The notes beneath the pieces were generated by a model, which saw only the letters and a list, made by a program, of their open reading frames with translations, did not search any database and was not told the DNA's origin. Made by a program: the position numbers and the translations under genes. A stretch of DNA of 64,000 nt from contig BCJU01000002.1 in NCBI GenBank assembly GCA_001600355.1, positions 1,860,001-1,924,000 on the forward strand, written 5' to 3'. Shown here in pieces: positions 1-64,000 of the stretch. This DNA is from Meira nashicola. Lineage: Eukaryota; Basidiomycota; Exobasidiomycetes; Exobasidiales; Brachybasidiaceae. Every line of letters begins with the position of its first letter. Position 1 is the stretch's first letter.

Positions 1-297
1 TTGCAGTCACAAGCAGTGGCGTTACTAGAGCCTCTGACCAGTGATGTGTCACCATCTCTTGTACCTTTGATTTGCTATCATGTCAAAATGATGGTAATCT
101 TTGAAGATGTAATAATAGCTTCCTCCACTGTATGCAGGTGAAAAGTGCGGCAGTATCGGAGGATGACAAATTGTTAGAGCACCTGCAGGCATTTACCCTA
201 ACCAGAGTATCTTACATTTCGCGACGCGTAGGGCAGAAGCACTTTATGCTTTCACTCCAATTAACACAACCAACACCTCGAACGATGAGGGTATGAA
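1..297 (+). CDS. possible 3' exons of a gene entering from the left edge (partial)
   Basis: Frame 1 is open from base 1 and looks like coding (a Leu/Pro-rich stretch ending ..HVKMM). It meets a possible 44-nt intron (GT at 94, AG at 136-137) and then an open stretch from 138 to a TGA at 294-296. The branch point is weak. The ORF starting at 320 lies only about 20 bases further on, so the two may belong to one gene; the only frame-compatible acceptor I found (AG at 327-328) is poor. I recognise no family. This is the least certain gene call in the window. Confidence 0.28.
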
Positions 298-319
298 AAT
301 CATTGGTGGCGAATAAGTT

Positions 320-1345
320 ATGGCAGAGGGATCAGAATTAGCTCAAAATGAATCAGAGCACTCGATACGAGAAAGTGATCGAATTGAAGATGCATTAGAA
401 GAAGAATGCTTCACTGAAGTTTTGGAACGAATGGGAGAAAAAGACGTGGATGAAGAGGATAATGGCCAACAATTAGATTTATTTGAAACAGGTAATATTT
501 GGACACAAGTAGGTTCCACACAAGCACAAAGAAAAGCATGGCAAAATGCTTGTGATTCACATGAAGAACAATTTGAGCCGATTGATATTGATGGCAGGTC
601 AAAGAGTGCCATCGACGAAGAGGATTTGCAGACATCAAGGGACAGTGAATTTTACTTTGATCCAAGTCAAGACTTTCCTGAAGATATTGATGGTGTAAAT
701 ACGTCAACGCAAGTGAGCCAATCATTATGGAAAGATGGAAAAACAGCTCCACTTTTGAATCAATATGGCAAAGAAAGAAGATTATGGTATATGGCACAAG
801 CTGGAATATATGATCAAACTGAATCAGTGCATGATGCTAATTCCAGGCAGAAGACTGTAAATCTGACAAGAGAGCCTTCTTCTTCGCCGCCAATAGTTGT
901 TTATCAAACGCCAGCAAGACCGGCAATACAAAATTCTCGGAACAACGAAGGATCTTCTTCAACGCCAGCACAAACTCATTTACCAACACCAATTCAACCG
1001 GTCACAAATGGTGTGACCCCACAAAGAAGAGGGCCTGCATTTAGCTTGGCCGGAAATTTGAATACGCCTAACGGTGCTCAAAATCGTACGCCAATCTTAC
1101 AAACGCCAAAACGAAAAACTTGGCAATCTACTTGGGCCTCAAGAGAAGAAGCAAAAGATGCTGCAGCAGCTGCTCAACTTGAAGCAAAATCTTCTTCAGC
1201 GAAGAAGAAGAAACGAAATTCTAATAATACGCCAAAAGGCGTTGCAAGAGGAGTTAAAGGCGCAAGAGGTGGTGGATCTTCCTCTAAAAATGCAACGCCC
1301 AATCGTACCGCCGGCGCTTTACCACCGGGTTCGGCTCGTAGGTAG
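320..1345 (+). CDS. acidic, low-complexity protein of unknown function (possibly a C-terminal exon)
   Basis: 341 codons from an ATG that follows an in-frame TAA. The N-terminal 150 residues are very acidic (Glu/Asp-rich) and contain a short ordered-looking segment around residues 145-160 (KERRLWYMAQAGIYDQ). The C-terminal half is Ser/Thr/Pro/Asn-rich, with several TP sites and a basic tail (KKKKR near 295, then Gly/Arg/Ser-rich). The composition suggests an intrinsically disordered nuclear protein, but no family is recognised. A coding-like stretch ends just upstream, so this may be the last exon of a longer gene. It converges with the PP1 gene. Confidence 0.6.
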   Translation: MAEGSELAQNESEHSIRESDRIEDALEEECFTEVLERMGEKDVDEEDNGQQLDLFETGNIWTQVGSTQAQRKAWQNACDSHEEQFEPIDIDGRSKSAIDEEDLQTSRDSEFYFDPSQDFPEDIDGVNTSTQVSQSLWKDGKTAPLLNQYGKERRLWYMAQAGIYDQTESVHDANSRQKTVNLTREPSSSPPIVVYQTPARPAIQNSRNNEGSSSTPAQTHLPTPIQPVTNGVTPQRRGPAFSLAGNLNTPNGAQNRTPILQTPKRKTWQSTWASREEAKDAAAAAQLEAKSSSAKKKKRNSNNTPKGVARGVKGARGGGSSSKNATPNRTAGALPPGSARR

Positions 1346-1992
1346 CCTTCTCAGGTTTCATCCTGATTTATTTATGTATCACTTCTGTTCTGCGTGACTT
1401 TATTGTGTAATGTATCTTATCCGCATTCTCGATTAAATTTATCCGTTTTGCGTCTTTCATGTTCAGCTTTGTTTAGACACAAAATTTCAAATTGACAAAA
1501 GCGAAATTATATTGATACTTCATTGGAAATTATTGTATTTATTTACACAAACTCGATTCGGATTGACAGAGCGAGACAAGTGATTTTGTGCTGTATGAGC
1601 TTTTCATAACAAAAAAGAATTCAGAGAAAGAGAGATGATTGATAATGTTTGAAAATATTGTTAAGAATAGCTATACATGTGTACACCTACATAGATAAAG
1701 AGGTGAAAGACAAGTTCATAAAAGCGTTTGCACATATCTTTTTTTTTGTGATCAGAACAAACCAATGTACGAACGCAAGCACAAGGACACACTGTACCAA
1801 ATCGCTGCGGTGTTTGAGAGTTTAGAGAAAAAAGGGCTTTGAGTGATGTAGAGAATAGACTGAGGAGATTTGTTTTCACATATTCACCCACACGCGAAAA
1901 GAATGCTCGTTTATACTATAGACAGAAAGAAGAAATTCAAAGAGAGAATTGCAAAGAGATGAGAAAAGGAGAATGAACAAATTTTCATCTCT
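1346..1992. other. intergenic, convergent 3' ends
   Basis: About 650 bases between the stop of the acidic protein and the stop of the PP1 gene. It is AT-rich and holds short chance ORFs only. I see no RNA gene or repeat; it presumably contains the two 3' UTRs and polyadenylation sites. Confidence 0.5.
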
Positions 1993-2988
1993 TCACTTTG
2001 AATCTCCCTTCTTCTTCTGTTTGCGTGGCGGTGTGACAGGTTTGCCCATATTAATTCCACCGTATGCGTACTTTTGCTTCTTCTCTGCCGGTTTGAGGAT
2101 TTGGAAGGAACATAATAGCGTTTCATCAACACTCATCATTGCACCAGCATTGTCGAATTCTCCACAGTAGTTTGGTGCAGAGAAAAGTGTAACCAGTTGC
2201 CTCTTTGCAAAGAATTCATACCCATCTTCCACAACTTGATGCGCTCGACAAATTAGGTCCATATCATGCTTTTGCAAAAAGCGTGAAACGACATCTGGTC
2301 CAAACGTAAACGAAACACCACGGTCATTTTCTGACCATCCAGAGATATCCTTATCAGGATCCGACCATAGCAAATCGCACAATAATCCTGTATCGGGCAC
2401 ATCTGTTGGCCTCATTACCCTTCTGATTTGTTCCATGCTCTGTAGATCGGGCGAAAGACCACCGTGCATTGTAAAGATCTTTTCATCAATGATTGCTGCA
2501 ATTGGTAAACAGTTGAAACAATCGGTAAACGTCTTCCAAAGCTTGATATTGAATCGCCTCTTGCATTCGTCGTAAAATCCATAGATACGATTGATCGATG
2601 CACATTCGTGATTACCACGCAAAATGAAGAAATTTTCGGGATACTTGATCTTGTATGCCAACAAAAGGCAGATAGTTTCTAGTGATTGTTTTCCTCGATC
2701 TACATAATCTCCCAAAAACAGATAATTTGCCTCTGGTGGAAACCCTCCGTATTCGAACAAGCGTAATAGATCGTAATACTGTCCATGGATATCTCCGCAA
2801 ATTTTGATCGGTGCTTCAAGTTCTAGTAAGATGGGTTGATTGATGAAAATATCGCGAGCTTTCAAGCACAAGTACTTGATTTCATATTCCTCCAAGTGAA
2901 CCGGTTTTCCCGGCCTTGAACCACGAACTTCCAACAAGCGATCAATGACGTTGTCGAGATCGACTTCGGGTGTTTGTGTATCAGCCAT
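1993..2988 (-). CDS. GLC7: serine/threonine protein phosphatase PP1 catalytic subunit
   Basis: 331 residues, normal PP1 length, in a single exon. All metal and phosphate ligands of the PPP family are visible: GDIHG (65-69), GDYVDRG (93-99), RGNHE, a later HGG and the [16 protein letters not shown] loop that forms the toxin/inhibitor-binding beta12-13 region. The C-terminus carries VTPPRK, the conserved Cdk-phosphorylated TPPR motif. PP1 dephosphorylates many Ser/Thr substrates in mitosis, glycogen metabolism, splicing and ion balance, with regulatory subunits docking by RVxF motifs. The ATG at 2988 gives the usual short PP1 N-terminus. A 1.6-kb non-coding stretch lies upstream. Identity is secure; equivalents are GLC7, dis2 and bimG. 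Confidence 0.98.
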
Positions 2989-4598
2989 TGCGCTTGGATT
3001 TTGTTTTCTATTAAGGAGTTGTTTGAAAAAAGCTTAAGTTTTGGTAGGAGTTTTGAATCGCTAGGAAACTGAATTCTGCGATGTCGTACGGATCACTTGA
3101 AGTTCGTCACAGGAAAGAAAACGGCCGTACCGATTTCGTTACTCTATACAATCTTGAAACAAATCTGAGTTACAGCACAGATTGTCACACGCCGTCGAGT
3201 CTACAAATCTTCGCAACGTGATTTTGTCCAAATCTGATCAAATGAAAGCCCTAGATGCAAATCGTACAAACACAAGTTTTGATTACCCTTTTCCCGTGTG
3301 TATATGTAGCAATCTGTCTTGCAAAGGAATCTAGAGCAGTCCGTCACGAGAGAGAGGAAGCTTGCTTTATACCTTGAAGTTGGATTGATACTTGAAGTCG
3401 TGATTGAAAGCTAAACAAAGGTTGCTTTTCGGTCGTAAGAAGCAAAGGCCCAAGACGAATCAATCCTCAAATCAGAAGATTAATCTTCAAAGATGAATGG
3501 GCTTTTGCGTTTCGATGAAAAAAAAAGAAAGAGAAAGAACAATGATGGTGGTCAAACGGTAAGAGATCCGTCCCTGGTGATGTATTATCGCGCGCGCGTG
3601 TCAGCGTCAAACCCGCCTTGTTTGCATTTCATCTGTGCAAGCACAACGCACCTCAAAGAAAAAAGAAGAGCGTACGCAGGGTGGGCCGGACTAATTGGTG
3701 CGTATGCGTGTGTGTGCACTAAAATCACTCACTCATAGTCTTAGAAGCACATTTGTTTTCCAAAGATACGGAGATGCATATTATATTAGGCGTCTTACAA
3801 TACATAACAAAAAGATTTTTTTCTTGTTACATATATTCAGCCTTTCTATCCGCCAATTCTCATTGCAAGGATGTTTCTCAATGCTGGTATACAAACGTCA
3901 CAAAATTTGATTTGTTTGAATTCGTTGGCTTTAAATAGGTAGCTCGGCATGTATGTATGAATGAATGGATCTTTGCAGTGCAAGGATTTGAGAGCCAGCC
4001 AAATGCTTGCTGTACACACACACAAAATCAACTTTTTTTTGGAAGCTTTTTTTCGATCCCCTGGCCTTTTTCCCCTTTCCTGTTTTGACGTGAATGAGAA
4101 AATGATTTCGCTGCGCAGCGCGCGCCGAGTGTGTAAACGCGTCAAAAGAGGGAAAATGCCCTCACTCAGCCGGCTGGCTGCTTTTTTCGCTTATGCCCTT
4201 TCGGATGGATAAACGCAACAGAGTTCCAATGGACGCGGTCATGCTTACCGTACGGCCAGCCATAAAAAGCCGTGGCAGAGTTCTCATTTCAGACGTCATA
4301 GACTTAGATCATTTATGCAGATGATAATTGTTTTGTCTTTGAGATCAATTTGTCAAAAAAATCTCCTTTGTTTCATGTATTTGTGTTGTATTAGTTAGCT
4401 AATTTTGGAGAACGATTTCTCCCGCCCCACCCTGCACGCTAGAATACCTAAACCCAAACACGAGCTAGAGCTCCAGGCTCTGTATCACGTACGCAGGGCG
4501 TGGACTGACTTACACACAGAAAGAAGTGTGCTTTCATCGCAATGTAATTGAAACACAATCTTCAATAACTTCCATCACATATACAAAATATAGTCATA
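2989..4598. other. long divergent intergenic region (PP1 promoter side)
   Basis: About 1.6 kb, the joint-longest gene-free stretch of the window. Short ORFs on both strands (for example 3493-3738, 3961-4212) are low-complexity and overlap each other, so I do not call them. It holds CG-alternating patches near 3590 and 4115 and T-rich tracts, compatible with regulatory sequence and long 5' UTRs for the PP1 gene and the gene starting at 4599. I see no tRNA or snRNA. Confidence 0.5.
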
Positions 4599-5027
4599 AT
4601 GGTTAGTTACAGAAACAGTTTTTAAATAATGATCTCCTTGCAGACAGTTTCTAACATTCTCTCTATTTTATTTTATTAGGGTGGTGGTGCTCGTTATCCA
4701 TATCCCAAAGAAGTTTGGTCACCTGCCGGTGGTTGGTGGACAAGACCATCCAATTGGAGAAGCAATACAGCAATTTGTGTAGCCGGAATTGGACTTGTAT
4801 CTTATTTCACATGGATGTATAGCGCAAAAGTAGAACAGAGACATGTTAAAGTGGACAGATGGATTCCTTCTCTTCATGTAAGTAAGATTTGATGCAATCG
4901 TTTGTTTCATAAATGCTAACATTCTACCCTTTTCGAAATCATACAGTGGGCTGAAGAATTCAAAGGATCAGAATATGACGAATTACGCAAAGGAGGACGT
5001 AAATCATCTGAACAAAAAGATCACTAG
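4599..5027 (+). CDS. small single-pass mitochondrial inner-membrane protein, probable respiratory complex I accessory subunit
   Basis: Three exons: 4599-4601 (only the ATG), 4680-4877 and 4947-5027, encoding 93 residues. Both introns have good signals: donors GTTAGT and GTAAGT, branch CTAAC in each, acceptors TTAG and ACAG. Without splicing the ATG meets a TAA after eight codons. The product starts MGGGARYPYPKEVWSPAGGWW, followed by one membrane span (about 32-48) and a charged tail with RWIPS. This N-terminus is one I associate with a conserved family of about 80-90 residues in fungi, probably an accessory subunit of NADH:ubiquinone oxidoreductase. That function is from memory of the family, not shown by the sequence. 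It converges with the gene at 5111-5885, with 83 bases between stops. Confidence 0.8.
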
Positions 5028-5110
5028 AGAAGTCTATGTAGACCTGATTTAAATGATGAAATAAACTCGAACGCGGGACAGAAAAGATAATATTGAATAT
5101 AAACCAACTC

Positions 5111-5885
5111 TCACTTGAGTTTATTAGCTGAAGTATTAGACGAAAAGTTGAAAAGGTCCGACATTCTCTTGAAGCCATTGATTGGCATGGGACTATCTGA
5201 TGGTATTTCTGGATACTCGCTTTGACTCACGATAGATGCGGCATCTGTCACATCTGTTGTAAATCGCCTACGCATTCGTTTGGATTGATCAGAAGTAGAG
5301 GACGTTGAAGGATGATCGACCAGAAAGATTGATCGACTGATTGGATCGTACGGAGCATCATACGTATCCAAAGAATCTGATGTGGCACCGTACAAAGATG
5401 GGATTGTAGAATGTCGTTTAACGCATTCACCTTCTTTGCATGCTTTCATCACTGATGGTGTCATTGATGAATAAGATGGATTTTTAGGTGCAGTAACCGT
5501 TGAACTAAGATTTTGAACATATTTTGCGCTATTTGCGATCGAACCTGCCATTATTGTAGTTGCAGAGCTTGTCCAGCTACTCATTACTGAAACTGTGTCT
5601 TGCCATGACACCGTTTCAGGCTTTAAAATGCGATTCGAACCTGCTTCAAAGTCAGCATTAGACTGTTATTAAAGAAAGTGAGCAACATTACTTCATTGAC
5701 TGATTAAATGACACACTTACAAAGCTGGTGCGTCTATCCGCATGCAATTCATTGCTAATCCAAACCTTGCCATCACGATGTACGATAGAATTGATAAAAA
5801 CTGCATCGGATTCAGGTGAATCAGGTTGAACATAAGCATAATCGCTCTTTGTAAACTCTACCAGAGAGTTTAAAAGACTTGTCAT
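5111..5885 (-). CDS. unknown protein, two exons
   Basis: Exon 1 is 5885-5721 (55 codons from ATG) and exon 2 is 5662-5111. The 58-nt intron has a GTAAGTG donor, a CTCAC branch-like site and an ACAG acceptor, and both exons join in phase 0, giving 238 residues. The N-terminal exon reads like a small folded segment (VWISNELHADRR). The rest is Ser/Thr-rich, with a middle part resembling an amphipathic helix and a basic RMRRRF cluster near residue 185. Dipeptides SP and TP are present. No family recognised; the splice model is well supported, the function is not. Confidence 0.7.
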
Positions 5886-6332
5886 AGTGTTAATTTGGGA
5901 TTTCGTTTTATTCTCAAAATCAAATGGGAAGCTTTATATGTATATAAGAAAAGGAGACTTTTTTGATCGGCTCTTTAAGGGACGAAAGAGGGGAAATGAG
6001 ATCGTCAAAAAGCGTTATTGCATCTCAACTTCAAGTTCCAATATGTGCACGATCCCCAAACAAAGGGCTAATGGCATAATTCGCCCCATCAAGTCTGTCT
6101 AAAGGCGATGCTTAAATTGATTCATTCATTCATCCACATCACATCTGATTGCTTTTTTGCTGTGCAGTACATTAAGCCCACAATCGATATAATTGCGTAA
6201 GATGATCTTGACATTCTACATTTTTAATTTACAGAAATTGGGTTATTTCTATCCTTTCAAACGAGTTTGCCTTCAAATTCGCCATTTCAATTTTGCCTCC
6301 CTTACGCCGTCTATTGATTTTCAAGTAGCAGG
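5886..6332. other. intergenic, between two minus-strand genes
   Basis: About 450 bases holding the promoter of the 5111-5885 gene and the 3' UTR of SRP14. I see only chance ORFs and no RNA gene. Confidence 0.45.
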
Positions 6333-6959
6333 CTATCCTACTTTTTGCGTTGATGTTTGCGTTGTTGCTGTGCCAGCGATCCTCTTTTGTTCACGTCGTA
6401 ACTGTTTGGCTTTATGTTGGGCTTGTTGTCGTTTCCTTCTTCCTGCTCCTCGTTTTGCGCCAATACTTGTAACTTTAAGCACATTTGGCGTTGATCCTTT
6501 CACGCCTCCAGTTCCAGAGGCGTTTGTTGCCTTCACTTCACCATTCATTGATTTTGTATTGGAAGTTGTGGCTGTTGTGGAAATCGAATGCAAGACTTCT
6601 TCCATTCGTTTACGTTTTTCTTTTAATAATTTATCCACTCTTCTTTCTTTTGCTTTATCACGTTTACGTAAAAATGCAGCAGTTGATGCACGCAAGATAG
6701 CTGAATATTGATCTTGAAAAGCCGATAATTTGGATGCTTGAACGTGTGTAGTAAACTTTGTTCTATTGGAAGATGCTGAACTTCCTCCTCTTCCATCCGT
6801 TGCTCTAATCACAATTGTTGGTTCGGTTAAAGAAACATCTTTTGAAATCTTTTTATGTGAAACAAAAACTGAATGTGCTTTGCTTGAAGATTCAAATAAT
6901 CTCGTCAATTGTTCCAAAAATTGTTCATTGGACACCTGTTGTTGAGGCGCCATTGTCAT
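6333..6959 (-). CDS. SRP14: signal recognition particle 14 kDa subunit (SRP14)
   Basis: 208 residues. The N-terminal SRP9/14 fold is clear: EQFLEQLTRLFESS (about 12-25), a central strand VIRATDGRG, and TKFTTHVQASKLSAFQDQYSAILRAST followed by a basic KKRDK-type helix (RKRDKAKERR). Fungal SRP14 proteins commonly have a long basic C-terminal extension; here it runs about 90 residues, Thr/Ala/Lys/Arg-rich with RRKRQQ. SRP14 binds the Alu domain of SRP RNA and contributes to elongation arrest during co-translational targeting to the ER. A second ATG lies two codons inside the first. It is divergent from the DUF726 gene, with 417 bases between starts. Confidence 0.92.
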   Translation of the reverse strand: MTMAPQQQVSNEQFLEQLTRLFESSSKAHSVFVSHKKISKDVSLTEPTIVIRATDGRGGSSASSNRTKFTTHVQASKLSAFQDQYSAILRASTAAFLRKRDKAKERRVDKLLKEKRKRMEEVLHSISTTATTSNTKSMNGEVKATNASGTGGVKGSTPNVLKVTSIGAKRGAGRRKRQQAQHKAKQLRREQKRIAGTATTQTSTQKVG

Positions 6960-7376
6960 CAGATATGGTTTGAAAGAAGGAAGAACGCCTTTTCAATTAC
7001 GTATCCAAAACCCTATTATTATCTTCTGCCCTTTTTTTGAGAAACCTCGCTCGCGTGTGTATGAACATAAGTTGGCAGGCGTGCAAAAAAGCGTGGGGGA
7101 CTTCTAAAAAAGGTACGGGCGGAGAGCCTCCCTTTTAGTGAAGGAGTATCGATCTCCTTTAGCGCTGCGACATTGTTGTGGCCTCTTAAATCTGACAAAA
7201 AGCGTGGAGCAAGATACCGAGCATACCGCGTATGATGCATACACACAGCAACTGCTTATGACCAACACCAGAAATCAAAGTCTTTTTGGCAACCATCATA
7301 TCCTAAACAAGAACAACATTCAAAGCTTCAGTAAAGGCAGCTGCTGGAAGCTTTAAATGTTTATAATAACTTCAAA
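6960..7376. other. divergent promoter region, SRP14 / DUF726 gene
   Basis: About 417 bases between two divergent start codons. No conserved element or convincing short gene was recognised. Confidence 0.45.
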
Positions 7377-10300
7377 ATGATGGACGACGATGATTGGCAG
7401 GAAATGCCTGTAGTTAGAGATGAAAATGCAGCATCCTCTTCATCCGATGAAGGCGGTTCATCTTATAATTCCACATTTAGAAAAAATAAAAGTGCTTATT
7501 CAGCAAGGAAAGCATACAGTCATGGTCGTTCAAATTCTGGATATACAAATTTTGTAGGACAAACACAGCCCGGTCAACTTTCCGGAGCAACAAATGCAAC
7601 TGGAAGGCATCTTGATATTGATGATGCTAGAGGATATAGTTGGCGCGCTAAACCTGAAAATTTGGGCGATGCGGGTGGTTTTGAAGCCTCAAAGAAGGAA
7701 GATAAGAAAAAGAAAGCAGAAAGACGTAAGCGAAGAAAACAGAAAGGGGAAGAAGTTAGCTCAAGCTCATCTAGCGATAGTGAAAATGAGGAAGATGAAG
7801 GTGGAGCACGTGGCTATACTCAATTACGTTTAGATGATGACGTTGAAGCTGAAGATTTAAACTCTGCAACTGATTATCTATTTACCGGAGCGAGTGGTTC
7901 CAATCCTATGGACGATATAGACGGAAAGGGTGCAACACCACATTCTCAGCTAAACACGACCAAAAATCTTCTTACTGAAGGACAAAAGATTGCATATGTA
8001 GGTCTAGTCAGTTTAGCTGCAAAGCAAATCATTCGCCAACTTGAAAGAGTACCGGGAAAAGAACAGAAGAATGCTATCTCAAGTGCAGATGAATGGCGAT
8101 TACGAGTGATGGCACGTATATACCAGCATATGGATATCGAAGTAGGTGAACAAAAGATGATTGAGTCTTTAGCCGAACATGGTGTCCTGATATCCGATTT
8201 AGCACCTAGCCTAATCACAACACAAACTGTCGATAATCCTGATTTTGATCCAGAAGCGCTACATGAACGAGAAGAGGAAGAAGAAAGGGCGAGAGAAGCA
8301 AAAGTGAAAGAAGACGAGAAGATTGAGCTTGGCGGGTCTGGGATAGGAGCAAAAACAGAATATCAAGATAGTCTATCTATTGAAGAGGGTACAGCTGATC
8401 CACCACCTCCGTATCAGAAGATGGGTCAGGCTGTTTCCCAATCGCAAGCGGATGACGAGGACGAAGGCGATATAGGAGGAGCAAGATCTCCTTTTGGTAG
8501 TGAAGATGAAGGAGATCTTGGGGCTTTACCACCTTCTGATGATGAGGAAGGAGACGGAGATCTTGGAGTCATGCCAAGTGAACCAAGTAGTGCAAAGTCA
8601 GCTTCTGGCAAACGTTCTTCGCTGCCCAAGAAGAAGGTTGACTTTACAGAAGATGATGACGATGGCGATATTACGGCGCAAGTTCAACCTAGGATCAAAA
8701 CTACTGATGAAGTTGCCAAAGAAGGTAACGACAAGGAAGACAATTCGGCAACAATCATCGTAGATCCAAACACAGCAAAACGTTTAGATACAATGGACGA
8801 AACACTAGCAGATGCGAAAGCAACGCCTATGGGTCTTACAAGTCAACCACAAACAATAGATACTCTACCTTCAGCATTGGAAGGCGTCACAACAGAATTA
8901 AGCAGTGCCGATAAGACGATCACTCTCGACCTTCGATGGACTGTATTATGTGATTTATTCCTTGTCTTGACCGCTGATAGTGTTTATGATGCACGATCCC
9001 GCGTTCTGCTGGAACGTGTAGCGGAAGAACTTGGACTAACATGGATGGATGTGACAAAGTTTGAAAAACGTGTTACAGATGCTCTTGAAATTGAAGAAAG
9101 CGTTTCGGGAAGCTTGAAGGGAAAAAAAGCAGTTCGAAAGAGAGCAGATATGGCACGCAAAAGACGTATGATCATGATGGGATTAGCAACCGTTGGAGGT
9201 GGATTGGTGATCGGATTGAGTGCAGGTTTGATGGCACCTTTGATCGGTGCTGGTTTGGGTGCTGCACTAGGTACGGTAGGAATAGGTGGAACGACTGGAT
9301 TTTTGACTGGAATTGGTGGTGCAACAATTATCACCTCAACGGGAACGCTTGGTGGCGCGGCTTTGGGTGGTACAGGAATGAATAAACGTACTAGAACTGT
9401 TCGTACGTTTGAATTTAAACCGATTCATAACAATAAACGGGTCAACTGTATCATTGCTGTTCCTGGATTCATGAGTGGACCGCTAGATGATCCAAGATTG
9501 CCATTCTCCGTTGTGGATAGTGTTATGGGAGATATTTTCAGTCTTTTATGGGAACCCGATATGATGCAAGAAATGGGTAACGCAATTTATCTCTTATGGA
9601 GTGAAACGCTCGTTCAAGGTGTACAACAAGTCTTGGCTGCAACTATTGCGGGTGGTCTGGTAGGAGCTTTGGCTTGGCCGTTGTGGCTGACAAAGTTGGG
9701 TTACTTCATCGATAATCCATGGTCTAATGCGCTAGATCGAGCACACTCATGTGGTTTAATTTTAGCCGATGTTTTGTCAAAGCGTAAGATGGGTGTTCGA
9801 CCGATCACTTTAGTCGGTTTCAGTCTAGGAGCAAGAGTCGTCTTTTATGCATTGGTAGAATTGGCGAAAAAGAAGAATTTTGGAATTGTACAAAATGTAT
9901 ACCTGATAGGAGCACCTGTCACTGCCAACGATAAAACATGGAAAGAAGCACGTAGTGTAGTTGCAGGTCGCTTTGTCAACGCTTATTCTCGAACTGATTG
10001 GATTTTAGGATGGCTCTTCCGTGCCACAACTGGAGGATTAGGATCCATTGCAGGTTTAAGACCGGTTGAAAGAGTACCTGAAGTTGAAAATGTTGATGTA
10101 ACGCAAACTGTTCCGGGTCATTTGCAATATCGTGCTTTTATGCCTTTGGTTCTGGATCAATTAGGCTTCCGTACAACTGCTGAGTACTTTGACGAACCGG
10201 AAGATTTGAACAAGATTCCAGAACGTGAAATAATATATGACGAACCAAAGCTCAAAACTGTCAAAACAAGTACGGGTGGATTTGGCAGAATTTTCAAGCG

Positions 10301-11447
10301 AAAAGAACAAGCTTCAGATTCAAGTACAGGTGATCAAACACCTGAAACACCTTCTTCACGTCGACCTAGTGCTTATCAAATGGAAGATGACGATGATGAT
10401 CTGCCTCCACGTGAAGAAGCTGTGCACGCATCATCAACTGAAGATACAAGTCACTCTCCACCTCGACAAGATTCACCCGTTGGTGATGAAACGGAAAGAA
10501 TTTTGGCGGAATTACGGGAGAATGGAATCGTTGTACGAGAATTGGAAAGCTCTCTGCCTCCACTTGTAGCAAAAACAACTCCATACGTTCCTCCAAGAAG
10601 AGGCAGTAAATTGAAAGAGAGTATTGTTGCAGATCAATCAATAGAACCTGAGACGGAATCGGAAATACCTATTTATGATGAAGAAACTCCTACTGAAGAA
10701 AAGATTCCCGAAGTGACAGTATCAGATCAATCATTATTGGAAAAAGGAGACAGTAGTGCCGATCAAACACAAGAACGTTTTACTGCCAAATCATACGCTA
10801 GACCTTTTGGCAGCACAACTTTTGATGCCAACGGTTTGCCTCCTAGTGCGCCTACAGGTAATTCTAGTGCAGACGTAAGTTTATCGTTTGGGGATTCATA
10901 TGATGTAGAAGAAGGTGATGGTCAGCTTTCTACAGCTGCAGAGCAGGATACCGTTGAAAGCAGCCGAAGATCATCCGATTATGGATCTTCTGGTCAACAA
11001 TACGGTCTTTCGGCTCAAGCAGCAAGAGAATTAGCAATGCAATTTCAATCTGCCGGAATGTCAAATGCAGGAGCACTTGCTGCTGCACAGATTGCACAAA
11101 ATTTTGAAGCAATGGATGATGGAAACATTGCTGATATTCGAAGGCCATCTTTACCTACTTCAACGTATAGTAGTGCAGGAAGTAATGCTTCAGGTGCTTA
11201 TTTAGGCTTGGGAAGTGGTGCACAAGCTCTCGAAACTGGTTCGGGTGCGAAAAATTCAGGTGTTGGTTCAAATGATTTGGATCCATGGGGTAATCTATCA
11301 CCTTCACCAAATGATTTGACTCCACAAAATGCAAATACGACACGAGCACGAGCACCTTCTGATTTCAACACTAAGTCAACCGGCTCTGAAGCTCTTGCAC
11401 CTCCTCCTTCTGCACGATCTTGGAACAATGATAATCCTTGGGGTTAG
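7377..11447 (+). CDS. DUF726 / TMCO4-family alpha/beta hydrolase (Mil1-like)
   Basis: 1356 residues, one exon. It starts MMDDDDWQEMPVV, followed by an acidic disordered region with basic clusters up to about 500. The DUF726 domain covers about 515-930: a Gly-rich hydrophobic hairpin (about 598-675), then IIAVPGFMSG, and the GFSLG nucleophile elbow at about 813-817 (Ser 815 candidate). RTDWILGWLFR and the GH..Y end follow. The C-terminal 400 residues are Ser/Pro-rich and disordered and contain DPWG (about 1302) and a terminal NPWG. The yeast relative Mil1 (YFL034W) binds the alternative AP-1 adaptor subunit Apm2, so the DPW/NPW motifs may be adaptor-docking sites (inference). Predicted to be a membrane-associated lipase-like protein of the secretory pathway. 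It converges with the p31comet-like gene, 80 bases apart. Confidence 0.88.
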   Translation: MMDDDDWQEMPVVRDENAASSSSDEGGSSYNSTFRKNKSAYSARKAYSHGRSNSGYTNFVGQTQPGQLSGATNATGRHLDIDDARGYSWRAKPENLGDAGGFEASKKEDKKKKAERRKRRKQKGEEVSSSSSSDSENEEDEGGARGYTQLRLDDDVEAEDLNSATDYLFTGASGSNPMDDIDGKGATPHSQLNTTKNLLTEGQKIAYVGLVSLAAKQIIRQLERVPGKEQKNAISSADEWRLRVMARIYQHMDIEVGEQKMIESLAEHGVLISDLAPSLITTQTVDNPDFDPEALHEREEEEERAREAKVKEDEKIELGGSGIGAKTEYQDSLSIEEGTADPPPPYQKMGQAVSQSQADDEDEGDIGGARSPFGSEDEGDLGALPPSDDEEGDGDLGVMPSEPSSAKSASGKRSSLPKKKVDFTEDDDDGDITAQVQPRIKTTDEVAKEGNDKEDNSATIIVDPNTAKRLDTMDETLADAKATPMGLTSQPQTIDTLPSALEGVTTELSSADKTITLDLRWTVLCDLFLVLTADSVYDARSRVLLERVAEELGLTWMDVTKFEKRVTDALEIEESVSGSLKGKKAVRKRADMARKRRMIMMGLATVGGGLVIGLSAGLMAPLIGAGLGAALGTVGIGGTTGFLTGIGGATIITSTGTLGGAALGGTGMNKRTRTVRTFEFKPIHNNKRVNCIIAVPGFMSGPLDDPRLPFSVVDSVMGDIFSLLWEPDMMQEMGNAIYLLWSETLVQGVQQVLAATIAGGLVGALAWPLWLTKLGYFIDNPWSNALDRAHSCGLILADVLSKRKMGVRPITLVGFSLGARVVFYALVELAKKKNFGIVQNVYLIGAPVTANDKTWKEARSVVAGRFVNAYSRTDWILGWLFRATTGGLGSIAGLRPVERVPEVENVDVTQTVPGHLQYRAFMPLVLDQLGFRTTAEYFDEPEDLNKIPEREIIYDEPKLKTVKTSTGGFGRIFKRKEQASDSSTGDQTPETPSSRRPSAYQMEDDDDDLPPREEAVHASSTEDTSHSPPRQDSPVGDETERILAELRENGIVVRELESSLPPLVAKTTPYVPPRRGSKLKESIVADQSIEPETESEIPIYDEETPTEEKIPEVTVSDQSLLEKGDSSADQTQERFTAKSYARPFGSTTFDANGLPPSAPTGNSSADVSLSFGDSYDVEEGDGQLSTAAEQDTVESSRRSSDYGSSGQQYGLSAQAARELAMQFQSAGMSNAGALAAAQIAQNFEAMDDGNIADIRRPSLPTSTYSSAGSNASGAYLGLGSGAQALETGSGAKNSGVGSNDLDPWGNLSPSPNDLTPQNANTTRARAPSDFNTKSTGSEALAPPPSARSWNNDNPWG

Positions 11448-11527
11448 AAAAGAGAGAGAAGGACAAAATTTATACCTCATCTTTATATTAATTATACAGT
11501 GTACTACATTATACATACAATAAATAC

Positions 11528-12856
11528 CTAAAGAGTACATGCTTGCAAGACTATATCGCTTGCATACCAAATTTGATCGCTGCCATCCTTGGCGTCCGGG
11601 ATAGGCACTTCATCTTGTTTTTCAGGTCCAGGTGATGTGAAATTGATGATCATTGATGCGCTAATCATTCGCTGCTTTTGAGCGGGCTTACGTTGAGACT
11701 GTTTAGTGACATCCACTTTTGGATTGATTGGCTTCTTGTTCTGTATTTCATTCGGTCTTGATCGCATTCTTGCCATTCGCTTCTGATCGATCAGTTCTTG
11801 TGCAGTCAAAGCTGGTTGTTCGATAGCCATCGGTTCAATAATTGTGTTTCGTGAATCTGTAAAAGGGGATATTTGCACCTTTTGCTCAAAGTCTAAGTCG
11901 CTATCTTGTCTAAAGATGAGTGGTTTTATTTTCTTTTTAGCATCTGAACCTATCAATTTTGGGCTCATCAAAGCTTTCCTCTTTAATGGGCTTAAACCTA
12001 AAGCCAACATATCAACATCTTCTGCCGTCGTTCCAGGTGTTTCTTTCGATCCACTTCCTTCTTCTGATCGTTCTTGTTTATGTTTAGGACGTATTCTTCC
12101 TCCATCAACTTCATCATCTTGAGCAATCTTTAACGACGGCCTCGGTATCCATCCTTCAGCTGAAAACCCCGTTTTAGGCGCTTGAATAAAGATTTGTGAT
12201 CTAGTAGGCGCAATAGGTGCAGTCAAGGTTTTACCTAAAGCGGATTCGTCCATATTTGCAGATAAGAAAAATCTAACTAATTTACGTTCAAGAACGGGTA
12301 TACGTGACATTGAAGATTGACCTACAGATGAATCAATTGTTTTATTCATCTTTCCACCAAACACTTGTCGGGCAACAGATGGTTTGGGAGGATTATTTTT
12401 ATCTGCTTCAATTGCTGTACGAGGCAATGAAAGAAGTCCTTTAAGTTGGATCTTGAATTGTTGCCTGGCCATAGTCAAAGGCGATTGTCCTAAACGAAGG
12501 ACTAGAATAATATCGTCACCATTGGTTGGGCTTATAGACCTTGTCGCCGCTTCTATAGCACGTACGATTTGATCATGTAATCTATCCACATTTCTTATCA
12601 TCTCATTCAATTTTCGTTCTTTCCTTTGTGCAGTGAATGTTGTAGCTTTAACTCTAAATTTGCGTATATTCTGCTCACTTTCATTGTATTCTTCTGCAAC
12701 TCTGTTTTCTCTTTGATCTCTTTGCTTCCTTAGAACAGCTATCGGTTGATGAATTTGTCCTTTTGCGAATAAGAGATGATGAATTGCTGAAGAAATGATT
12801 GCACATGCTTGTTCTTGACTAGTTGCAGAGATGTCAATCGTTGATATTTCAGACAT
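11528..12856 (-). CDS. p31comet (MAD2L1BP)-like HORMA protein
   Basis: 442 residues. Collinear landmarks with animal p31comet as I know it: an N-terminal helix pattern AIISSAIHHLLFAKGQIHQP (19-38) matching the H-x(3)-[YF]-x(2)-QQLPLP element; a helix and strand DDIILVLRLGQSPLT (114-128) matching the LILLG..LSP strand; FFLSA..DESALG (196-208); a WIPRPSL segment (236-242) matching WFRPKL; and at the very end DQIWYASDIVLQA, matching the C-terminal DYIWFQAPVTFKG strand. About 170 disordered residues are inserted before this last strand. p31comet binds closed Mad2 and delivers it to TRIP13/Pch2 to silence the spindle checkpoint. Identity rests on pattern, not a search; other HORMA proteins are the alternative. 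Confidence 0.68.
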   Translation of the reverse strand: MSEISTIDISATSQEQACAIISSAIHHLLFAKGQIHQPIAVLRKQRDQRENRVAEEYNESEQNIRKFRVKATTFTAQRKERKLNEMIRNVDRLHDQIVRAIEAATRSISPTNGDDIILVLRLGQSPLTMARQQFKIQLKGLLSLPRTAIEADKNNPPKPSVARQVFGGKMNKTIDSSVGQSSMSRIPVLERKLVRFFLSANMDESALGKTLTAPIAPTRSQIFIQAPKTGFSAEGWIPRPSLKIAQDDEVDGGRIRPKHKQERSEEGSGSKETPGTTAEDVDMLALGLSPLKRKALMSPKLIGSDAKKKIKPLIFRQDSDLDFEQKVQISPFTDSRNTIIEPMAIEQPALTAQELIDQKRMARMRSRPNEIQNKKPINPKVDVTKQSQRKPAQKQRMISASMIINFTSPGPEKQDEVPIPDAKDGSDQIWYASDIVLQACTL

Positions 12857-13215
12857 TTTTGTGGCAAAAAGATCGATCTGCTGACGTTTGTCGTTCTATA
12901 TCATCATACTTTTCGATATAGGCAGCCTTGAAACGATGGCTGAAGTAAGTGAAGAAGAAGAATATGCAAAACGCCCTTAAAAGTGTTGTTCTCTTAACCA
13001 ACACCTGTGTGCGCGTATAAATAGACGCGTGCACTTATATTATTTCCTCTACAAGGGAGCTTTAAACTTATTGCAGACCTGGAAAAGTTAACAATGATTG
13101 TATTATTATTATCACAATGTAACGATGGAGGGGTGATCATCATAAAAGAGAGGGGGAGATGCGAAATAATAAAGTTCGCACGTCTATATAATAATTTATT
13201 TTACCAAGAAGCACA
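12857..13215. other. intergenic between two minus-strand genes
   Basis: About 360 bases: the promoter of the p31comet-like gene and the 3' UTR of LETM1. Only chance ORFs were seen. Confidence 0.45.
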
Positions 13216-15621
13216 TCACTGTTCAATGATGTCTTCTCTCTTTAATCCAACCTTTCTTTCATCTCGTAAAGCATGTCCTTCTGCACGAATACTTTCTACA
13301 TTATCATCTCGAACGATGCCCAAACCACTTTCTTTACGTGCGATTTCAACAACATCCGCAAGTGGAACCAATCCATCGTTATCGACATCTAATTTATCCA
13401 CTAAACGTTCCAAGATTTCATCATCAGGTCGATGTTTGATCAAACGTAAGGCTTGTTCCAGATCATCAACACTAATCTTTCCTGATGGACTAGCTTCGAT
13501 AATATTCATTCGGCTTCCCACATCACGGTCATAGTCTTCAAGTTGAGCATCAATCTTTTGTAACATACTTCGAACACGTTTAGCTAATCCACGTGAACTT
13601 GTTGATACGGCACTGCTTGCTCCCACTCGTGCTGCTTGCTCTTGTGTTGTTTCATCTGCAGCAGCTTTTTCTTCAGAGGATGTAGTACTTTTCTCTTCAT
13701 CCACCTTTTCTTTGGATGGTGATGGTGTATTGCTGGATGATTTGTCTTCATCAGTTCCGCAGACCCCACTCTCTTCCATTTCTTGTACCAATTGTGCTAA
13801 TTCTTCTCGTTCTTTCAAAACACTTGATTTAGCGCTCAAGATGCTCAATGCTTCACCCAATTCGGTCAATTGTTCGTTTGTCATTCTTGCATCTTCTGTT
13901 GCAGGGTCTACTTCACCCTTGGGCAACATTGCTCTCGCCTCCTTCTCTTCTCGACTCAAGCGAACCTGTTCCTTGCTACGCTCCTTGCGTTCCTTATCTG
14001 CTTTGCGTGCTTCTTCTTCTGCTTGTTCTTGTTCGGCCTCGTCTTCTATCATTTCTTCTTGTTGTTGCAATACTTCCAAACGTTGCTTGTTCGTGGCAGC
14101 ATCCTTGTTCACGCTCAATTCTGCTTCGCTCAACAAATTGTCAGGCAGACTGCTCAACGTCAATTCTAAGCTGCGAAGCTGTGTGCCATCGTCGGGCGAG
14201 GAAGAACTATTGGGAATTGAGTCAAATGCACGGGAAAGGATCAATAAAACACCACTAATTCGTTGGTGAAGATGTAAATCAATCCATTGTCTTAATTCAT
14301 CTTGCAGCCTCTTTTCAGATCGATCTTGCGTTTGAATACCACGACTTTGACAAGCATGTTGTAATTCGAGTAAGCTCAAATTTTCAACACCTTCGGCTGA
14401 GATTTGCATATCATCTCGCTTGCACTTGTTCAACTTTGTACGAATTTGGTAGCGGAGATAATTATCAGTTCCAAAGGCATTGATTTGCAGGTATCGACAC
14501 ATAGAAACCAATTGTGGCCGGGTAAGATTGTCTAGAGTAAGATCATCTTCTAGCAATTTGGCAACGCGGATAATGTCTTCGGTAGAAGGATGATCACCAG
14601 TCGTACGAACTTTGCGGAAAAATTCTTTGAATTCGTCAGAAGTTTGCAGTTCTGCCGTTGCCGCAATACCACCCTCTTTGATGGTCTCTTGAAGGAATTT
14701 TGCCATCTCTAGACGAACTTTGATCAATCTTCTACGCTTCTCTTCAACCGCAAATTTACTCTCGAACGTGCTTGGAAGCATGTTTGGGAAGACTTTAATG
14801 GCAACAGGGAGCAGCAATTCTCCGAAGGGGACGATAATAAACGGCAAGAATGGAATAAGACGCAACAAATCGGCGGTCGTTCTCTTTAATTGACGGTGTT
14901 CACGACGTGTAAGATTGTATCCCATCATCAAACGACGTAACAATCTGCTACTGATACTGACTTCTTTTGCTAATAGCTTCGTTCCGTGCCAGTAATGTGC
15001 GGCCTCTTCTTTGACTTTAATCCAAGCACGTTTTACAAGAGGTTGACTTTTCCACTTTTCTTCAGCTTCTTTGGCAGCCAAAGCTTTTGCTGTCTGCTCC
15101 TGCAAAAGTGATTGTGACGCACTTGATTGATTCGCATCAGAGCCTAATTCTGCAGCGCTAACATTTGTGACCGGTTGTGCATGCTTCAAAGGGGTTGTGG
15201 CGATATTAATTGACTCCGAATTTTGCTGTGAAGTGTTAGAGCTGTTGTTGGAAGGCGAGCTAGAAGATTTGTCCTTTGATTTTTGTGGCTTCCCAGTGGG
15301 CGGAGGAAAGTTTGTCGAGGATGAGCCGCTTTCATGTGGCTGAACATGCTGATAACGTCTTACAAGGGCGAACTTAGTATTTGCATTTGTGCTCTTTCTC
15401 TTGCGAGCTAGTCCACCAGAAGATGAACCGGAAGCTGCCGTGCTGTACAGATGAAAATGTGGCGCAAACAGACGTAAGACGTCACTTTGAGATGACTTGT
15501 TGCTTCCAGCCTTGACCAGCAAATCTGTTGCTCTTCCACTTGAGCATAATCTAGTGGAGGTGATCAACGAAGAAGTGGCAAGGGATAAACCTCGTCTCGA
15601 AGATGATACGGCGAATGACAT
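13216..15621 (-). CDS. LETM1/Mdm38-type mitochondrial inner-membrane protein with EF-hand
   Basis: 801 residues, one exon. The N-terminus is Ser/Arg-rich and nearly free of acids (MSFAVSSSRRGLSLATSS), a mitochondrial presequence. The LETM1 domain covers about 190-480: WHGTKLLAKEV, a Pro-containing membrane segment FLPFIIVPFGELLLP (about 256-272), the ribosome-binding-like helices and the LTRPQLVSMCRYL segment. A long charged coiled coil follows (about 520-620). Near the end is an EF-hand loop, DVDNDGLVPLAD (about 745-756), with Asp at positions 1, 3, 5 and 12. LETM1/Mdm38 supports K+/H+ exchange and mitoribosome attachment. Yeast Mdm38, as I recall, lacks an EF-hand, so this architecture is closer to animal LETM1. 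Secure family call. Confidence 0.95.
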   Translation of the reverse strand: MSFAVSSSRRGLSLATSSLITSTRLCSSGRATDLLVKAGSNKSSQSDVLRLFAPHFHLYSTAASGSSSGGLARKRKSTNANTKFALVRRYQHVQPHESGSSSTNFPPPTGKPQKSKDKSSSSPSNNSSNTSQQNSESINIATTPLKHAQPVTNVSAAELGSDANQSSASQSLLQEQTAKALAAKEAEEKWKSQPLVKRAWIKVKEEAAHYWHGTKLLAKEVSISSRLLRRLMMGYNLTRREHRQLKRTTADLLRLIPFLPFIIVPFGELLLPVAIKVFPNMLPSTFESKFAVEEKRRRLIKVRLEMAKFLQETIKEGGIAATAELQTSDEFKEFFRKVRTTGDHPSTEDIIRVAKLLEDDLTLDNLTRPQLVSMCRYLQINAFGTDNYLRYQIRTKLNKCKRDDMQISAEGVENLSLLELQHACQSRGIQTQDRSEKRLQDELRQWIDLHLHQRISGVLLILSRAFDSIPNSSSSPDDGTQLRSLELTLSSLPDNLLSEAELSVNKDAATNKQRLEVLQQQEEMIEDEAEQEQAEEEARKADKERKERSKEQVRLSREEKEARAMLPKGEVDPATEDARMTNEQLTELGEALSILSAKSSVLKEREELAQLVQEMEESGVCGTDEDKSSSNTPSPSKEKVDEEKSTTSSEEKAAADETTQEQAARVGASSAVSTSSRGLAKRVRSMLQKIDAQLEDYDRDVGSRMNIIEASPSGKISVDDLEQALRLIKHRPDDEILERLVDKLDVDNDGLVPLADVVEIARKESGLGIVRDDNVESIRAEGHALRDERKVGLKREDIIEQ

Positions 15622-16337
15622 AGTACACTGTATGACAAAATGTACGAAAAGCCTTTAAATGTTGTCGTATCTGCTTTGAGGTTGAAAAGAGCAATCACTG
15701 CCAATCAAGGCAGATCAATGCGAAAGATTGAATAATCTGATCAAATTTGACGATGATCAAACAGCATAGATACGTCCAAAAGTATGAACCGACTCGTGGT
15801 ACGTATGGGTGATTGTTGTGGTGATGGGAGAAGAGTGACACTTAAGAAATCCCATTGTTCAAAAATCCTCGGAGCTACGTTCCCATCAACAAATTTAAAG
15901 TGCATCAGCATAACTTCCTTCTTATTCCGCCAAAAAATTATATATTTTAAAGGCAGCATGCTTGCGTACGTGCGTTTTGCATTTTTTTTAAATAGCCGGA
16001 TTTAGTACAGCCTTCTTTTCCCCCCTTTTGATCTCTGCATGCGAACAGGCCAATTCGGCTTACTGTGTGCTGAGCGCCAAAGCAGCAGTCCGCGTTCCCA
16101 ATTCCCAAAAAGCCCGTACTGATTGAACTCAGGGCAAGGGGCTTGAAAAACAATAAGAAGCACCCTACTTTTTGGCTGGGCATATCGCACGTGCCAATCG
16201 GCTTGTTTCCCTCCTTTTCTCATTCACAAGAGTAATGACTGAATAAATGCCCTCACGATGGTCATCAATATACATCAAGTGATGGTTGTGATGATATCCT
16301 AGAAGTGAGGCGTTTACTGAGAGTATCTAGCAGCAAC
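15622..16337. other. divergent promoter region, LETM1 / DUF202 gene
   Basis: About 715 bases between divergent starts. No RNA gene or repeat recognised. A GTGATGA string near 16288 resembles a snoRNA C box but has no matching D box at a usable distance. Confidence 0.45.
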
Positions 16338-16877
16338 ATGACCGGGAGAGAAAATCCTTCCAACGAGCTAGAAAGAGTTCATTCAAACGTACCGATCGAA
16401 TCAATTATCAATCATGACGAATTAACAGATATTCGAGCGTATCAACGTACATTCGACGGAGCATATACAAGAACAGCGTTAGGACAATTAAGTTATGCAA
16501 TCTTGATTTTACGTTTATTTGAGAGGGACTTTTATTGGTGTGGATTGATTTATACAATTTTGGCCGTTCAATTAATCTTTGTGGGTATGTATAGATATAA
16601 TCTTGCTATCAAAAATGACGATCGATGGAAGGATGTCAATGTCAAGATGATATCTGTTCCTAATGATGCGAACGAAGCAAATGCACCATCTATGCAACGA
16701 CCCACCAGTACAAATGATGGTCCTGTTGTATCAGCCTCAATCGCCAATAACTCACATGCAGCTCATCGATCTCTATTTCGACCCACATTTCGTACAGCTG
16801 GAAATGCAGTTGCTTTGGCTACGGCAGGAACTCTAATATTAGAGCTAACTTTGATGGTATTGGTGATCCGGTTGTAA
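16338..16877 (+). CDS. DUF202-domain small membrane protein
   Basis: 179 residues from the ATG at 16338; an in-frame GTG further upstream at 16305 is not a plausible fungal start. The DUF202 pattern is at about 34-95: RAYQRTFDGAYTRTALGQLSYAILILRL, then a second span WCGLIYTILAVQLIFVGMYR. After a polar linker of about 60 residues a third span closes the protein (ALATAGTLILELTLMVLVIRL). DUF202 domains form compact three-helix membrane units, also found at the C-terminus of yeast VTC polyphosphate polymerase subunits. Function of the stand-alone fungal forms is not known to me. Tail to tail with NAA20, 59 bases between stops. Confidence 0.85.
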   Translation: MTGRENPSNELERVHSNVPIESIINHDELTDIRAYQRTFDGAYTRTALGQLSYAILILRLFERDFYWCGLIYTILAVQLIFVGMYRYNLAIKNDDRWKDVNVKMISVPNDANEANAPSMQRPTSTNDGPVVSASIANNSHAAHRSLFRPTFRTAGNAVALATAGTLILELTLMVLVIRL

Positions 16878-16936
16878 TTTAAAAGATGATGTATTTGTAC
16901 AAATGATGTTAATTTTACAGTCTTTTACAGAAAAGA

Positions 16937-17545
16937 TTACCGCGGTTTGCGTGCTGAATCAAATATGGTTGATGATGGATCTACGACTGTGTTTCGACCT
17001 GTAACTCCATCCCTTACAGTTTCCCGTTTCGTATCTCTTGCGAGAGCTTTTCTCATATCGTAACCATCTTCATCTGTTCCGTTTGGCCCTCCTCCCATAT
17101 AGTATTTATCTACTTTGCGATAAACACTATAACCTAAACCTTCATACATTCCTATAGCAACTTGATTGGAAGGTCGAACAAATAAGTCAACAAAGTAAGC
17201 CCTATAGATATCCGAACTTGCACTTTCCAATAATCCCATCAATCCTTTTGCAACGCCCAATCTACGATATTCAGGTGCAACTGTGATTGCAGTTACATGA
17301 CCATGTCTTTCTTTTTGTTCTTTTTGCATTCTACCTATTTTTGGACCAGGATCTTTTCCTTCCGCTTTTCCAATCACATAACCCATAATTCTTCCATTTG
17401 GTGTTAATTGTGTATAACTTAAATCAGGCCAAACGGCTAAATAACTTAAATAATAATTGATCGTATATGTTTCCGTCCAATGATCCAAATTGACACTATT
17501 GAATTTGAAAAGATCATCAGCTTTATAAGGTCGTAAGTAGGCCAT
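16937..17545 (-). CDS. NAA20: N-terminal acetyltransferase NatB catalytic subunit
   Basis: 202 residues from the ATG at 17545 (MAYLRPYKADDLFKFN), which matches the conserved Naa20 N-terminus; an upstream in-frame extension to 17605 is not needed. GNAT fold with the acetyl-CoA binding signature RRLGVAKGLM (Q/RxxGxA) after VTAITVAPEY. Other NatB landmarks: NLDHWTETY, YYLSYLAVWPDL, and VDLFVRPSNQVAIGMYEGLGYSVYRKV. NatB acetylates Met-Asp, Met-Glu, Met-Asn and Met-Gln N-termini co-translationally together with the auxiliary subunit Naa25/Mdm20. Divergent from the disordered gene at 18041 with about 500 bases between. Secure. Confidence 0.95.
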   Translation of the reverse strand: MAYLRPYKADDLFKFNSVNLDHWTETYTINYYLSYLAVWPDLSYTQLTPNGRIMGYVIGKAEGKDPGPKIGRMQKEQKERHGHVTAITVAPEYRRLGVAKGLMGLLESASSDIYRAYFVDLFVRPSNQVAIGMYEGLGYSVYRKVDKYYMGGGPNGTDEDGYDMRKALARDTKRETVRDGVTGRNTVVDPSSTIFDSARKPR

Positions 17546-18040
17546 CTTTCTACTTTTTTGGATAGTGTCAAGATTGAAGAATGAATGCAAGAAGATTGCA
17601 ATCAAACTTTACGAGCGGGTGTCTGTGCATTTTGCAATATTTCACTAGCCCGCCTAGGCGACGGCACACACACCTCACGCACGCCGACATGTGTAGATAC
17701 ACAAACGCCTGTATAGCGGGGAACAATACTGCAATTACACACAGCATATGCACTGTTACTTACTCTAGCTTTTCCGGATCGGATTTTTTTTTGCTGCTTA
17801 ATTGCCAAGCTACCCCGTTTAGTGGTTGGATACGTGCAAAGCGGAAACCAGCCTCCTGTGGAGTCAAAAGCAGATATTTTGAAGTGAAAATAAGGTTCGC
17901 CTTCCATCTTGCTCACTACTACATATATGCTATCAAAATTGATGGTAAGCCATCCTATACATCCATCAAAATTCGATCTTATCTAGCCCAAATGAGCCTA
18001 TGGGAAAGTAGGTGATCAACATATTCACCACCTTGCACAA
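17546..18040. other. divergent promoter region, NAA20 / unknown gene
   Basis: About 495 bases between divergent starts; short overlapping ORFs only, no RNA gene or repeat seen. Confidence 0.45.
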
Positions 18041-20050
18041 ATGGCTGGTAGGCGTGAAGGGCTAGGGGAGGTTAAGCTACCAGAAAGGCAAGAAAGAAGG
18101 GTTGCTTTTTGGGGAAAATGTCAAGTGATTCCACCGGCATACTTTTTACCTGAAGATCCAGTAGAAAATTATTTTGCAAGAAAAGAAGAACATTTGATCG
18201 GTAAAAAAACATCAAGAATTCATTTCCCTTTTCGATCTCATAAAAATGGAAGGAGATGGTCAAATGCTTCACCAGATCCAGGAAGAAGTAAGAGTAGTAA
18301 TAGCGCTCATGATTCGATAAAATCTTCTCATACTAATCATCATTCACGATCTCATAGCGTGCCTATCCGTGCGCCTTCTCTTTCGCCAACTCTTCACATC
18401 TCACGCGATGGAACGGCAAATCGACTTCGACAAAGGCTCATATCTCCGCCCCCTCCTTCTCCGTTGGGAAGAGCGATAGAAGGGGATAATTATGTAGAAG
18501 CAGATTCATCCTCGCCCGCTTCTCCTACTTCACCCAAAGCCAATCAATTACCTTTGGCTAGACCGGTCGCTGTAAGAAAGCCTCTTACATTTGGCTTTGA
18601 TAAAGATGATGAACAAGAAGGACAGCTTGGGATCGATCAAATAACGCAAAGTCTTTCTTTACGTATTCCGCCAATCATTTATGTGCACAGCATATCCAAT
18701 AAAGCTGTCGCTTTGGATAATCCTGCCGCTGCTGTTTTAAATTGGGAAGAAACAGAAGAAAAAGGATCATCTAATTCATCTTGCGAAGAAACGGAAAAAG
18801 ATGACGATAATAATGTAGAGGAAGAAGAAATTTTTGAAGAAGAAGATTTGCATGGAGAATGCAATTGCCCTGATTGTGAGACAAAAATGCTTGCCGCTTT
18901 GGCTCCCAATTATACTCCCAATTGGACACGTTCTGCAAGAAGGAAGTATTTGGCAGATCGGAAAGAAGCAATGAACGAACAATCACGCAAATCTGTCAAA
19001 CCTCCGATATGGCTAAAAACAGAAGAATCCGAATTAGCAGATACTTCTTCTAAGCTAAGGGATATTCAAGCCGATGAAGTGGATGCAAAACATGGTGAAT
19101 CACAAAAGGAAATTGTCGATAAAAAGGCAGATATAAACGATCACTCAATAAAGCCTTCTATTACGCCGGAAGAGGCAACTGATGATACAATATTGCAAAG
19201 GGAGGTAGACCAAGAAGTACGACTAAGGGAAGAAGAAAATCAAGCAAAACGGACGAGGAATGAGATGAAAAGATTGAGTTCAGATGTTGGCTCAGGATTA
19301 CGATTAGGTGGTGGTGGAGCAAGAGCGATGATGCGACAGTTAGAAGAAGCGGAACAAGCAGAAAGACGAGCAAAAATTGAACGTTCTAGAAGTCCAAAAA
19401 GTCCAGAAGAGGCGTCAGGTTCGAATAATGTAAAATTGGAGATTCCATCACCAGGTATAGAAAGTCCGACGGTAAGTCCGAATAATCTTACTGTACAGGC
19501 GGAAAAGCCATCACGAACACCGTCACCGCTAAAAAGAATGTTTAGCAATGGAAGTGTACCAGGTCGCAAACCTTCTCCATCTGATCCTGCACCTTTACGA
19601 CATCCATCGCCTTCTTTGCTTATCAAAAGAGAATTAGCTCTTGGCATACCTGTTCAATCTATTTCTTCCAATAATTCATCACGATCGCGACAAACATGGA
19701 GCGGTACGCCACCGATTATTGAAAGCAATAAAAATGTAACAGCTAAGCAAGATGAAATAGCACAACAACGAGCTAAACTTGCACGAGCAGAGACGGTAAA
19801 CGGTAGCCGGAGACCTTCTTATGATGGAAGATCAACGACCGATCAAAGGCCTTCATCCAGCTTGAGAAGGGCAAACACGACCGGATCGCGTGCACATTCG
19901 TTAAGTGCGCCACCTATCTCAATTCCTCCACCAATTTCAGGTCATCCTGCACCTTCTAATGTGCCCCAAAGCCCTAATAATGTCGTAGATAAAGCAAGGG
20001 CAAAAGCTAGGAGTAGTTTCAAGGATTTAGTAGCACGCATGAAGAGCTAA
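18041..20050 (+). CDS. large disordered protein of unknown function
   Basis: 669 residues, one exon. The first 65 residues look ordered and conserved in style (ERRVAFWGKCQVIPPAYFLPEDPVE). The rest is Ser/Pro/Arg-rich with many SP/TP and RxxS sites, suggesting a phosphorylated, intrinsically unfolded protein. An acidic patch (about 240-265) precedes a possible metal-binding CNCPDC motif near 274. A charged coiled coil lies around 395-450, and the C-terminus is basic (KARAKARSSFKDLVARMKS). No family recognised. The long, even ORF and its composition make it a real gene. Confidence 0.75.
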   Translation: MAGRREGLGEVKLPERQERRVAFWGKCQVIPPAYFLPEDPVENYFARKEEHLIGKKTSRIHFPFRSHKNGRRWSNASPDPGRSKSSNSAHDSIKSSHTNHHSRSHSVPIRAPSLSPTLHISRDGTANRLRQRLISPPPPSPLGRAIEGDNYVEADSSSPASPTSPKANQLPLARPVAVRKPLTFGFDKDDEQEGQLGIDQITQSLSLRIPPIIYVHSISNKAVALDNPAAAVLNWEETEEKGSSNSSCEETEKDDDNNVEEEEIFEEEDLHGECNCPDCETKMLAALAPNYTPNWTRSARRKYLADRKEAMNEQSRKSVKPPIWLKTEESELADTSSKLRDIQADEVDAKHGESQKEIVDKKADINDHSIKPSITPEEATDDTILQREVDQEVRLREEENQAKRTRNEMKRLSSDVGSGLRLGGGGARAMMRQLEEAEQAERRAKIERSRSPKSPEEASGSNNVKLEIPSPGIESPTVSPNNLTVQAEKPSRTPSPLKRMFSNGSVPGRKPSPSDPAPLRHPSPSLLIKRELALGIPVQSISSNNSSRSRQTWSGTPPIIESNKNVTAKQDEIAQQRAKLARAETVNGSRRPSYDGRSTTDQRPSSSLRRANTTGSRAHSLSAPPISIPPPISGHPAPSNVPQSPNNVVDKARAKARSSFKDLVARMKS

Positions 20051-21057
20051 TAATGTATTTTGTATTTTTTTTCTTTGATAAAACATATTGTGAAATGTTC
20101 ATTGATTAAATTAATTTGTTTGTTTATGATAGGGTCTTTCTACATAAATTAAGTTTGGTCTTTGAGATTTTTCCGCAAATGGAAGTAGATTGTCTCGTAG
20201 AACATCTGATTGTGGCTGACTGATTATGTGTGATCTATCTGCACCCTATCTGGTAAACATTAATTAGTAAATATATACTTTCTTCAGCCTGACGCGTAGA
20301 TTAGTTTATATCTCGTGCCTGCATGCCTGTCTGTCCAAATGGGTTAAAACTCAATCCGGATTTTTTGTTGTCCAATTTTGTGTTAGAGGCATTCCCGCGA
20401 GTAGCGTCTTCGTTGTGCGCAGCCACAGAAAGTGTGTCAGAACGCGTAGCTTTTTTTTAACCTTTCGCATTCTTTCCATTTACATCTTCATTTCCGAGAC
20501 AATTTTGAAAGCCTAGACTAGAATAGTGTGGAAACGTCAACCATCATATTCAACTCAGATGCCAAAAACCGAAAGAGTGGGCCTATCTTTTAGATTATGC
20601 TGTCTCAAAAAGGTGGGGCATTTGAGACCCTTTAAAGAGATTGTAAGCTTTTGATCTTGCAGAAATGAACAGATATTTGTCATGTGTTTGCATAAGCCAT
20701 GCAGCATAACCAGTACGGACAATGCTTTTGATTGCGCTAGAGATTGTGGAGCGAAAAGGCTAGCCTAGCCTCTATGGGGAATGATCGGGATGAGGATCTT
20801 GTACGATATAGTGGACGAATTTGGTTAGTTGAGGCAACCGGGCCACCGAAAAGGTATGCTCAGCCTCTAAATGGGCCAGATGGACATAGGCCACCGATCA
20901 TAGTCCAATCGGATAGCATTCATTGATGATTTGTGATCGTCTTCGTTCTCAATCAATCGTCATCATCTTTTCCACCATCACCTTCGCCATTGTGGTCAAT
21001 TTTCCAAAATTACAGCATCAATAGAAGCCAAAGAACCTGGTCGATGCAAACGGAATT
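20051..21057. other. long upstream region of the giant secreted-protein gene
   Basis: About 1 kb. The only ORF of note (20744-20926) starts at TTG and has no recognisable content. I see no RNA gene. Promoter regions of this length are common upstream of regulated cell-surface genes, but no specific site could be assigned. Confidence 0.45.
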
Positions 21058-24000
21058 ATGAACGGGTAAGATCATTGGCCCGTTCGAGGCCAAAAACGTT
21101 TGCATCGATCAGCTTGATCATACTCATCCTCTTAGGTTTAACAATAGGATTTTCCATTTCAACAGCCATTGAAAAATCAAAATTGGTCAAGGAAAAACCT
21201 CAAAAAGAAACTTATGGAGATTTCTGTCCATACTTTCAGGTAGCATGTGAACGTGCTTGTGTAGAAAATGGTGGTATTTCAAATTCGTTTTGTTCAATGA
21301 CAGATCCAAAGTGCGCCTGTAAAGATGGAAAGGAAGAAACTATAAACTCAATCCTTCAAGTTGTTTCAATTTTACAGAGTACGGCAAATAATGGCACCGA
21401 CCAGGAAACTACAATCACGGTCACAGATTCCGCTGCTGATCAAGTTTCTACAAGTACAATTGTCAAAACTCTCACTGTCAGTGGAGATCGTCAAGTCTTA
21501 CCAACTAGTGCGGGAAATGTTTGGCAATCAGCAGGTGAAGGAGGAGCAACAGCGGAGAAACAGCTCTCTGGTAATGGGCAGAACACGCAGAGACAAGGAG
21601 CTTCAATTGGAGCGCAAGAAAACCTTCAATCATCAGATAGAGTCAAAACTGTTGTAGAACAGACCACCGTTCAAGGTCAAGTTCTGGTTCAGTCATTCAC
21701 GACAACTCTTACTGCACCAGAACAAATCCAAACAATAACCAATGTTCAAACTGTGCAAGGACAAGCAATTCCAACAACTATAATCTCTACCATTGTTGAA
21801 ACGGCAGCAGCCCAGCCTTCAATTGTCACAATGCAAGGAGAAGGAAGGATAAGTACATTTACCGAAGTAGTATCAGGTAATGAAATCACGAGGACGATTA
21901 CGAGCGATCCTGAAACCGTGACGGTAGCAGGACAAAATATCGTCAGCATCATTACAGAATCGGGGAAAGAGGTCACTCGTACAATCACTGCAGATCCTTC
22001 CACTATTACATTAGCAGGAAGCGAGATCGTCCAAACGATTTCAGCAGATCCTCTCACGGTGACGATTTCGGGGCAAGAAGAAATTTACACCATTACGGAT
22101 GAGATCACACGTACGATTTCTGCTCAACCTTCTACAGTGACGATACCAGGTCAAGATATTTTAAAGACTGTAGTAGAGCCTGGGGTAGAAGTAACACGAA
22201 CAATCACCGCAGATCCTTCTACAGTAACTTTACCTGGACAAGATATTTTGAAAACGTTAACGGTACCTGGACAAGATATCTTAAAGACAATAACGGAATC
22301 GGGGATCGAGATTACACAAACAATCTCTGGAGATCCTATTACAGTGACCGTCTCAGTAGAGGGAGCAATTCAAACTATTACCAACGAGCTCACGCGTACG
22401 ATTTCCGCTGATGCTAGTACAGTGACTGTACCTGGACAGGACATAATCAAAACTATAACAGAATCTGGAATCGAAATAACCCGAACGATTTCTGCAGATG
22501 CATCCACAGTGACTATACCTGGACAGGATATCATTAGAACAATAACGGAACAAGGAATTGAGATCACAAGGACAATCTCTGCAGATCCTATCACGGTAAC
22601 TATTCCTGGACAAAATATCTTGAAAACAATAACCGAATCAGGAATCGAAATCACACGAACAATCTCTGTGGATCCTTCTACGGTAACTATTCCTGGTCAA
22701 GACATCTTAAGAACAGTAACGGAATCGGGGATTGAGATCACGCGAACGATTTCTGTGGATCCTTCTACAGTGACCATTGCTGGACAAGACATCTTAAGAA
22801 CAGTAACGGAATCTGGAATTGAAATCACACAAACAATCACTGGAGATCCTGTAACCGTGACAGTTTCTGCAGATGGGTCAATTCAAACCATTACCAATGA
22901 GCTAACTCAAACAATTACTGCAGATGCTTCTACTGTGACTATACCTGGTCAAGAGATTCTGAAGACAATAACAGAATCAGGAATTGAGATCACACAAACA
23001 ATCACTGCAGAACCTTCTACGATTACTATCCCTGGTAAAGATATTCTAAAGACAATAACGGAATCAGGGATCGAGATCACACAAACAATCACTGGAGATC
23101 CTGTAACCGTCACGGTCTCTGCAGATGGGACAGTTCAAACCATTACCAATGATATTACACAAACAATCACTGCAGATCCTTCTACGGTAACAATCCCTGG
23201 TCAAGATATTCTGAAGACAATAACGGAATCGGGGACTGAAATTACACAGACAATCACCGCAGAACCTTCTACGATTACTATCCCTGGTCAAGATATTTTA
23301 AAAACGATAACAGAATCAGGGATCGAGATCACACAAACAATCACTGGAGATCCTGTAACTGTGACTGTTTCTGCAGAGGGTGTAATTCAAACCGTGACAA
23401 ATGAGCTTACACGTACAATTTCAGCAGATACATCTACTATCACTTTGAGTGAAGAAGCACAAATTCAGACGATCGTGGAGACAACAACTATTACTGGAAG
23501 TGATATTATCAGAACTGTAACAGCAGAAGCCCAGACTGTAACCCTCAGTGGAGCAGATGGAGAAGTTCAAATCATTACCGAGACCTTACCGGTGTCTTAT
23601 GTGACTGAAACTATTCACGGCAGTGATATAATTCAGACAGTATCCGCAGAAGCTTCTACCTTAACACAGACAATTTCGGGCAAGGAAGTTACATTGACAA
23701 TCACTGCAGAACCATCCACAATCACGATTAGCGGAGAATCTCTTCAAACGATTACTCAAGTGGAAAGCATTCCTGGTCCAACGATTACGCAGGCGATGCC
23801 AACGACAATTTTCTTGCCGGCTTCGACTATAGTACAAAGCGCAGAACCAACTTCGATCTTTGTGGAAAAGACTCTTACCGAATTTGCTACACTGCCTGGA
23901 GAGATTACAACCTTTACTCAAATTGCTGATCCTTCTTCGATCACTATTGATCGAACGTTGACAGAATATGCCACTCTCCCTATTTCGATCGAAACGCAAT

Positions 24001-27000
24001 ACGCACCTACTACCGTAAGCGAACAAGTTGTATCGACTTTGACTTTGGAAACAACTGCAGTTTCAATTCAAACAATTTCGCTCGATGGAAGCATTACTAC
24101 TGTATTCCAAACTCAAACTCTACCCGGGGAGGTAACCACAATAACTCAAATTGCTGATCCATCTTCGATTACCATTGATCGTTTTCTTCCAACGACCACC
24201 ACAGAGCAGGTTATCTCTACTTATACCTTGGAAACGACAGCAATCGCTACTCAGACGATCTTGCCTGACCCTGTCACAGTTCAGAACTTCGTGACTTTAA
24301 CGTCTTTACAGCCTTTCACTACAACGGAGACAGCCATATCGCAAGTGACACTCGATCCAACAACAATTGAAAAGTACATCACCGAGGTGTCGGTTCAACC
24401 TACAACTGCCACTGAGCAAATCGTTTCGACGCTTACATTGGAGACGACTGCTACTTTTACGCAGCCTGTTACCTTGGATCCAATCACGGTAACCCAAATT
24501 TCTGTTCAACCGACAACTGCTACCCAAGTAGTCACTCTTGATCCTAGCACAGTGGAGAATTATGTAACCCTGACTTCTTTGCAGCCCTTCACTGCAACAG
24601 AAACGGTTATATCTACACAACAAGTGACTCTTGATCCTTCTACAGTGGAAGAGATTGTCACACAGGTATCAATTCAACCAACAACTACTACCGAACAGGT
24701 TATTTCCACTTTGACAGTTGAGAGGACCGCTATTTCTACGCAGTCAATCACGGTTCTAGGTTCAGGAATCACGAATGTTCAATATGTTACTGAACCTACC
24801 ACGATTTTCAACACTCAATTTGCCACGATAACGACAACAGATGTACAGTTATCGACTTTGCCAGTCGAAACCTTGACAAGTTTGATCACAAATCTACAAA
24901 CAGAGACCCAAGTACAAACCTCGCTAGTACCCACCACGGTATTTGGAACGGTTACGAGTACACAATTGTCGACTTTACCTGCTGAAACATTGACAAGTTT
25001 GATCACAAATTTACAGACAGAGACTCAATTTGAGACTTCAATAGTGCCTACCACAGTTTTTGGAACGGTTACGAGCACACAGTTGTCGACCTTACCTGCT
25101 GAAACTTTGACAAGTTTAATCACAAACTTTCAAACAGAGACCCAAGTACAAACCTCGCTAGTCCCTACCACGGTATTTGGAACGGTTACGAGTACAGAGT
25201 TGTCGACTTTGCCGGCCGAAACACTGACAAGTTTGGTCACAAACTTACAAACAAGAACTCAGACTCAGACGCAAATTGAAACCTCCATCGTCCCGACAAC
25301 TGTTTATGGTACAGTCACTTCTGTCCAAACATCAACCTTACCGGTACAAACAGTTACGAGCTTGATTACGAATTTACAGACCCAGACCCAAGTGGAGACT
25401 TCCATTGTACCAACTACCGTCTTTAACACCCAATATCAAACTCTGACAACTGTAGATGTACAAAGGACCACTTTACCGGCAGAAACATTGACCAGCTTGA
25501 TCACAAATTTGCAAACACAGACCCAAATTCAAACATCACTTGTTCCGACCACAATTTACGGTACAGTCACTTCTGTACAGACATCAACTTTACCGGCACA
25601 GACAATTACAAGTTTGATTACAAATTTACAGACCCAGACCCAAACCCAAGTCGAGACTTCCATTGTCCCAACGACAGTCTTCAATACACAATATCAAACA
25701 CTAACAACTACAGATGTTGAAACATCAACTTTACCGGCACAAACACTTACGAGTTTGATTACAAATTTGCAGACTCAAACTCAAGTTGAGACTTCCCTCG
25801 TTCCTACCACAATCTATGGTACAGTCACTTCTGTTCAAACGTCAACTTTACCGGCGCAAACAGTCACAAGTTTGATCACAAACTTACAGACTCAAACTGA
25901 TGTTGAAACTTCCATTGTTCCAACGACAGTCTTTAATACACAGTATCAAACTTTAACAACTACAGATGTAGAAAGAACTACATTGCCAGCTGAAACTTTG
26001 ACCAGCTTAATCACCAATTTACAGACCCAAATTCAGACCTCGTTTGTACCAACAACGGTTTATGGAACAACGACAAGTGTTCAAACATCAACTTTACCGG
26101 CAGAAACGCTTACAAGTCTCGTGACAAACTTGCAGACCCAAACACAAATTCAAACTTCCTTTGTTCCAACAACAGTTTATGGCACAGTTACATCGACATT
26201 ACCGGCCGTTACTCTAACGAGTCTAATCACGAGCGTACAAGTTCAAACATCTTATGTTCCAACAACGAGTTACAGTACGGTGCTTAGTGTTCAAACGTCA
26301 ACCTTGCCAGCAGAAACAATTACCAGCGTATCAACTCAATTACAGACTTTGACCGATATTAGTACGCAAATTCAAACTACTCTTATCCCAACTTCATTCT
26401 TTTATACAGTAACAAATACACTTTCGCAAACTCAAACGCTTCCAGCAAGCACCTTGACGAGTATTTCTACTGTTTTAACAACTTCTACCGACTTTATGAC
26501 GCAAACAACGTTTATTCCGACTTCTTTCTTCTATACGGTAACGGCTACAAATACTCAAACTAGCTTGATTACATCGGTGGTGACATCTACTCCTCCTGCA
26601 GTGACAAGTTCGACGACAATAACATTACCGGCAAGCACAATTGTTAGTACATCCATACTTCCAGCTTCAACGATTACGTCTATACCTGATCCGAGTACAA
26701 TAATCTCTACAGTAGTGAGCACGTACACAACCGCCCTTCCCGCTTCAACAATTACATCCGTACCTGCTCCTAGTACGATTACTGCTACCGTAACAAGTAC
26801 AAGTGTTTCGATTTCTGTTCCGCCCGTTCAAACTGTTACAACACAATTACCTGCAAGTACATTGATCTCTAGTGTTACAAGTACGGTTACCTCAATCGTT
26901 CCACCCGTGACAATCACATCTATACCGCCGGCCAGTACGCAAACTGTTACGAATACAATTACTTCAATACCGGAAGCTGTGACATCAACTCTTACGAGCA

Positions 27001-28298
27001 CTATTACATCTATTCCTGCGGCTATTACTAGTACGATAACAAGTGTATCAACTTCTATCATCCCGGCAGTGACTAGTACACTTACGAGTATATCCACTTC
27101 TACACTTCCTGCTGTTACTTCAACTCTCACAAGCGTATCAACTTCGATCATTCCGGCAATTACAAGTACAATCACTAGCGTTTCTACTACCACCCTTCCT
27201 GCGGTTACAAGTACTCAAGTTACAGTAAGTACTGTTGTGTCTACAAGTTTGGTTCCTACCACTTCGACTGTTTCGGTAACTTTACCACAAGCGACACAGA
27301 CAGTTACTTTGCCACAAGCAACTGCCACTACTACTTTAACTTCTTCTGTCACCTTACCTCAAGCTACATCAACGGTATCGTTAACTTTGCCTCCAGTAAC
27401 TTCTACTGTGACTACGACAGCTTCTGTAACTTTGTCTCAAGTCACTTCAACGGTTTCAGTCACTTTACCTCAGGCGACTGCAACAGTGTCTGTAACTCTT
27501 CAACAAGCTACAAGTACAGCCACTTCAACAGTTTCGGTCACTTTACCTCAAGCGACAAGTACAACAACTTCTACTGTTTCAGTCACTTTACCGCAAGCGA
27601 CAAGTACAACAACTTCTACCGTTTCAGTCACTTTACCGCAAGCAACAACGACAGCAACAGCAACGGCAACGGCAACGGTGTCTGTAACTCTCCCGCAAGC
27701 TACAAGTACAACCACTTCCACGGTTTCAGTCACTTTACCACAAGCAACTAGTACAACAACTTCTACAGTTTCAGTAACCTTACCACAAGCAACGGCCACG
27801 GTTTCCGTCACTTCGACCAGTAGTGTCACTTTACCTGCTGTCACTAGTACAAACACTGTGACATCTGTACAAGTTTCCACTTCTACTTCCACTCTTTTAC
27901 AAACAATCATTCAATCTACAACTCTTACACAAACAGTGGTACAAGCAACCACTCTTACTCAAACAGTCACCCAACCAACAACTCTCACTCAAACAGTCAC
28001 CCAACCAACAACTCTCACTCAAACAGTNNNNNNNNNNNNNNNNNNNNNNNNNNNNNNNNNNNNNNNNNNNNNNNNNNNNNNNNNNNNNNNNNNNNNNNNN
28101 NNNNNNNNNNNNNNNNNNNNNNNNNNNNNNNNNNNNNNNNNNNNNNNNNNNNNNNNNCAACCAACAACTCTCACTCAAACAGTCACCCAACCAACAACTT
28201 TGACACAAACAATCACACAAGCTACTACAGTCACGGCCACAGTCACACAAGTTACTACAGTCACGGCTACAGTATCCGCCACAAAGTTGGTAAGATAG
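21058..28298 (+). CDS. giant Ser/Thr-rich secreted repeat protein (adhesin-like), interrupted by an assembly gap
   Basis: About 2,400 residues. The long frame has no ATG upstream; the best start is ATG at 21058 with an 8-nt first exon (21058-21065), a 47-nt intron with a perfect GTAAG donor and a CAG acceptor at 21110-21112, then exon 2. The spliced product begins MNGLIILILLGLTIGFSISTA, an excellent signal peptide. A six-Cys module follows (Cys about 41, 48, 52, 63, 70, 72). The rest is Thr/Ser/Gln/Val-rich tandem repeats in four blocks, annotated separately. The C-terminus (ATVSATKLVR) has no hydrophobic tail, so no GPI anchor is visible. A GTAAG at 28290 just before the stop might be a donor to another exon. 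It is probably a heavily O-glycosylated wall or extracellular protein. 130 Ns at 28028-28157 hide part of the last block. Confidence 0.82.
21870..23470 (+). repeat. tandem repeat block A, 29-residue units
   Basis: Unit about 87 bp. Consensus reads PGQDILKTITESGIEIT followed by QTITADPSTVTI, alternating with a shorter variant containing VTVSADG.IQTITNEL. Units are near-identical in protein but carry many synonymous changes, so selection on the protein rather than recent duplication explains the similarity. Confidence 0.9.
24835..26390 (+). repeat. tandem repeat block B, about 39-residue units
   Basis: Units contain LPAETLTSLITNLQTQTQ, then a VPTTVFGTVTS or VPTTVFNTQYQTLTT version. Two alternating subtypes give a higher-order pattern. 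DNA identity between some neighbours is high (for example around 24,890 and 25,010), indicating more recent duplication than block A. Confidence 0.88.
27270..27815 (+). repeat. tandem repeat block C, about 15-residue units
   Basis: Units read SVTLPQATSTTTSTV with variable Thr/Ala spacers, including a short simple ACGGCA-type run near 27,660. Ser/Thr-dense and probably O-glycosylated. Confidence 0.88.
27940..28210 (+). repeat. tandem repeat block D, 30-bp perfect units, with gap
   Basis: Ten-residue unit VTQPTTLTQT. Units flanking the gap are identical at DNA level, unlike the older blocks, so this is the youngest and most length-variable array of the gene. Confidence 0.9.
28028..28157. other. 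assembly gap (130 N)
   Basis: Run of N inside repeat block D. Continuing the 30-bp unit exactly across it would need 4 plus a multiple of 30 bases (124 or 154), so 130 is an estimate; it happens to keep the reading frame. Confidence 0.99.
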
Positions 28299-28754
28299 TT
28301 GTCACTACTTAACATCCACTTGCATAAATTCCTGGCAAGGAATGTGTATCGGAAGATCAAATTTGTATCAATAAATTCATTCTTTTAATTCAGGCCTGTA
28401 ATATATAGTCACCGATTTCAATTTTATTTGTTCCGTCATATGTCGACCTCAAAGTAGAATGATAAGAGAACGTGAAATGGTTAACCAAATTTGTATAGTC
28501 AACACTAGAATACTCTAAACCAGCACTGTAGGCATCTGAACTGCGCACGTGTAAACGATTCTCCAGCCCAATGCTTGTTAGAATAGCGCGTTACATTTGT
28601 ACACTGGCAACGCGCCAATTCTAAGCTGAATTCCAGCGCATTGACAGCTTGCAATGGAATGCACACGCACACGCCGCCAACCAACAATCATTCTTCCTAA
28701 CACACTTCCACATCTCATTCGGGCAGAGGAATCGAATTCTTCAACTTTGTCAAG
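28299..28754. other. intergenic, upstream of COPI alpha
   Basis: About 455 bases with the 3' UTR of the repeat protein and the alpha-COP promoter. It includes a possible extra 3' exon of the repeat gene (branch-like CTTAAC near 28310, several AGs), but no resulting tail looks meaningful. Confidence 0.4.
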
Positions 28755-31700
28755 ATGCAGATGTTGACAAAGTTTGAGTCAAAATCTAATCGGGTGAAAG
28801 GTATCGCTTTTCACCCTAGATTACCTTTATTAGCATCAGCATTACACAATGGAAGTATTCAATTATGGAATTATCAAATGGGAACGATTTATGATCGATT
28901 AGATGAACATGAAGGTCCAGTTCGTGGTGTTGATTTTCATCCAACTCAACCTCTTTTAGTTAGTGGAGGAGATGATTATAGAATTAAAGTTTGGAATCAT
29001 AAAACGAGAAGATGTTTATTCACCTTGAATGGACATTTAGATTACGTTCGTACAACATACTTTCATCACACTCAACCTTGGATTTTATCAGCTTCAGATG
29101 ATCAAACGATTCGTATTTGGAATTGGCAAAGTCGTTCTTGCATTGCAATTTTAACAGGACACAATCATTATATCATGTGCGCACAATTTCATTCAAGGGA
29201 AGATTTAATCGTAAGTGCTTCAATGGATCAAACTGTTCGTGTTTGGGATATCTCTGGATTGCGTAAAAAGAACACTTCAGCACAACCTATGAGCTTCGAA
29301 GAACAAATCGCAAGAGCAAATACCGGACAAGCAGATTTGTTTGGCAATACAGATGCAATGGTGAAATATGTTCTCGAAGGACACGAACGAGGTGTTAATT
29401 GGGCAACATTTCATCCTACCCTACCGCTCATCGTTTCTGGTGGTGATGATCGTCAAGTGAAACTCTGGCGTATGTCTGAAACAAAGGCTTGGGAAGTAGA
29501 CACATGCAGAGGCCATTTCAACAACATCTCTTCATGTCTCTTTCACCCACGTCATGAATTGATCGTGTCCGACGGTGAAGATAAAACGATTCGAGTTTGG
29601 GATATGGGCAAACGTACAGCCGTTCAAACATTCCGCAGAGAACATGACAGATTTTGGGTTTTGACTGCACATCCAAATTTGAACCTTTTCGCTGCTGGAC
29701 ACGACAATGGTTTGATCGTCTTTAAGCTTGAACGTGAAAGGCCTGCATTCTCCATTCATCAAAACATCCTCTTTTATGTTCGCGATAGACAAGTTCGCCA
29801 AATGGACCTTCAATCCGGAACCGATCAAGCTGTATTGAGCGTCAAGAAATTGGGTGGTCAATGGACACAGCCTCGTACGCTCAGCTTCAACCCTGCCGAA
29901 AGATCAGTTTTAGTTTCAACCATTAGCGGAGAGAATGGCGCATACGATCTCGCACCTTTACCGCGTGAGGGCACAAAGGGCGATTTAGCCGACTCCAGTG
30001 CCGTTGGACGTCGTGGACAAGCTACATCGGCAATCTTTGTTGCTCGTAATCGTCTTGCGACTTTACAGAAAGCTGAGCAAACAATTGAGGTTCGAGATTT
30101 GAACAACAGCATCACTAAAACAATTCCTTGTCCTCCAAATTCGGCCGTCACTGATATCTTCTTTGGTGGTACCGGCAGCTTATTATTGAGTACAGCTACG
30201 GGTGTCTCGCTATTTGACATTCAACAGCAAAGGGTCTTATCTGAAGTCACAACACCACCGGTCAAGTACATCGTTTGGAGCAGTGATGGAAACATGGTTG
30301 CTTTGTTATCCAAGCATACCATCACACTAAGCAACAAAGGTTTGACAACGAGCAATTTGGTGCACGAAACCATTCGAATCAAGAGTGCCGCTTGGGATGA
30401 TTCAGGAGTTTTAATTTATTCGACTTTGAACCATATCAAATACGCTTTGCCTCAAGGAGATAGCGGAATCATCAAGACTTTGGATGCACCTGTCTATCTC
30501 ACACGCGTTCGTGGTAAATCTTTGAACATTTTGAACAGATCTGCCAAACCACAGACACTCACGATCGATCCTACAGAATACCGCTTCAAATTAGCACTCA
30601 CTAAAGGGGATTATGATGAAGTTCTTAAGATCATTAAAACGAGCAATTTAGTGGGACAGGCAATTATCGCATATCTACAAAAGAAGGGATACCCAGAGAT
30701 TGCACTACACTTTGTTCAAGACAAGAGTACAAGATTTGATCTTGCAATTGAATGTGGTAATCTAGATGTTGCCCTAGAGACTGCCGAATCGCTAAATGCA
30801 ACTGAAGTTTGGGAACGATTGGGTGAAGCTGCTTTGAAACAAGGAAATCACAAGATCGTCGAACGTGCTTATCAAAAGACAAAGAGCTTCGACAAATTAT
30901 CATTCCTATACTTCATCACCGGAAGCAAGGAAAAGTTGGCAAAGATGTCCGTCATTGCCGAACGTCGAGGTGATCCATTGAGCAGATTCCAGAATTCTCT
31001 TTATCTTGGCGATGCAACGCAACGGGTGAATGTCTTGCGTGAAGCAGGAATGCTTGCTTTGGCTTATGCAACTGCAAAGAGTAATGGGTTACTTGATATC
31101 GCAGCCGAAATTGCCGAAGAAGCAGGCCAATCATCCGGAATGACGGGTATTGATATGTCAAATAGTGTGCATGAAAGCACATCGAAATTAGCACCTCCTC
31201 CACCTGTCACAGAAACTTACAAGTATAACTGGCCGATCGTAGGTGCACAAGAGAGTTACTTTGACCGTGCATTGGTTGCTCAACAAGAAGAAGGTGGTAC
31301 TATTTTCCGCGATAATGCAGTGAATGGAACTGGACCTGATACCAATCAATGGCTTGATGGAGATGCTTTCGTTGATGCACAAGATGGTCAAGATGAAGAT
31401 GGCATTGGAATTGCACCTTTGCAGCCTACCGTTGTAGGTGGAGGAGCGATTGCAGCAGAAGCAGAAGAGGCATGGGAATTGTCTGATGGAGAGATTGTGA
31501 ATGAAGCAGATGATCCTGTCGTTGCACCTTTGCCTGTTCATGCTCCTGCAGAAGGATCACTAGAACCAGGTGTGGCAGAAGCAGAACATTGGATTCGCAA
31601 TTCACCTTTAGCTGCAGATCATGCAGCAGCAGGAAGCTTTGGATCTGCGATGCAACTTCTTACTCGTCAAGCTGGAATTGTTGATTTTACCCCTTTGAAA

Positions 31701-32507
31701 TCTCTTTTCCTCGAATGTTATGTCTCCAGTCATGCTTATTTACCTGGAGTAGCAAGTTTGGCCAGTATACCGATTGCACTAAGAAGGAATGTAGATGAAA
31801 CGGCACGTTCAGCTGTTTTACCTGCACAAACTTATTCTTTGGCTTCGATTGGTACCAATGATTTGCAAGAAGCCTACAGAGCTGTGAATGCGAATCGATT
31901 AGAGGATGCAGAAGTTGGATTCCGCAAGATTTTATACAAGTTGATCCTTACCGTTGGAACGACTGAACAACAAGGACAAGAGATTTTAGATTTGATTGGA
32001 TTATGTCGTGAATATTTGTTAGGTATTGCAGTTGAATTGCATCGCCGTAAATTGACGATCGAAGAACCCGAAAATATTGCAAGACAGTTGGAATTAGCAG
32101 CCTTGTTCACTCATGCACAAATGCAAGTACCTCATCAACAATTAGCATTACGAACAGCAATGAATGCAGCACAAAAAGCAGGAAATACAAAGATGGCAGG
32201 TGGATTTGCAAGGAGATTATTAGATTTGAATCCTGCACCTAGAGCCGCTCAAACTGCTCAACAAATTTTAGCAATGGCCGATCGTAATCCGAGAGATGCA
32301 GTTCCTGTTACTGCTTATGATCCACATGATCGAGCATTCGTTATTTGTGCGGGAAGTCATACTCTCATTCCTGCTGCAGGAGCGGGTGCAGTGGAAGATC
32401 CATTAACGGGAGCGCGTTATATGGCAGAATTCCGTAATACGATTTGCAAGATTTCTCAAATTTCAACCGTTGGTAGATTGGGCAGCGGATTGCGAACTTG
32501 GGTTTAA
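28755..32507 (+). CDS. COP1: coatomer subunit alpha (COPI alpha)
   Basis: 1250 residues, one exon, full family length. The N-terminus MQMLTKFESKSNRVKGIAF is the hallmark alpha-COP start. Six or seven WD repeats form the first propeller (about 1-320), which binds KKxx retrieval signals on cargo. A second propeller (about 330-600), the alpha-solenoid and the C-terminal COPI_C domain (about 850-1250, ending ..ICKISQISTVGRLGSGLR) that binds epsilon-COP follow. Alpha-COP is part of the B-subcomplex of the COPI coat for Golgi-to-ER retrieval. No anomalies seen. Also called RET1 in yeast. Confidence 0.97.
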   Translation: MQMLTKFESKSNRVKGIAFHPRLPLLASALHNGSIQLWNYQMGTIYDRLDEHEGPVRGVDFHPTQPLLVSGGDDYRIKVWNHKTRRCLFTLNGHLDYVRTTYFHHTQPWILSASDDQTIRIWNWQSRSCIAILTGHNHYIMCAQFHSREDLIVSASMDQTVRVWDISGLRKKNTSAQPMSFEEQIARANTGQADLFGNTDAMVKYVLEGHERGVNWATFHPTLPLIVSGGDDRQVKLWRMSETKAWEVDTCRGHFNNISSCLFHPRHELIVSDGEDKTIRVWDMGKRTAVQTFRREHDRFWVLTAHPNLNLFAAGHDNGLIVFKLERERPAFSIHQNILFYVRDRQVRQMDLQSGTDQAVLSVKKLGGQWTQPRTLSFNPAERSVLVSTISGENGAYDLAPLPREGTKGDLADSSAVGRRGQATSAIFVARNRLATLQKAEQTIEVRDLNNSITKTIPCPPNSAVTDIFFGGTGSLLLSTATGVSLFDIQQQRVLSEVTTPPVKYIVWSSDGNMVALLSKHTITLSNKGLTTSNLVHETIRIKSAAWDDSGVLIYSTLNHIKYALPQGDSGIIKTLDAPVYLTRVRGKSLNILNRSAKPQTLTIDPTEYRFKLALTKGDYDEVLKIIKTSNLVGQAIIAYLQKKGYPEIALHFVQDKSTRFDLAIECGNLDVALETAESLNATEVWERLGEAALKQGNHKIVERAYQKTKSFDKLSFLYFITGSKEKLAKMSVIAERRGDPLSRFQNSLYLGDATQRVNVLREAGMLALAYATAKSNGLLDIAAEIAEEAGQSSGMTGIDMSNSVHESTSKLAPPPPVTETYKYNWPIVGAQESYFDRALVAQQEEGGTIFRDNAVNGTGPDTNQWLDGDAFVDAQDGQDEDGIGIAPLQPTVVGGGAIAAEAEEAWELSDGEIVNEADDPVVAPLPVHAPAEGSLEPGVAEAEHWIRNSPLAADHAAAGSFGSAMQLLTRQAGIVDFTPLKSLFLECYVSSHAYLPGVASLASIPIALRRNVDETARSAVLPAQTYSLASIGTNDLQEAYRAVNANRLEDAEVGFRKILYKLILTVGTTEQQGQEILDLIGLCREYLLGIAVELHRRKLTIEEPENIARQLELAALFTHAQMQVPHQQLALRTAMNAAQKAGNTKMAGGFARRLLDLNPAPRAAQTAQQILAMADRNPRDAVPVTAYDPHDRAFVICAGSHTLIPAAGAGAVEDPLTGARYMAEFRNTICKISQISTVGRLGSGLRTWV

Positions 32508-32601
32508 ATATTATGAATTTGTTTGTATATTGATCGAATTGAAAAATGTTATACAATGAATGAAATATAAAAGTACACTTTGCAATGTAAAATTCTAATT
32601 T

Positions 32602-34068
32602 TTAAAAACGGAAATCCGATATGCGTAATGGAGATGAATCGCCTTTTTCTTTGCGCTTTTGTAGCATAAGTCTTGCTTCTACGAACCAAATCAAGACAAG
32701 TATTAATGAACCCGAAAGAACCAAAGCACCACTAAAACCGATCAAATGACGATAATGATCTAAATCACCTTTTGATCCAACCAAAGCACCACCTGTTGGC
32801 GTTCCAACTAAGCAAGCCACAGCGACGACCAAATAAAGAGCGCCTAATCTAGCACCATAAACTGGTTGAGGTGAAATGATTCCAATATAAGCTGGTAAAA
32901 GAGAAATGAAAGGACCGGAAAATAAGCCATAAAGAGCGCTAAACCAAATGATTGCAATATTATTTGAAGAAGGTAACCATAAAGCCAAGATTAAAATTCC
33001 AGCAATTGTTGTAAAGAAGATCATTAAGTTTAAAACGCCAAATTTTGGAGCTAATAAACCTGGAGCGATACGAGAAGGAACACCTAAAGCGTTTATGAGA
33101 GGTAAAAGGTAATTTGATAATTCGACAGACATTCCACGTAATTGACCGTATTGTTTTATATAAAAATAAGGAATAAAGATTGCATAAAAAGTAACGAAAG
33201 CGCTTAAAGTTGCTAATGTATAACGTAAATCTTTAAAACCTCCAAAATCTATTGCACGTAAAACTTCTTTTGTAGTTGTCTTTCTTAAAGGTAAATATGT
33301 TTTTGCTATTAAACAAGAAAATGTTAAACAACCTAATGATATAAAAGCCATTACTCTAACTGACCAACCAAAACCTATACGTGGAATAAGACGTTGTAAT
33401 GCAATTGGAAATATTACACCTCCTATACTTGATCCTGCTGCTACGAAACCGATTGCAAGAGCACGTTTTCTTCTGAAATAATGACCCATTAAAGCTAAAC
33501 CTGGAGTGAAAAGTAAAGCGCATCCTAAGCCAAAAGTGACTGCTTGTGCTAAAAAGTATTGATAAGTTTGATCAGGTTTTGCTAAAGAAACCATCATTAA
33601 ACCAAAAACGATTAAAAAGCTACCTAAAGGATAAATTATTTTCGTTCCAAAACTATCAAAAATTTTACCAACAATCGGAGCAGTACCATAAAGTATAAAA
33701 AGTTGAATTGCACCAATTAAAGCAACGATTGATTCATTTTCACTTGAAAGTCGAACATTTTTATAATAATCTTGAAAAACTCCATATGCATTCACGATTC
33801 CAAAAGAACACATGAATGAAACTGCAGCAGCTGCACAATTTAACCAAGCATGTAAACCTCCATCTGGAACGTAAGGAAGTGTTGAAGGTTGCTCTTTATT
33901 GTCTATTGCATCATCACCATCTACTTTTGAAGGTGCACCTGCTGGAACAGGACAACCACCAATTTGTGATTCTTCATCTTCCGCTCTACGTGTTTGACTA
34001 GAAGAACAAGGGGAAACGTCCCTTCTTGAAGCTGTCGTCGTTATCCTCTCAGCCTCTTGCTCTTTCAT
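32602..34068 (-). CDS. MFS monocarboxylate-type transporter (MCH/MCT family)
   Basis: 488 residues with 12 predicted membrane spans after a polar 65-residue N-terminus. The PDGGLHAW motif (68-75) just before the first span is the family signature of MCT/MCH transporters. Further spans include GIVNAYGVFQDYY, the RRKRALAIGFVAAGSSIGG stretch in the loop after span 4/5, and a short basic C-terminal tail. In yeast, the MCH relatives carry riboflavin or unknown substrates and Esbp6 belongs here; fungal MCTs do not generally move lactate, so the substrate is open. It converges with COPI alpha, about 95 bases between stops. Confidence 0.92.
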   Translation of the reverse strand: MKEQEAERITTTASRRDVSPCSSSQTRRAEDEESQIGGCPVPAGAPSKVDGDDAIDNKEQPSTLPYVPDGGLHAWLNCAAAAVSFMCSFGIVNAYGVFQDYYKNVRLSSENESIVALIGAIQLFILYGTAPIVGKIFDSFGTKIIYPLGSFLIVFGLMMVSLAKPDQTYQYFLAQAVTFGLGCALLFTPGLALMGHYFRRKRALAIGFVAAGSSIGGVIFPIALQRLIPRIGFGWSVRVMAFISLGCLTFSCLIAKTYLPLRKTTTKEVLRAIDFGGFKDLRYTLATLSAFVTFYAIFIPYFYIKQYGQLRGMSVELSNYLLPLINALGVPSRIAPGLLAPKFGVLNLMIFFTTIAGILILALWLPSSNNIAIIWFSALYGLFSGPFISLLPAYIGIISPQPVYGARLGALYLVVAVACLVGTPTGGALVGSKGDLDHYRHLIGFSGALVLSGSLILVLIWFVEARLMLQKRKEKGDSSPLRISDFRF

Positions 34069-34796
34069 GATGAAATAAATGATGTAGTCAAGATCACAAG
34101 TGTGTGTATTTTAGACATTCTTTTCAATTTATGTATATTTCACATTCGCATTTCTTCGGATTAGCAATTTCTATTATTTTTTGACTCATTCCAAGTCACT
34201 TTTTTCCCACCCTGAAATTCTTAAGCACTACAGCCGAACCTTCTATGTACATATCCGATCTAGCACCGGCGCGGGGGCAGCCCTGTTTATTTTTTTATTG
34301 CCTTCCCGTGCGTATGTACCAAACAAAAAGAAGATTATGTTTAAACAATCATCATGCGGGTTTACGGCTGAAACGCGAACTCGGCCTTAAGATACATGTG
34401 ACTTCCATTCAACATGACCGTGATTTCGTGGTCAGCCTTTAAGATTTCATTTAGGTCTTGAAGCTTGAGTTATCTTCAGCCTGAGTCGATAATCAGCCAT
34501 CATAACGCCAAAGTCGTTGAATTTTAGGGCGTTCAACTATTTTGAAACGCCCTAGATCCTTTCTATTCAGCAAGGCAAAATACAAGTATGTATTTCTATT
34601 TTTTAATCAACCCCCCTTGTTCTTCATCATTTTGATAAGATAAACCAGGCGTACTTCCGGGGCAAGAGTTACTCTGCTATCATGTCAATTACAAGGTGCT
34701 CGTATGATTGAAAGAAGTAATCTAAACAAATATATAACTGATAGGAATACCCTCATTGATCAAGTATGCTAACGCATTTAATATTCTCTTTGAAAG
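34069..34796. other. divergent promoter region, transporter / small secreted protein
   Basis: About 730 bases. Short ORFs (34181-34442) overlap in two frames and are not called. A TATA-like box for the rightward gene lies at its end. Confidence 0.45.
34731..34737 (+). promoter_or_regulatory. TATA box candidate for the small secreted protein
   Basis: TATATAA, 60 bases before the ATG at 34797. Spacing suits a short-leader, strongly expressed gene. Confidence 0.45.
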
Positions 34797-35183
34797 ATGA
34801 ATATTATTCGCATTTTCTTCTTTTTTATTTTATTTTTCGCTACTTTTGTTTGGTCAGTTCCTGTTTCAACACTGATCAGTAAATTAACAGGTAACGGAGG
34901 ATGGAAGAATATGCCTGAAGGAGATAGACGTGGTCATCTTGCAACTCAAAGAACTCAACTTGCAAGTCGTAAACAAGCATTTAAACAATCCGAAAATAAA
35001 GCAGCACAAGCTTCAGCAGAAGGTCGTAAAGAGGAAGCTATGAAACATAAGAGTAAAGCATTAGAAAGAGAGAAATCTATTGGTAGATTAACAAATAACG
35101 TTTCAGCTCTTGAAGCAAATAAATCCCGAAAGATGAAAGAGTCAAGTGGAAATAAGTTACACTTTGCGCCTAATAAACCTTAA
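34797..35183 (+). CDS. small secreted, lysine-rich, cysteine-free protein
   Basis: 128 residues. A clear signal peptide (1-20, IIRIFFFFILFFATFVWS) is followed by a mature part of about 108 residues without any Cys. It is rich in Lys, Arg, Ala, Gln and Glu and predicted to be mostly helical, with a heptad-like charged stretch about 58-110. Similarity to any known family is not recognised. Size and secretion make it an effector or surface-protein candidate (inference). It lies 320 bases before the alpha-galactosidase on the same strand, each gene with its own TATA-like box. Confidence 0.75.
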   Translation: MNIIRIFFFFILFFATFVWSVPVSTLISKLTGNGGWKNMPEGDRRGHLATQRTQLASRKQAFKQSENKAAQASAEGRKEEAMKHKSKALEREKSIGRLTNNVSALEANKSRKMKESSGNKLHFAPNKP

Positions 35184-35501
35184 GTTGTGTTTAAACCTAC
35201 CGTGCTGGTTTCATGGGATTAAAATGCAAGTCGAGTACTGCCTTGCATGTGATGTATACTATTGTTATTTTATATTATTATATAAGCTCAAAGAGAAATA
35301 CGCTAAAATCTGGGGTGAGAAAGATGTCAAAAGATCACCGAAAGAAGGATCTCTCTTTGGAAGTTTATTAGTAGTTTATATGCAAGTAACACGACATTTC
35401 CGTTGAATAAGACTAGATTTCCGAAAAGAGGTCAGATTATAAAAAGCACTCATAATGAATAAAGTTCTTCTTTCTTAGCATCCCAACTTCAACTTAACAT
35501 T
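35184..35501. other. intergenic, alpha-galactosidase promoter
   Basis: About 318 bases; contains the TATA-like box listed next and nothing else recognised. Confidence 0.45.
35438..35445 (+). promoter_or_regulatory. TATA box candidate for alpha-galactosidase
   Basis: TATAAAAA, 64 bases before the ATG, a usual spacing for an inducible secreted enzyme. Confidence 0.5.
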
Positions 35502-37199
35502 ATGATTCAACTAAAACCTTCCTTTATTTGTTTATCGTTGTTCATCTTGGCAACGGTAAATGCCGCACACCTTCACCAATTCACCACTCGTGCAGATACA
35601 AGTTTTCAAAAGCCAGTTTTAGGATATAATACATATAATGCAGTCGCATGTTCACCAACCGAACAATTTGCAAAATCACAAGTTGACGTTTTAAAAAGTA
35701 AAGGTTATTTAGCTGCAGGTTATGATTTATTTCAAATTGATTGTGGTTGGCAAGCAAGAGATGGATCAAGAAATAGTTCTGCAGGTAATGCGATTTCACA
35801 AGATTTAAATGCATTTCCTTCAGGTTTAAAATCAATGAGTGATTATGCAATTTCAAATGGATTTAGATTTGGAATGTATTCTGATGCAGGTGTAAAAGGA
35901 TGTGATACAACTTCACCTTCTCCTACTGCGGGTTCTTTAGGTTATGAAGAAGCTGATGCGGCTCAATTTGCAAATTGGAATTCAGCTTATGTAAAGTATG
36001 ATAATTGTTATGCTTCAGGTCCAAATGCAGATCAAAATGCACCAAAAGATCCAAGAACTGATTTTATAACAAGATTTTCAAAAATGACAAATGCATTACA
36101 ACAAAATGGAATAAAAGGTGATTTAACTTGTCAATGGGGTGTACCTTATCAAACACCAGATGGAATTTTACAAGGTCCTGTTGATTGGACAAAGAATATT
36201 TCAACTTCTTTCCGTTTATCTGATGATATTAATGATTCTTGGGCAAGTGTTGTTCGTATAGTAAATCAAGCTATTCCAATCGCTGCTTCTGATAAAACTG
36301 GACCTGGATTCCATGCAGATGCAGATTTACTCGAAGTAGGTAATAATGGTTTATCTTTTGCAGAACAAGAAACACATTTTGTTCATTGGGCAATGTTAAA
36401 ATCTGCATTAATGATTTCAACTGATTTAACAAAAGCGTCTTCACAAACACATGATTTACTCACAAATCAAGAATTAATTTCAATTAATCAAGATGATTTA
36501 GGAAAACCAATTAAACTTATTCAAAGATTTACAGGAGATAATGATTTATACGCAGGACCGTTGAGTAATGGAGATTTAGCAGTTCATGCAATTAATTGGC
36601 AATCCAATTCACGTTCTTTAACTATTGATTTCTCTGCTTTAAATATAAATACTGCAAACGTTCAAGATATCTTAAATGGAAATACGCAAAACGGTGTTTC
36701 TTCTTATACGGCAAACGTTGATGAACATGGATCGATTGCTTTACGTTTAAGTTCAATAAATTATTCCAATAATCCATCTCCAAATATTAATTGGATTTCA
36801 GCAACTTCTGGTAAATTAGCAGGTAATACAAACGTACAAAATTGCAGTGGATGTTCAAATGGTAAAAAAGTTGGAAATATTGGAAATGGAAGTGGAAATA
36901 CAGTCACGTTTAATAATATTCAAACAAGTGATTCAACTGTAACGATTTTATTTGATTATATGAATTGTGAAATTGGTTATTTGAATTTAGGAACGAATGC
37001 AAGAACGGCAACTATAAGTGTTAATGGAGCTTCTCCCGTTAATGTTGAATTTCCAATTTCAGGTTATAATTGGGATGGTGATATTACACACAATTATAAA
37101 GTTACTTTATCTGGATTTAAGGCAGGTAATGATAATTCTATTCAAATAAGTGGTTCAACTTATGGACCTGATTTGGATCGAATTGGTGTTGTTGCTTGA
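35502..37199 (+). CDS. secreted alpha-galactosidase (GH27, melibiase) with C-terminal carbohydrate-binding-like domain
   Basis: 565 residues with a signal peptide (1-21). GH27 TIM barrel: GYNTYNAVACSPTE start, FQIDCGWQARDG, FRFGMYSDAG, then the nucleophile motif YVKYDNC (Asp about 167) and the acid/base motif FRLSDDINDSW (Asp about 242, four residues after Arg as in the family RxxxD). It cleaves terminal alpha-1,6-galactose from melibiose, raffinose or galactomannan outside the cell. A beta-sandwich domain about 425-565 (TVTILFDYMNCEIGYLNLG.., ending YGPDLDRIGVVA) resembles CBM35-type modules. The gene is AT-rich at third positions (many TTA and AAT codons). Secure enzyme call; the exact CBM family is less so. 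Confidence 0.95.
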   Translation: MIQLKPSFICLSLFILATVNAAHLHQFTTRADTSFQKPVLGYNTYNAVACSPTEQFAKSQVDVLKSKGYLAAGYDLFQIDCGWQARDGSRNSSAGNAISQDLNAFPSGLKSMSDYAISNGFRFGMYSDAGVKGCDTTSPSPTAGSLGYEEADAAQFANWNSAYVKYDNCYASGPNADQNAPKDPRTDFITRFSKMTNALQQNGIKGDLTCQWGVPYQTPDGILQGPVDWTKNISTSFRLSDDINDSWASVVRIVNQAIPIAASDKTGPGFHADADLLEVGNNGLSFAEQETHFVHWAMLKSALMISTDLTKASSQTHDLLTNQELISINQDDLGKPIKLIQRFTGDNDLYAGPLSNGDLAVHAINWQSNSRSLTIDFSALNINTANVQDILNGNTQNGVSSYTANVDEHGSIALRLSSINYSNNPSPNINWISATSGKLAGNTNVQNCSGCSNGKKVGNIGNGSGNTVTFNNIQTSDSTVTILFDYMNCEIGYLNLGTNARTATISVNGASPVNVEFPISGYNWDGDITHNYKVTLSGFKAGNDNSIQISGSTYGPDLDRIGVVA

Positions 37200-37455
37200 T
37201 TATCGTTTATTTCTTTATCTTCCCTCCAGCCACCCGATCGCAATCGGACCTTTATAGTTTATATAAGCACACGCGCAGATATCCCGATTCCGATCCGGTA
37301 GCCGGAGATGGAACACTAATTCATATATTTTCTCCGCACTTTGTCTGACGCGCCTGCATTGTGTGAGCGAATACTTTTAAATAGCGAAAAGAGTTCAAAT
37401 CATTCATTCCCTTCTCCCATATTCTACACAAAAATAAGCATATCTCTTCTCAAAA

Positions 37456-38724
37456 ATGTCAATGGGTTTCGCAAGAGGAGCGTTTCGTGCTTCGGCAACA
37501 ATACGTGATAAGAGTTCATTAGAAAGTATTTTAAAAAAGAGACCTGATGATGTTGTATTCACTACAGCATTACGAACACCAGTTGCAAGAATGAAAAAAG
37601 GTTACAAGGACGCATATCCAGAAGAATTATTAGCATTCGTTTTACAAAAAACAAGAGAAAGATTGGAGAACAAAGGAGTTCCAATTGATTCAATCGAAGA
37701 TATTTGTACAGGAACAGTTTTGATGGAATTAGGTGGTGCAAAAAGTGGTAGATTAGCTGCTTTACATGCTGGAATGCCAATTACGAGCGCATATAGTACA
37801 GTTAATAGACAATGTGCATCTTCTTTACAATCGATCACAAATATTGCGCAATCAATTCAAACAGGACAAATTAATGTTGGAATTGCAGCTGGAGTTGAAA
37901 GTATGACGAGAGATTGGGGAACGAGAGCAATTCCAGTGAAACTTTCACCTGCTATGGCACAATCACCAAATCAAGATGCAAGAGATTGTTTGATGAGTAT
38001 GGGTTTAACTTCAGAAAATGTTGCTTCTCAATGGAAAATTGGAAGAGAAGAACAAGATCAATTTGCAGCAACAAGTCAACAACGTGCAGCTGCAGCTCAA
38101 GAAGATGGTAGATTAGCACAAGAAATTGAACCAATTCAAGTACGTTGGTTAGATGATGCAGGAAATGAAACAACAAGATTAGTTGAAAAAGATGAAGGTG
38201 TAAGAAAAGGTACAACAAAAGAAACATTAGCAAAATTGAAACCTGCATTCAAAGAAGACGGAACTTCTACTGCAGGAAATTCAAGTCAAGTTTCTGATGG
38301 TGCAGTTGCATTAACAATGGCTCGTCGTGATGTTGCAGAAAAGTTAGGAATGGAAATTTTAGGTAAATGGGTTGGAACTTCAACGATTGGTGTAAAGCCA
38401 GACATTATGGGTGTAGGTCCAGCATATGCATCTCCAAAATTATTAAATCGATTCGGATTAGATGCAAAAGAGATTGATTTATGGGAAATTAATGAAGCTT
38501 TCGCATCTCAAGTTCTAATGACAATGGGACATTTGGGAATCAGTCATGATCAAGTTAACGTCAAAGGTGGTGCAATCGCTCTTGGTCATCCTTTAGGTGC
38601 TTCTGGTGGTAGATTGGTAACCAGTCTATTAGCAGAATTACGCAGAACAGGTAGACAAACCGGTGTAGCTACACTTTGTTGTGGTACTGGCTATGGTAAA
38701 GCAAGTTTAATTGTAGCAGAATAA
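37456..38724 (+). CDS. 3-ketoacyl-CoA thiolase (POT1/FOX3/ACAA1 type)
   Basis: 422 residues, one exon. Catalytic elements of the thiolase fold are complete: NRQCASS (Cys 120, acyl-enzyme), WEINEAFASQ, GGAIALGHPLGASGGR (His 378) and CCGTGYG (Cys 408). It performs the last step of fatty-acid beta-oxidation, cleaving 3-ketoacyl-CoA to acetyl-CoA and a shortened acyl-CoA. Closest in layout to peroxisomal Pot1/ACAA1 (KRPDDVVFTTALRTP start of the domain). The N-terminus MSMGFARGAFRASATIR lacks the peroxisomal PTS2 nonapeptide, no PTS1 is at the end (IVAE), and it is basic and acid-free like a mitochondrial presequence. Location is therefore open. Confidence 0.93.
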   Translation: MSMGFARGAFRASATIRDKSSLESILKKRPDDVVFTTALRTPVARMKKGYKDAYPEELLAFVLQKTRERLENKGVPIDSIEDICTGTVLMELGGAKSGRLAALHAGMPITSAYSTVNRQCASSLQSITNIAQSIQTGQINVGIAAGVESMTRDWGTRAIPVKLSPAMAQSPNQDARDCLMSMGLTSENVASQWKIGREEQDQFAATSQQRAAAAQEDGRLAQEIEPIQVRWLDDAGNETTRLVEKDEGVRKGTTKETLAKLKPAFKEDGTSTAGNSSQVSDGAVALTMARRDVAEKLGMEILGKWVGTSTIGVKPDIMGVGPAYASPKLLNRFGLDAKEIDLWEINEAFASQVLMTMGHLGISHDQVNVKGGAIALGHPLGASGGRLVTSLLAELRRTGRQTGVATLCCGTGYGKASLIVAE

Positions 38725-39449
38725 ATGCTAACCACTTTTTGTAGAATAGTACTTCATACTTTCCCCAAATCATCATCATTCTTTGTCATATGCGTGAACA
38801 TCCTCGGAGAAGTCAGTGTCTTTGTAGTGGCTTATTTTTTTCTGTTTAGTTAAATAACATACCCCAATCCAGAGCCGCTCGGCAAACCGGTGACATTCAT
38901 TTCCTGTATGTAGAACTAGTACGCGCCGCGCGTATACGCTGCTGGTCCGCTTAAAATTTGGCTGAATATTCGGATCAAACTCTAACGCAGAATACACATA
39001 TGTAGTCTATGTGCAGACAAAATTTTAAAACGTTTCTATCTCTACTGCTAATCTGCCGCCTCCGCCTAAGACGGTTACCTTTTTCCGCCTAATAATCCAA
39101 TAGAAAAAATTAGAAGAGAGAGAGAAAAAATTGATTAACCGGAGAAGCAGAATTGGGCATCATATATGCAATGCAAACAACAATCAATCCATCATCGCCC
39201 TTGTTCCCCCACATTCTTTTTAACGTCATCATTAACTTGCTCAATCTGCACAATAGGTTAGAATTGCAAACATTCATCATTCAATTGGAATCATAGTGTG
39301 AATCCTCTAATCACGCACATCGGAAGGGTGGATGCGATTCCGGTTCAGCTTTGAGAAAAGGGGGTCATTTATCTTTCGCTTTCGTGCTGAGTAGGAGCAA
39401 GTCATAACCTAATTTTTAATAACATTTCTCCCTCAATACATCCACAAGA
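38725..39449. other. intergenic, promoter of the zinc-cluster regulator
   Basis: About 725 bases. Repeated CCGCCT hexamers occur near 39057-39090 on the plus strand, in an otherwise AT-rich region; a factor-binding site is possible but unassigned. No RNA gene seen. Confidence 0.45.
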
Positions 39450-42400
39450 ATGTATGGAGGTGGACAACAGCCGCCACCGGCAAGTGGTCAACAAAGTGCA
39501 TTTTCCCATCCGCCGCATTTCATTTCACCCGGTCCCGGTGGCCCGATGCTCAATTCACGTCCTGGCTCTCATTATGGCACTCCAACGCCATTCTATGGAA
39601 GTCCTGTTACGAATTCGCATGCTGCATTTATGGCAAGACATGGTAGTATGGGTACAATGAATCAATGGGGAAATAGTCCGCATGCAGGCGAACAAGGTGG
39701 AGATGATGAAGATGACGACGAAGATGAAGATGAAGAAGAGGAAGATGATGAGGAAGAAGACGAAGAAGATCAACTTGCAGAAGCATCATCTTCAAAGAAA
39801 CGAAAGAGAGATAGTACGGCATCAAAAGGAGGTGCAACAAAAGCACAACAAAAGAATGGAAAAGGTGGCGGTGCTAATGCGGGAAAGGGAAAAGCAGGTC
39901 AAGCAGGAGGTCCTGATGCAAAGAAGCCCAAACCGACTCGTGGTGCAAAAGCATGCAAAAATTGCAGAAGATTAAAGATGAGATGTGTAGGTGCAGAAAG
40001 TGGACCACCATGTGATCGTTGCAAGAATACAAATCATGAATGCATCTTTGAAGAATCAAATCGTGGCAAGAAATCCGGAAAGTATCAGAGAACAGAAGCA
40101 ATGGCTGCTAGCTTGCGTAAGATGGAAGCAACAATGACTTCGCTAATTCAAAGCTTGCAAGATCCTTCCAAAGCATTCAGTTCATCTGCTGGAATCATGA
40201 CTCGAAGTCCAACGCCCGAAGGTGGTGTTATGCCCGGTGGTCGATCAAAATATTTAGACGATCGAGCTCAATGGGGTGCAGCATCCAATGATCGAGAAAG
40301 GCTACGTCGCGGATGGAAAGCGAATGAGGAAGCAGATGAATTAGGACGTGTATACAATCTCGATCCTTCTGCTCAACATCTTACTCGTCAACCATCAGCA
40401 GGTCCATCAAGTGAAGCTTTAGCACAAGGAATGCAAATCGGTCAATCTATTCGAGGTGCTTTTGCTCGAAATGGTGAAGACGGTACAAGGAATGATCATG
40501 CACTTTTGGCTAGTAAATCTCAACCAGATTTGATTGTCGGAAGTTCCAGCCAAAGTGGACGCCAACAAAGCGAACCAAAGACTAATCCTGATGGTACAAC
40601 TGTAAAAGGAGCACGATTTGTTGAGCCAGAACTACCGCAAAGAAAGCATCGAGCATCATCACCTCGATTGCATAGCTTGCCTGATAATACGCTCAATCCT
40701 CTCGGTCTTTTAGCGGAAGCAAGTTTACACAATCATCATCGAAGTAGACGTCTATCACGCAACCGTCAAGAAGATCCTATTCGTACTGCTTTGCGGGCTG
40801 CTACCGATGCAACCTCTAATACGTCAGCATCCGGTAATATTTCGAGTCCTGCTAGTGCTGCTACTTCTGCCACAAAAAACACTGCGATTGGAGAAAGCCC
40901 TGGTGTAAAGGTTGAAGGAACTGAAGATGCAGATGGCAATAGTCCTAACAAGCAAAGAAGCAATGCTGCTCCTGCATCCATAACAAGTGATGGAAGAACG
41001 AGTTCAGCTCGTAGCGAAACAGGAAAGGAAAAGGTTGAAACACCAAAAGTGGGTGTCGCTTCCGAGACGTATTTCAAACCTGGTCCAATGACAATTTTAC
41101 CATTGAGAAAGATTGTGATCGAACGCGAACTTGCACCAGATTTGCTCACTCAAGGAATTGTGACCTCAGAAGAAGTTTTGGAATTGTTTCAAGTGTTTTT
41201 CCATAATTGCAGTCAACATGTCGTCCTTTTCGATCCTGATTGGCATACACCTACGATGGTGTGTGGTAGAAGTCCGTTTTTGTTTACTGTGATTTGCACT
41301 ATTGCATCCAAATACTACAAAAAGAGGCCGGAGCTGCATCAGCAATGCCTTGAAGTTGTGCGAAAATGTGCTTATGTAGTGATGAGTAGAGGATTCAAGA
41401 GTGTTGAAATTGTGCAGGGATTCTTATTGTTGTCCGTTTGGCAAACGCCTTCTCAACGATTCGAAGAGGACAAAACTTGGCTTTTCAGTGGGGTTGCAAT
41501 CCGTATGGCAACAGATTTGAACTTACATCGAAAGTCCATGGCATCCATTCCAAACACATCCGATTCCGAAGATCCTGCTGTTTTGGAGCGAGAACGAGAG
41601 ATTATCAATCGTGAGCGAACGTGGTTGTTCTGCTTCTGTGTAGATCGTTCCATTAGTGGGCAGATGGGTAAGCCTTGGACGATTAGAGAAGATTGGATCA
41701 TTCGCAATAGTCGTCATTGGGGCATGCAAAGATTGAGTAAATTATACGATTTAGGTCTGTCCGCTTTGGTTGAACTTTTGCGGATTTCAACGAGACAGTT
41801 TGATTTCCTCTTTTCTTCCACGACCACCGTTTCGGGACTGAACACGGAGATTGACTACAACACTACGCTTAGAATATTTAATGAACAATTGAATGAATGG
41901 CATGATCTTTGGCAAGCACGCGGATTCTTTACAACGCCATACAGTCAAGATAAAGAAATCGATCATTCTTTGCGTCCTACTTCGAGGGAAGAACGTAAAA
42001 TGGCAGAACGTTTACGCAATGCCGATTTATCAGATGCGCCCAGTATTGATGCAGATCATGATCGCCGTACTATGCATTTTATTACCAAACAAGCACCATT
42101 ACGATATAATTATGCCGTTTTACTGCTTAACAGCTTTGGCTTACAACATGCTATGGATTTCCCCAAACGAAGTGGAATGGATAAAGGCATTTATTTGTCT
42201 AAATGTCTAGAGGCAGCCAAAAATGTCGTTCATGCAGCATGCGATGGAATGCGACCCGTCTTGAGTTATGCTCCCGATACGCACTTTATCATCCTTGCAT
42301 ATGCATGCGTATTTTTACTCAAATTGACCAGACCTGCATTTTCTGCTTTCGTTGATGAAGATGAAATTATAAATATCGTTACTTCTTGTGCTGATACGTT

Positions 42401-43109
42401 AGAAGAAGTTTCTATGGATCCAAGTCATATGCCAATGATTTATGCAACATTTTTACGTGCTCTTTTGCAATCGCGACAAGAACGTTCGACAAGGAGTGGT
42501 GCAACAACACCTTATAGAAGTGGAGCTGCTTCTCCAATCGATTCAACACTTCATGATGAGACCAGACCTGTTTCATCCAATGGACCTAATCCAGAAAATA
42601 TTGCAAATAGCCTTCAAGGAATGTCAAATGCACAAGAAATTCAAAATGCCGATCAAGCATTTATAAATGGACAATCGATTCATTCTAATCCTGCTTTACG
42701 AGCCGGTCTTACATCCGATCAAGCTGCAATGTTAACAGGTGATGGAACTGTGAATGCAGCTTTACCGGGAGATCATATCGATCAATTACTCAATGAAAGC
42801 TTTTGGAGTACATTATTACCTCCTGGCTTTGGTGGACCTTTGGATGGATTGGCTAATGGGATGGTGGAAATGTATCCTACCGTTGTTCAAGGTGATGGTA
42901 ATCAAAGATCCAATTCAGCTATTGCGTCGATGTTAGGAGGTAATGGGCAAAATGTTGATTTAGGTCAAAGTCCAAGAGTTCATCAAAATCCTTCTAATAA
43001 TAATCAAGGTGGAGGTTTAAGTGCTCAACAAACTCGTGCAAATACGCCTGTCATGGTTAGTAGCTTTGGTCCTGGTATCTCGTTTGATTTTTCCTCTTCT
43101 GGTGTTTAA
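39450..43109 (+). CDS. Zn2Cys6 transcription factor with fungal-specific transcription factor domain
   Basis: 1219 residues, one exon. An N-terminal Gly/Pro-rich part and a long acidic tract (about 84-110) precede a basic KKRKR patch. The zinc cluster has Cys 169, 172, 179, 188, 191 and 198 (ACKNCRRLKMRC..CDRCKNTNHEC), followed by a short coiled linker (KMEATMTSLIQSL) for dimerisation. The fungal_trans domain starts near 555 with LELFQVFFHNCSQHVVLFDP, MVCGRSPFLFTVICTIASKYY, and WLFSGVAIRMATDLNLHR. This version of the domain resembles the Neurospora acu-15-type regulators in my memory; not verified. The remainder is disordered. Likely a DNA-binding activator binding CGG-type sites. Confidence 0.93.
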   Translation: MYGGGQQPPPASGQQSAFSHPPHFISPGPGGPMLNSRPGSHYGTPTPFYGSPVTNSHAAFMARHGSMGTMNQWGNSPHAGEQGGDDEDDDEDEDEEEEDDEEEDEEDQLAEASSSKKRKRDSTASKGGATKAQQKNGKGGGANAGKGKAGQAGGPDAKKPKPTRGAKACKNCRRLKMRCVGAESGPPCDRCKNTNHECIFEESNRGKKSGKYQRTEAMAASLRKMEATMTSLIQSLQDPSKAFSSSAGIMTRSPTPEGGVMPGGRSKYLDDRAQWGAASNDRERLRRGWKANEEADELGRVYNLDPSAQHLTRQPSAGPSSEALAQGMQIGQSIRGAFARNGEDGTRNDHALLASKSQPDLIVGSSSQSGRQQSEPKTNPDGTTVKGARFVEPELPQRKHRASSPRLHSLPDNTLNPLGLLAEASLHNHHRSRRLSRNRQEDPIRTALRAATDATSNTSASGNISSPASAATSATKNTAIGESPGVKVEGTEDADGNSPNKQRSNAAPASITSDGRTSSARSETGKEKVETPKVGVASETYFKPGPMTILPLRKIVIERELAPDLLTQGIVTSEEVLELFQVFFHNCSQHVVLFDPDWHTPTMVCGRSPFLFTVICTIASKYYKKRPELHQQCLEVVRKCAYVVMSRGFKSVEIVQGFLLLSVWQTPSQRFEEDKTWLFSGVAIRMATDLNLHRKSMASIPNTSDSEDPAVLEREREIINRERTWLFCFCVDRSISGQMGKPWTIREDWIIRNSRHWGMQRLSKLYDLGLSALVELLRISTRQFDFLFSSTTTVSGLNTEIDYNTTLRIFNEQLNEWHDLWQARGFFTTPYSQDKEIDHSLRPTSREERKMAERLRNADLSDAPSIDADHDRRTMHFITKQAPLRYNYAVLLLNSFGLQHAMDFPKRSGMDKGIYLSKCLEAAKNVVHAACDGMRPVLSYAPDTHFIILAYACVFLLKLTRPAFSAFVDEDEIINIVTSCADTLEEVSMDPSHMPMIYATFLRALLQSRQERSTRSGATTPYRSGAASPIDSTLHDETRPVSSNGPNPENIANSLQGMSNAQEIQNADQAFINGQSIHSNPALRAGLTSDQAAMLTGDGTVNAALPGDHIDQLLNESFWSTLLPPGFGGPLDGLANGMVEMYPTVVQGDGNQRSNSAIASMLGGNGQNVDLGQSPRVHQNPSNNNQGGGLSAQQTRANTPVMVSSFGPGISFDFSSSGV

Positions 43110-43555
43110 TTAAGGATCACATCACTGTACTTTACCCTTCAAAATTCGATTTTGACTTACACATTTGAAAGGATTAGGTGTGTGTACATATAAGAGAATG
43201 GCCTGTGGGAACAATTGATGCAAGACAGTCCTTGACATTTTAGATGCGCGCTAATGGGCCAAGGGTAATCGCGTAGGTAAAAACGGCAGGCGCAATGCCT
43301 TCAGAATTGTCTACGCCGGAACGCCAACTTGCATTGATGTTTACGCCATTCACGCCATGTACCGTGGTGAAATCTGTCATGAGACATAATCTATATATGA
43401 ATTGAAGGGTGATGAAGATATAAAAGGAAAGGTTGGTAATTGAGTATTTTAATTTTTGAAATCCTTCTTAACTTTCCCATCTTTATTCATTTTCATCTCC
43501 TTTTTTCAACGGTGCTGGTCACCTTTCTTTTCTTATTCAATTCAGACTTACAAAC
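43110..43555. other. intergenic, promoter of the GPI-protein candidate
   Basis: About 445 bases; contains TATA-like elements near 43391 and 43419 and no recognised gene. Confidence 0.45.
43419..43426 (+). promoter_or_regulatory. TATA box candidate for GPI-anchored protein
   Basis: TATAAAAG, 130 bases before the ATG at 43556; a CT/T-rich stretch follows, typical of fungal transcription-start regions. Confidence 0.45.
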
Positions 43556-44191
43556 ATGCAATTCACACAATCTTTTTTGGTAATTATTTTAACTGCTTTT
43601 AGCTTTTCATGGCTTGCACTAGCAGCAACAGAAGGAGTAGAAATGAACAATAACAAAAGATTGTTTCCCTTTGGAAATTCAAATAAAGTTAAAGTGAATA
43701 ACGATAATGTTGATAATAATATTTCAGTTACAAATGGAGAAGTAAATATTAATGGTAATAAACTTAACGATGGAGTAAATACGATTGACGGTAAAATATA
43801 TACAAAAACAAAAGGATTCGTAATCGGACCAAGTTTTACAAACGGACCTGGATTTCAACTTTCACCTCAAGTAACAAATGCATTCGGATGTATGAAAGCT
43901 GGTAATAACGTTCAAATGGGAAATTGTGATAATATTCAATCAAAAATTGATAAAGCTTTAGCAAGCGTTACTGGGTCAGATAAACCAACTCCAACGCCAG
44001 CTAAGAATGATCCAAAGAATAAAGTTAAATCTCAATCTTCTACTACTTCAACTTCAACTCCTTTCCTTTCAGGTTGGGATTCAATCTTTTCCGCACACAA
44101 AGATGCTGCTATTTCAACTAAAAGTCATAATGCTGAATGGTCTATCATTCTCGCTCTTTCCGTTGCTGGAATTATAGCCGTTGTATTCTAA
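43556..44191 (+). CDS. small Asn-rich GPI-anchored cell-surface protein (predicted)
   Basis: 211 residues. Signal peptide about 1-23 (ILTAFSFSWLALA), then a dibasic NNNKR site at about 31-35 that could be cut by Kex2. The middle is Asn/Asp/Lys-rich with two Cys (about 122 and 135). A Ser/Thr/Pro-rich stalk (about 142-172) follows. The final 17 residues are a pure hydrophobic tail (WSIILALSVAGIIAVVF) with small residues upstream that could serve as the omega site. Such a layout marks a GPI-anchored plasma-membrane or wall protein. No family recognised. Confidence 0.78.
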   Translation: MQFTQSFLVIILTAFSFSWLALAATEGVEMNNNKRLFPFGNSNKVKVNNDNVDNNISVTNGEVNINGNKLNDGVNTIDGKIYTKTKGFVIGPSFTNGPGFQLSPQVTNAFGCMKAGNNVQMGNCDNIQSKIDKALASVTGSDKPTPTPAKNDPKNKVKSQSSTTSTSTPFLSGWDSIFSAHKDAAISTKSHNAEWSIILALSVAGIIAVVF

Positions 44192-44379
44192 GAATGTTTC
44201 TAATCTTATATATCTTCACTCGCGTACATTATTGCCCTGATTTGCACGCGTACTCAACGCGTCGCGCTTACCTTCCGCGTATACTACATATTCTAGTTTT
44301 TATTCAACAATGTTCATTTGTTTAAAAAGTGTTACTTGAGTTATGTACATATTCCACAGCCTAACATCCATCAGTAAAT

Positions 44380-46206
44380 ATGACAGAATATGCTGCTTTT
44401 GGCAATCGAGAAGGTAGCTTAGCACCTTCTATAGCACCAGGAGAAGGACAACAACAACAATTAATCGTTCCACCAGCACTTCGTAGAACGATCATTAGAA
44501 TATTTAACAAACAGTATGGATTAACACTTCATTCAAGTGCGGTTGCATTTATTCATTCAACTTTAGAATCGCATGGTCTGTTGGAAGATCCTACACAATG
44601 GAATGAAGCTATTCAATGGCTTGCAAAAGGTTTGAACAATTCATCTACCGAAGGTCCATCAATCGTAACAAGAGCAGCATTGGAAAAAGTATATCAACAA
44701 CTTTTACTCGAAGATACAGCACAAGAAGTACAAGGGCAAACGCAAGATGGACGTCTGGACGTTATTGATCCTGATCAATACTTCCATCCATTAAACGTAT
44801 TTGAAATGCCAAAGATCGTATTTGACGAACGTAGAAAGATGTTTGAAAAAGTACCTGAAAGTAAAAAGCCAAACATTTTAGCACCTCCTCAAGCTAAACC
44901 TGGTTACCTTGCTGAACGTTTACAAATCATTCGAAATATAATTTTGCGAAATGAAAACTTTTTGCCTCCTTTAGCTTCTGGATCAGCAAGGGATAGAGAT
45001 GCATTCATGAAGTTGACTTCAACTGCAAATTTGCTCGGACGACAAGGTCAACGATTTTTATTATTTGGCATGTTATGTACTTCTTCTGATGGTCGATATG
45101 CACTTGAAGATACCGATGGTATGGTAGGCTTAGATTTAGATGATGCTATACCTGGAGAAGGTATTTTTACAGAAGGTTCGATGATTCTAGTCGAAGGAGA
45201 ATATACGGCAGAAGAAAGAATTCGTGCATTTGCAATAGGACATCCTCCAAGTGAATCGCGTGAAACGGCCAAAATGCTTTGTGGTGGAGTTGACTTTAAT
45301 GGAACAGGAAGCCTTACAAGTCAAGAAGAGAAAACATTACGAATTCATGAACAAAATCATGCTTCTTTATCGTTCATCTTCATTTCCGAATTACATTTAG
45401 ATGATGAGAAAACAATGCGTAATTTTGGTGCAATGTTACAAGGATATATCGATGCAGATTTTTTACCATTTTGTTTTGTTTTATGTGGAAGTTTCGTTTC
45501 GAATCAAAGGAGTGCAACGGCAAGTACTGCTTCAGCAGGTAAGAGTATCATTGAACGTTATCAAGATGCTTTTGTCGCTTTGGGCGATTTATTGGTAAAG
45601 TTTCCATCGATCATGAACAGATCTCATTTCGTTTTCGTTCCTTCTCATGAAGATCCGTTTGGAACGACGACATTACCACGTAAGCCATTACCGAAAATCA
45701 TATCCGAGAAATTTATTCAACGTATCATTCGAGCAAATGGTGGAAATGTTTCTTCAGCTAAAAGAATTCATTTTGTCAGTAATCCATCACGTTTGGTTTA
45801 TTTCGGTCAAGAGATTGTCGTTTTTAGAGATGATCTATTGCAAAGATTATTAGGGCATACCGTCCGTCTTAAAGGAGATGAAAATGCAAATGCAACAACG
45901 AATGATAATTCAGCAGCAAATGTTGTCGATTTGAAAAAATTCCTAGTTTCAACCGTTCTTGATCAAGCACACCTTTGTCCGCTACCAAGTTGGGCAAGAC
46001 CGATCTTATGGGATTTCGATCACACTTTACGCTTATATCCAATGCCATCTGCTTTGGTTTTAGCAGACAAATTTCAACGGTATGATTTAACATATGAAGG
46101 CTGCCATGTCTTCAATCCAAGTTCATTCAGAGAAGGAAATTTTTGTTGGACGACATTTTACCCTGCAACTGGAAAAGCAGAACGGTCTGAACTACCATAT
46201 AATTAA
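44380..46206 (+). CDS. DPB2: DNA polymerase epsilon subunit B
   Basis: 608 residues, one exon. N-terminal AAA-lid-like helical domain (RRTIIRIFNKQYGLTLHSSAVAFI, about 31-110). The OB-fold follows (GRQGQRFLLFGMLCTSSDGRYALEDTDGMV..). The inactive calcineurin-like phosphoesterase domain covers about 325-560: FIFISELHLDDEKTMRN, FVLCGSFVSN, and LVKFPSIMNRSHFVFVPSHEDP. The C-terminus ends CWTTFYPATGKAERSEL, the conserved B-subunit tail. Dpb2/POLE2 holds Pol2 in the leading-strand polymerase epsilon and links it to CMG helicase through GINS. Usual catalytic metal ligands of the phosphoesterase are degraded, as in all B subunits. Secure. Confidence 0.96.
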   Translation: MTEYAAFGNREGSLAPSIAPGEGQQQQLIVPPALRRTIIRIFNKQYGLTLHSSAVAFIHSTLESHGLLEDPTQWNEAIQWLAKGLNNSSTEGPSIVTRAALEKVYQQLLLEDTAQEVQGQTQDGRLDVIDPDQYFHPLNVFEMPKIVFDERRKMFEKVPESKKPNILAPPQAKPGYLAERLQIIRNIILRNENFLPPLASGSARDRDAFMKLTSTANLLGRQGQRFLLFGMLCTSSDGRYALEDTDGMVGLDLDDAIPGEGIFTEGSMILVEGEYTAEERIRAFAIGHPPSESRETAKMLCGGVDFNGTGSLTSQEEKTLRIHEQNHASLSFIFISELHLDDEKTMRNFGAMLQGYIDADFLPFCFVLCGSFVSNQRSATASTASAGKSIIERYQDAFVALGDLLVKFPSIMNRSHFVFVPSHEDPFGTTTLPRKPLPKIISEKFIQRIIRANGGNVSSAKRIHFVSNPSRLVYFGQEIVVFRDDLLQRLLGHTVRLKGDENANATTNDNSAANVVDLKKFLVSTVLDQAHLCPLPSWARPILWDFDHTLRLYPMPSALVLADKFQRYDLTYEGCHVFNPSSFREGNFCWTTFYPATGKAERSELPYN

Positions 46207-46317
46207 AACGGATTCTCATTATCTCTTTTTGTATCATACATATCATCACAAGAAATGAAGGTATACTCTATAAAAAATTGATGATTGGGTATATCGGAAA
46301 TTAAAATAATATAAACA

Positions 46318-49300
46318 TCAACATGAACGAGGACTTGTCACGCTACTTCTTGTGGAAGGACTTTGAATAACGATCTTTATGTTGGATAATCTTCTTGGAC
46401 GAATACTTTCTTGTCTTGTAAGTTGACCGTGTGCGTCCAACATTGCTGCACTAAGCGGAATCATACTTTGAGGTGGAGACCAAAGTCGACCAAACGTCTG
46501 CCAATCGGTTCTGTTGACGGTCTTGTTCACCTTTTCTTCCGGATCAGGCGAAAGGGAATGTTCGCTAATTTCGCTTGATTCATTGGACAAAATTGAAGTA
46601 TTGCGTGCTAAAGGTGAACTTTGTTGAGGCTGTGATGAATAACTCGTCATTGCGCTCGTATCGTTCATACATTTAGGCGAATCTTCGAAATGAAAGGTTG
46701 AAGTGAAAGCTGTCATATCAACATCACCACTACTAGTATCTGCTTCAAAATCTTTTGTGATATGAGAATCTGAAAAAGATTCACCGAAGCTTAAAGAATT
46801 ATTACTATTGCTCATATTCGAACGCATTCTTTTCATCAGATGACGTTTTGATGTTCTTCCAATCTTGTGCTGTGTCCATCGTTTGCCATCATATGGATCA
46901 CGACCTTCAACAATATCTACAACTTGCAAGTCTAACGAAGGTAAACCTTCATGATTCAAAGGTGTAAATGCAATTCTTGATTGATGCAAAAATTGTTTAT
47001 ATTCTTGCATAGTGCGTGGAGCAACAAACATATCCAAGATTGACTGTGAATATGCACTATCGGGAAAACGTTCTTTGCTTTCCCGAATGAGGCTCAATGT
47101 GTCGCGCAATGAAGCAATATCATATGCTATACTGTCATTGATATCTTCAACCTTTGATTGCGTAATAAAAGGATCGTCACATAGTGATGATTTATGCGAT
47201 TCAATTCCCGCTGATTTGTTTCTTGGAACTGGACTTGGAACAGTATAGCCTGTACTAGAGCTAAACCTCTTTCCACTCCAAGCAAATGAATAACTCAGAT
47301 TGGGCGATTGGGAAGCAGTTCTAGATGAAAGTGGACTTTCATATAAACCCGAACCGGCTTGAGGCGAAGGGAGCGTTGGGACAGTAATATTTGCTGCCTT
47401 TATAGAGCTAATTCTTCGTCTCTTTCCGTATGCAATAGTTCCAAAAACATCCATGCTCATTCGAACGGAAGAATAATCCAGAATTGATGCTGAACTTTTG
47501 CGAACGACACTTGCCCTTTGAATTACTGCGTCATCACATTTTGATGGACTATTTGCGCTTTGCAACGACATTGATGAATCACTTTGTGGTCGATCAACGA
47601 TGATCTTTGGCGGTGTTTGTCCTGCAGAAGTATCACATTGGGCACTGATTGGATTTGTTGGTCTTGAAGGAATTGGTGAATGTTGTAAGCTAATATCAGG
47701 AATGAATACTTGAGATACAGTCAAATCGGTTTTGAAAGTTTTTTCGACTTCTTTATTCTTTTCTTGTTCTTCTCTTTTGACTTTTATTGCTCTACCACCA
47801 GGACATGGACTGTCATCAAATCTTCTCGGATCAGACAATTTCAATTCTCTTGCTACAATACTGGCTCCAAGCATGCGAAAATCGGAAGCATTACCCCGAA
47901 GTGGCCATGCAAATCCGCTATAAGCGCTATCTATCGTTGAATGACTAGCAGCAGGTTTAAGGTGATGACCAAAGCAACTTTGCGGTGCTGAAGAATCAAA
48001 TGATCTCTTCGCATGACTATTGAGAGCTGAACGTGTGGAAACGGTAATATCATGTTGTACACCATCGATTAAATCATTTAAATAAGTGCTTGCTACTCCA
48101 CTCGCATCTGCTTCAACCGTGAAATCTCGCGAATTTCGCATTGCTTCATCAGCATCGATCAAACTTGAAAGTTGACTATCTTCGCTACTTTGATAAGACA
48201 TAATCGTTTCCATTGTAGTGCAAGTTGCACGATTCATTCTATCTTGACTAGATTTTGCCGTAAGAGAATGGGTTTGTGTTGCTGTTATTCGATTTCGATG
48301 AAGATTTTGAGGGGTAATCATTTCAAATTCGGGTAATATGATCGAACTTGGTACTGGTCGTGAACGATTTGTGTTTTGAGAACTTGTTGTGATTGTTGAT
48401 GGTGAACTTTCATTTTTGAATTGACTTAATAGATCATATAAAACATCCGTTGCGTCCATAGTTGATGTGAATGAAGTATCAAATTGATGATCATCCGCTA
48501 TTGGTGTACGTGGAAATGCAATCGTTGCCGGAGAATCAACTTGGGCTTGTTGAACAGTTCTTTTTCCGTTCAGATTTAATGGAGCAGTCTCTGGAATGCT
48601 ACTCACAGATTGGCTTGTTGGAGGGGTCAATTGTTCTGGCGAATGCACTACAGCGGGACGGCTCAGAGTTTCGTCTAGATATAAGATGGATGAACCAACC
48701 GTCTTTTGCGTAGAATCGTCGCGGAATTGTCTCACTTTCGATGATGGAGGCGGTGATGAAATTCGTTGATCTTCAGATTGTCTTGCACGAGATTGCTCCA
48801 TTTCCTCTTTGAAGAAATCCATAAGTGACATTCGCCCTTCTGCAATTGAAGGTGAAGGTACTCTTTTGCATTCTAACGGTTTCAAATCGCGTTCGAATGA
48901 TTTATCTTCGGAAACAGAAGCCAAAGATGATCTTCTAGTGCCAGTTTTCTTTTTAGGAAGCAATCTTGACCACCATGCTTTTGATTTTCCGTTCATTGCA
49001 CTTTCAACTTCTTCAGTGCATTTAGCAAAATCTACCCAACTACCTCGAATAAGAAGCGTATCACGATGATTTACTTCTTCTTCATGAATTCGAACATGAT
49101 CGGGATAAGTATTTACTTTAAAGTTTGGCTCGATTTCTGCAGCATATTCATATGGTGCAACTTCCATTGTCACAGGCATAGGAGGTGTTCTTGCTCCCAT
49201 TCTTTGTGCATGATGTTGCGAAAATCCACTATACTTTTGCGCATGATCAACAGAAGATTCTGGAGATGATGTCGCAAATCTGGATTTTGCTAATTGACTT

Positions 49301-50214
49301 CCACCACCACCACCAATAATTTTACGTAAACTTGAAAATGATTGTTTCCCTTTTGTTTGTGTGACTGTATCACTTGGAGTACAAATACTATTTGATGATG
49401 ATATGCCACTTGTGTTTGTTGCTGTCGGGTTCGCAAATCGTTTCTTCGCGCGTAATTGTTCCAAGGATTGTCTTCCAGAGCCAAACAGCTCCGGAATACG
49501 TGGTACAGGAGGACGAATGATTCTTGAACGAGCAGGTTTACCAGGTGAAGTGCTAAATCGACTTTGATAAAGATTGGATGGTGCAAAATTGACATCATCT
49601 GAACTTAATGGTAAGCCATTAAAGTTTGGATAGATTTGATTTGCATTTGCACAATTGCGACTTCGTTTGCGAGCTGGAATGCTTGGCTGAATGCGTGGTC
49701 TTTGACTTTGAGCGTTTTGCTTTGAAGTTAAAGTTTGACCGGCTTGACTAGTGGGAATTGATGAATGAATGAATGTGTTGTTGTTGTTCGTAATTGGAAC
49801 AGAAGGAACGTGATTGATAGGGGAAGGATGTCTGTCAAAACTGAAATTGAGAAATTGACTTGAAGGGTCCACATAAGAATTTTGACTGAATCTTGTTGTT
49901 GCGATCGATGGATCCATGTCGATTGAACTTTTGATGCTATAACGAGATCCGACTTGCATGTATTCAGATGAAGTGACGGGTGACAATCTTCTTGCTTCGA
50001 TACTACGTCTACCAAGAAGTTGTCTTTCGCAAGAAAGGCGTGAATCTGGACGATCGCGACTAATTCTTGGTTGAGGGAGTGTGAATTTGGCATGATTATT
50101 ATAAAGAGGAATTTCTGCCCTTCTTGGAATTGCAACAGCCATCATGATCGATAGGCAAAAATGTAGGATGAAGGTGGTAGTAAAATAAAGAGTACACCGA
50201 ATAAATGCTAGCAT
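46318..50214 (-). CDS. large Ser/Pro-rich disordered protein of unknown function
   Basis: Up to 1298 residues, one exon. Two starts are possible: ATG at 50214, which would add a hydrophobic 24-residue leader (a potential signal peptide), or ATG at 50145 (MMAVAIPRRAEIP). The protein is basic and Ser/Thr/Pro-rich with dozens of SP/TP and RxxS sites, and I lean to the shorter start and a cytoplasmic or nuclear location. A short ordered region lies near 345-410 (EPNFKVNTYPDHVRIHEE.. and WWSRLLPKKK), and another near 1060-1105 (EYKQFLHQSRIAFTPLNHEG.., VVDIVEGRDPYDGKRW). No family recognised. It converges with DPB2, with 111 bases between stops. Confidence 0.75.
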   Translation of the reverse strand: MLAFIRCTLYFTTTFILHFCLSIMMAVAIPRRAEIPLYNNHAKFTLPQPRISRDRPDSRLSCERQLLGRRSIEARRLSPVTSSEYMQVGSRYSIKSSIDMDPSIATTRFSQNSYVDPSSQFLNFSFDRHPSPINHVPSVPITNNNNTFIHSSIPTSQAGQTLTSKQNAQSQRPRIQPSIPARKRSRNCANANQIYPNFNGLPLSSDDVNFAPSNLYQSRFSTSPGKPARSRIIRPPVPRIPELFGSGRQSLEQLRAKKRFANPTATNTSGISSSNSICTPSDTVTQTKGKQSFSSLRKIIGGGGGSQLAKSRFATSSPESSVDHAQKYSGFSQHHAQRMGARTPPMPVTMEVAPYEYAAEIEPNFKVNTYPDHVRIHEEEVNHRDTLLIRGSWVDFAKCTEEVESAMNGKSKAWWSRLLPKKKTGTRRSSLASVSEDKSFERDLKPLECKRVPSPSIAEGRMSLMDFFKEEMEQSRARQSEDQRISSPPPSSKVRQFRDDSTQKTVGSSILYLDETLSRPAVVHSPEQLTPPTSQSVSSIPETAPLNLNGKRTVQQAQVDSPATIAFPRTPIADDHQFDTSFTSTMDATDVLYDLLSQFKNESSPSTITTSSQNTNRSRPVPSSIILPEFEMITPQNLHRNRITATQTHSLTAKSSQDRMNRATCTTMETIMSYQSSEDSQLSSLIDADEAMRNSRDFTVEADASGVASTYLNDLIDGVQHDITVSTRSALNSHAKRSFDSSAPQSCFGHHLKPAASHSTIDSAYSGFAWPLRGNASDFRMLGASIVARELKLSDPRRFDDSPCPGGRAIKVKREEQEKNKEVEKTFKTDLTVSQVFIPDISLQHSPIPSRPTNPISAQCDTSAGQTPPKIIVDRPQSDSSMSLQSANSPSKCDDAVIQRASVVRKSSASILDYSSVRMSMDVFGTIAYGKRRRISSIKAANITVPTLPSPQAGSGLYESPLSSRTASQSPNLSYSFAWSGKRFSSSTGYTVPSPVPRNKSAGIESHKSSLCDDPFITQSKVEDINDSIAYDIASLRDTLSLIRESKERFPDSAYSQSILDMFVAPRTMQEYKQFLHQSRIAFTPLNHEGLPSLDLQVVDIVEGRDPYDGKRWTQHKIGRTSKRHLMKRMRSNMSNSNNSLSFGESFSDSHITKDFEADTSSGDVDMTAFTSTFHFEDSPKCMNDTSAMTSYSSQPQQSSPLARNTSILSNESSEISEHSLSPDPEEKVNKTVNRTDWQTFGRLWSPPQSMIPLSAAMLDAHGQLTRQESIRPRRLSNIKIVIQSPSTRSSVTSPRSC

Positions 50215-51801
50215 TCATTTCAACAGTTTTTTTTGGCTTTAATCACAATTGATTTTTATCTTGTTGGCCAGCGGGATTAAATTTGCTGATATGAAGCTTT
50301 TGCATATTGTCACGAATTTTGTTTGCAATAATTTGATGTGATGGAATAAACAAGGGAAGAAATAAGCGAGGGGGAGTGATATTAAAATGAGAAAATTTTC
50401 ATTACGCCCAATAAATTCTCATCCGCGCTGCCTTTGAAGTGAAGATGTCACACGAGAATTTTTCAACGTTTTACCGCCTCTGTTTACTTTGCTCATGCTG
50501 ACTTCATTGTCTTGCATGTTGCCTCAAAAAAAGTATTATTTGATTATTGTCATCATCATCAAAGATTGAATTACTCGTACTGTGTCTTGATTATGAGCAA
50601 GACTTTTGCCGATTAAAAATTGAATGTGTTCAGTAGCCAATGTCAAAAGTACTTTTTCTTTCAATCTCACTCTCAAATTATAATCTTTTCTTCGTGCTTG
50701 ATGAAGTTTAATTTCGGTAAATACGCCGTTTTGCATCTCGTACAAATTCTTTTCATCGAATCGGACCTCAACTTGCCCATTCAAAAAAAGTGCCTCATTT
50801 AACCTTCCGATCATAGAAGGTGTTCGGAGATCGAAAAGAAAAAAGAAGTGATTAATAAATAAAATCGGACGTGTCCCATCACATTGGATATTATATGCTC
50901 CGAACATTCTCTGCTTGCTAAATAAATAACGCCCTATATACATATGATAATAGACCAAAATCACAACAAAATACGATCGTCATCCCCCTTTGCCAAGCTC
51001 TCATTAGCCAACCGGCACCGAACAAATAATAAACAATAAACAACCATCGGAGTCGGATTCATAACCCCGCGGAAATCGAAATCGAGATAAGCCAAAATCC
51101 CACTGACTGGTACGCACGTATGTAGAAGAAGATAGGCGTAAATTAGCCTTTACATACATATTTGAAATGACTTGCTTAAGCTTTGCTCCCTTTTTATTAT
51201 CTTTAATAAAATCAATTATGACGCACATTACACAAATTCTTAATTTCATCGAATGCCGTTGAGATAATTACCCTTACTGACGCACGCACAGCTGTACTAC
51301 GAATAAAGCTATCATTGCCGGCCGCCGTTCTCCACTTTTTATAACTGAGCAGGTTGATTGGATGAAATAAAATAATTTTAAAATTTAAACTGTGCGTTTG
51401 TGCATAGATCGAATGCGGGTGCCCCACGAATAATAAAAAAAAGAGAGGAAGTCGTGCCGTGCGAGACGCGTATCCTTTTTGCAATGAAGCCACGCATAAC
51501 CAAAAACATTTTGATTCGAAATTACGCCTTTTTCCTTTTTCTGTACAGAAAAATCCGCTTGCATACATACCTATGCGTACGCATGTAGGGCGGTTTATGA
51601 ACCTGGAAGTGACGATTAACAAGTGTTTTTCCGAACAAATGTGGATCAAACAAAGTGTGACATCCGATCTTCATTTCAGTTTGGCGTATATTTCTCTTTT
51701 TTTGCCATCATCTTGTGTGCCACTCGTTCAAATTTGTGCTCAGCCTGATTAATTTCTTCTATCTTTGACGGAATTATAAGCGCATTTATACAGCATCAAA
51801 G
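50215..51801. other. long intergenic region with one possible small gene
   Basis: About 1.6 kb between divergent starts. Apart from the minus-strand ORF at 50536-50814 I see only overlapping chance ORFs, AT-rich tracts and no tRNA or snRNA. Confidence 0.45.
50536..50814 (-). CDS. hypothetical small protein, 92 residues
   Basis: Open frame from ATG at 50814 (MIGRLNEALFLNGQVEVRF) to a TAA at 50536. The frame stays open further upstream to 50964, with another ATG at 50907 and a TATA-like sequence (TATATAGGG on the minus strand near 50935). Amino-acid composition is protein-like: alternating charged and hydrophobic residues and helical KDYNLRVRLKEKVLLTLATEH. No family recognised and no signal peptide. 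It could be a real short gene or a chance ORF. Confidence 0.38.
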   Translation of the reverse strand: MIGRLNEALFLNGQVEVRFDEKNLYEMQNGVFTEIKLHQARRKDYNLRVRLKEKVLLTLATEHIQFLIGKSLAHNQDTVRVIQSLMMMTIIK

Positions 51802-53403
51802 ATGAGCGCAGTCACAGCACAAAGGCCTTCTAGGTCGCTCTCTGTTGAAGAGAATAAAGTAGGAGGTAACTTTGTGAAAGGAAACGAATTGAGAACAGGA
51901 ACAACATCATCAAATAGCAGTGGCAGTGGTTCTTCGTATGTTGCCGGTCCTTCAAATTCGGGAATCTTGTGTAATGCTCATGAAGCACCTCCAAAAACTG
52001 GAAAGATGGATGGTGGAATTGGATCAAAGCTTAAAGCTGCATTTACCCATCAACAACCAGGTAAACAAATCAAATCAAATGGTAAACCTTTAGGCAAAAC
52101 ATTTCATCGTGAACAACCATTACCGCAAATTCATGAAGGAGGAGAAGTATTGAGAATAGATCCGCGCGGTCCTGATGCTCCTGTTGGAGATGGAGTAGTA
52201 TTAAGTTCAGGTGAAACAAGTGATGATGAAGCACAACCTGGATCTCCTAGCGGACAATCTTCAAGTAATGATGGAACTGCAGATAGCGATAATGGCAGTA
52301 ATGGGTTCTTATCACCCGGTGGCTCTCAAACAAACAGGGCACGCTCAAATACCGCTTCTACGGAATTATCAGATAGCGGATCGAGCGTTTGTAAGATCAA
52401 ATTTGCACCTTTACCTACTTCAGGTCGTCTCAAGCGTGCCAATTCTATCACGATCGGTGTTGCAGCTAGAAGTCAATTACTTCAAAGTCAAGGTTCAGGA
52501 AGACAAGCGGGAAATGCTGCCGCATGGCAACAACAACAACAACAACGACAAAATGAAGATCAACATGGAAGGCAAAACGATCAATATACCGACGGCTCTC
52601 GCTATTCCGGAATCCAGCCTACGCAAGATCAATCACAAGACCCTGTCGATTTGGGAGAAGAGATCCGAAAAGGAGCATCTAAAGCATGGAATCGCTTCCG
52701 TAGAGGCAGCAGTGTTTCATCTTCCGGCAGTAGCAAATCTGATTTGGAACAGAAAGAGAAATCGCCGCCAGCAAGGGAAAAGTCATCGGAAGAAGACGAA
52801 GAGTCAGCTTTGGACATTGGAACAGGAGAAAAGACTCCGAAGCGCTCACAAAGTCCTACACACATCAACAGCCGTCATTACGAAGATGAAGTTGATCCTG
52901 AAGGAGCACAAACACCGCGTCACAGTATGCAAAGACGTGTTTCGACTGGTACGTTTATCGGACATGCTTCTTTTCGTCAAATGGAAGAAAGACGTAAACG
53001 TGGAGATGCTGTTAATGAAAAGATGAGTTATGAAGATGCTGAAAGACAAAATGAAGCAACTCGATTTATCGAAATGTTGGGACATACCGGTGCAGGCAAA
53101 GAGATTTATCATCATGCCGATAGCCATCGAAAGAAAGAATACAAGGTCAAACGTGATGATCAGGGTAAATTGATCGAAGTTGTTGGTATTGACGAGAAAG
53201 GATCAGAGATGGATACCTCCTCAGAATCTGAGAGAAGCAGAAGCACTGGAACGCACATTGAAGAAGACGAAGATGATGAAGAGACTCGTGAAGCAGAGGA
53301 ATTGGCCGATCGAGCGCTCAAAGGACATAGCGAAAAAGCAATTAAGGCTGGAGCGGTGGAGAAGATGGAAAAGAAGAGAACTTTCGGATTAGGACGGAAA
53401 TGA
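51802..53403 (+). CDS. disordered, charged protein of unknown function
   Basis: 533 residues, one exon. Ser/Gly/Asp-rich, with a glutamine run near 242-247 and repeated SP sites (KTPKRSQSP). A short motif LPTSGRLKRANSITIG (about 203-218) and a more conserved-looking segment about 385-465 (RRVSTGTFIGHASFRQMEER.., ATRFIEMLGHTGAGKEIYHH) suggest binding regions. The end is acidic, then basic (EKKRTFGLGRK). RRVST fits a protein-kinase-A site. No family recognised. Confidence 0.72.
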   Translation: MSAVTAQRPSRSLSVEENKVGGNFVKGNELRTGTTSSNSSGSGSSYVAGPSNSGILCNAHEAPPKTGKMDGGIGSKLKAAFTHQQPGKQIKSNGKPLGKTFHREQPLPQIHEGGEVLRIDPRGPDAPVGDGVVLSSGETSDDEAQPGSPSGQSSSNDGTADSDNGSNGFLSPGGSQTNRARSNTASTELSDSGSSVCKIKFAPLPTSGRLKRANSITIGVAARSQLLQSQGSGRQAGNAAAWQQQQQQRQNEDQHGRQNDQYTDGSRYSGIQPTQDQSQDPVDLGEEIRKGASKAWNRFRRGSSVSSSGSSKSDLEQKEKSPPAREKSSEEDEESALDIGTGEKTPKRSQSPTHINSRHYEDEVDPEGAQTPRHSMQRRVSTGTFIGHASFRQMEERRKRGDAVNEKMSYEDAERQNEATRFIEMLGHTGAGKEIYHHADSHRKKEYKVKRDDQGKLIEVVGIDEKGSEMDTSSESERSRSTGTHIEEDEDDEETREAEELADRALKGHSEKAIKAGAVEKMEKKRTFGLGRK

Positions 53404-53553
53404 TTTGTATCAATGACCCCCTTACCATACTGTGTATATTATAACCATCTATTTAATCATCATATTTGCTTGGATTACTAAAAGAAATGCTTGAATTATG
53501 ATACAATTGAGCTTTTTGCACTATGCTAACATCAAAGCTTTTACTTGCGGGTA

Positions 53554-54237
53554 TTATCCCAATAATGCGTTTAGGATATCGTCATCAGAAATGCGTTGAA
53601 TATTTGCGCCACGATAATTTTTCCTTGAAAGAACGTCAATCACTTTATCTTGTTCAAAACCCATTCCAGTGAATTTAATTACATCTTCTTTACGTAATCC
53701 TGCACGTTGGATTGGATCATCTTGAACTGCTGCCGAAGAAGGACCATTTTGTCCTACTTTTGTTGTTTCAACTTTTGAAACATCTTGTTTTGCATAACAA
53801 TCTGTCCAGAATTTTGCTGTTTCCTCAAATCCTTTCTTATCGGCTTTGTAATGAGATGCAACTTCTGCATCTTGAGGATCATCCGGTTCGGGTGAACAAA
53901 GAAGTGAACGTAAGGATACCAAAGTGGAGCGTAATGTCAAAACTGGTGTCCAAGCTTTTGGCGTCAAGATGTCTAAACAAATTGCACCTGAAGCACTTGA
54001 AATGTTTGGATGATATACTTTGGTAATGAATTTCATTTTTAGTGGTTGAAATGGATATCCTTCTACTACTTCTATATCCACTTTGAAAGATCCACCTTGA
54101 TATGGACTTCCTTCTGGTCCGGGAAATGTACCGATCAAATGACGAATATTTTCGTCTACAATCGAAATCGTCAATCCTGATTCTTTATCATTCTGTATAT
54201 CTGTAATTTCCTTTTGTATCCGCCTTGCAGGATTCAT
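53554..54237 (-). CDS. UBC1: ubiquitin-conjugating enzyme E2 of UBC1/UBE2K type, with C-terminal UBA
   Basis: 227 residues. UBC fold (1-150): PGPEGSPYQGG, YPFQPLKMKF, HPN at 76-78 and active-site Cys 88 in GAICLDILTPKAW; the LLCSPEPDDPQDAEVA loop follows. A linker leads to a UBA domain (about 180-227) with the TGMGFEQDKVIDVL signature. The E2-plus-UBA layout is diagnostic of Ubc1/E2-25K, which extends Lys48-linked chains, notably with the anaphase-promoting complex. The length is normal. It lies on the minus strand, divergent from SIN3. Confidence 0.96.
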   Translation of the reverse strand: MNPARRIQKEITDIQNDKESGLTISIVDENIRHLIGTFPGPEGSPYQGGSFKVDIEVVEGYPFQPLKMKFITKVYHPNISSASGAICLDILTPKAWTPVLTLRSTLVSLRSLLCSPEPDDPQDAEVASHYKADKKGFEETAKFWTDCYAKQDVSKVETTKVGQNGPSSAAVQDDPIQRAGLRKEDVIKFTGMGFEQDKVIDVLSRKNYRGANIQRISDDDILNALLG

Positions 54238-54934
54238 CCTTGTAAACTCGTGATGAAGGTAATATGTTTAGGTGGAGTAAAAGGAAGAAAGACACAAAAA
54301 ATCATATGATAAATCATCCCCCCAGGCCGGCCGACCGTCTTTGTAATCGGTGGCCGTATACCGATAGTTTTGGCCGATTCGTCCACCAAACCCCAGATTC
54401 AATGAGCTTAGACTAAATACACGTGCAAAATACCCATAACAGCTTGCAAATCGGGCTCGAGCGTCTTTGGAAGGAAGAATACTGTTGAAGTGCATACGCG
54501 TTTTAATATGTTATGAAAAGCGCGGAGGATATGTATCTGGTTATTCACAACTGGTAAAAAGTTCGCGTTCTATTCACTGTTATTTTGCCCATTCTTTTAG
54601 TTTTTTTTGCCCTTACGTATCGGAAACGGTCCTGTCGTATGTCCATTTTCCTTCACATGGCCCATCCAAATTCCAAGAGGGAGCGGACGTCAAAAGAAGG
54701 AGAGAACACGAGCCATCCGGTTAAAAGTGGTTATTTTTTCTTCCCATCATCACCTTCTTAAGGCCGATAGTACGCCCTTGTCCACAAGCACTTTCCCTTC
54801 TGCCGTGTATGTGGTAAACTTCGGCAAGGTTGTCATTCATCCTCAACCGGTCGGTTGCTAAATGACATTGAATACGAAAGACACGTAGAAGGAAAATTCA
54901 ATCAAACAGAAATCTTTTTTCAACAATTGCAAAG
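54238..54934. other. divergent promoter region, UBC1 / SIN3
   Basis: About 700 bases. ORFs at 54467-54861 in two frames do not read like a SIN3 N-terminus and have no splice fit; not called. Confidence 0.45.
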
Positions 54935-57900
54935 ATGGCTACGCTCAACGTAAAGGATGCCTTGTCCTATTTGGACCAAGTCAAAGTACAATTTTCTGAA
55001 CAACCTGATGTCTACAACCGATTCTTGGATATCATGAAAGATGTAAGTAAACCAAAGCGGATGAATGCGGAAATGCTCTCAAACATAGCATGACACTAAT
55101 CTCCTCTTCCTCTTCCATTTTTGTTACACAGTTCAAAAGCCAATCTATCGATACACCAGGCGTTATTGAACGTGTCTCAACCCTTTTTCGAGGCCATCCA
55201 AGTCTAATACAAGGCTTTAACACATTCTTACCCCCTGGATATAGAATCGAATGTAGTTCTGATCCAAGCGAAAGCAATTTGATCACCGTCACAACACCTA
55301 CAGGTACAACAACACAAACACCGGGTGGAGTTGGCATTGCCGGCGCTATCAATCGAGCCGGTGGCCCTGCACCTAGACCCAGAGATCCAGCGGAAGGGCA
55401 TGGTCATCAACATCCACCTCCAGTCTTACCTCCAGGAAGTCTACATCATCGCCCACACTCTCCTGGTGGTGCTCCAACTACGCCTGGTGCCGCTGCCGGT
55501 GCTGGCGTCTTGAGTCATTCAGATGCCAATGCTATGAACGATAAACGCCCGCCAGTAGAGTTCAATCATGCAATCACCTATGTCAACAAAATCAAACAAC
55601 GCTTCTCAAACGATCCAGATACATACAAACAATTTTTGGAAATACTTCAAACATATCAAAGGGAGCAAAGACCGATTCAAGACGTTTACGCTCAAGTCAC
55701 TACTCTTTTCGAAAACGCAAAAGATCTTTTGGATGAATTTAAACAGTTTCTACCCGATACAAGTGCTGGCGGTCAACAAAGCGGTGGCTTGTTTGGCTTG
55801 ATGGGACAAATGACATCCGGCATGGGTCCAGGTAGCGTTGGCGCTCCAATGCCAATACATAGAATGGATCCAGTTCACGACAAGAAATCTGGTATGGTTG
55901 GACCCGGCGGCCAAATGGTAGGAGGCCCAACACCGAGTCGAAAGAAGAGAAGCGCAAATCCAGCCGTTGCCGATACTGGAAGGCCGGGACAGAAGCCAAA
56001 GAAGTCCAAAAGTGGACATCACAAAGACCGTTCCCCGATGCGGGAAATGAGTCCTTCTTTCCATGGAATGGCTCCTCCAGGTGCTCTAATGCATCCGTAT
56101 GGACCTGAGGGCGGTATGTTGCCTCCAGAAGCAATGATGCAGCCGGGTATGATGGGACCACCCGGAATGCCTGGCATGGCTCCTAGCATGCCACCTGGTC
56201 AAAGTGCATTAGCTACGGTAGATGAAGTTGCCTTCTTTGAACGTGTTAAGAAGCACATCGATGATCGGCCGACATACATTGAATTTTTGAAGTTGTTGAA
56301 CCTTTTCACACAAGATATAATAGATATGAGAACGTTAGTCGATCGAGCAGCTCTCTTTATTGGAGGCCAACGGGATCTATTCACTACATTCAAGTCTTTG
56401 TGCGGTTATGACATGGGCAAGAACGGATGGCTAGACAATGAAGATCCAATCATCGAAAATGTACCCGCAATTCAGCGTGAACGGGTCGATCTTAGCACAT
56501 GCAAGATCCATGGAGCATCATACCGCAAGCTTCCCAGGGCAGAAATTAGTGTCGCTTGTTCCGGTCGTGATCCGATGTGCTGGGAGGTATTGAACGATGT
56601 TTGGGTAAGCTATCCGACTTTGGCATCAGAAGGAGAAGGCTTCAACCCACACAAGAAGAATGTGTACGAAGATGCACTTTATAGAAGTGAAGAAGAAAGG
56701 CACGAATATGATTATCATATCGAAGCCAACCTACGGACAATCGCCTTGCTTGAACCAATCGCGGCAAGAATAAGTATGATGGATCACGAAGAAAGACAAG
56801 CTTTCCGTTTGAAACCGGGCTTGGGTGGTCAAAGCAAAAGCATTTATCAAAGGGTCATCAAAAAAATCTACGGACGGGATCATGGGGTTGAAGTCATTAA
56901 TGCTCTGCACGACAACCCTTGCAATGCCGTTCCCGTTGTATTGGCTCGATTGAAGCAGAAAGACGAAGAATGGAAACGCTGTCAACGAGAATGGAACAAA
57001 GTCTGGCGTGAAGTTGATGCACGAAATTACTACAAATCTTTAGACCACCAAGGCGTGAACTTTAAGTCGTCAGACAAGAAGGCAATCACCTCCAAGGCAT
57101 TTGTTGCAGAGATCGAAAGCAGACGAATTCAACAGATTCAAAGACGGCTTGCTCTAGATGCAAGTTTACCGCGACCCAAAGTGGATCATCAGATGACGTA
57201 TCAGTTGGACGATTTGAATGTTTTGGTTGATGTCGTTAAGCTCTCGTTCAGCTTCTTAGACCGTGCTGCATATAACAAAGCAGATTGCGATCGGATAGAG
57301 TCGTTTTTGCGTGGATTCTTACCCAGGCTCGTCGGTATGGATGAAAGAGTGTTTGAAGAGATGATAAATGGTGATGTAGTTGTAGACGAGGACGACGAAG
57401 ACGATGAAAGTGAAGTCGCAACAGATGATGAATCCACTGATGGTCAAAGAAGAAAAGGTCGTCATCACAACGATTTAAGAAGGAAAGTGCTTAAGACACA
57501 GGCAGAGAGTAACAAGACTGGTGTTGAAGGTTCAACCGAGATCAATGCTGATGATGTTGAAATGGCTGATGCTAATGGCACTACGGAAGCCGAAGCAGAA
57601 GGTACATCAGCAGCAAAAGCAACTTGGGCAAGCACTGATGCATCTCAAGCATTTGATTCTACCACTGGTCAAACCAACAGTGTCGATAATGCAGCCAGAT
57701 CGGCACGTAAAGGTGTAAATTTCTTCTGTTCTACACCTCATTACGTCTTTGTACGATTATTGCAATTGTTATATGCACGCCTTTCGAAGATGAAGCAACT
57801 CGGAGTGCAAATGACTCAAGAGCGAATCGGTCGTGGACAAAGCGCTGATCGTAGTAAAGGAAGGGCAAATCCGATCGCTTTGGAATTGGGTCTGCAAGAC

Positions 57901-58869
57901 CCCAGCACTGGTCCAGCTGCTATTGTGGGAGCGACTGCCGCTTCTGCAACTGCAAATGGAGATCAAACTGTTTCGGGTATCACTTTACATCCATCGCGCT
58001 ATTACGATACTTTGCTTGATCTTACTGAAAAGTTTTTCGATGGTGAATTGGACAGCAACACTTTCGAGGAAAGCGTTCGGTATATGTACGGCATTGAAGG
58101 TTACATTGTATTTACCATTGACAAGGTTGTTGGAGCGTTGATTAAAGCGGCTCAAGTGATCATGACTGACAATAAAAGTCAAGAATTACAAGGAATTTTG
58201 GAAAACGATCGTGGACAAGACTACAAAGACCATATCGCTCGCCGGATGAAAGCAGAATCCATCATCGGCAAGGATGAAAATTTGTACAGGATTGAATGGC
58301 TGCCAAACAATGCGACAGTTCCTGCACCGGCAACAGATGAAGAAGAACCTTCGCTTGACGGAACAATGTTGATCCAATTGCTTTCCCGAGATGATCTCAC
58401 TTTGGATGAAGAATTTGAATCTGGAACGGCACAAGAGAAATGGCTTTACTATATTTCAAGCTACACCCTTTGGACACCAACAGAAGGACTTTTGCAAGAA
58501 GCTAAAGGACCTTTCCTTGATCGAAGTCTCAAAGTTCGTCGAGAGATTGGAGATGATCAAGGTACAGCTTATAGAACCCGAAACGGTTTGGAGATCAAAG
58601 TATGCATTTCCACGTATAGATTATTCTTTGGACAAGAATCAGAGGACTACTTTGCCCGTCTGTTGCCCAAGAGTACTCGCGATCGACAAGATCGAAAGAT
58701 CAAATCTTTGAACCATAAGCGGGCTACCAAATTCACTGAATGGGTAGAGGCTAAACATAATGACCTTACCGGAACGGCGATAGAAGCGGAAGAGAAACCC
58801 GATGCAACCCCCACGGCCAACACTGAAGCGGAACCAACTGAAAAAGCAGCAACTACCGAAGCTGTTTAA
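54935..58869 (+). CDS. SIN3: transcriptional co-repressor SIN3 (histone deacetylase scaffold)
   Basis: Exon 1 54935-55042 and exon 2 55132-58869, joined in phase 0 over an 89-nt intron (GTAAGT donor, CTAAT branch, ACAG acceptor); 1281 residues. PAH1 is at 6-75 ([17 protein letters not shown].., [25 protein letters not shown]), PAH2 about 178-245, PAH3 about 399-465. The HDAC-interaction domain is about 490-690 ([16 protein letters not shown].., [11 protein letters not shown]). The Sin3 C-terminal domain is about 898-1225, split by an acidic insert ([11 protein letters not shown]). SIN3 brings the Rpd3-type deacetylase to repressors that dock on the PAH domains. The start is unusual: PAH1 begins almost at residue 1, while yeast and animal SIN3 have long N-terminal extensions. 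Confidence 0.96.
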
Positions 58870-59143
58870 TAGAATCCTTTTTCCCTATTTGTTCTCATAT
58901 ACACTTGCTTGTTTTTTGTGCTCCTTTCTCCTTATATTTGTGCAATGTATCAGTTTTGAACTTAGACTGCATTTTTCCGATTAAGAGAACGTTATTGGTA
59001 GCTATTATCGTTATTGGTAGGTTCTGAGGGCAGGAGAAATTGTTTACGCGACTACCAGGAGCTTCTATTCTAATTTGAGTCAGGCACCAGCCAAACCCGC
59101 ACGGGTTGAGCGGGAACACGACTTCTTTTGACGCGTTTAATAA

Positions 59144-60436
59144 ATGGGAGAAAGTGTTGGTTTGGAATCAATGTTGGACGAGTACATGCGTTTGCATCCT
59201 GATTCACATGATCATATCGAGATGACGACATTACGAAGATCGACAAGGAAGAGCACTCAGGCAAGTGATGGTAGTGTGAATACGATTGTGGCTTTGCCTG
59301 AAAAGGGACGTAGAGTAAGATCCGCAAAGATCTCAGCAATAAAAGTTCAAGATGATGAAGTAAAGGGGATTATCGTCGAAGCAATGTCGTCAAAAGGGAA
59401 GCGAAAAGCAAAAAAGGATGTAAGTGAAGCGATTCAATCTGCATCTGGAAAGACGGCAAAAGCCTCTAAGAAAGTCCATGTGACAGAGGATGAATCGATT
59501 GAGGATAAGTTTGATTCCGTAGAAGCAAATCGATTAAAGCAAATGTTACATTATGAAAGACAGATCATTGAAAATGAACGTAAAAGGCTTGAAAGAGAAG
59601 GATGTAAGAATATTGATGCAGAAATGGAAAATTTTGCAATTATTGGAGTTGATGAAGTTGGAGTTGGACCATTAGCAGGACCTTGCGTAAGCGGAGCAGT
59701 CGTTTTAAGTATCGGAGTTGCGGATTCAATATCAAATTATAATTTAGCAAATTTGTCTGGAATCAATGATAGTAAAAAACTCAAACCTGCTCAAAGGGAA
59801 GCTTTAGCAATTCAAATTAAACAATTTAGTATGGCAAACAATCTTGGCATTTGTACTTCACAAGAAGTTGATACACTTAATCCAAGAGGAGCATCTATGG
59901 AAGCAATGCGAAGAGCTGTAACTGGATTACTAGAAGGACCTTTGAAAGAATTTCGTATTCACCTTTTAGTAGATTATCATACCGTTCCTGGTATTCCAGA
60001 CATAATCGGACAAACATGTTTAGAAAAAGGTGATGCAAAATCACAATCAATTGCCGCTGCTTCGATAATTGCAAAAGTGTTTAGGGATGAATATATGCTC
60101 AATCTTCATAAAATTTATCCACATTTTGGTTTCGATAAAAATGCAGGTTATGGAACTGCAACACATATGGCAGCTTTAAAAAGTGGATTAATTTGTCCTG
60201 AACATCGATTATCTTTTACACCTGTTCGTCTGGCTTATGAGAAAATTCAAGAGGCAAAACAGAAGACGGAAGAAAGCAGCACTACTGCCACCGATCTAAT
60301 CCGCTCAGACAGTCAAAAGGAGAATGAGTTACCCGACGAAGTGGTTGAAGATGCAGGTGGTCGATCAACATCTAGAAAAGGGAAATCTTCACTTGTAAAA
60401 CCTTTACGTACCTCGCGGAAGCCGAACAAGAAATGA
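59144..60436 (+). CDS. ribonuclease HII of bacterial (RnhB) type with nuclear-like N-terminal extension
   Basis: 430 residues. The catalytic domain (about 165-370) matches bacterial RnhB, not eukaryotic RNase H2A: GVDEV..GPLAGP, INDSKKL, the NPRGASMEAMRRAV helix, AKSQSIAAASIIAKVFRD, YPHFGFDKNAGYGTATH and CPEHRLSFTPVR. The DEDD metal ligands are Asp 170, Glu 171, Asp 277 and Asp 315, all present. The GRG motif that senses the ribose 2'-OH is GVG (173-175). A preceding helix (RLKQMLHYERQIIENERKRLEREG) resembles the Firmicutes RnhB lead-in. The first 110 residues are basic and Ser-rich with KGKRKAKKD (nuclear signal candidate), no mitochondrial presequence. It would incise RNA-DNA junctions or remove single ribonucleotides. 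It converges with RPC19, 74 bases between stops. Confidence 0.9.
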   Translation: MGESVGLESMLDEYMRLHPDSHDHIEMTTLRRSTRKSTQASDGSVNTIVALPEKGRRVRSAKISAIKVQDDEVKGIIVEAMSSKGKRKAKKDVSEAIQSASGKTAKASKKVHVTEDESIEDKFDSVEANRLKQMLHYERQIIENERKRLEREGCKNIDAEMENFAIIGVDEVGVGPLAGPCVSGAVVLSIGVADSISNYNLANLSGINDSKKLKPAQREALAIQIKQFSMANNLGICTSQEVDTLNPRGASMEAMRRAVTGLLEGPLKEFRIHLLVDYHTVPGIPDIIGQTCLEKGDAKSQSIAAASIIAKVFRDEYMLNLHKIYPHFGFDKNAGYGTATHMAALKSGLICPEHRLSFTPVRLAYEKIQEAKQKTEESSTTATDLIRSDSQKENELPDEVVEDAGGRSTSRKGKSSLVKPLRTSRKPNKK

Positions 60437-60510
60437 ACCTAAAGAGCACAGCACTTACGTGTACAATAAGCATTACATTTGTTACAAATACAGTATATTA
60501 ATCACAATCA

Positions 60511-61454
60511 TTATCTCAGCGAGCTTGCAACACTTGCCTTTGCTTTACTCTCTGCTCGCTTCTCGTCCCTCTGTTGCCTTCTAATCTCTTCTCCTTTTTT
60601 TACTGTTTCCCGTAATTGTTCTTCTGTCAAGCCGGGCTCTTCAAATCGTTCATATTCATCCTTTGCGAGATCCGCTTCGTATGCTTCTCCAATTGTTTGA
60701 AAGAGTTGATCGAGATTATCTAGAGCATCTCGTAAAGCTGTCAAGCTTGACTTTTGATCTGTAAGAAAGGAAAGGATGGCCAATGTTCGTTAGCACATTA
60801 TTAAAAATGAGCAAAATATCAAATGAAATTGATTTTCAGTAGGAACAATTGGTTGTGTATTTCGTTTAATTCGATCATTTTTTTTTTTGATCTGATAAAT
60901 CCCTTAAAACGATATCATCATTGAGATGTAGTAATCAAAGCCCAAAACTTTCAACTCACCATACATTTGAATTCGTAAATGAATCTTTGGCTCACTTGGA
61001 TGGGGATTACTGTATCCGCAAAATTCCACAGAAGGGCTATATTAGAGAGAAGGAAAACATGTCAGCATCCCTGTTTCTTTTTCATAGAATCTTGACAATC
61101 TCCAATTTCCCTCATAAACGAAGAATTCCTGTTTTTCTATTGTACCACACCGCTACTGGCTGTCCTTTTGCAAAAGGACTGTTTTCGCTCTGAATAGATA
61201 ATTTTTGATTATAATCCTCGGGAAATATGTTTTGTGTATTTTACTCACTTTTTCATCAACATATATCTCAATGCATTTCCCAATGTATGATCTTCGTTGT
61301 GTAAACAATAAGTTGCTGCTGATAGATCGGATTCGAAACCTTTTAAAATTTCAATTTTGTCATTAATTTCCAATGCAACTTCATCATCTACTTCCATTCC
61401 TACATTTTGATCATCAATTTCAAGTTGTGAAGTTGGCAACTGTACTTCTGCCAT
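60511..61454 (-). CDS. RPC19: RNA polymerase I and III shared subunit AC19
   Basis: Three exons on the minus strand: 61454-61249, 61036-60960 and 60758-60511, encoding 176 residues. Donors are GTGAGT twice; acceptors ATATAG and TTACAG; phases fit (2, then 1). The product reads [39 protein letters not shown], then [25 protein letters not shown], all landmarks of AC19/POLR1D, the alpha-like partner of AC40. The ATG at 61454 is chosen because the frame further upstream has only a TTG. A charged tail of about 45 residues ([21 protein letters not shown]) extends past the usual AC19 end. Introns of 212 and 201 nt are much longer than others here; intron 2 hosts a snoRNA. Divergent from COQ10, with 241 bases between starts. 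Confidence 0.95.
60831..60926 (-). ncRNA. intron-encoded box C/D snoRNA guiding two 18S rRNA methylations
   Basis: Lies inside RPC19 intron 2 (60759-60959), same strand. Box C ATGATGA is at 60921-60915, D' CAGA at 60894-60891, C' ATGATCG (degenerate) at 60878-60872 and D CTGA at 60839-60836. The 12 nt upstream of D complement 18S AGGAACAATTGG; the 12 nt upstream of D' complement 18S TAAATCCCTTAA, which lies just 5' of it. The fifth nucleotide before D pairs with the adenosine equal to human A590/yeast A541 (snR41, SNORD62 target); that before D' pairs with human A576 (SNORD93 target). A possible external stem is TTGATT (60938-60933) with AATCAA (60834-60829). The intron branch point (CTAAC) is about 40 nt downstream. 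Ends are approximate. Confidence 0.87.
61162..61179. other. 18-bp perfect palindrome inside RPC19 intron 1
   Basis: GTCCTTTTGCAAAAGGAC, self-complementary over its whole length, giving a 7-bp hairpin with a TGCA loop in RNA. It sits in the middle of the 212-nt intron 1 of RPC19. An ANANNA (ATAGAA) and an ACA occur downstream on the minus strand, but a full H/ACA fold could not be drawn. Confidence 0.6.
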
Positions 61455-61695
61455 CTTGTATGAAAGATTAGGTGTGAGTGTCAAGAAGTAATCATACGCG
61501 AGTTTAATTTTCTTGAGAATATTTTCCCACTAATTGAGAAAATTTGTCCAAGCGGGCGCTTTGGTTGGTAAGATCACGTGGCTAGGGTGGAGGATTTTGT
61601 GTTTGGAAGCTTACGTGTTTTTGGTGTTCTTCTCGAAACGTTTCTCGGTCTTATCTTCCAAAGCAGTACCCGTTTTTGTCAGAATTAGATAGAAA

Positions 61696-62409
61696 ATGTC
61701 ACGATCGCTTATACGGCACGTCTCAAGGAGGATAGCAAATCGCAGAATACAAGATGATGGAATGAAAAGCTTTACATCGATACACATGAGTAACAATGAA
61801 AGGTGTAACGCCAAATCCATCATACCAAATCGAACCTTTGTTTCATTAAATGATTTAGCAAAGTTGACGCCTTTTGGAAGTTCTTCAAAGGATAATAATA
61901 GTACGAATACTTCTACCCACAAAGGTCAAAGTGATGACGGATACACAGAATCAGTCACCTTGCCTTTCTCGCATGATCATCTGTTTTCGATAGTAAGCGA
62001 TGTTGCAGCTTATGAAGAATTCGTACCTTATTGCATTCAATCACGTATTTTATCACAAGAAGAAGCAGCATCTCGGTATAAACAATCTTCACAAGGTACA
62101 GAAGAAGAATTCTTTGCAGAATTGACTGTCGGATTTGGAAATTTAAAAGAACAATATACGAGTAAAGTGATTATTGATCGAGAAAAAGGAAAAGTGATCG
62201 CAGAAGCTATTCCAACGCCACTCTTTCAACATTTACGTACTTCTTGGACAATTCAACCAATCTCTCCTATCAAATCTAAAGTTGATTTTGAAGTACATTA
62301 TGCATTCTCTAATCCATTTTATGCTGCTATGGCAAAAGCTGCTATGCACAAAATGGCAAGTCAAATGATTGGAGCTTTTGAAAAGAGGGCTGTTGAACAA
62401 GCATCTTGA
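61696..62409 (+). CDS. COQ10: coenzyme Q-binding protein COQ10 (START fold)
   Basis: 237 residues. The N-terminus MSRSLIRHVSRRIANRRI is a mitochondrial presequence. The Coq10/START domain (about 85-230) has LPFSHDHLFSIVSDVAAYEEFVPYC, a strand ELTVGFGNLKEQYTSKV, LRTSWTIQPI and VDFEVHYAFSNPFYAAMA. A Ser/Asn-rich linker (60-80) precedes it. COQ10 binds ubiquinone in the inner membrane and is needed for its efficient respiration and biosynthesis. Length and motifs match the family. Tail to tail with the histidine phosphatase. Confidence 0.94.
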   Translation: MSRSLIRHVSRRIANRRIQDDGMKSFTSIHMSNNERCNAKSIIPNRTFVSLNDLAKLTPFGSSSKDNNSTNTSTHKGQSDDGYTESVTLPFSHDHLFSIVSDVAAYEEFVPYCIQSRILSQEEAASRYKQSSQGTEEEFFAELTVGFGNLKEQYTSKVIIDREKGKVIAEAIPTPLFQHLRTSWTIQPISPIKSKVDFEVHYAFSNPFYAAMAKAAMHKMASQMIGAFEKRAVEQAS

Positions 62410-62574
62410 AAGAAGAAGAAGAAGGAGGGGAGGAGAATTGTTAAAATATATTATAGACATAGACATGAACAATATAGACTGTATTACATAAGCAGTGATG
62501 ATCACTTTACTAACTGCAACCTTTGACTTCAATCGACTCTCACCTTTGAAGCTTAACAAAATGCCTTTGAGATC

Positions 62575-63426
62575 TTAATCGCCTTTCTTCGAGATAGTAA
62601 TTTTATCTTTGGGCATGCGTAAGAGGTCAACTCTTCCATCTGATCCACGTGGATAGGAATCGGGATCTTTGAAATGCAGGACAGAATGGCCAGCAGGGCC
62701 TTCTTTTTTGTTAATATCTACATCTGCTCCTAATTTGGCAGTTGTTCCGCCATTATAAGTAAGTTTTGCTAATTCGTCGTTTGTCCATTGATGTCCAACT
62801 ATTACTGTTCGATGAGGAGAGCCTGGCCGTGGAGTTTGTGGTTTTTCAGGTCCGCTAATGTGGCTTAAACCGCTAAAGCGAGATTGATGAGGATGACCTG
62901 AGATGACATCTTTTAAAGCATCGGTATAGCGTGCCTTTACTTTATCTTCATGTTCTATACCCGAATGACGGGAACGCCAATCTCCTGAAAATGTTTCTGC
63001 GTTATAAACTTGTCCATTTAGACTACCCATATCCGTACCTCGAAGACGATCGTTATCATGATAAACAGATGCATTAGGGTGATATTGTTTGATAGTATTT
63101 GCTGTTTCGGTACAACGTCCCTTACCACAAGAAATTATAGTATGAATTTGCTTATGTTTTAAATCATCTGAAACTTTTTGCGCTTGTTCTTTACCTTTAT
63201 CATTCAAATGATATTTTGGACCATTTAAATCACCTTGAACTTTACCTTCCGCCATAGCATGCGTTTCACCATGACGAACTGTTATAACTTCTTTTGCGCC
63301 GATTTGAGGCTCATGTTTCATAGACGGTTGATGATTACGAGAATATTGCGAATACATTGCCTCGATAGATAATAAAAAAAAGAGATATGCTCCTAAGAGA
63401 CTTAAAAGGAAATTAAGTATAAGCAT
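62575..63426 (-). CDS. histidine phosphatase superfamily protein, secreted or membrane-anchored
   Basis: 283 residues from ATG at 63426; the frame is open further to 63558 but that adds only non-conserved residues and would bury the leader. The leader MLILNFLLSLLGAYLFFLLSIEA is a strong signal peptide or signal anchor. The phosphatase domain starts EVITVRHGETH (catalytic His about 52 in RHGE), then LNDKGKEQAQKVSDDL, and a second His in TVIVGHQWTNDELA; Glu in GIEHEDKVKARY could be the acid. This is a phosphoglycerate-mutase-like fold, but the substrate (phytate, nucleotide, protein) is unknown, and secretion argues against a glycolytic role. Two Cys in ISCGKGRCTE might pair. Confidence 0.85.
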   Translation of the reverse strand: MLILNFLLSLLGAYLFFLLSIEAMYSQYSRNHQPSMKHEPQIGAKEVITVRHGETHAMAEGKVQGDLNGPKYHLNDKGKEQAQKVSDDLKHKQIHTIISCGKGRCTETANTIKQYHPNASVYHDNDRLRGTDMGSLNGQVYNAETFSGDWRSRHSGIEHEDKVKARYTDALKDVISGHPHQSRFSGLSHISGPEKPQTPRPGSPHRTVIVGHQWTNDELAKLTYNGGTTAKLGADVDINKKEGPAGHSVLHFKDPDSYPRGSDGRVDLLRMPKDKITISKKGD

Positions 63427-64000
63427 GATAAAATCTATTCGTACTGTTGAGAGTTTAAAAAAGTGAATTATTAAATTACACAGACTTTTATAGCTTTCTT
63501 TTTTTTTTTGCTTCAACACTTTCACAATCTTAAGCTCGGCTACATCATGTAGCAGCACAGCCTCTTAGATACAGCCATAAGCTATATAAAATATCATTCC
63601 TTGGCGTTTATAGATATTGCCCCGACTTTTATAAAGATCAAAACGAAAAGAAGATCGCTATAGGTATATTCCTTTATTTACTTTAACGGGGCGAATAAGA
63701 TGGTAGAGGCTTAATTCCGGAAGCAGTGCTGAAGTTATACCTCTCCTGATGATACTTACACCGCCTTCTTTTTCAAGACTCAAGGAGGTAGGTATCGTAG
63801 CTATACAATGATATCTCATATGAAATTATAGACCATCTCATTAATGATTATAACCTAACGACTATATCTTCCGTCCATATAGCTTTTTAAACCAACGTAC
63901 ATACGTACCTACTATGTATAGTATATTTGCCTTAAAGCAGTAATCAGGCAAATGCATTTTGGCAGTATAAGAGTTACTTTTAGTCTAAACGAGCTTTTGC
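63427..64000. other. upstream region of the histidine phosphatase, right edge
   Basis: About 575 bases with TATA-like AT-rich sequence on the minus strand near 63590 and 63633. A 15-nt hairpin, GCTACATCATGTAGC, is at about 63539. No gene or RNA recognised up to the window end. Confidence 0.4.

Follow-up and report, generated by a model that had tools for sequence, protein, structure and literature searches.

A candidate box C/D snoRNA in an RPC19 intron of Meira nashicola, with a guide for the 18S rRNA A541 (human A590) equivalent and a likely second guide for the human A576 equivalent

Intron 2 of the RPC19 gene of Meira nashicola very probably encodes a box C/D snoRNA, which from its boxes and complementarities is a likely counterpart of snR41-I/U62. 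There is a strong case for a guide to the A541/A590 equivalent of 18S rRNA, and a second guide located at the D' box likely addresses the A576 equivalent. The gene lies in a window (the whole stretch of DNA analysed, 64,000 nt) that corresponds to bases 1860001-1924000 of contig C2, in an assembly of 17.88 Mb and 20 contigs. Its gene contents and the RPC19 comparisons are judged to fit a fungus. The features of the locus are as follows:

61454-60511, minus: host gene RPC19 (RPAC2, AC19), 176 aa, three exons
61454-61249, 61036-60960, 60758-60511, minus: RPC19 exons, from the splice model
61248-61037, minus: RPC19 intron 1, 212 nt
60959-60759, minus: RPC19 intron 2 (snoRNA host), 201 nt
60938-60933, minus: possible external stem, 5' arm TTGATT (predicted fold)
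60926-60831, minus: candidate box C/D snoRNA, approximate extent from boxes and guides, mature ends inferred
60921-60915, minus: box C ATGATGA, exact RUGAUGA match
60907-60896, minus: guide 1, TTAAGGGATTTA, 12 nt
60894-60891, minus: D'-like box CAGA, non-canonical (not CTGA)
60878-60872, minus: C'-like box ATGATCG, 5 of 7 positions matching RUGAUGA
60852-60841, minus: guide 2, CCAATTGTTCCT, 12 nt
60839-60836, minus: box D CTGA, canonical
60834-60829, minus: possible external stem, 3' arm AATCAA (predicted fold)
60793-60789, minus: branch-like CTAAC, within the 77 nt after box D in intron 2

The product of RPC19 is a subunit common to RNA polymerases I and III. The predicted protein contained the Pfam RNA_pol_L_2 domain (E 2.7e-29 in the domain search), and its closest solved structures were RPAC2 chains of RNA polymerases I/III (best 7aoc_K, E 8.5e-27). 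Its open frame results from splicing at GTGAGT...TAG and GTGAGT...CAG. The distance from the start of intron 2 to box C is 38 nt, and 77 nt follow box D. The sequence-only reading had described this intron as several times longer than the others, which did not hold in the comparison within RPC19 (201 nt versus 212 nt for intron 1).

Intron 1 was also checked for a further snoRNA, and no C...D pair was found in its 212 nt; it possessed a single 6-of-7 C-like box and a single CTGA, both around the branch site. Pocket pairing of intron 1 to 18S and to the LSU part did not exceed 7 bp, with no H/ACA evidence found, and its fold z-scores relative to shuffles were -0.91 and 0.90. An Rfam GlsR10 match (14.1 bits, E 9) that runs over the junction of intron 1 with exon 2 was treated as noise. 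A perfect palindrome of 18 nt (GTCCTTTTGCAAAAGGAC) is located in the same intron, at 61162-61179.

On the minus strand of intron 2, the boxes C, D', C' and D and the two 12-nt guides were recovered in the order that the sequence-only reading had claimed. As in box C/D snoRNAs, an exact box C lies near the 5' end and a CTGA box D near the 3' end. Both guides end one base ahead of their respective box (D' and D), and with 12 bp each they fall within the 10-21 bp of such guides and place the fifth base upstream of D or D' on the target. Concerning the structure, no terminal stem abutting box C was present in the predicted fold; the candidate for an external closing stem is a 6-bp pairing alone, and the whole-fold z-score (0.49) was no better than shuffles.

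A 29-base pattern of the 18S rRNA, with as many as two mismatches allowed, gave no match in the assembly. The rDNA may thus be missing from the assembly or differ there. Pairing was evaluated on five contaminating eukaryotic stretches (L021-L025) located in contigs of prokaryote genomes and found by a scan for the 18S region. Four of the five had an Rfam eukaryotic SSU match, L025 being complete (1800 nt), while L022 was recognized by pattern alone; by eye, L021, L024 and L025 were fungal-like and L022 and L023 animal-like. The five are filed as bacterial (Blastococcus sp. CPCC 205250, Burkholderiales MAG REEB372, Rhodospirillales MAG Glo_3, Brenneria sp. 4F2 and Planomonospora parontospora JCM 3093), their eukaryotic 18S being contamination.

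Guide 2 paired with the 18S segment AGGAACAATTGG at 12 of 12 positions in L021, L024 and L025, and at 10 of 12 in L022 and L023. Guide 1 formed 11 of 12 pairs with L021, L024 and L025 (one mismatch), and 11 Watson-Crick pairs plus one G-U with L022 and L023; its target TAAATCCCTTAA was found with 12 of 12 pairs in the Talaromyces marneffei PCR primer RRF1, placed in 18S through its likeness to L025. The claim of two perfect guides is borne out for guide 2 with the three fungal-like references, and for guide 1 with the Talaromyces primer but not with these references. Basidiomycota are presumed here to carry the 18S variant found in the primer. An excerpt of PMC4757548 gives RRF1 as containing TAAATCCCTTAACGAGGAACA. 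The presence of TAAATCCCTTAACGAGGAACAATTGG in the 18S of this fungus itself would support the guides, and mismatches near the target adenosines would weaken them.

According to the D+5 rule, guide 2 addresses the fourth base of AGGAACAATTGG, at position 541 of L025, which is taken to be the yeast number of the known methylation site A541 (human A590). According to the D'+5 rule, guide 1 addresses the fourth base of TAAATCCCTTAA, which is the fourth of TAAATACCTTAA in L025 (position 527) and, by arithmetic on the 14-nt distance to A590, the human A576 equivalent. The two adenosines named by the sequence-only reading were thereby recovered, 14 nt apart, as was the neighbouring position of the two targeted rRNA segments, which are separated by 2 nt. 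With the composite target, the duplex energies were -19.4 kcal/mol for guide 2 (best of 1000 shuffled guides: -16.6) and -17.2 kcal/mol for guide 1 (best of 1000 shuffled guides: -15.1), the guide 1 duplex including four extra pairs past a bulge. With the unaltered L025, the energy of guide 1 was -11.3 kcal/mol.

Guides for the A541-equivalent site are known in N. crassa, S. pombe, S. cerevisiae, A. thaliana and human (PMC2780460), which agrees with the earlier attribution of A590/A541 to snR41 and U62. The attribution of A576 to SNORD93 is likewise found in a section of PMC9941101, where human Am576 is assigned to this snoRNA and is partial in the cell lines presented there (MethScore 0.57 in HEK293T and 0.19 in SH-SY5Y). 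Neurospora crassa CD13, an 84-nt intronic snoRNA with its guide at D and 18S-Am538 as target (PMC2780460 Table 1), resembles the intron 2 RNA as an intronic C/D RNA with the A541-equivalent guide adjoining box D, and its homologues are snR41-I, snR41, snR41Y and U62A/B (PMC2780460). It differs in that a single target is listed for it, with no entry for the A527 equivalent. The A541 guide core ACCAATTGTTCC of the intron 2 RNA is shared by Saccharomyces cerevisiae snR41 (Rfam RF01218), whose Rfam alignment has this guide within the first half of the molecule. Human SNORD62 (U62; U62A/B) targets the same adenosine equivalent as guide 2, at a site where the animal-like 18S (L022, L023) shows two base differences, and SNORD93 (HBII-336) guides 18S A576, the position addressed by guide 1. 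A576 and A590 are assigned to two separate snoRNAs in human, whereas here both guide sequences are found in one predicted RNA. From its sequence, this RNA would work like snR41-I and CD13.

The alternative that survives best, although unlikely, is a snoRNA in which the D guide for the A541 equivalent works alone and the guide 1 match is a remnant or a product of chance. It is favoured by the non-canonical D' box (CAGA) and by Neurospora, for which Table 1 of PMC2780460 lists no guide for Am524 (the A527 equivalent) and a single target for CD13. Moreover, among the 506 CAGA sites of the window, guide 1 was the sole 12-mer when L025 was given the C variant, and the reversed 18S also yielded one 12-mer at such a site, so that guide 1 by itself is not beyond chance at the window level. 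Against a single guide, guide 1 is 12 nt long, has the same spacing to D' as guide 2 to D, lies between an exact box C and D', and addresses a position known to be methylated in human. In yeast, moreover, most C'/D' motifs depart from the canonical form, which is reported in just 2 of 43 snoRNAs in a passage of PMC8413462. The guide at D' for the A576 equivalent is regarded as likely and not as firm, because its D' box is degenerate and the matching 18S variant was taken from another fungus.

At the assembly level, ACCAATTGTTCCT followed by CTGA within four bases occurred in one place, RPC19 intron 2. The shorter guide 2 core CAATTGTTCC followed by NTGA occurred in eight distinct places, and in two of them an exact box C precedes the core by no more than 100 nt: RPC19 intron 2 (at -70) and L049 (at -50), the latter with a D-like box TTGA four bases past the core. 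At another of the loci, L050, the core stands one base ahead of CTGA, one base nearer than in RPC19 intron 2, and a 6-of-7 C-like box is found at -96, making it another, weak candidate for an A541 guide. The shorter guide 1 core followed by NTGA was found in two places, as many as for the backward control pattern, and neither had a box C of at least 6 of 7 positions within 100 nt. L004, the second place where guide 1 is accompanied by a D-like box, resembles coding sequence by eye. It is highly improbable that intron 2 holds a decayed or unexpressed copy while another locus provides the A541 guide: D' and C' are degenerate, no canonical terminal stem was predicted and L050 offers a weak alternative source, yet boxes C and D are intact, as are the two guides, the full guide 2 with CTGA is unique in the assembly, and L050, with its box one base nearer, would have its target displaced by one base.

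Within the window, 381 CTGA sites were found, and just the one in RPC19 intron 2 was preceded by a 12-mer perfectly complementary to the L025 18S. The next best site had one 11-mer, and the longest match to the reversed 18S was 10. Among the 10 exact C...D pairs of the window, the intron 2 pair scored best, with a joint guide score of 24 (12+12) when the target carried the one-base C variant. The joint score was 19 with the unaltered L025 (12 plus a 7-base A run, guide 1 not being involved) and 16 with the reversed 18S. A chance resemblance in an AT-rich intron is scarcely credible: 5 of 300 shuffles of L025 gave a D guide of at least 12 (12 or 13) somewhere in the window and 9 reached a joint score of at least 19 (22, 22, 20, 20 and five of 19), but none reached 24, and the two guides address known methylation sites at a distance of 14 nt from each other, which is further evidence outside the shuffle counts.

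Two other places in the window may be mentioned. At 3223-3237 (+), an 18S-complementary 11-mer directly precedes CTGA, but no C-like box lies among the 120 nt before it, and it is probably a chance match. The open frame at 20937-28298 (+) is very long, repetitive and rich in Thr and Ser; it contains a run of X (masked or unknown bases) and resembles a cell-surface protein.

The guide RNA is invisible to an open-frame view, as the sequence-only reading had said, and it also lies under the Rfam cut-offs, with no match at gathering thresholds in the whole window. With E up to 10, two Rfam matches were obtained in the searched stretch, the better being snR41 (22.3 bits, E 0.39), whose alignment in RPC19 intron 2 spans guide 2 and box D; its gathering cut-off is 50 bits. 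Assembly-wide, the snR41 model gave six matches with E up to 10, RPC19 intron 2 being second after a match of 22.4 bits elsewhere, and comparable scores arose in 9 of 14 control genomes. The snR41 model neither proves nor excludes the candidate, because of the low score, the second rank and the similar scores in control genomes. Four of the other snR41 matches (L026, L028, L029 and L030) were rejected, as each was missing both snR41 guide cores. The SNORD62 model (Rfam RF00153) listed 11 places in the assembly with E up to 10, from 55 scored out of 2777 first-look candidates, and none was at RPC19 intron 2 or above the cut-off; the best of them elsewhere (L035, L036) were missing the guide core. 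A SNORD93 model presumably exists in Rfam, and it was absent from the two matches in the searched stretch. The covariance-model check that had been proposed supported the candidate through the overlap of snR41 with guide 2 and box D, but not through its score (22.3 versus 50 bits), nor through SNORD62 or SNORD93. The intron 2 RNA was not placed in the Rfam snR41 family, because its score is under the gathering cut-off and it lacks the G1126 second guide.

In viral contigs, ACCAATTGTTCC-N-ACTGA was found at 16 loci, which are attributed to chance because an exact box C was absent from the preceding 100 nt at all 16. These contigs contained neither the two guide cores together nor the 18S stretch, and the five stretches matching the pattern for RPC19 relatives included no true relative.

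The second target of snR41 in yeast is taken to be Gm1126. The core of the corresponding guide, GTTTCAGCC, was not present in RPC19 intron 2, and a pattern search retrieved the G1126 guide at two places of the assembly (L033 and L032). The first is by its sequence a clear, separate C/D snoRNA, which also corresponds to another of the six snR41 matches (L031):

G000:C4:907582-907680 (L033:1421-1519 = L034:4083-4181): separate G1126 box C/D snoRNA, with its guide at G000:C4:907662-907678

It possessed an exact box C at -76, a box D and an Afu_455 match of 37.5 bits (E 0.0014), under the cut-off of 48. The second place (L032) was rejected, as its C-like boxes, 38-41 nt upstream, matched at just 6 of 7 positions and the sequence appeared by eye to consist of coding repeats. 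No match to snR70 or snR51 was detected with E up to 1 in the 9 kb around the G1126 snoRNA. An intronic snR41-snR70-snR51 cluster is described across fungi, Basidiomycota included, in a section of PMC3596301, and PMC2780460 gives CD9, CD17 and CD6 as Neurospora cluster III. As CD9 is a member of cluster III, the snR41 of the fungal cluster is likely the G1126 half. The homologues of CD9 (Gm1122) are snR41-II and snR41 (PMC2780460); yeast snR41 is thus also listed for Neurospora Gm1122, and here that guide sits at another locus. The predicted A541 and G1126 guides are on separate snoRNAs, repeating the split layout of Neurospora CD13/CD9.

We infer expression, processing, snoRNP assembly and methylation as follows. 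RPC19 intron 2 would be spliced and debranched, then trimmed by exonucleases to the snoRNP core, in which fibrillarin would use the guide by box D to 2'-O-methylate the A541 equivalent (human A590) of 18S and, with less certainty, the guide by the degenerate D' box to methylate the A527 equivalent (human A576). The two pairings would probably be used one after another, since the rRNA segments are 2 nt apart. It is plausible that the RPC19 host couples polymerase supply and rRNA transcription to rRNA modification. Intronic locations are frequent in Neurospora, with 45 of 55 C/D genes according to a section of PMC2780460, and ribosome-related hosts of fungal snoRNAs in an excerpt of PMC8476143 include RPL7 (snR59) and NOG2 (snR191).

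This type of snoRNA is well known, and the novelty lies in the pairing of targets in a fungal intron; neither a fungal A576-equivalent guide nor an A576 and A541 pairing in one RNA was found in a limited literature search. Chances are about even that the RNA is a fungal dual-guide snoRNA that serves the A527 equivalent (human Am576) besides the conserved A541 site. It would then be a further case of guide modules regrouped between fungal snoRNAs, comparable to the double or split guides and recombined halves of CD5 and U24 (PMC2780460). Should guide 1 work, it would make 18S methylation at the human A576 position testable in a fungus. If the dual guide is true, A576 methylation would extend beyond animals, and the A541 guide would act as a mobile module, combined with G1126 in yeast, with no listed partner in Neurospora and with A527 here.
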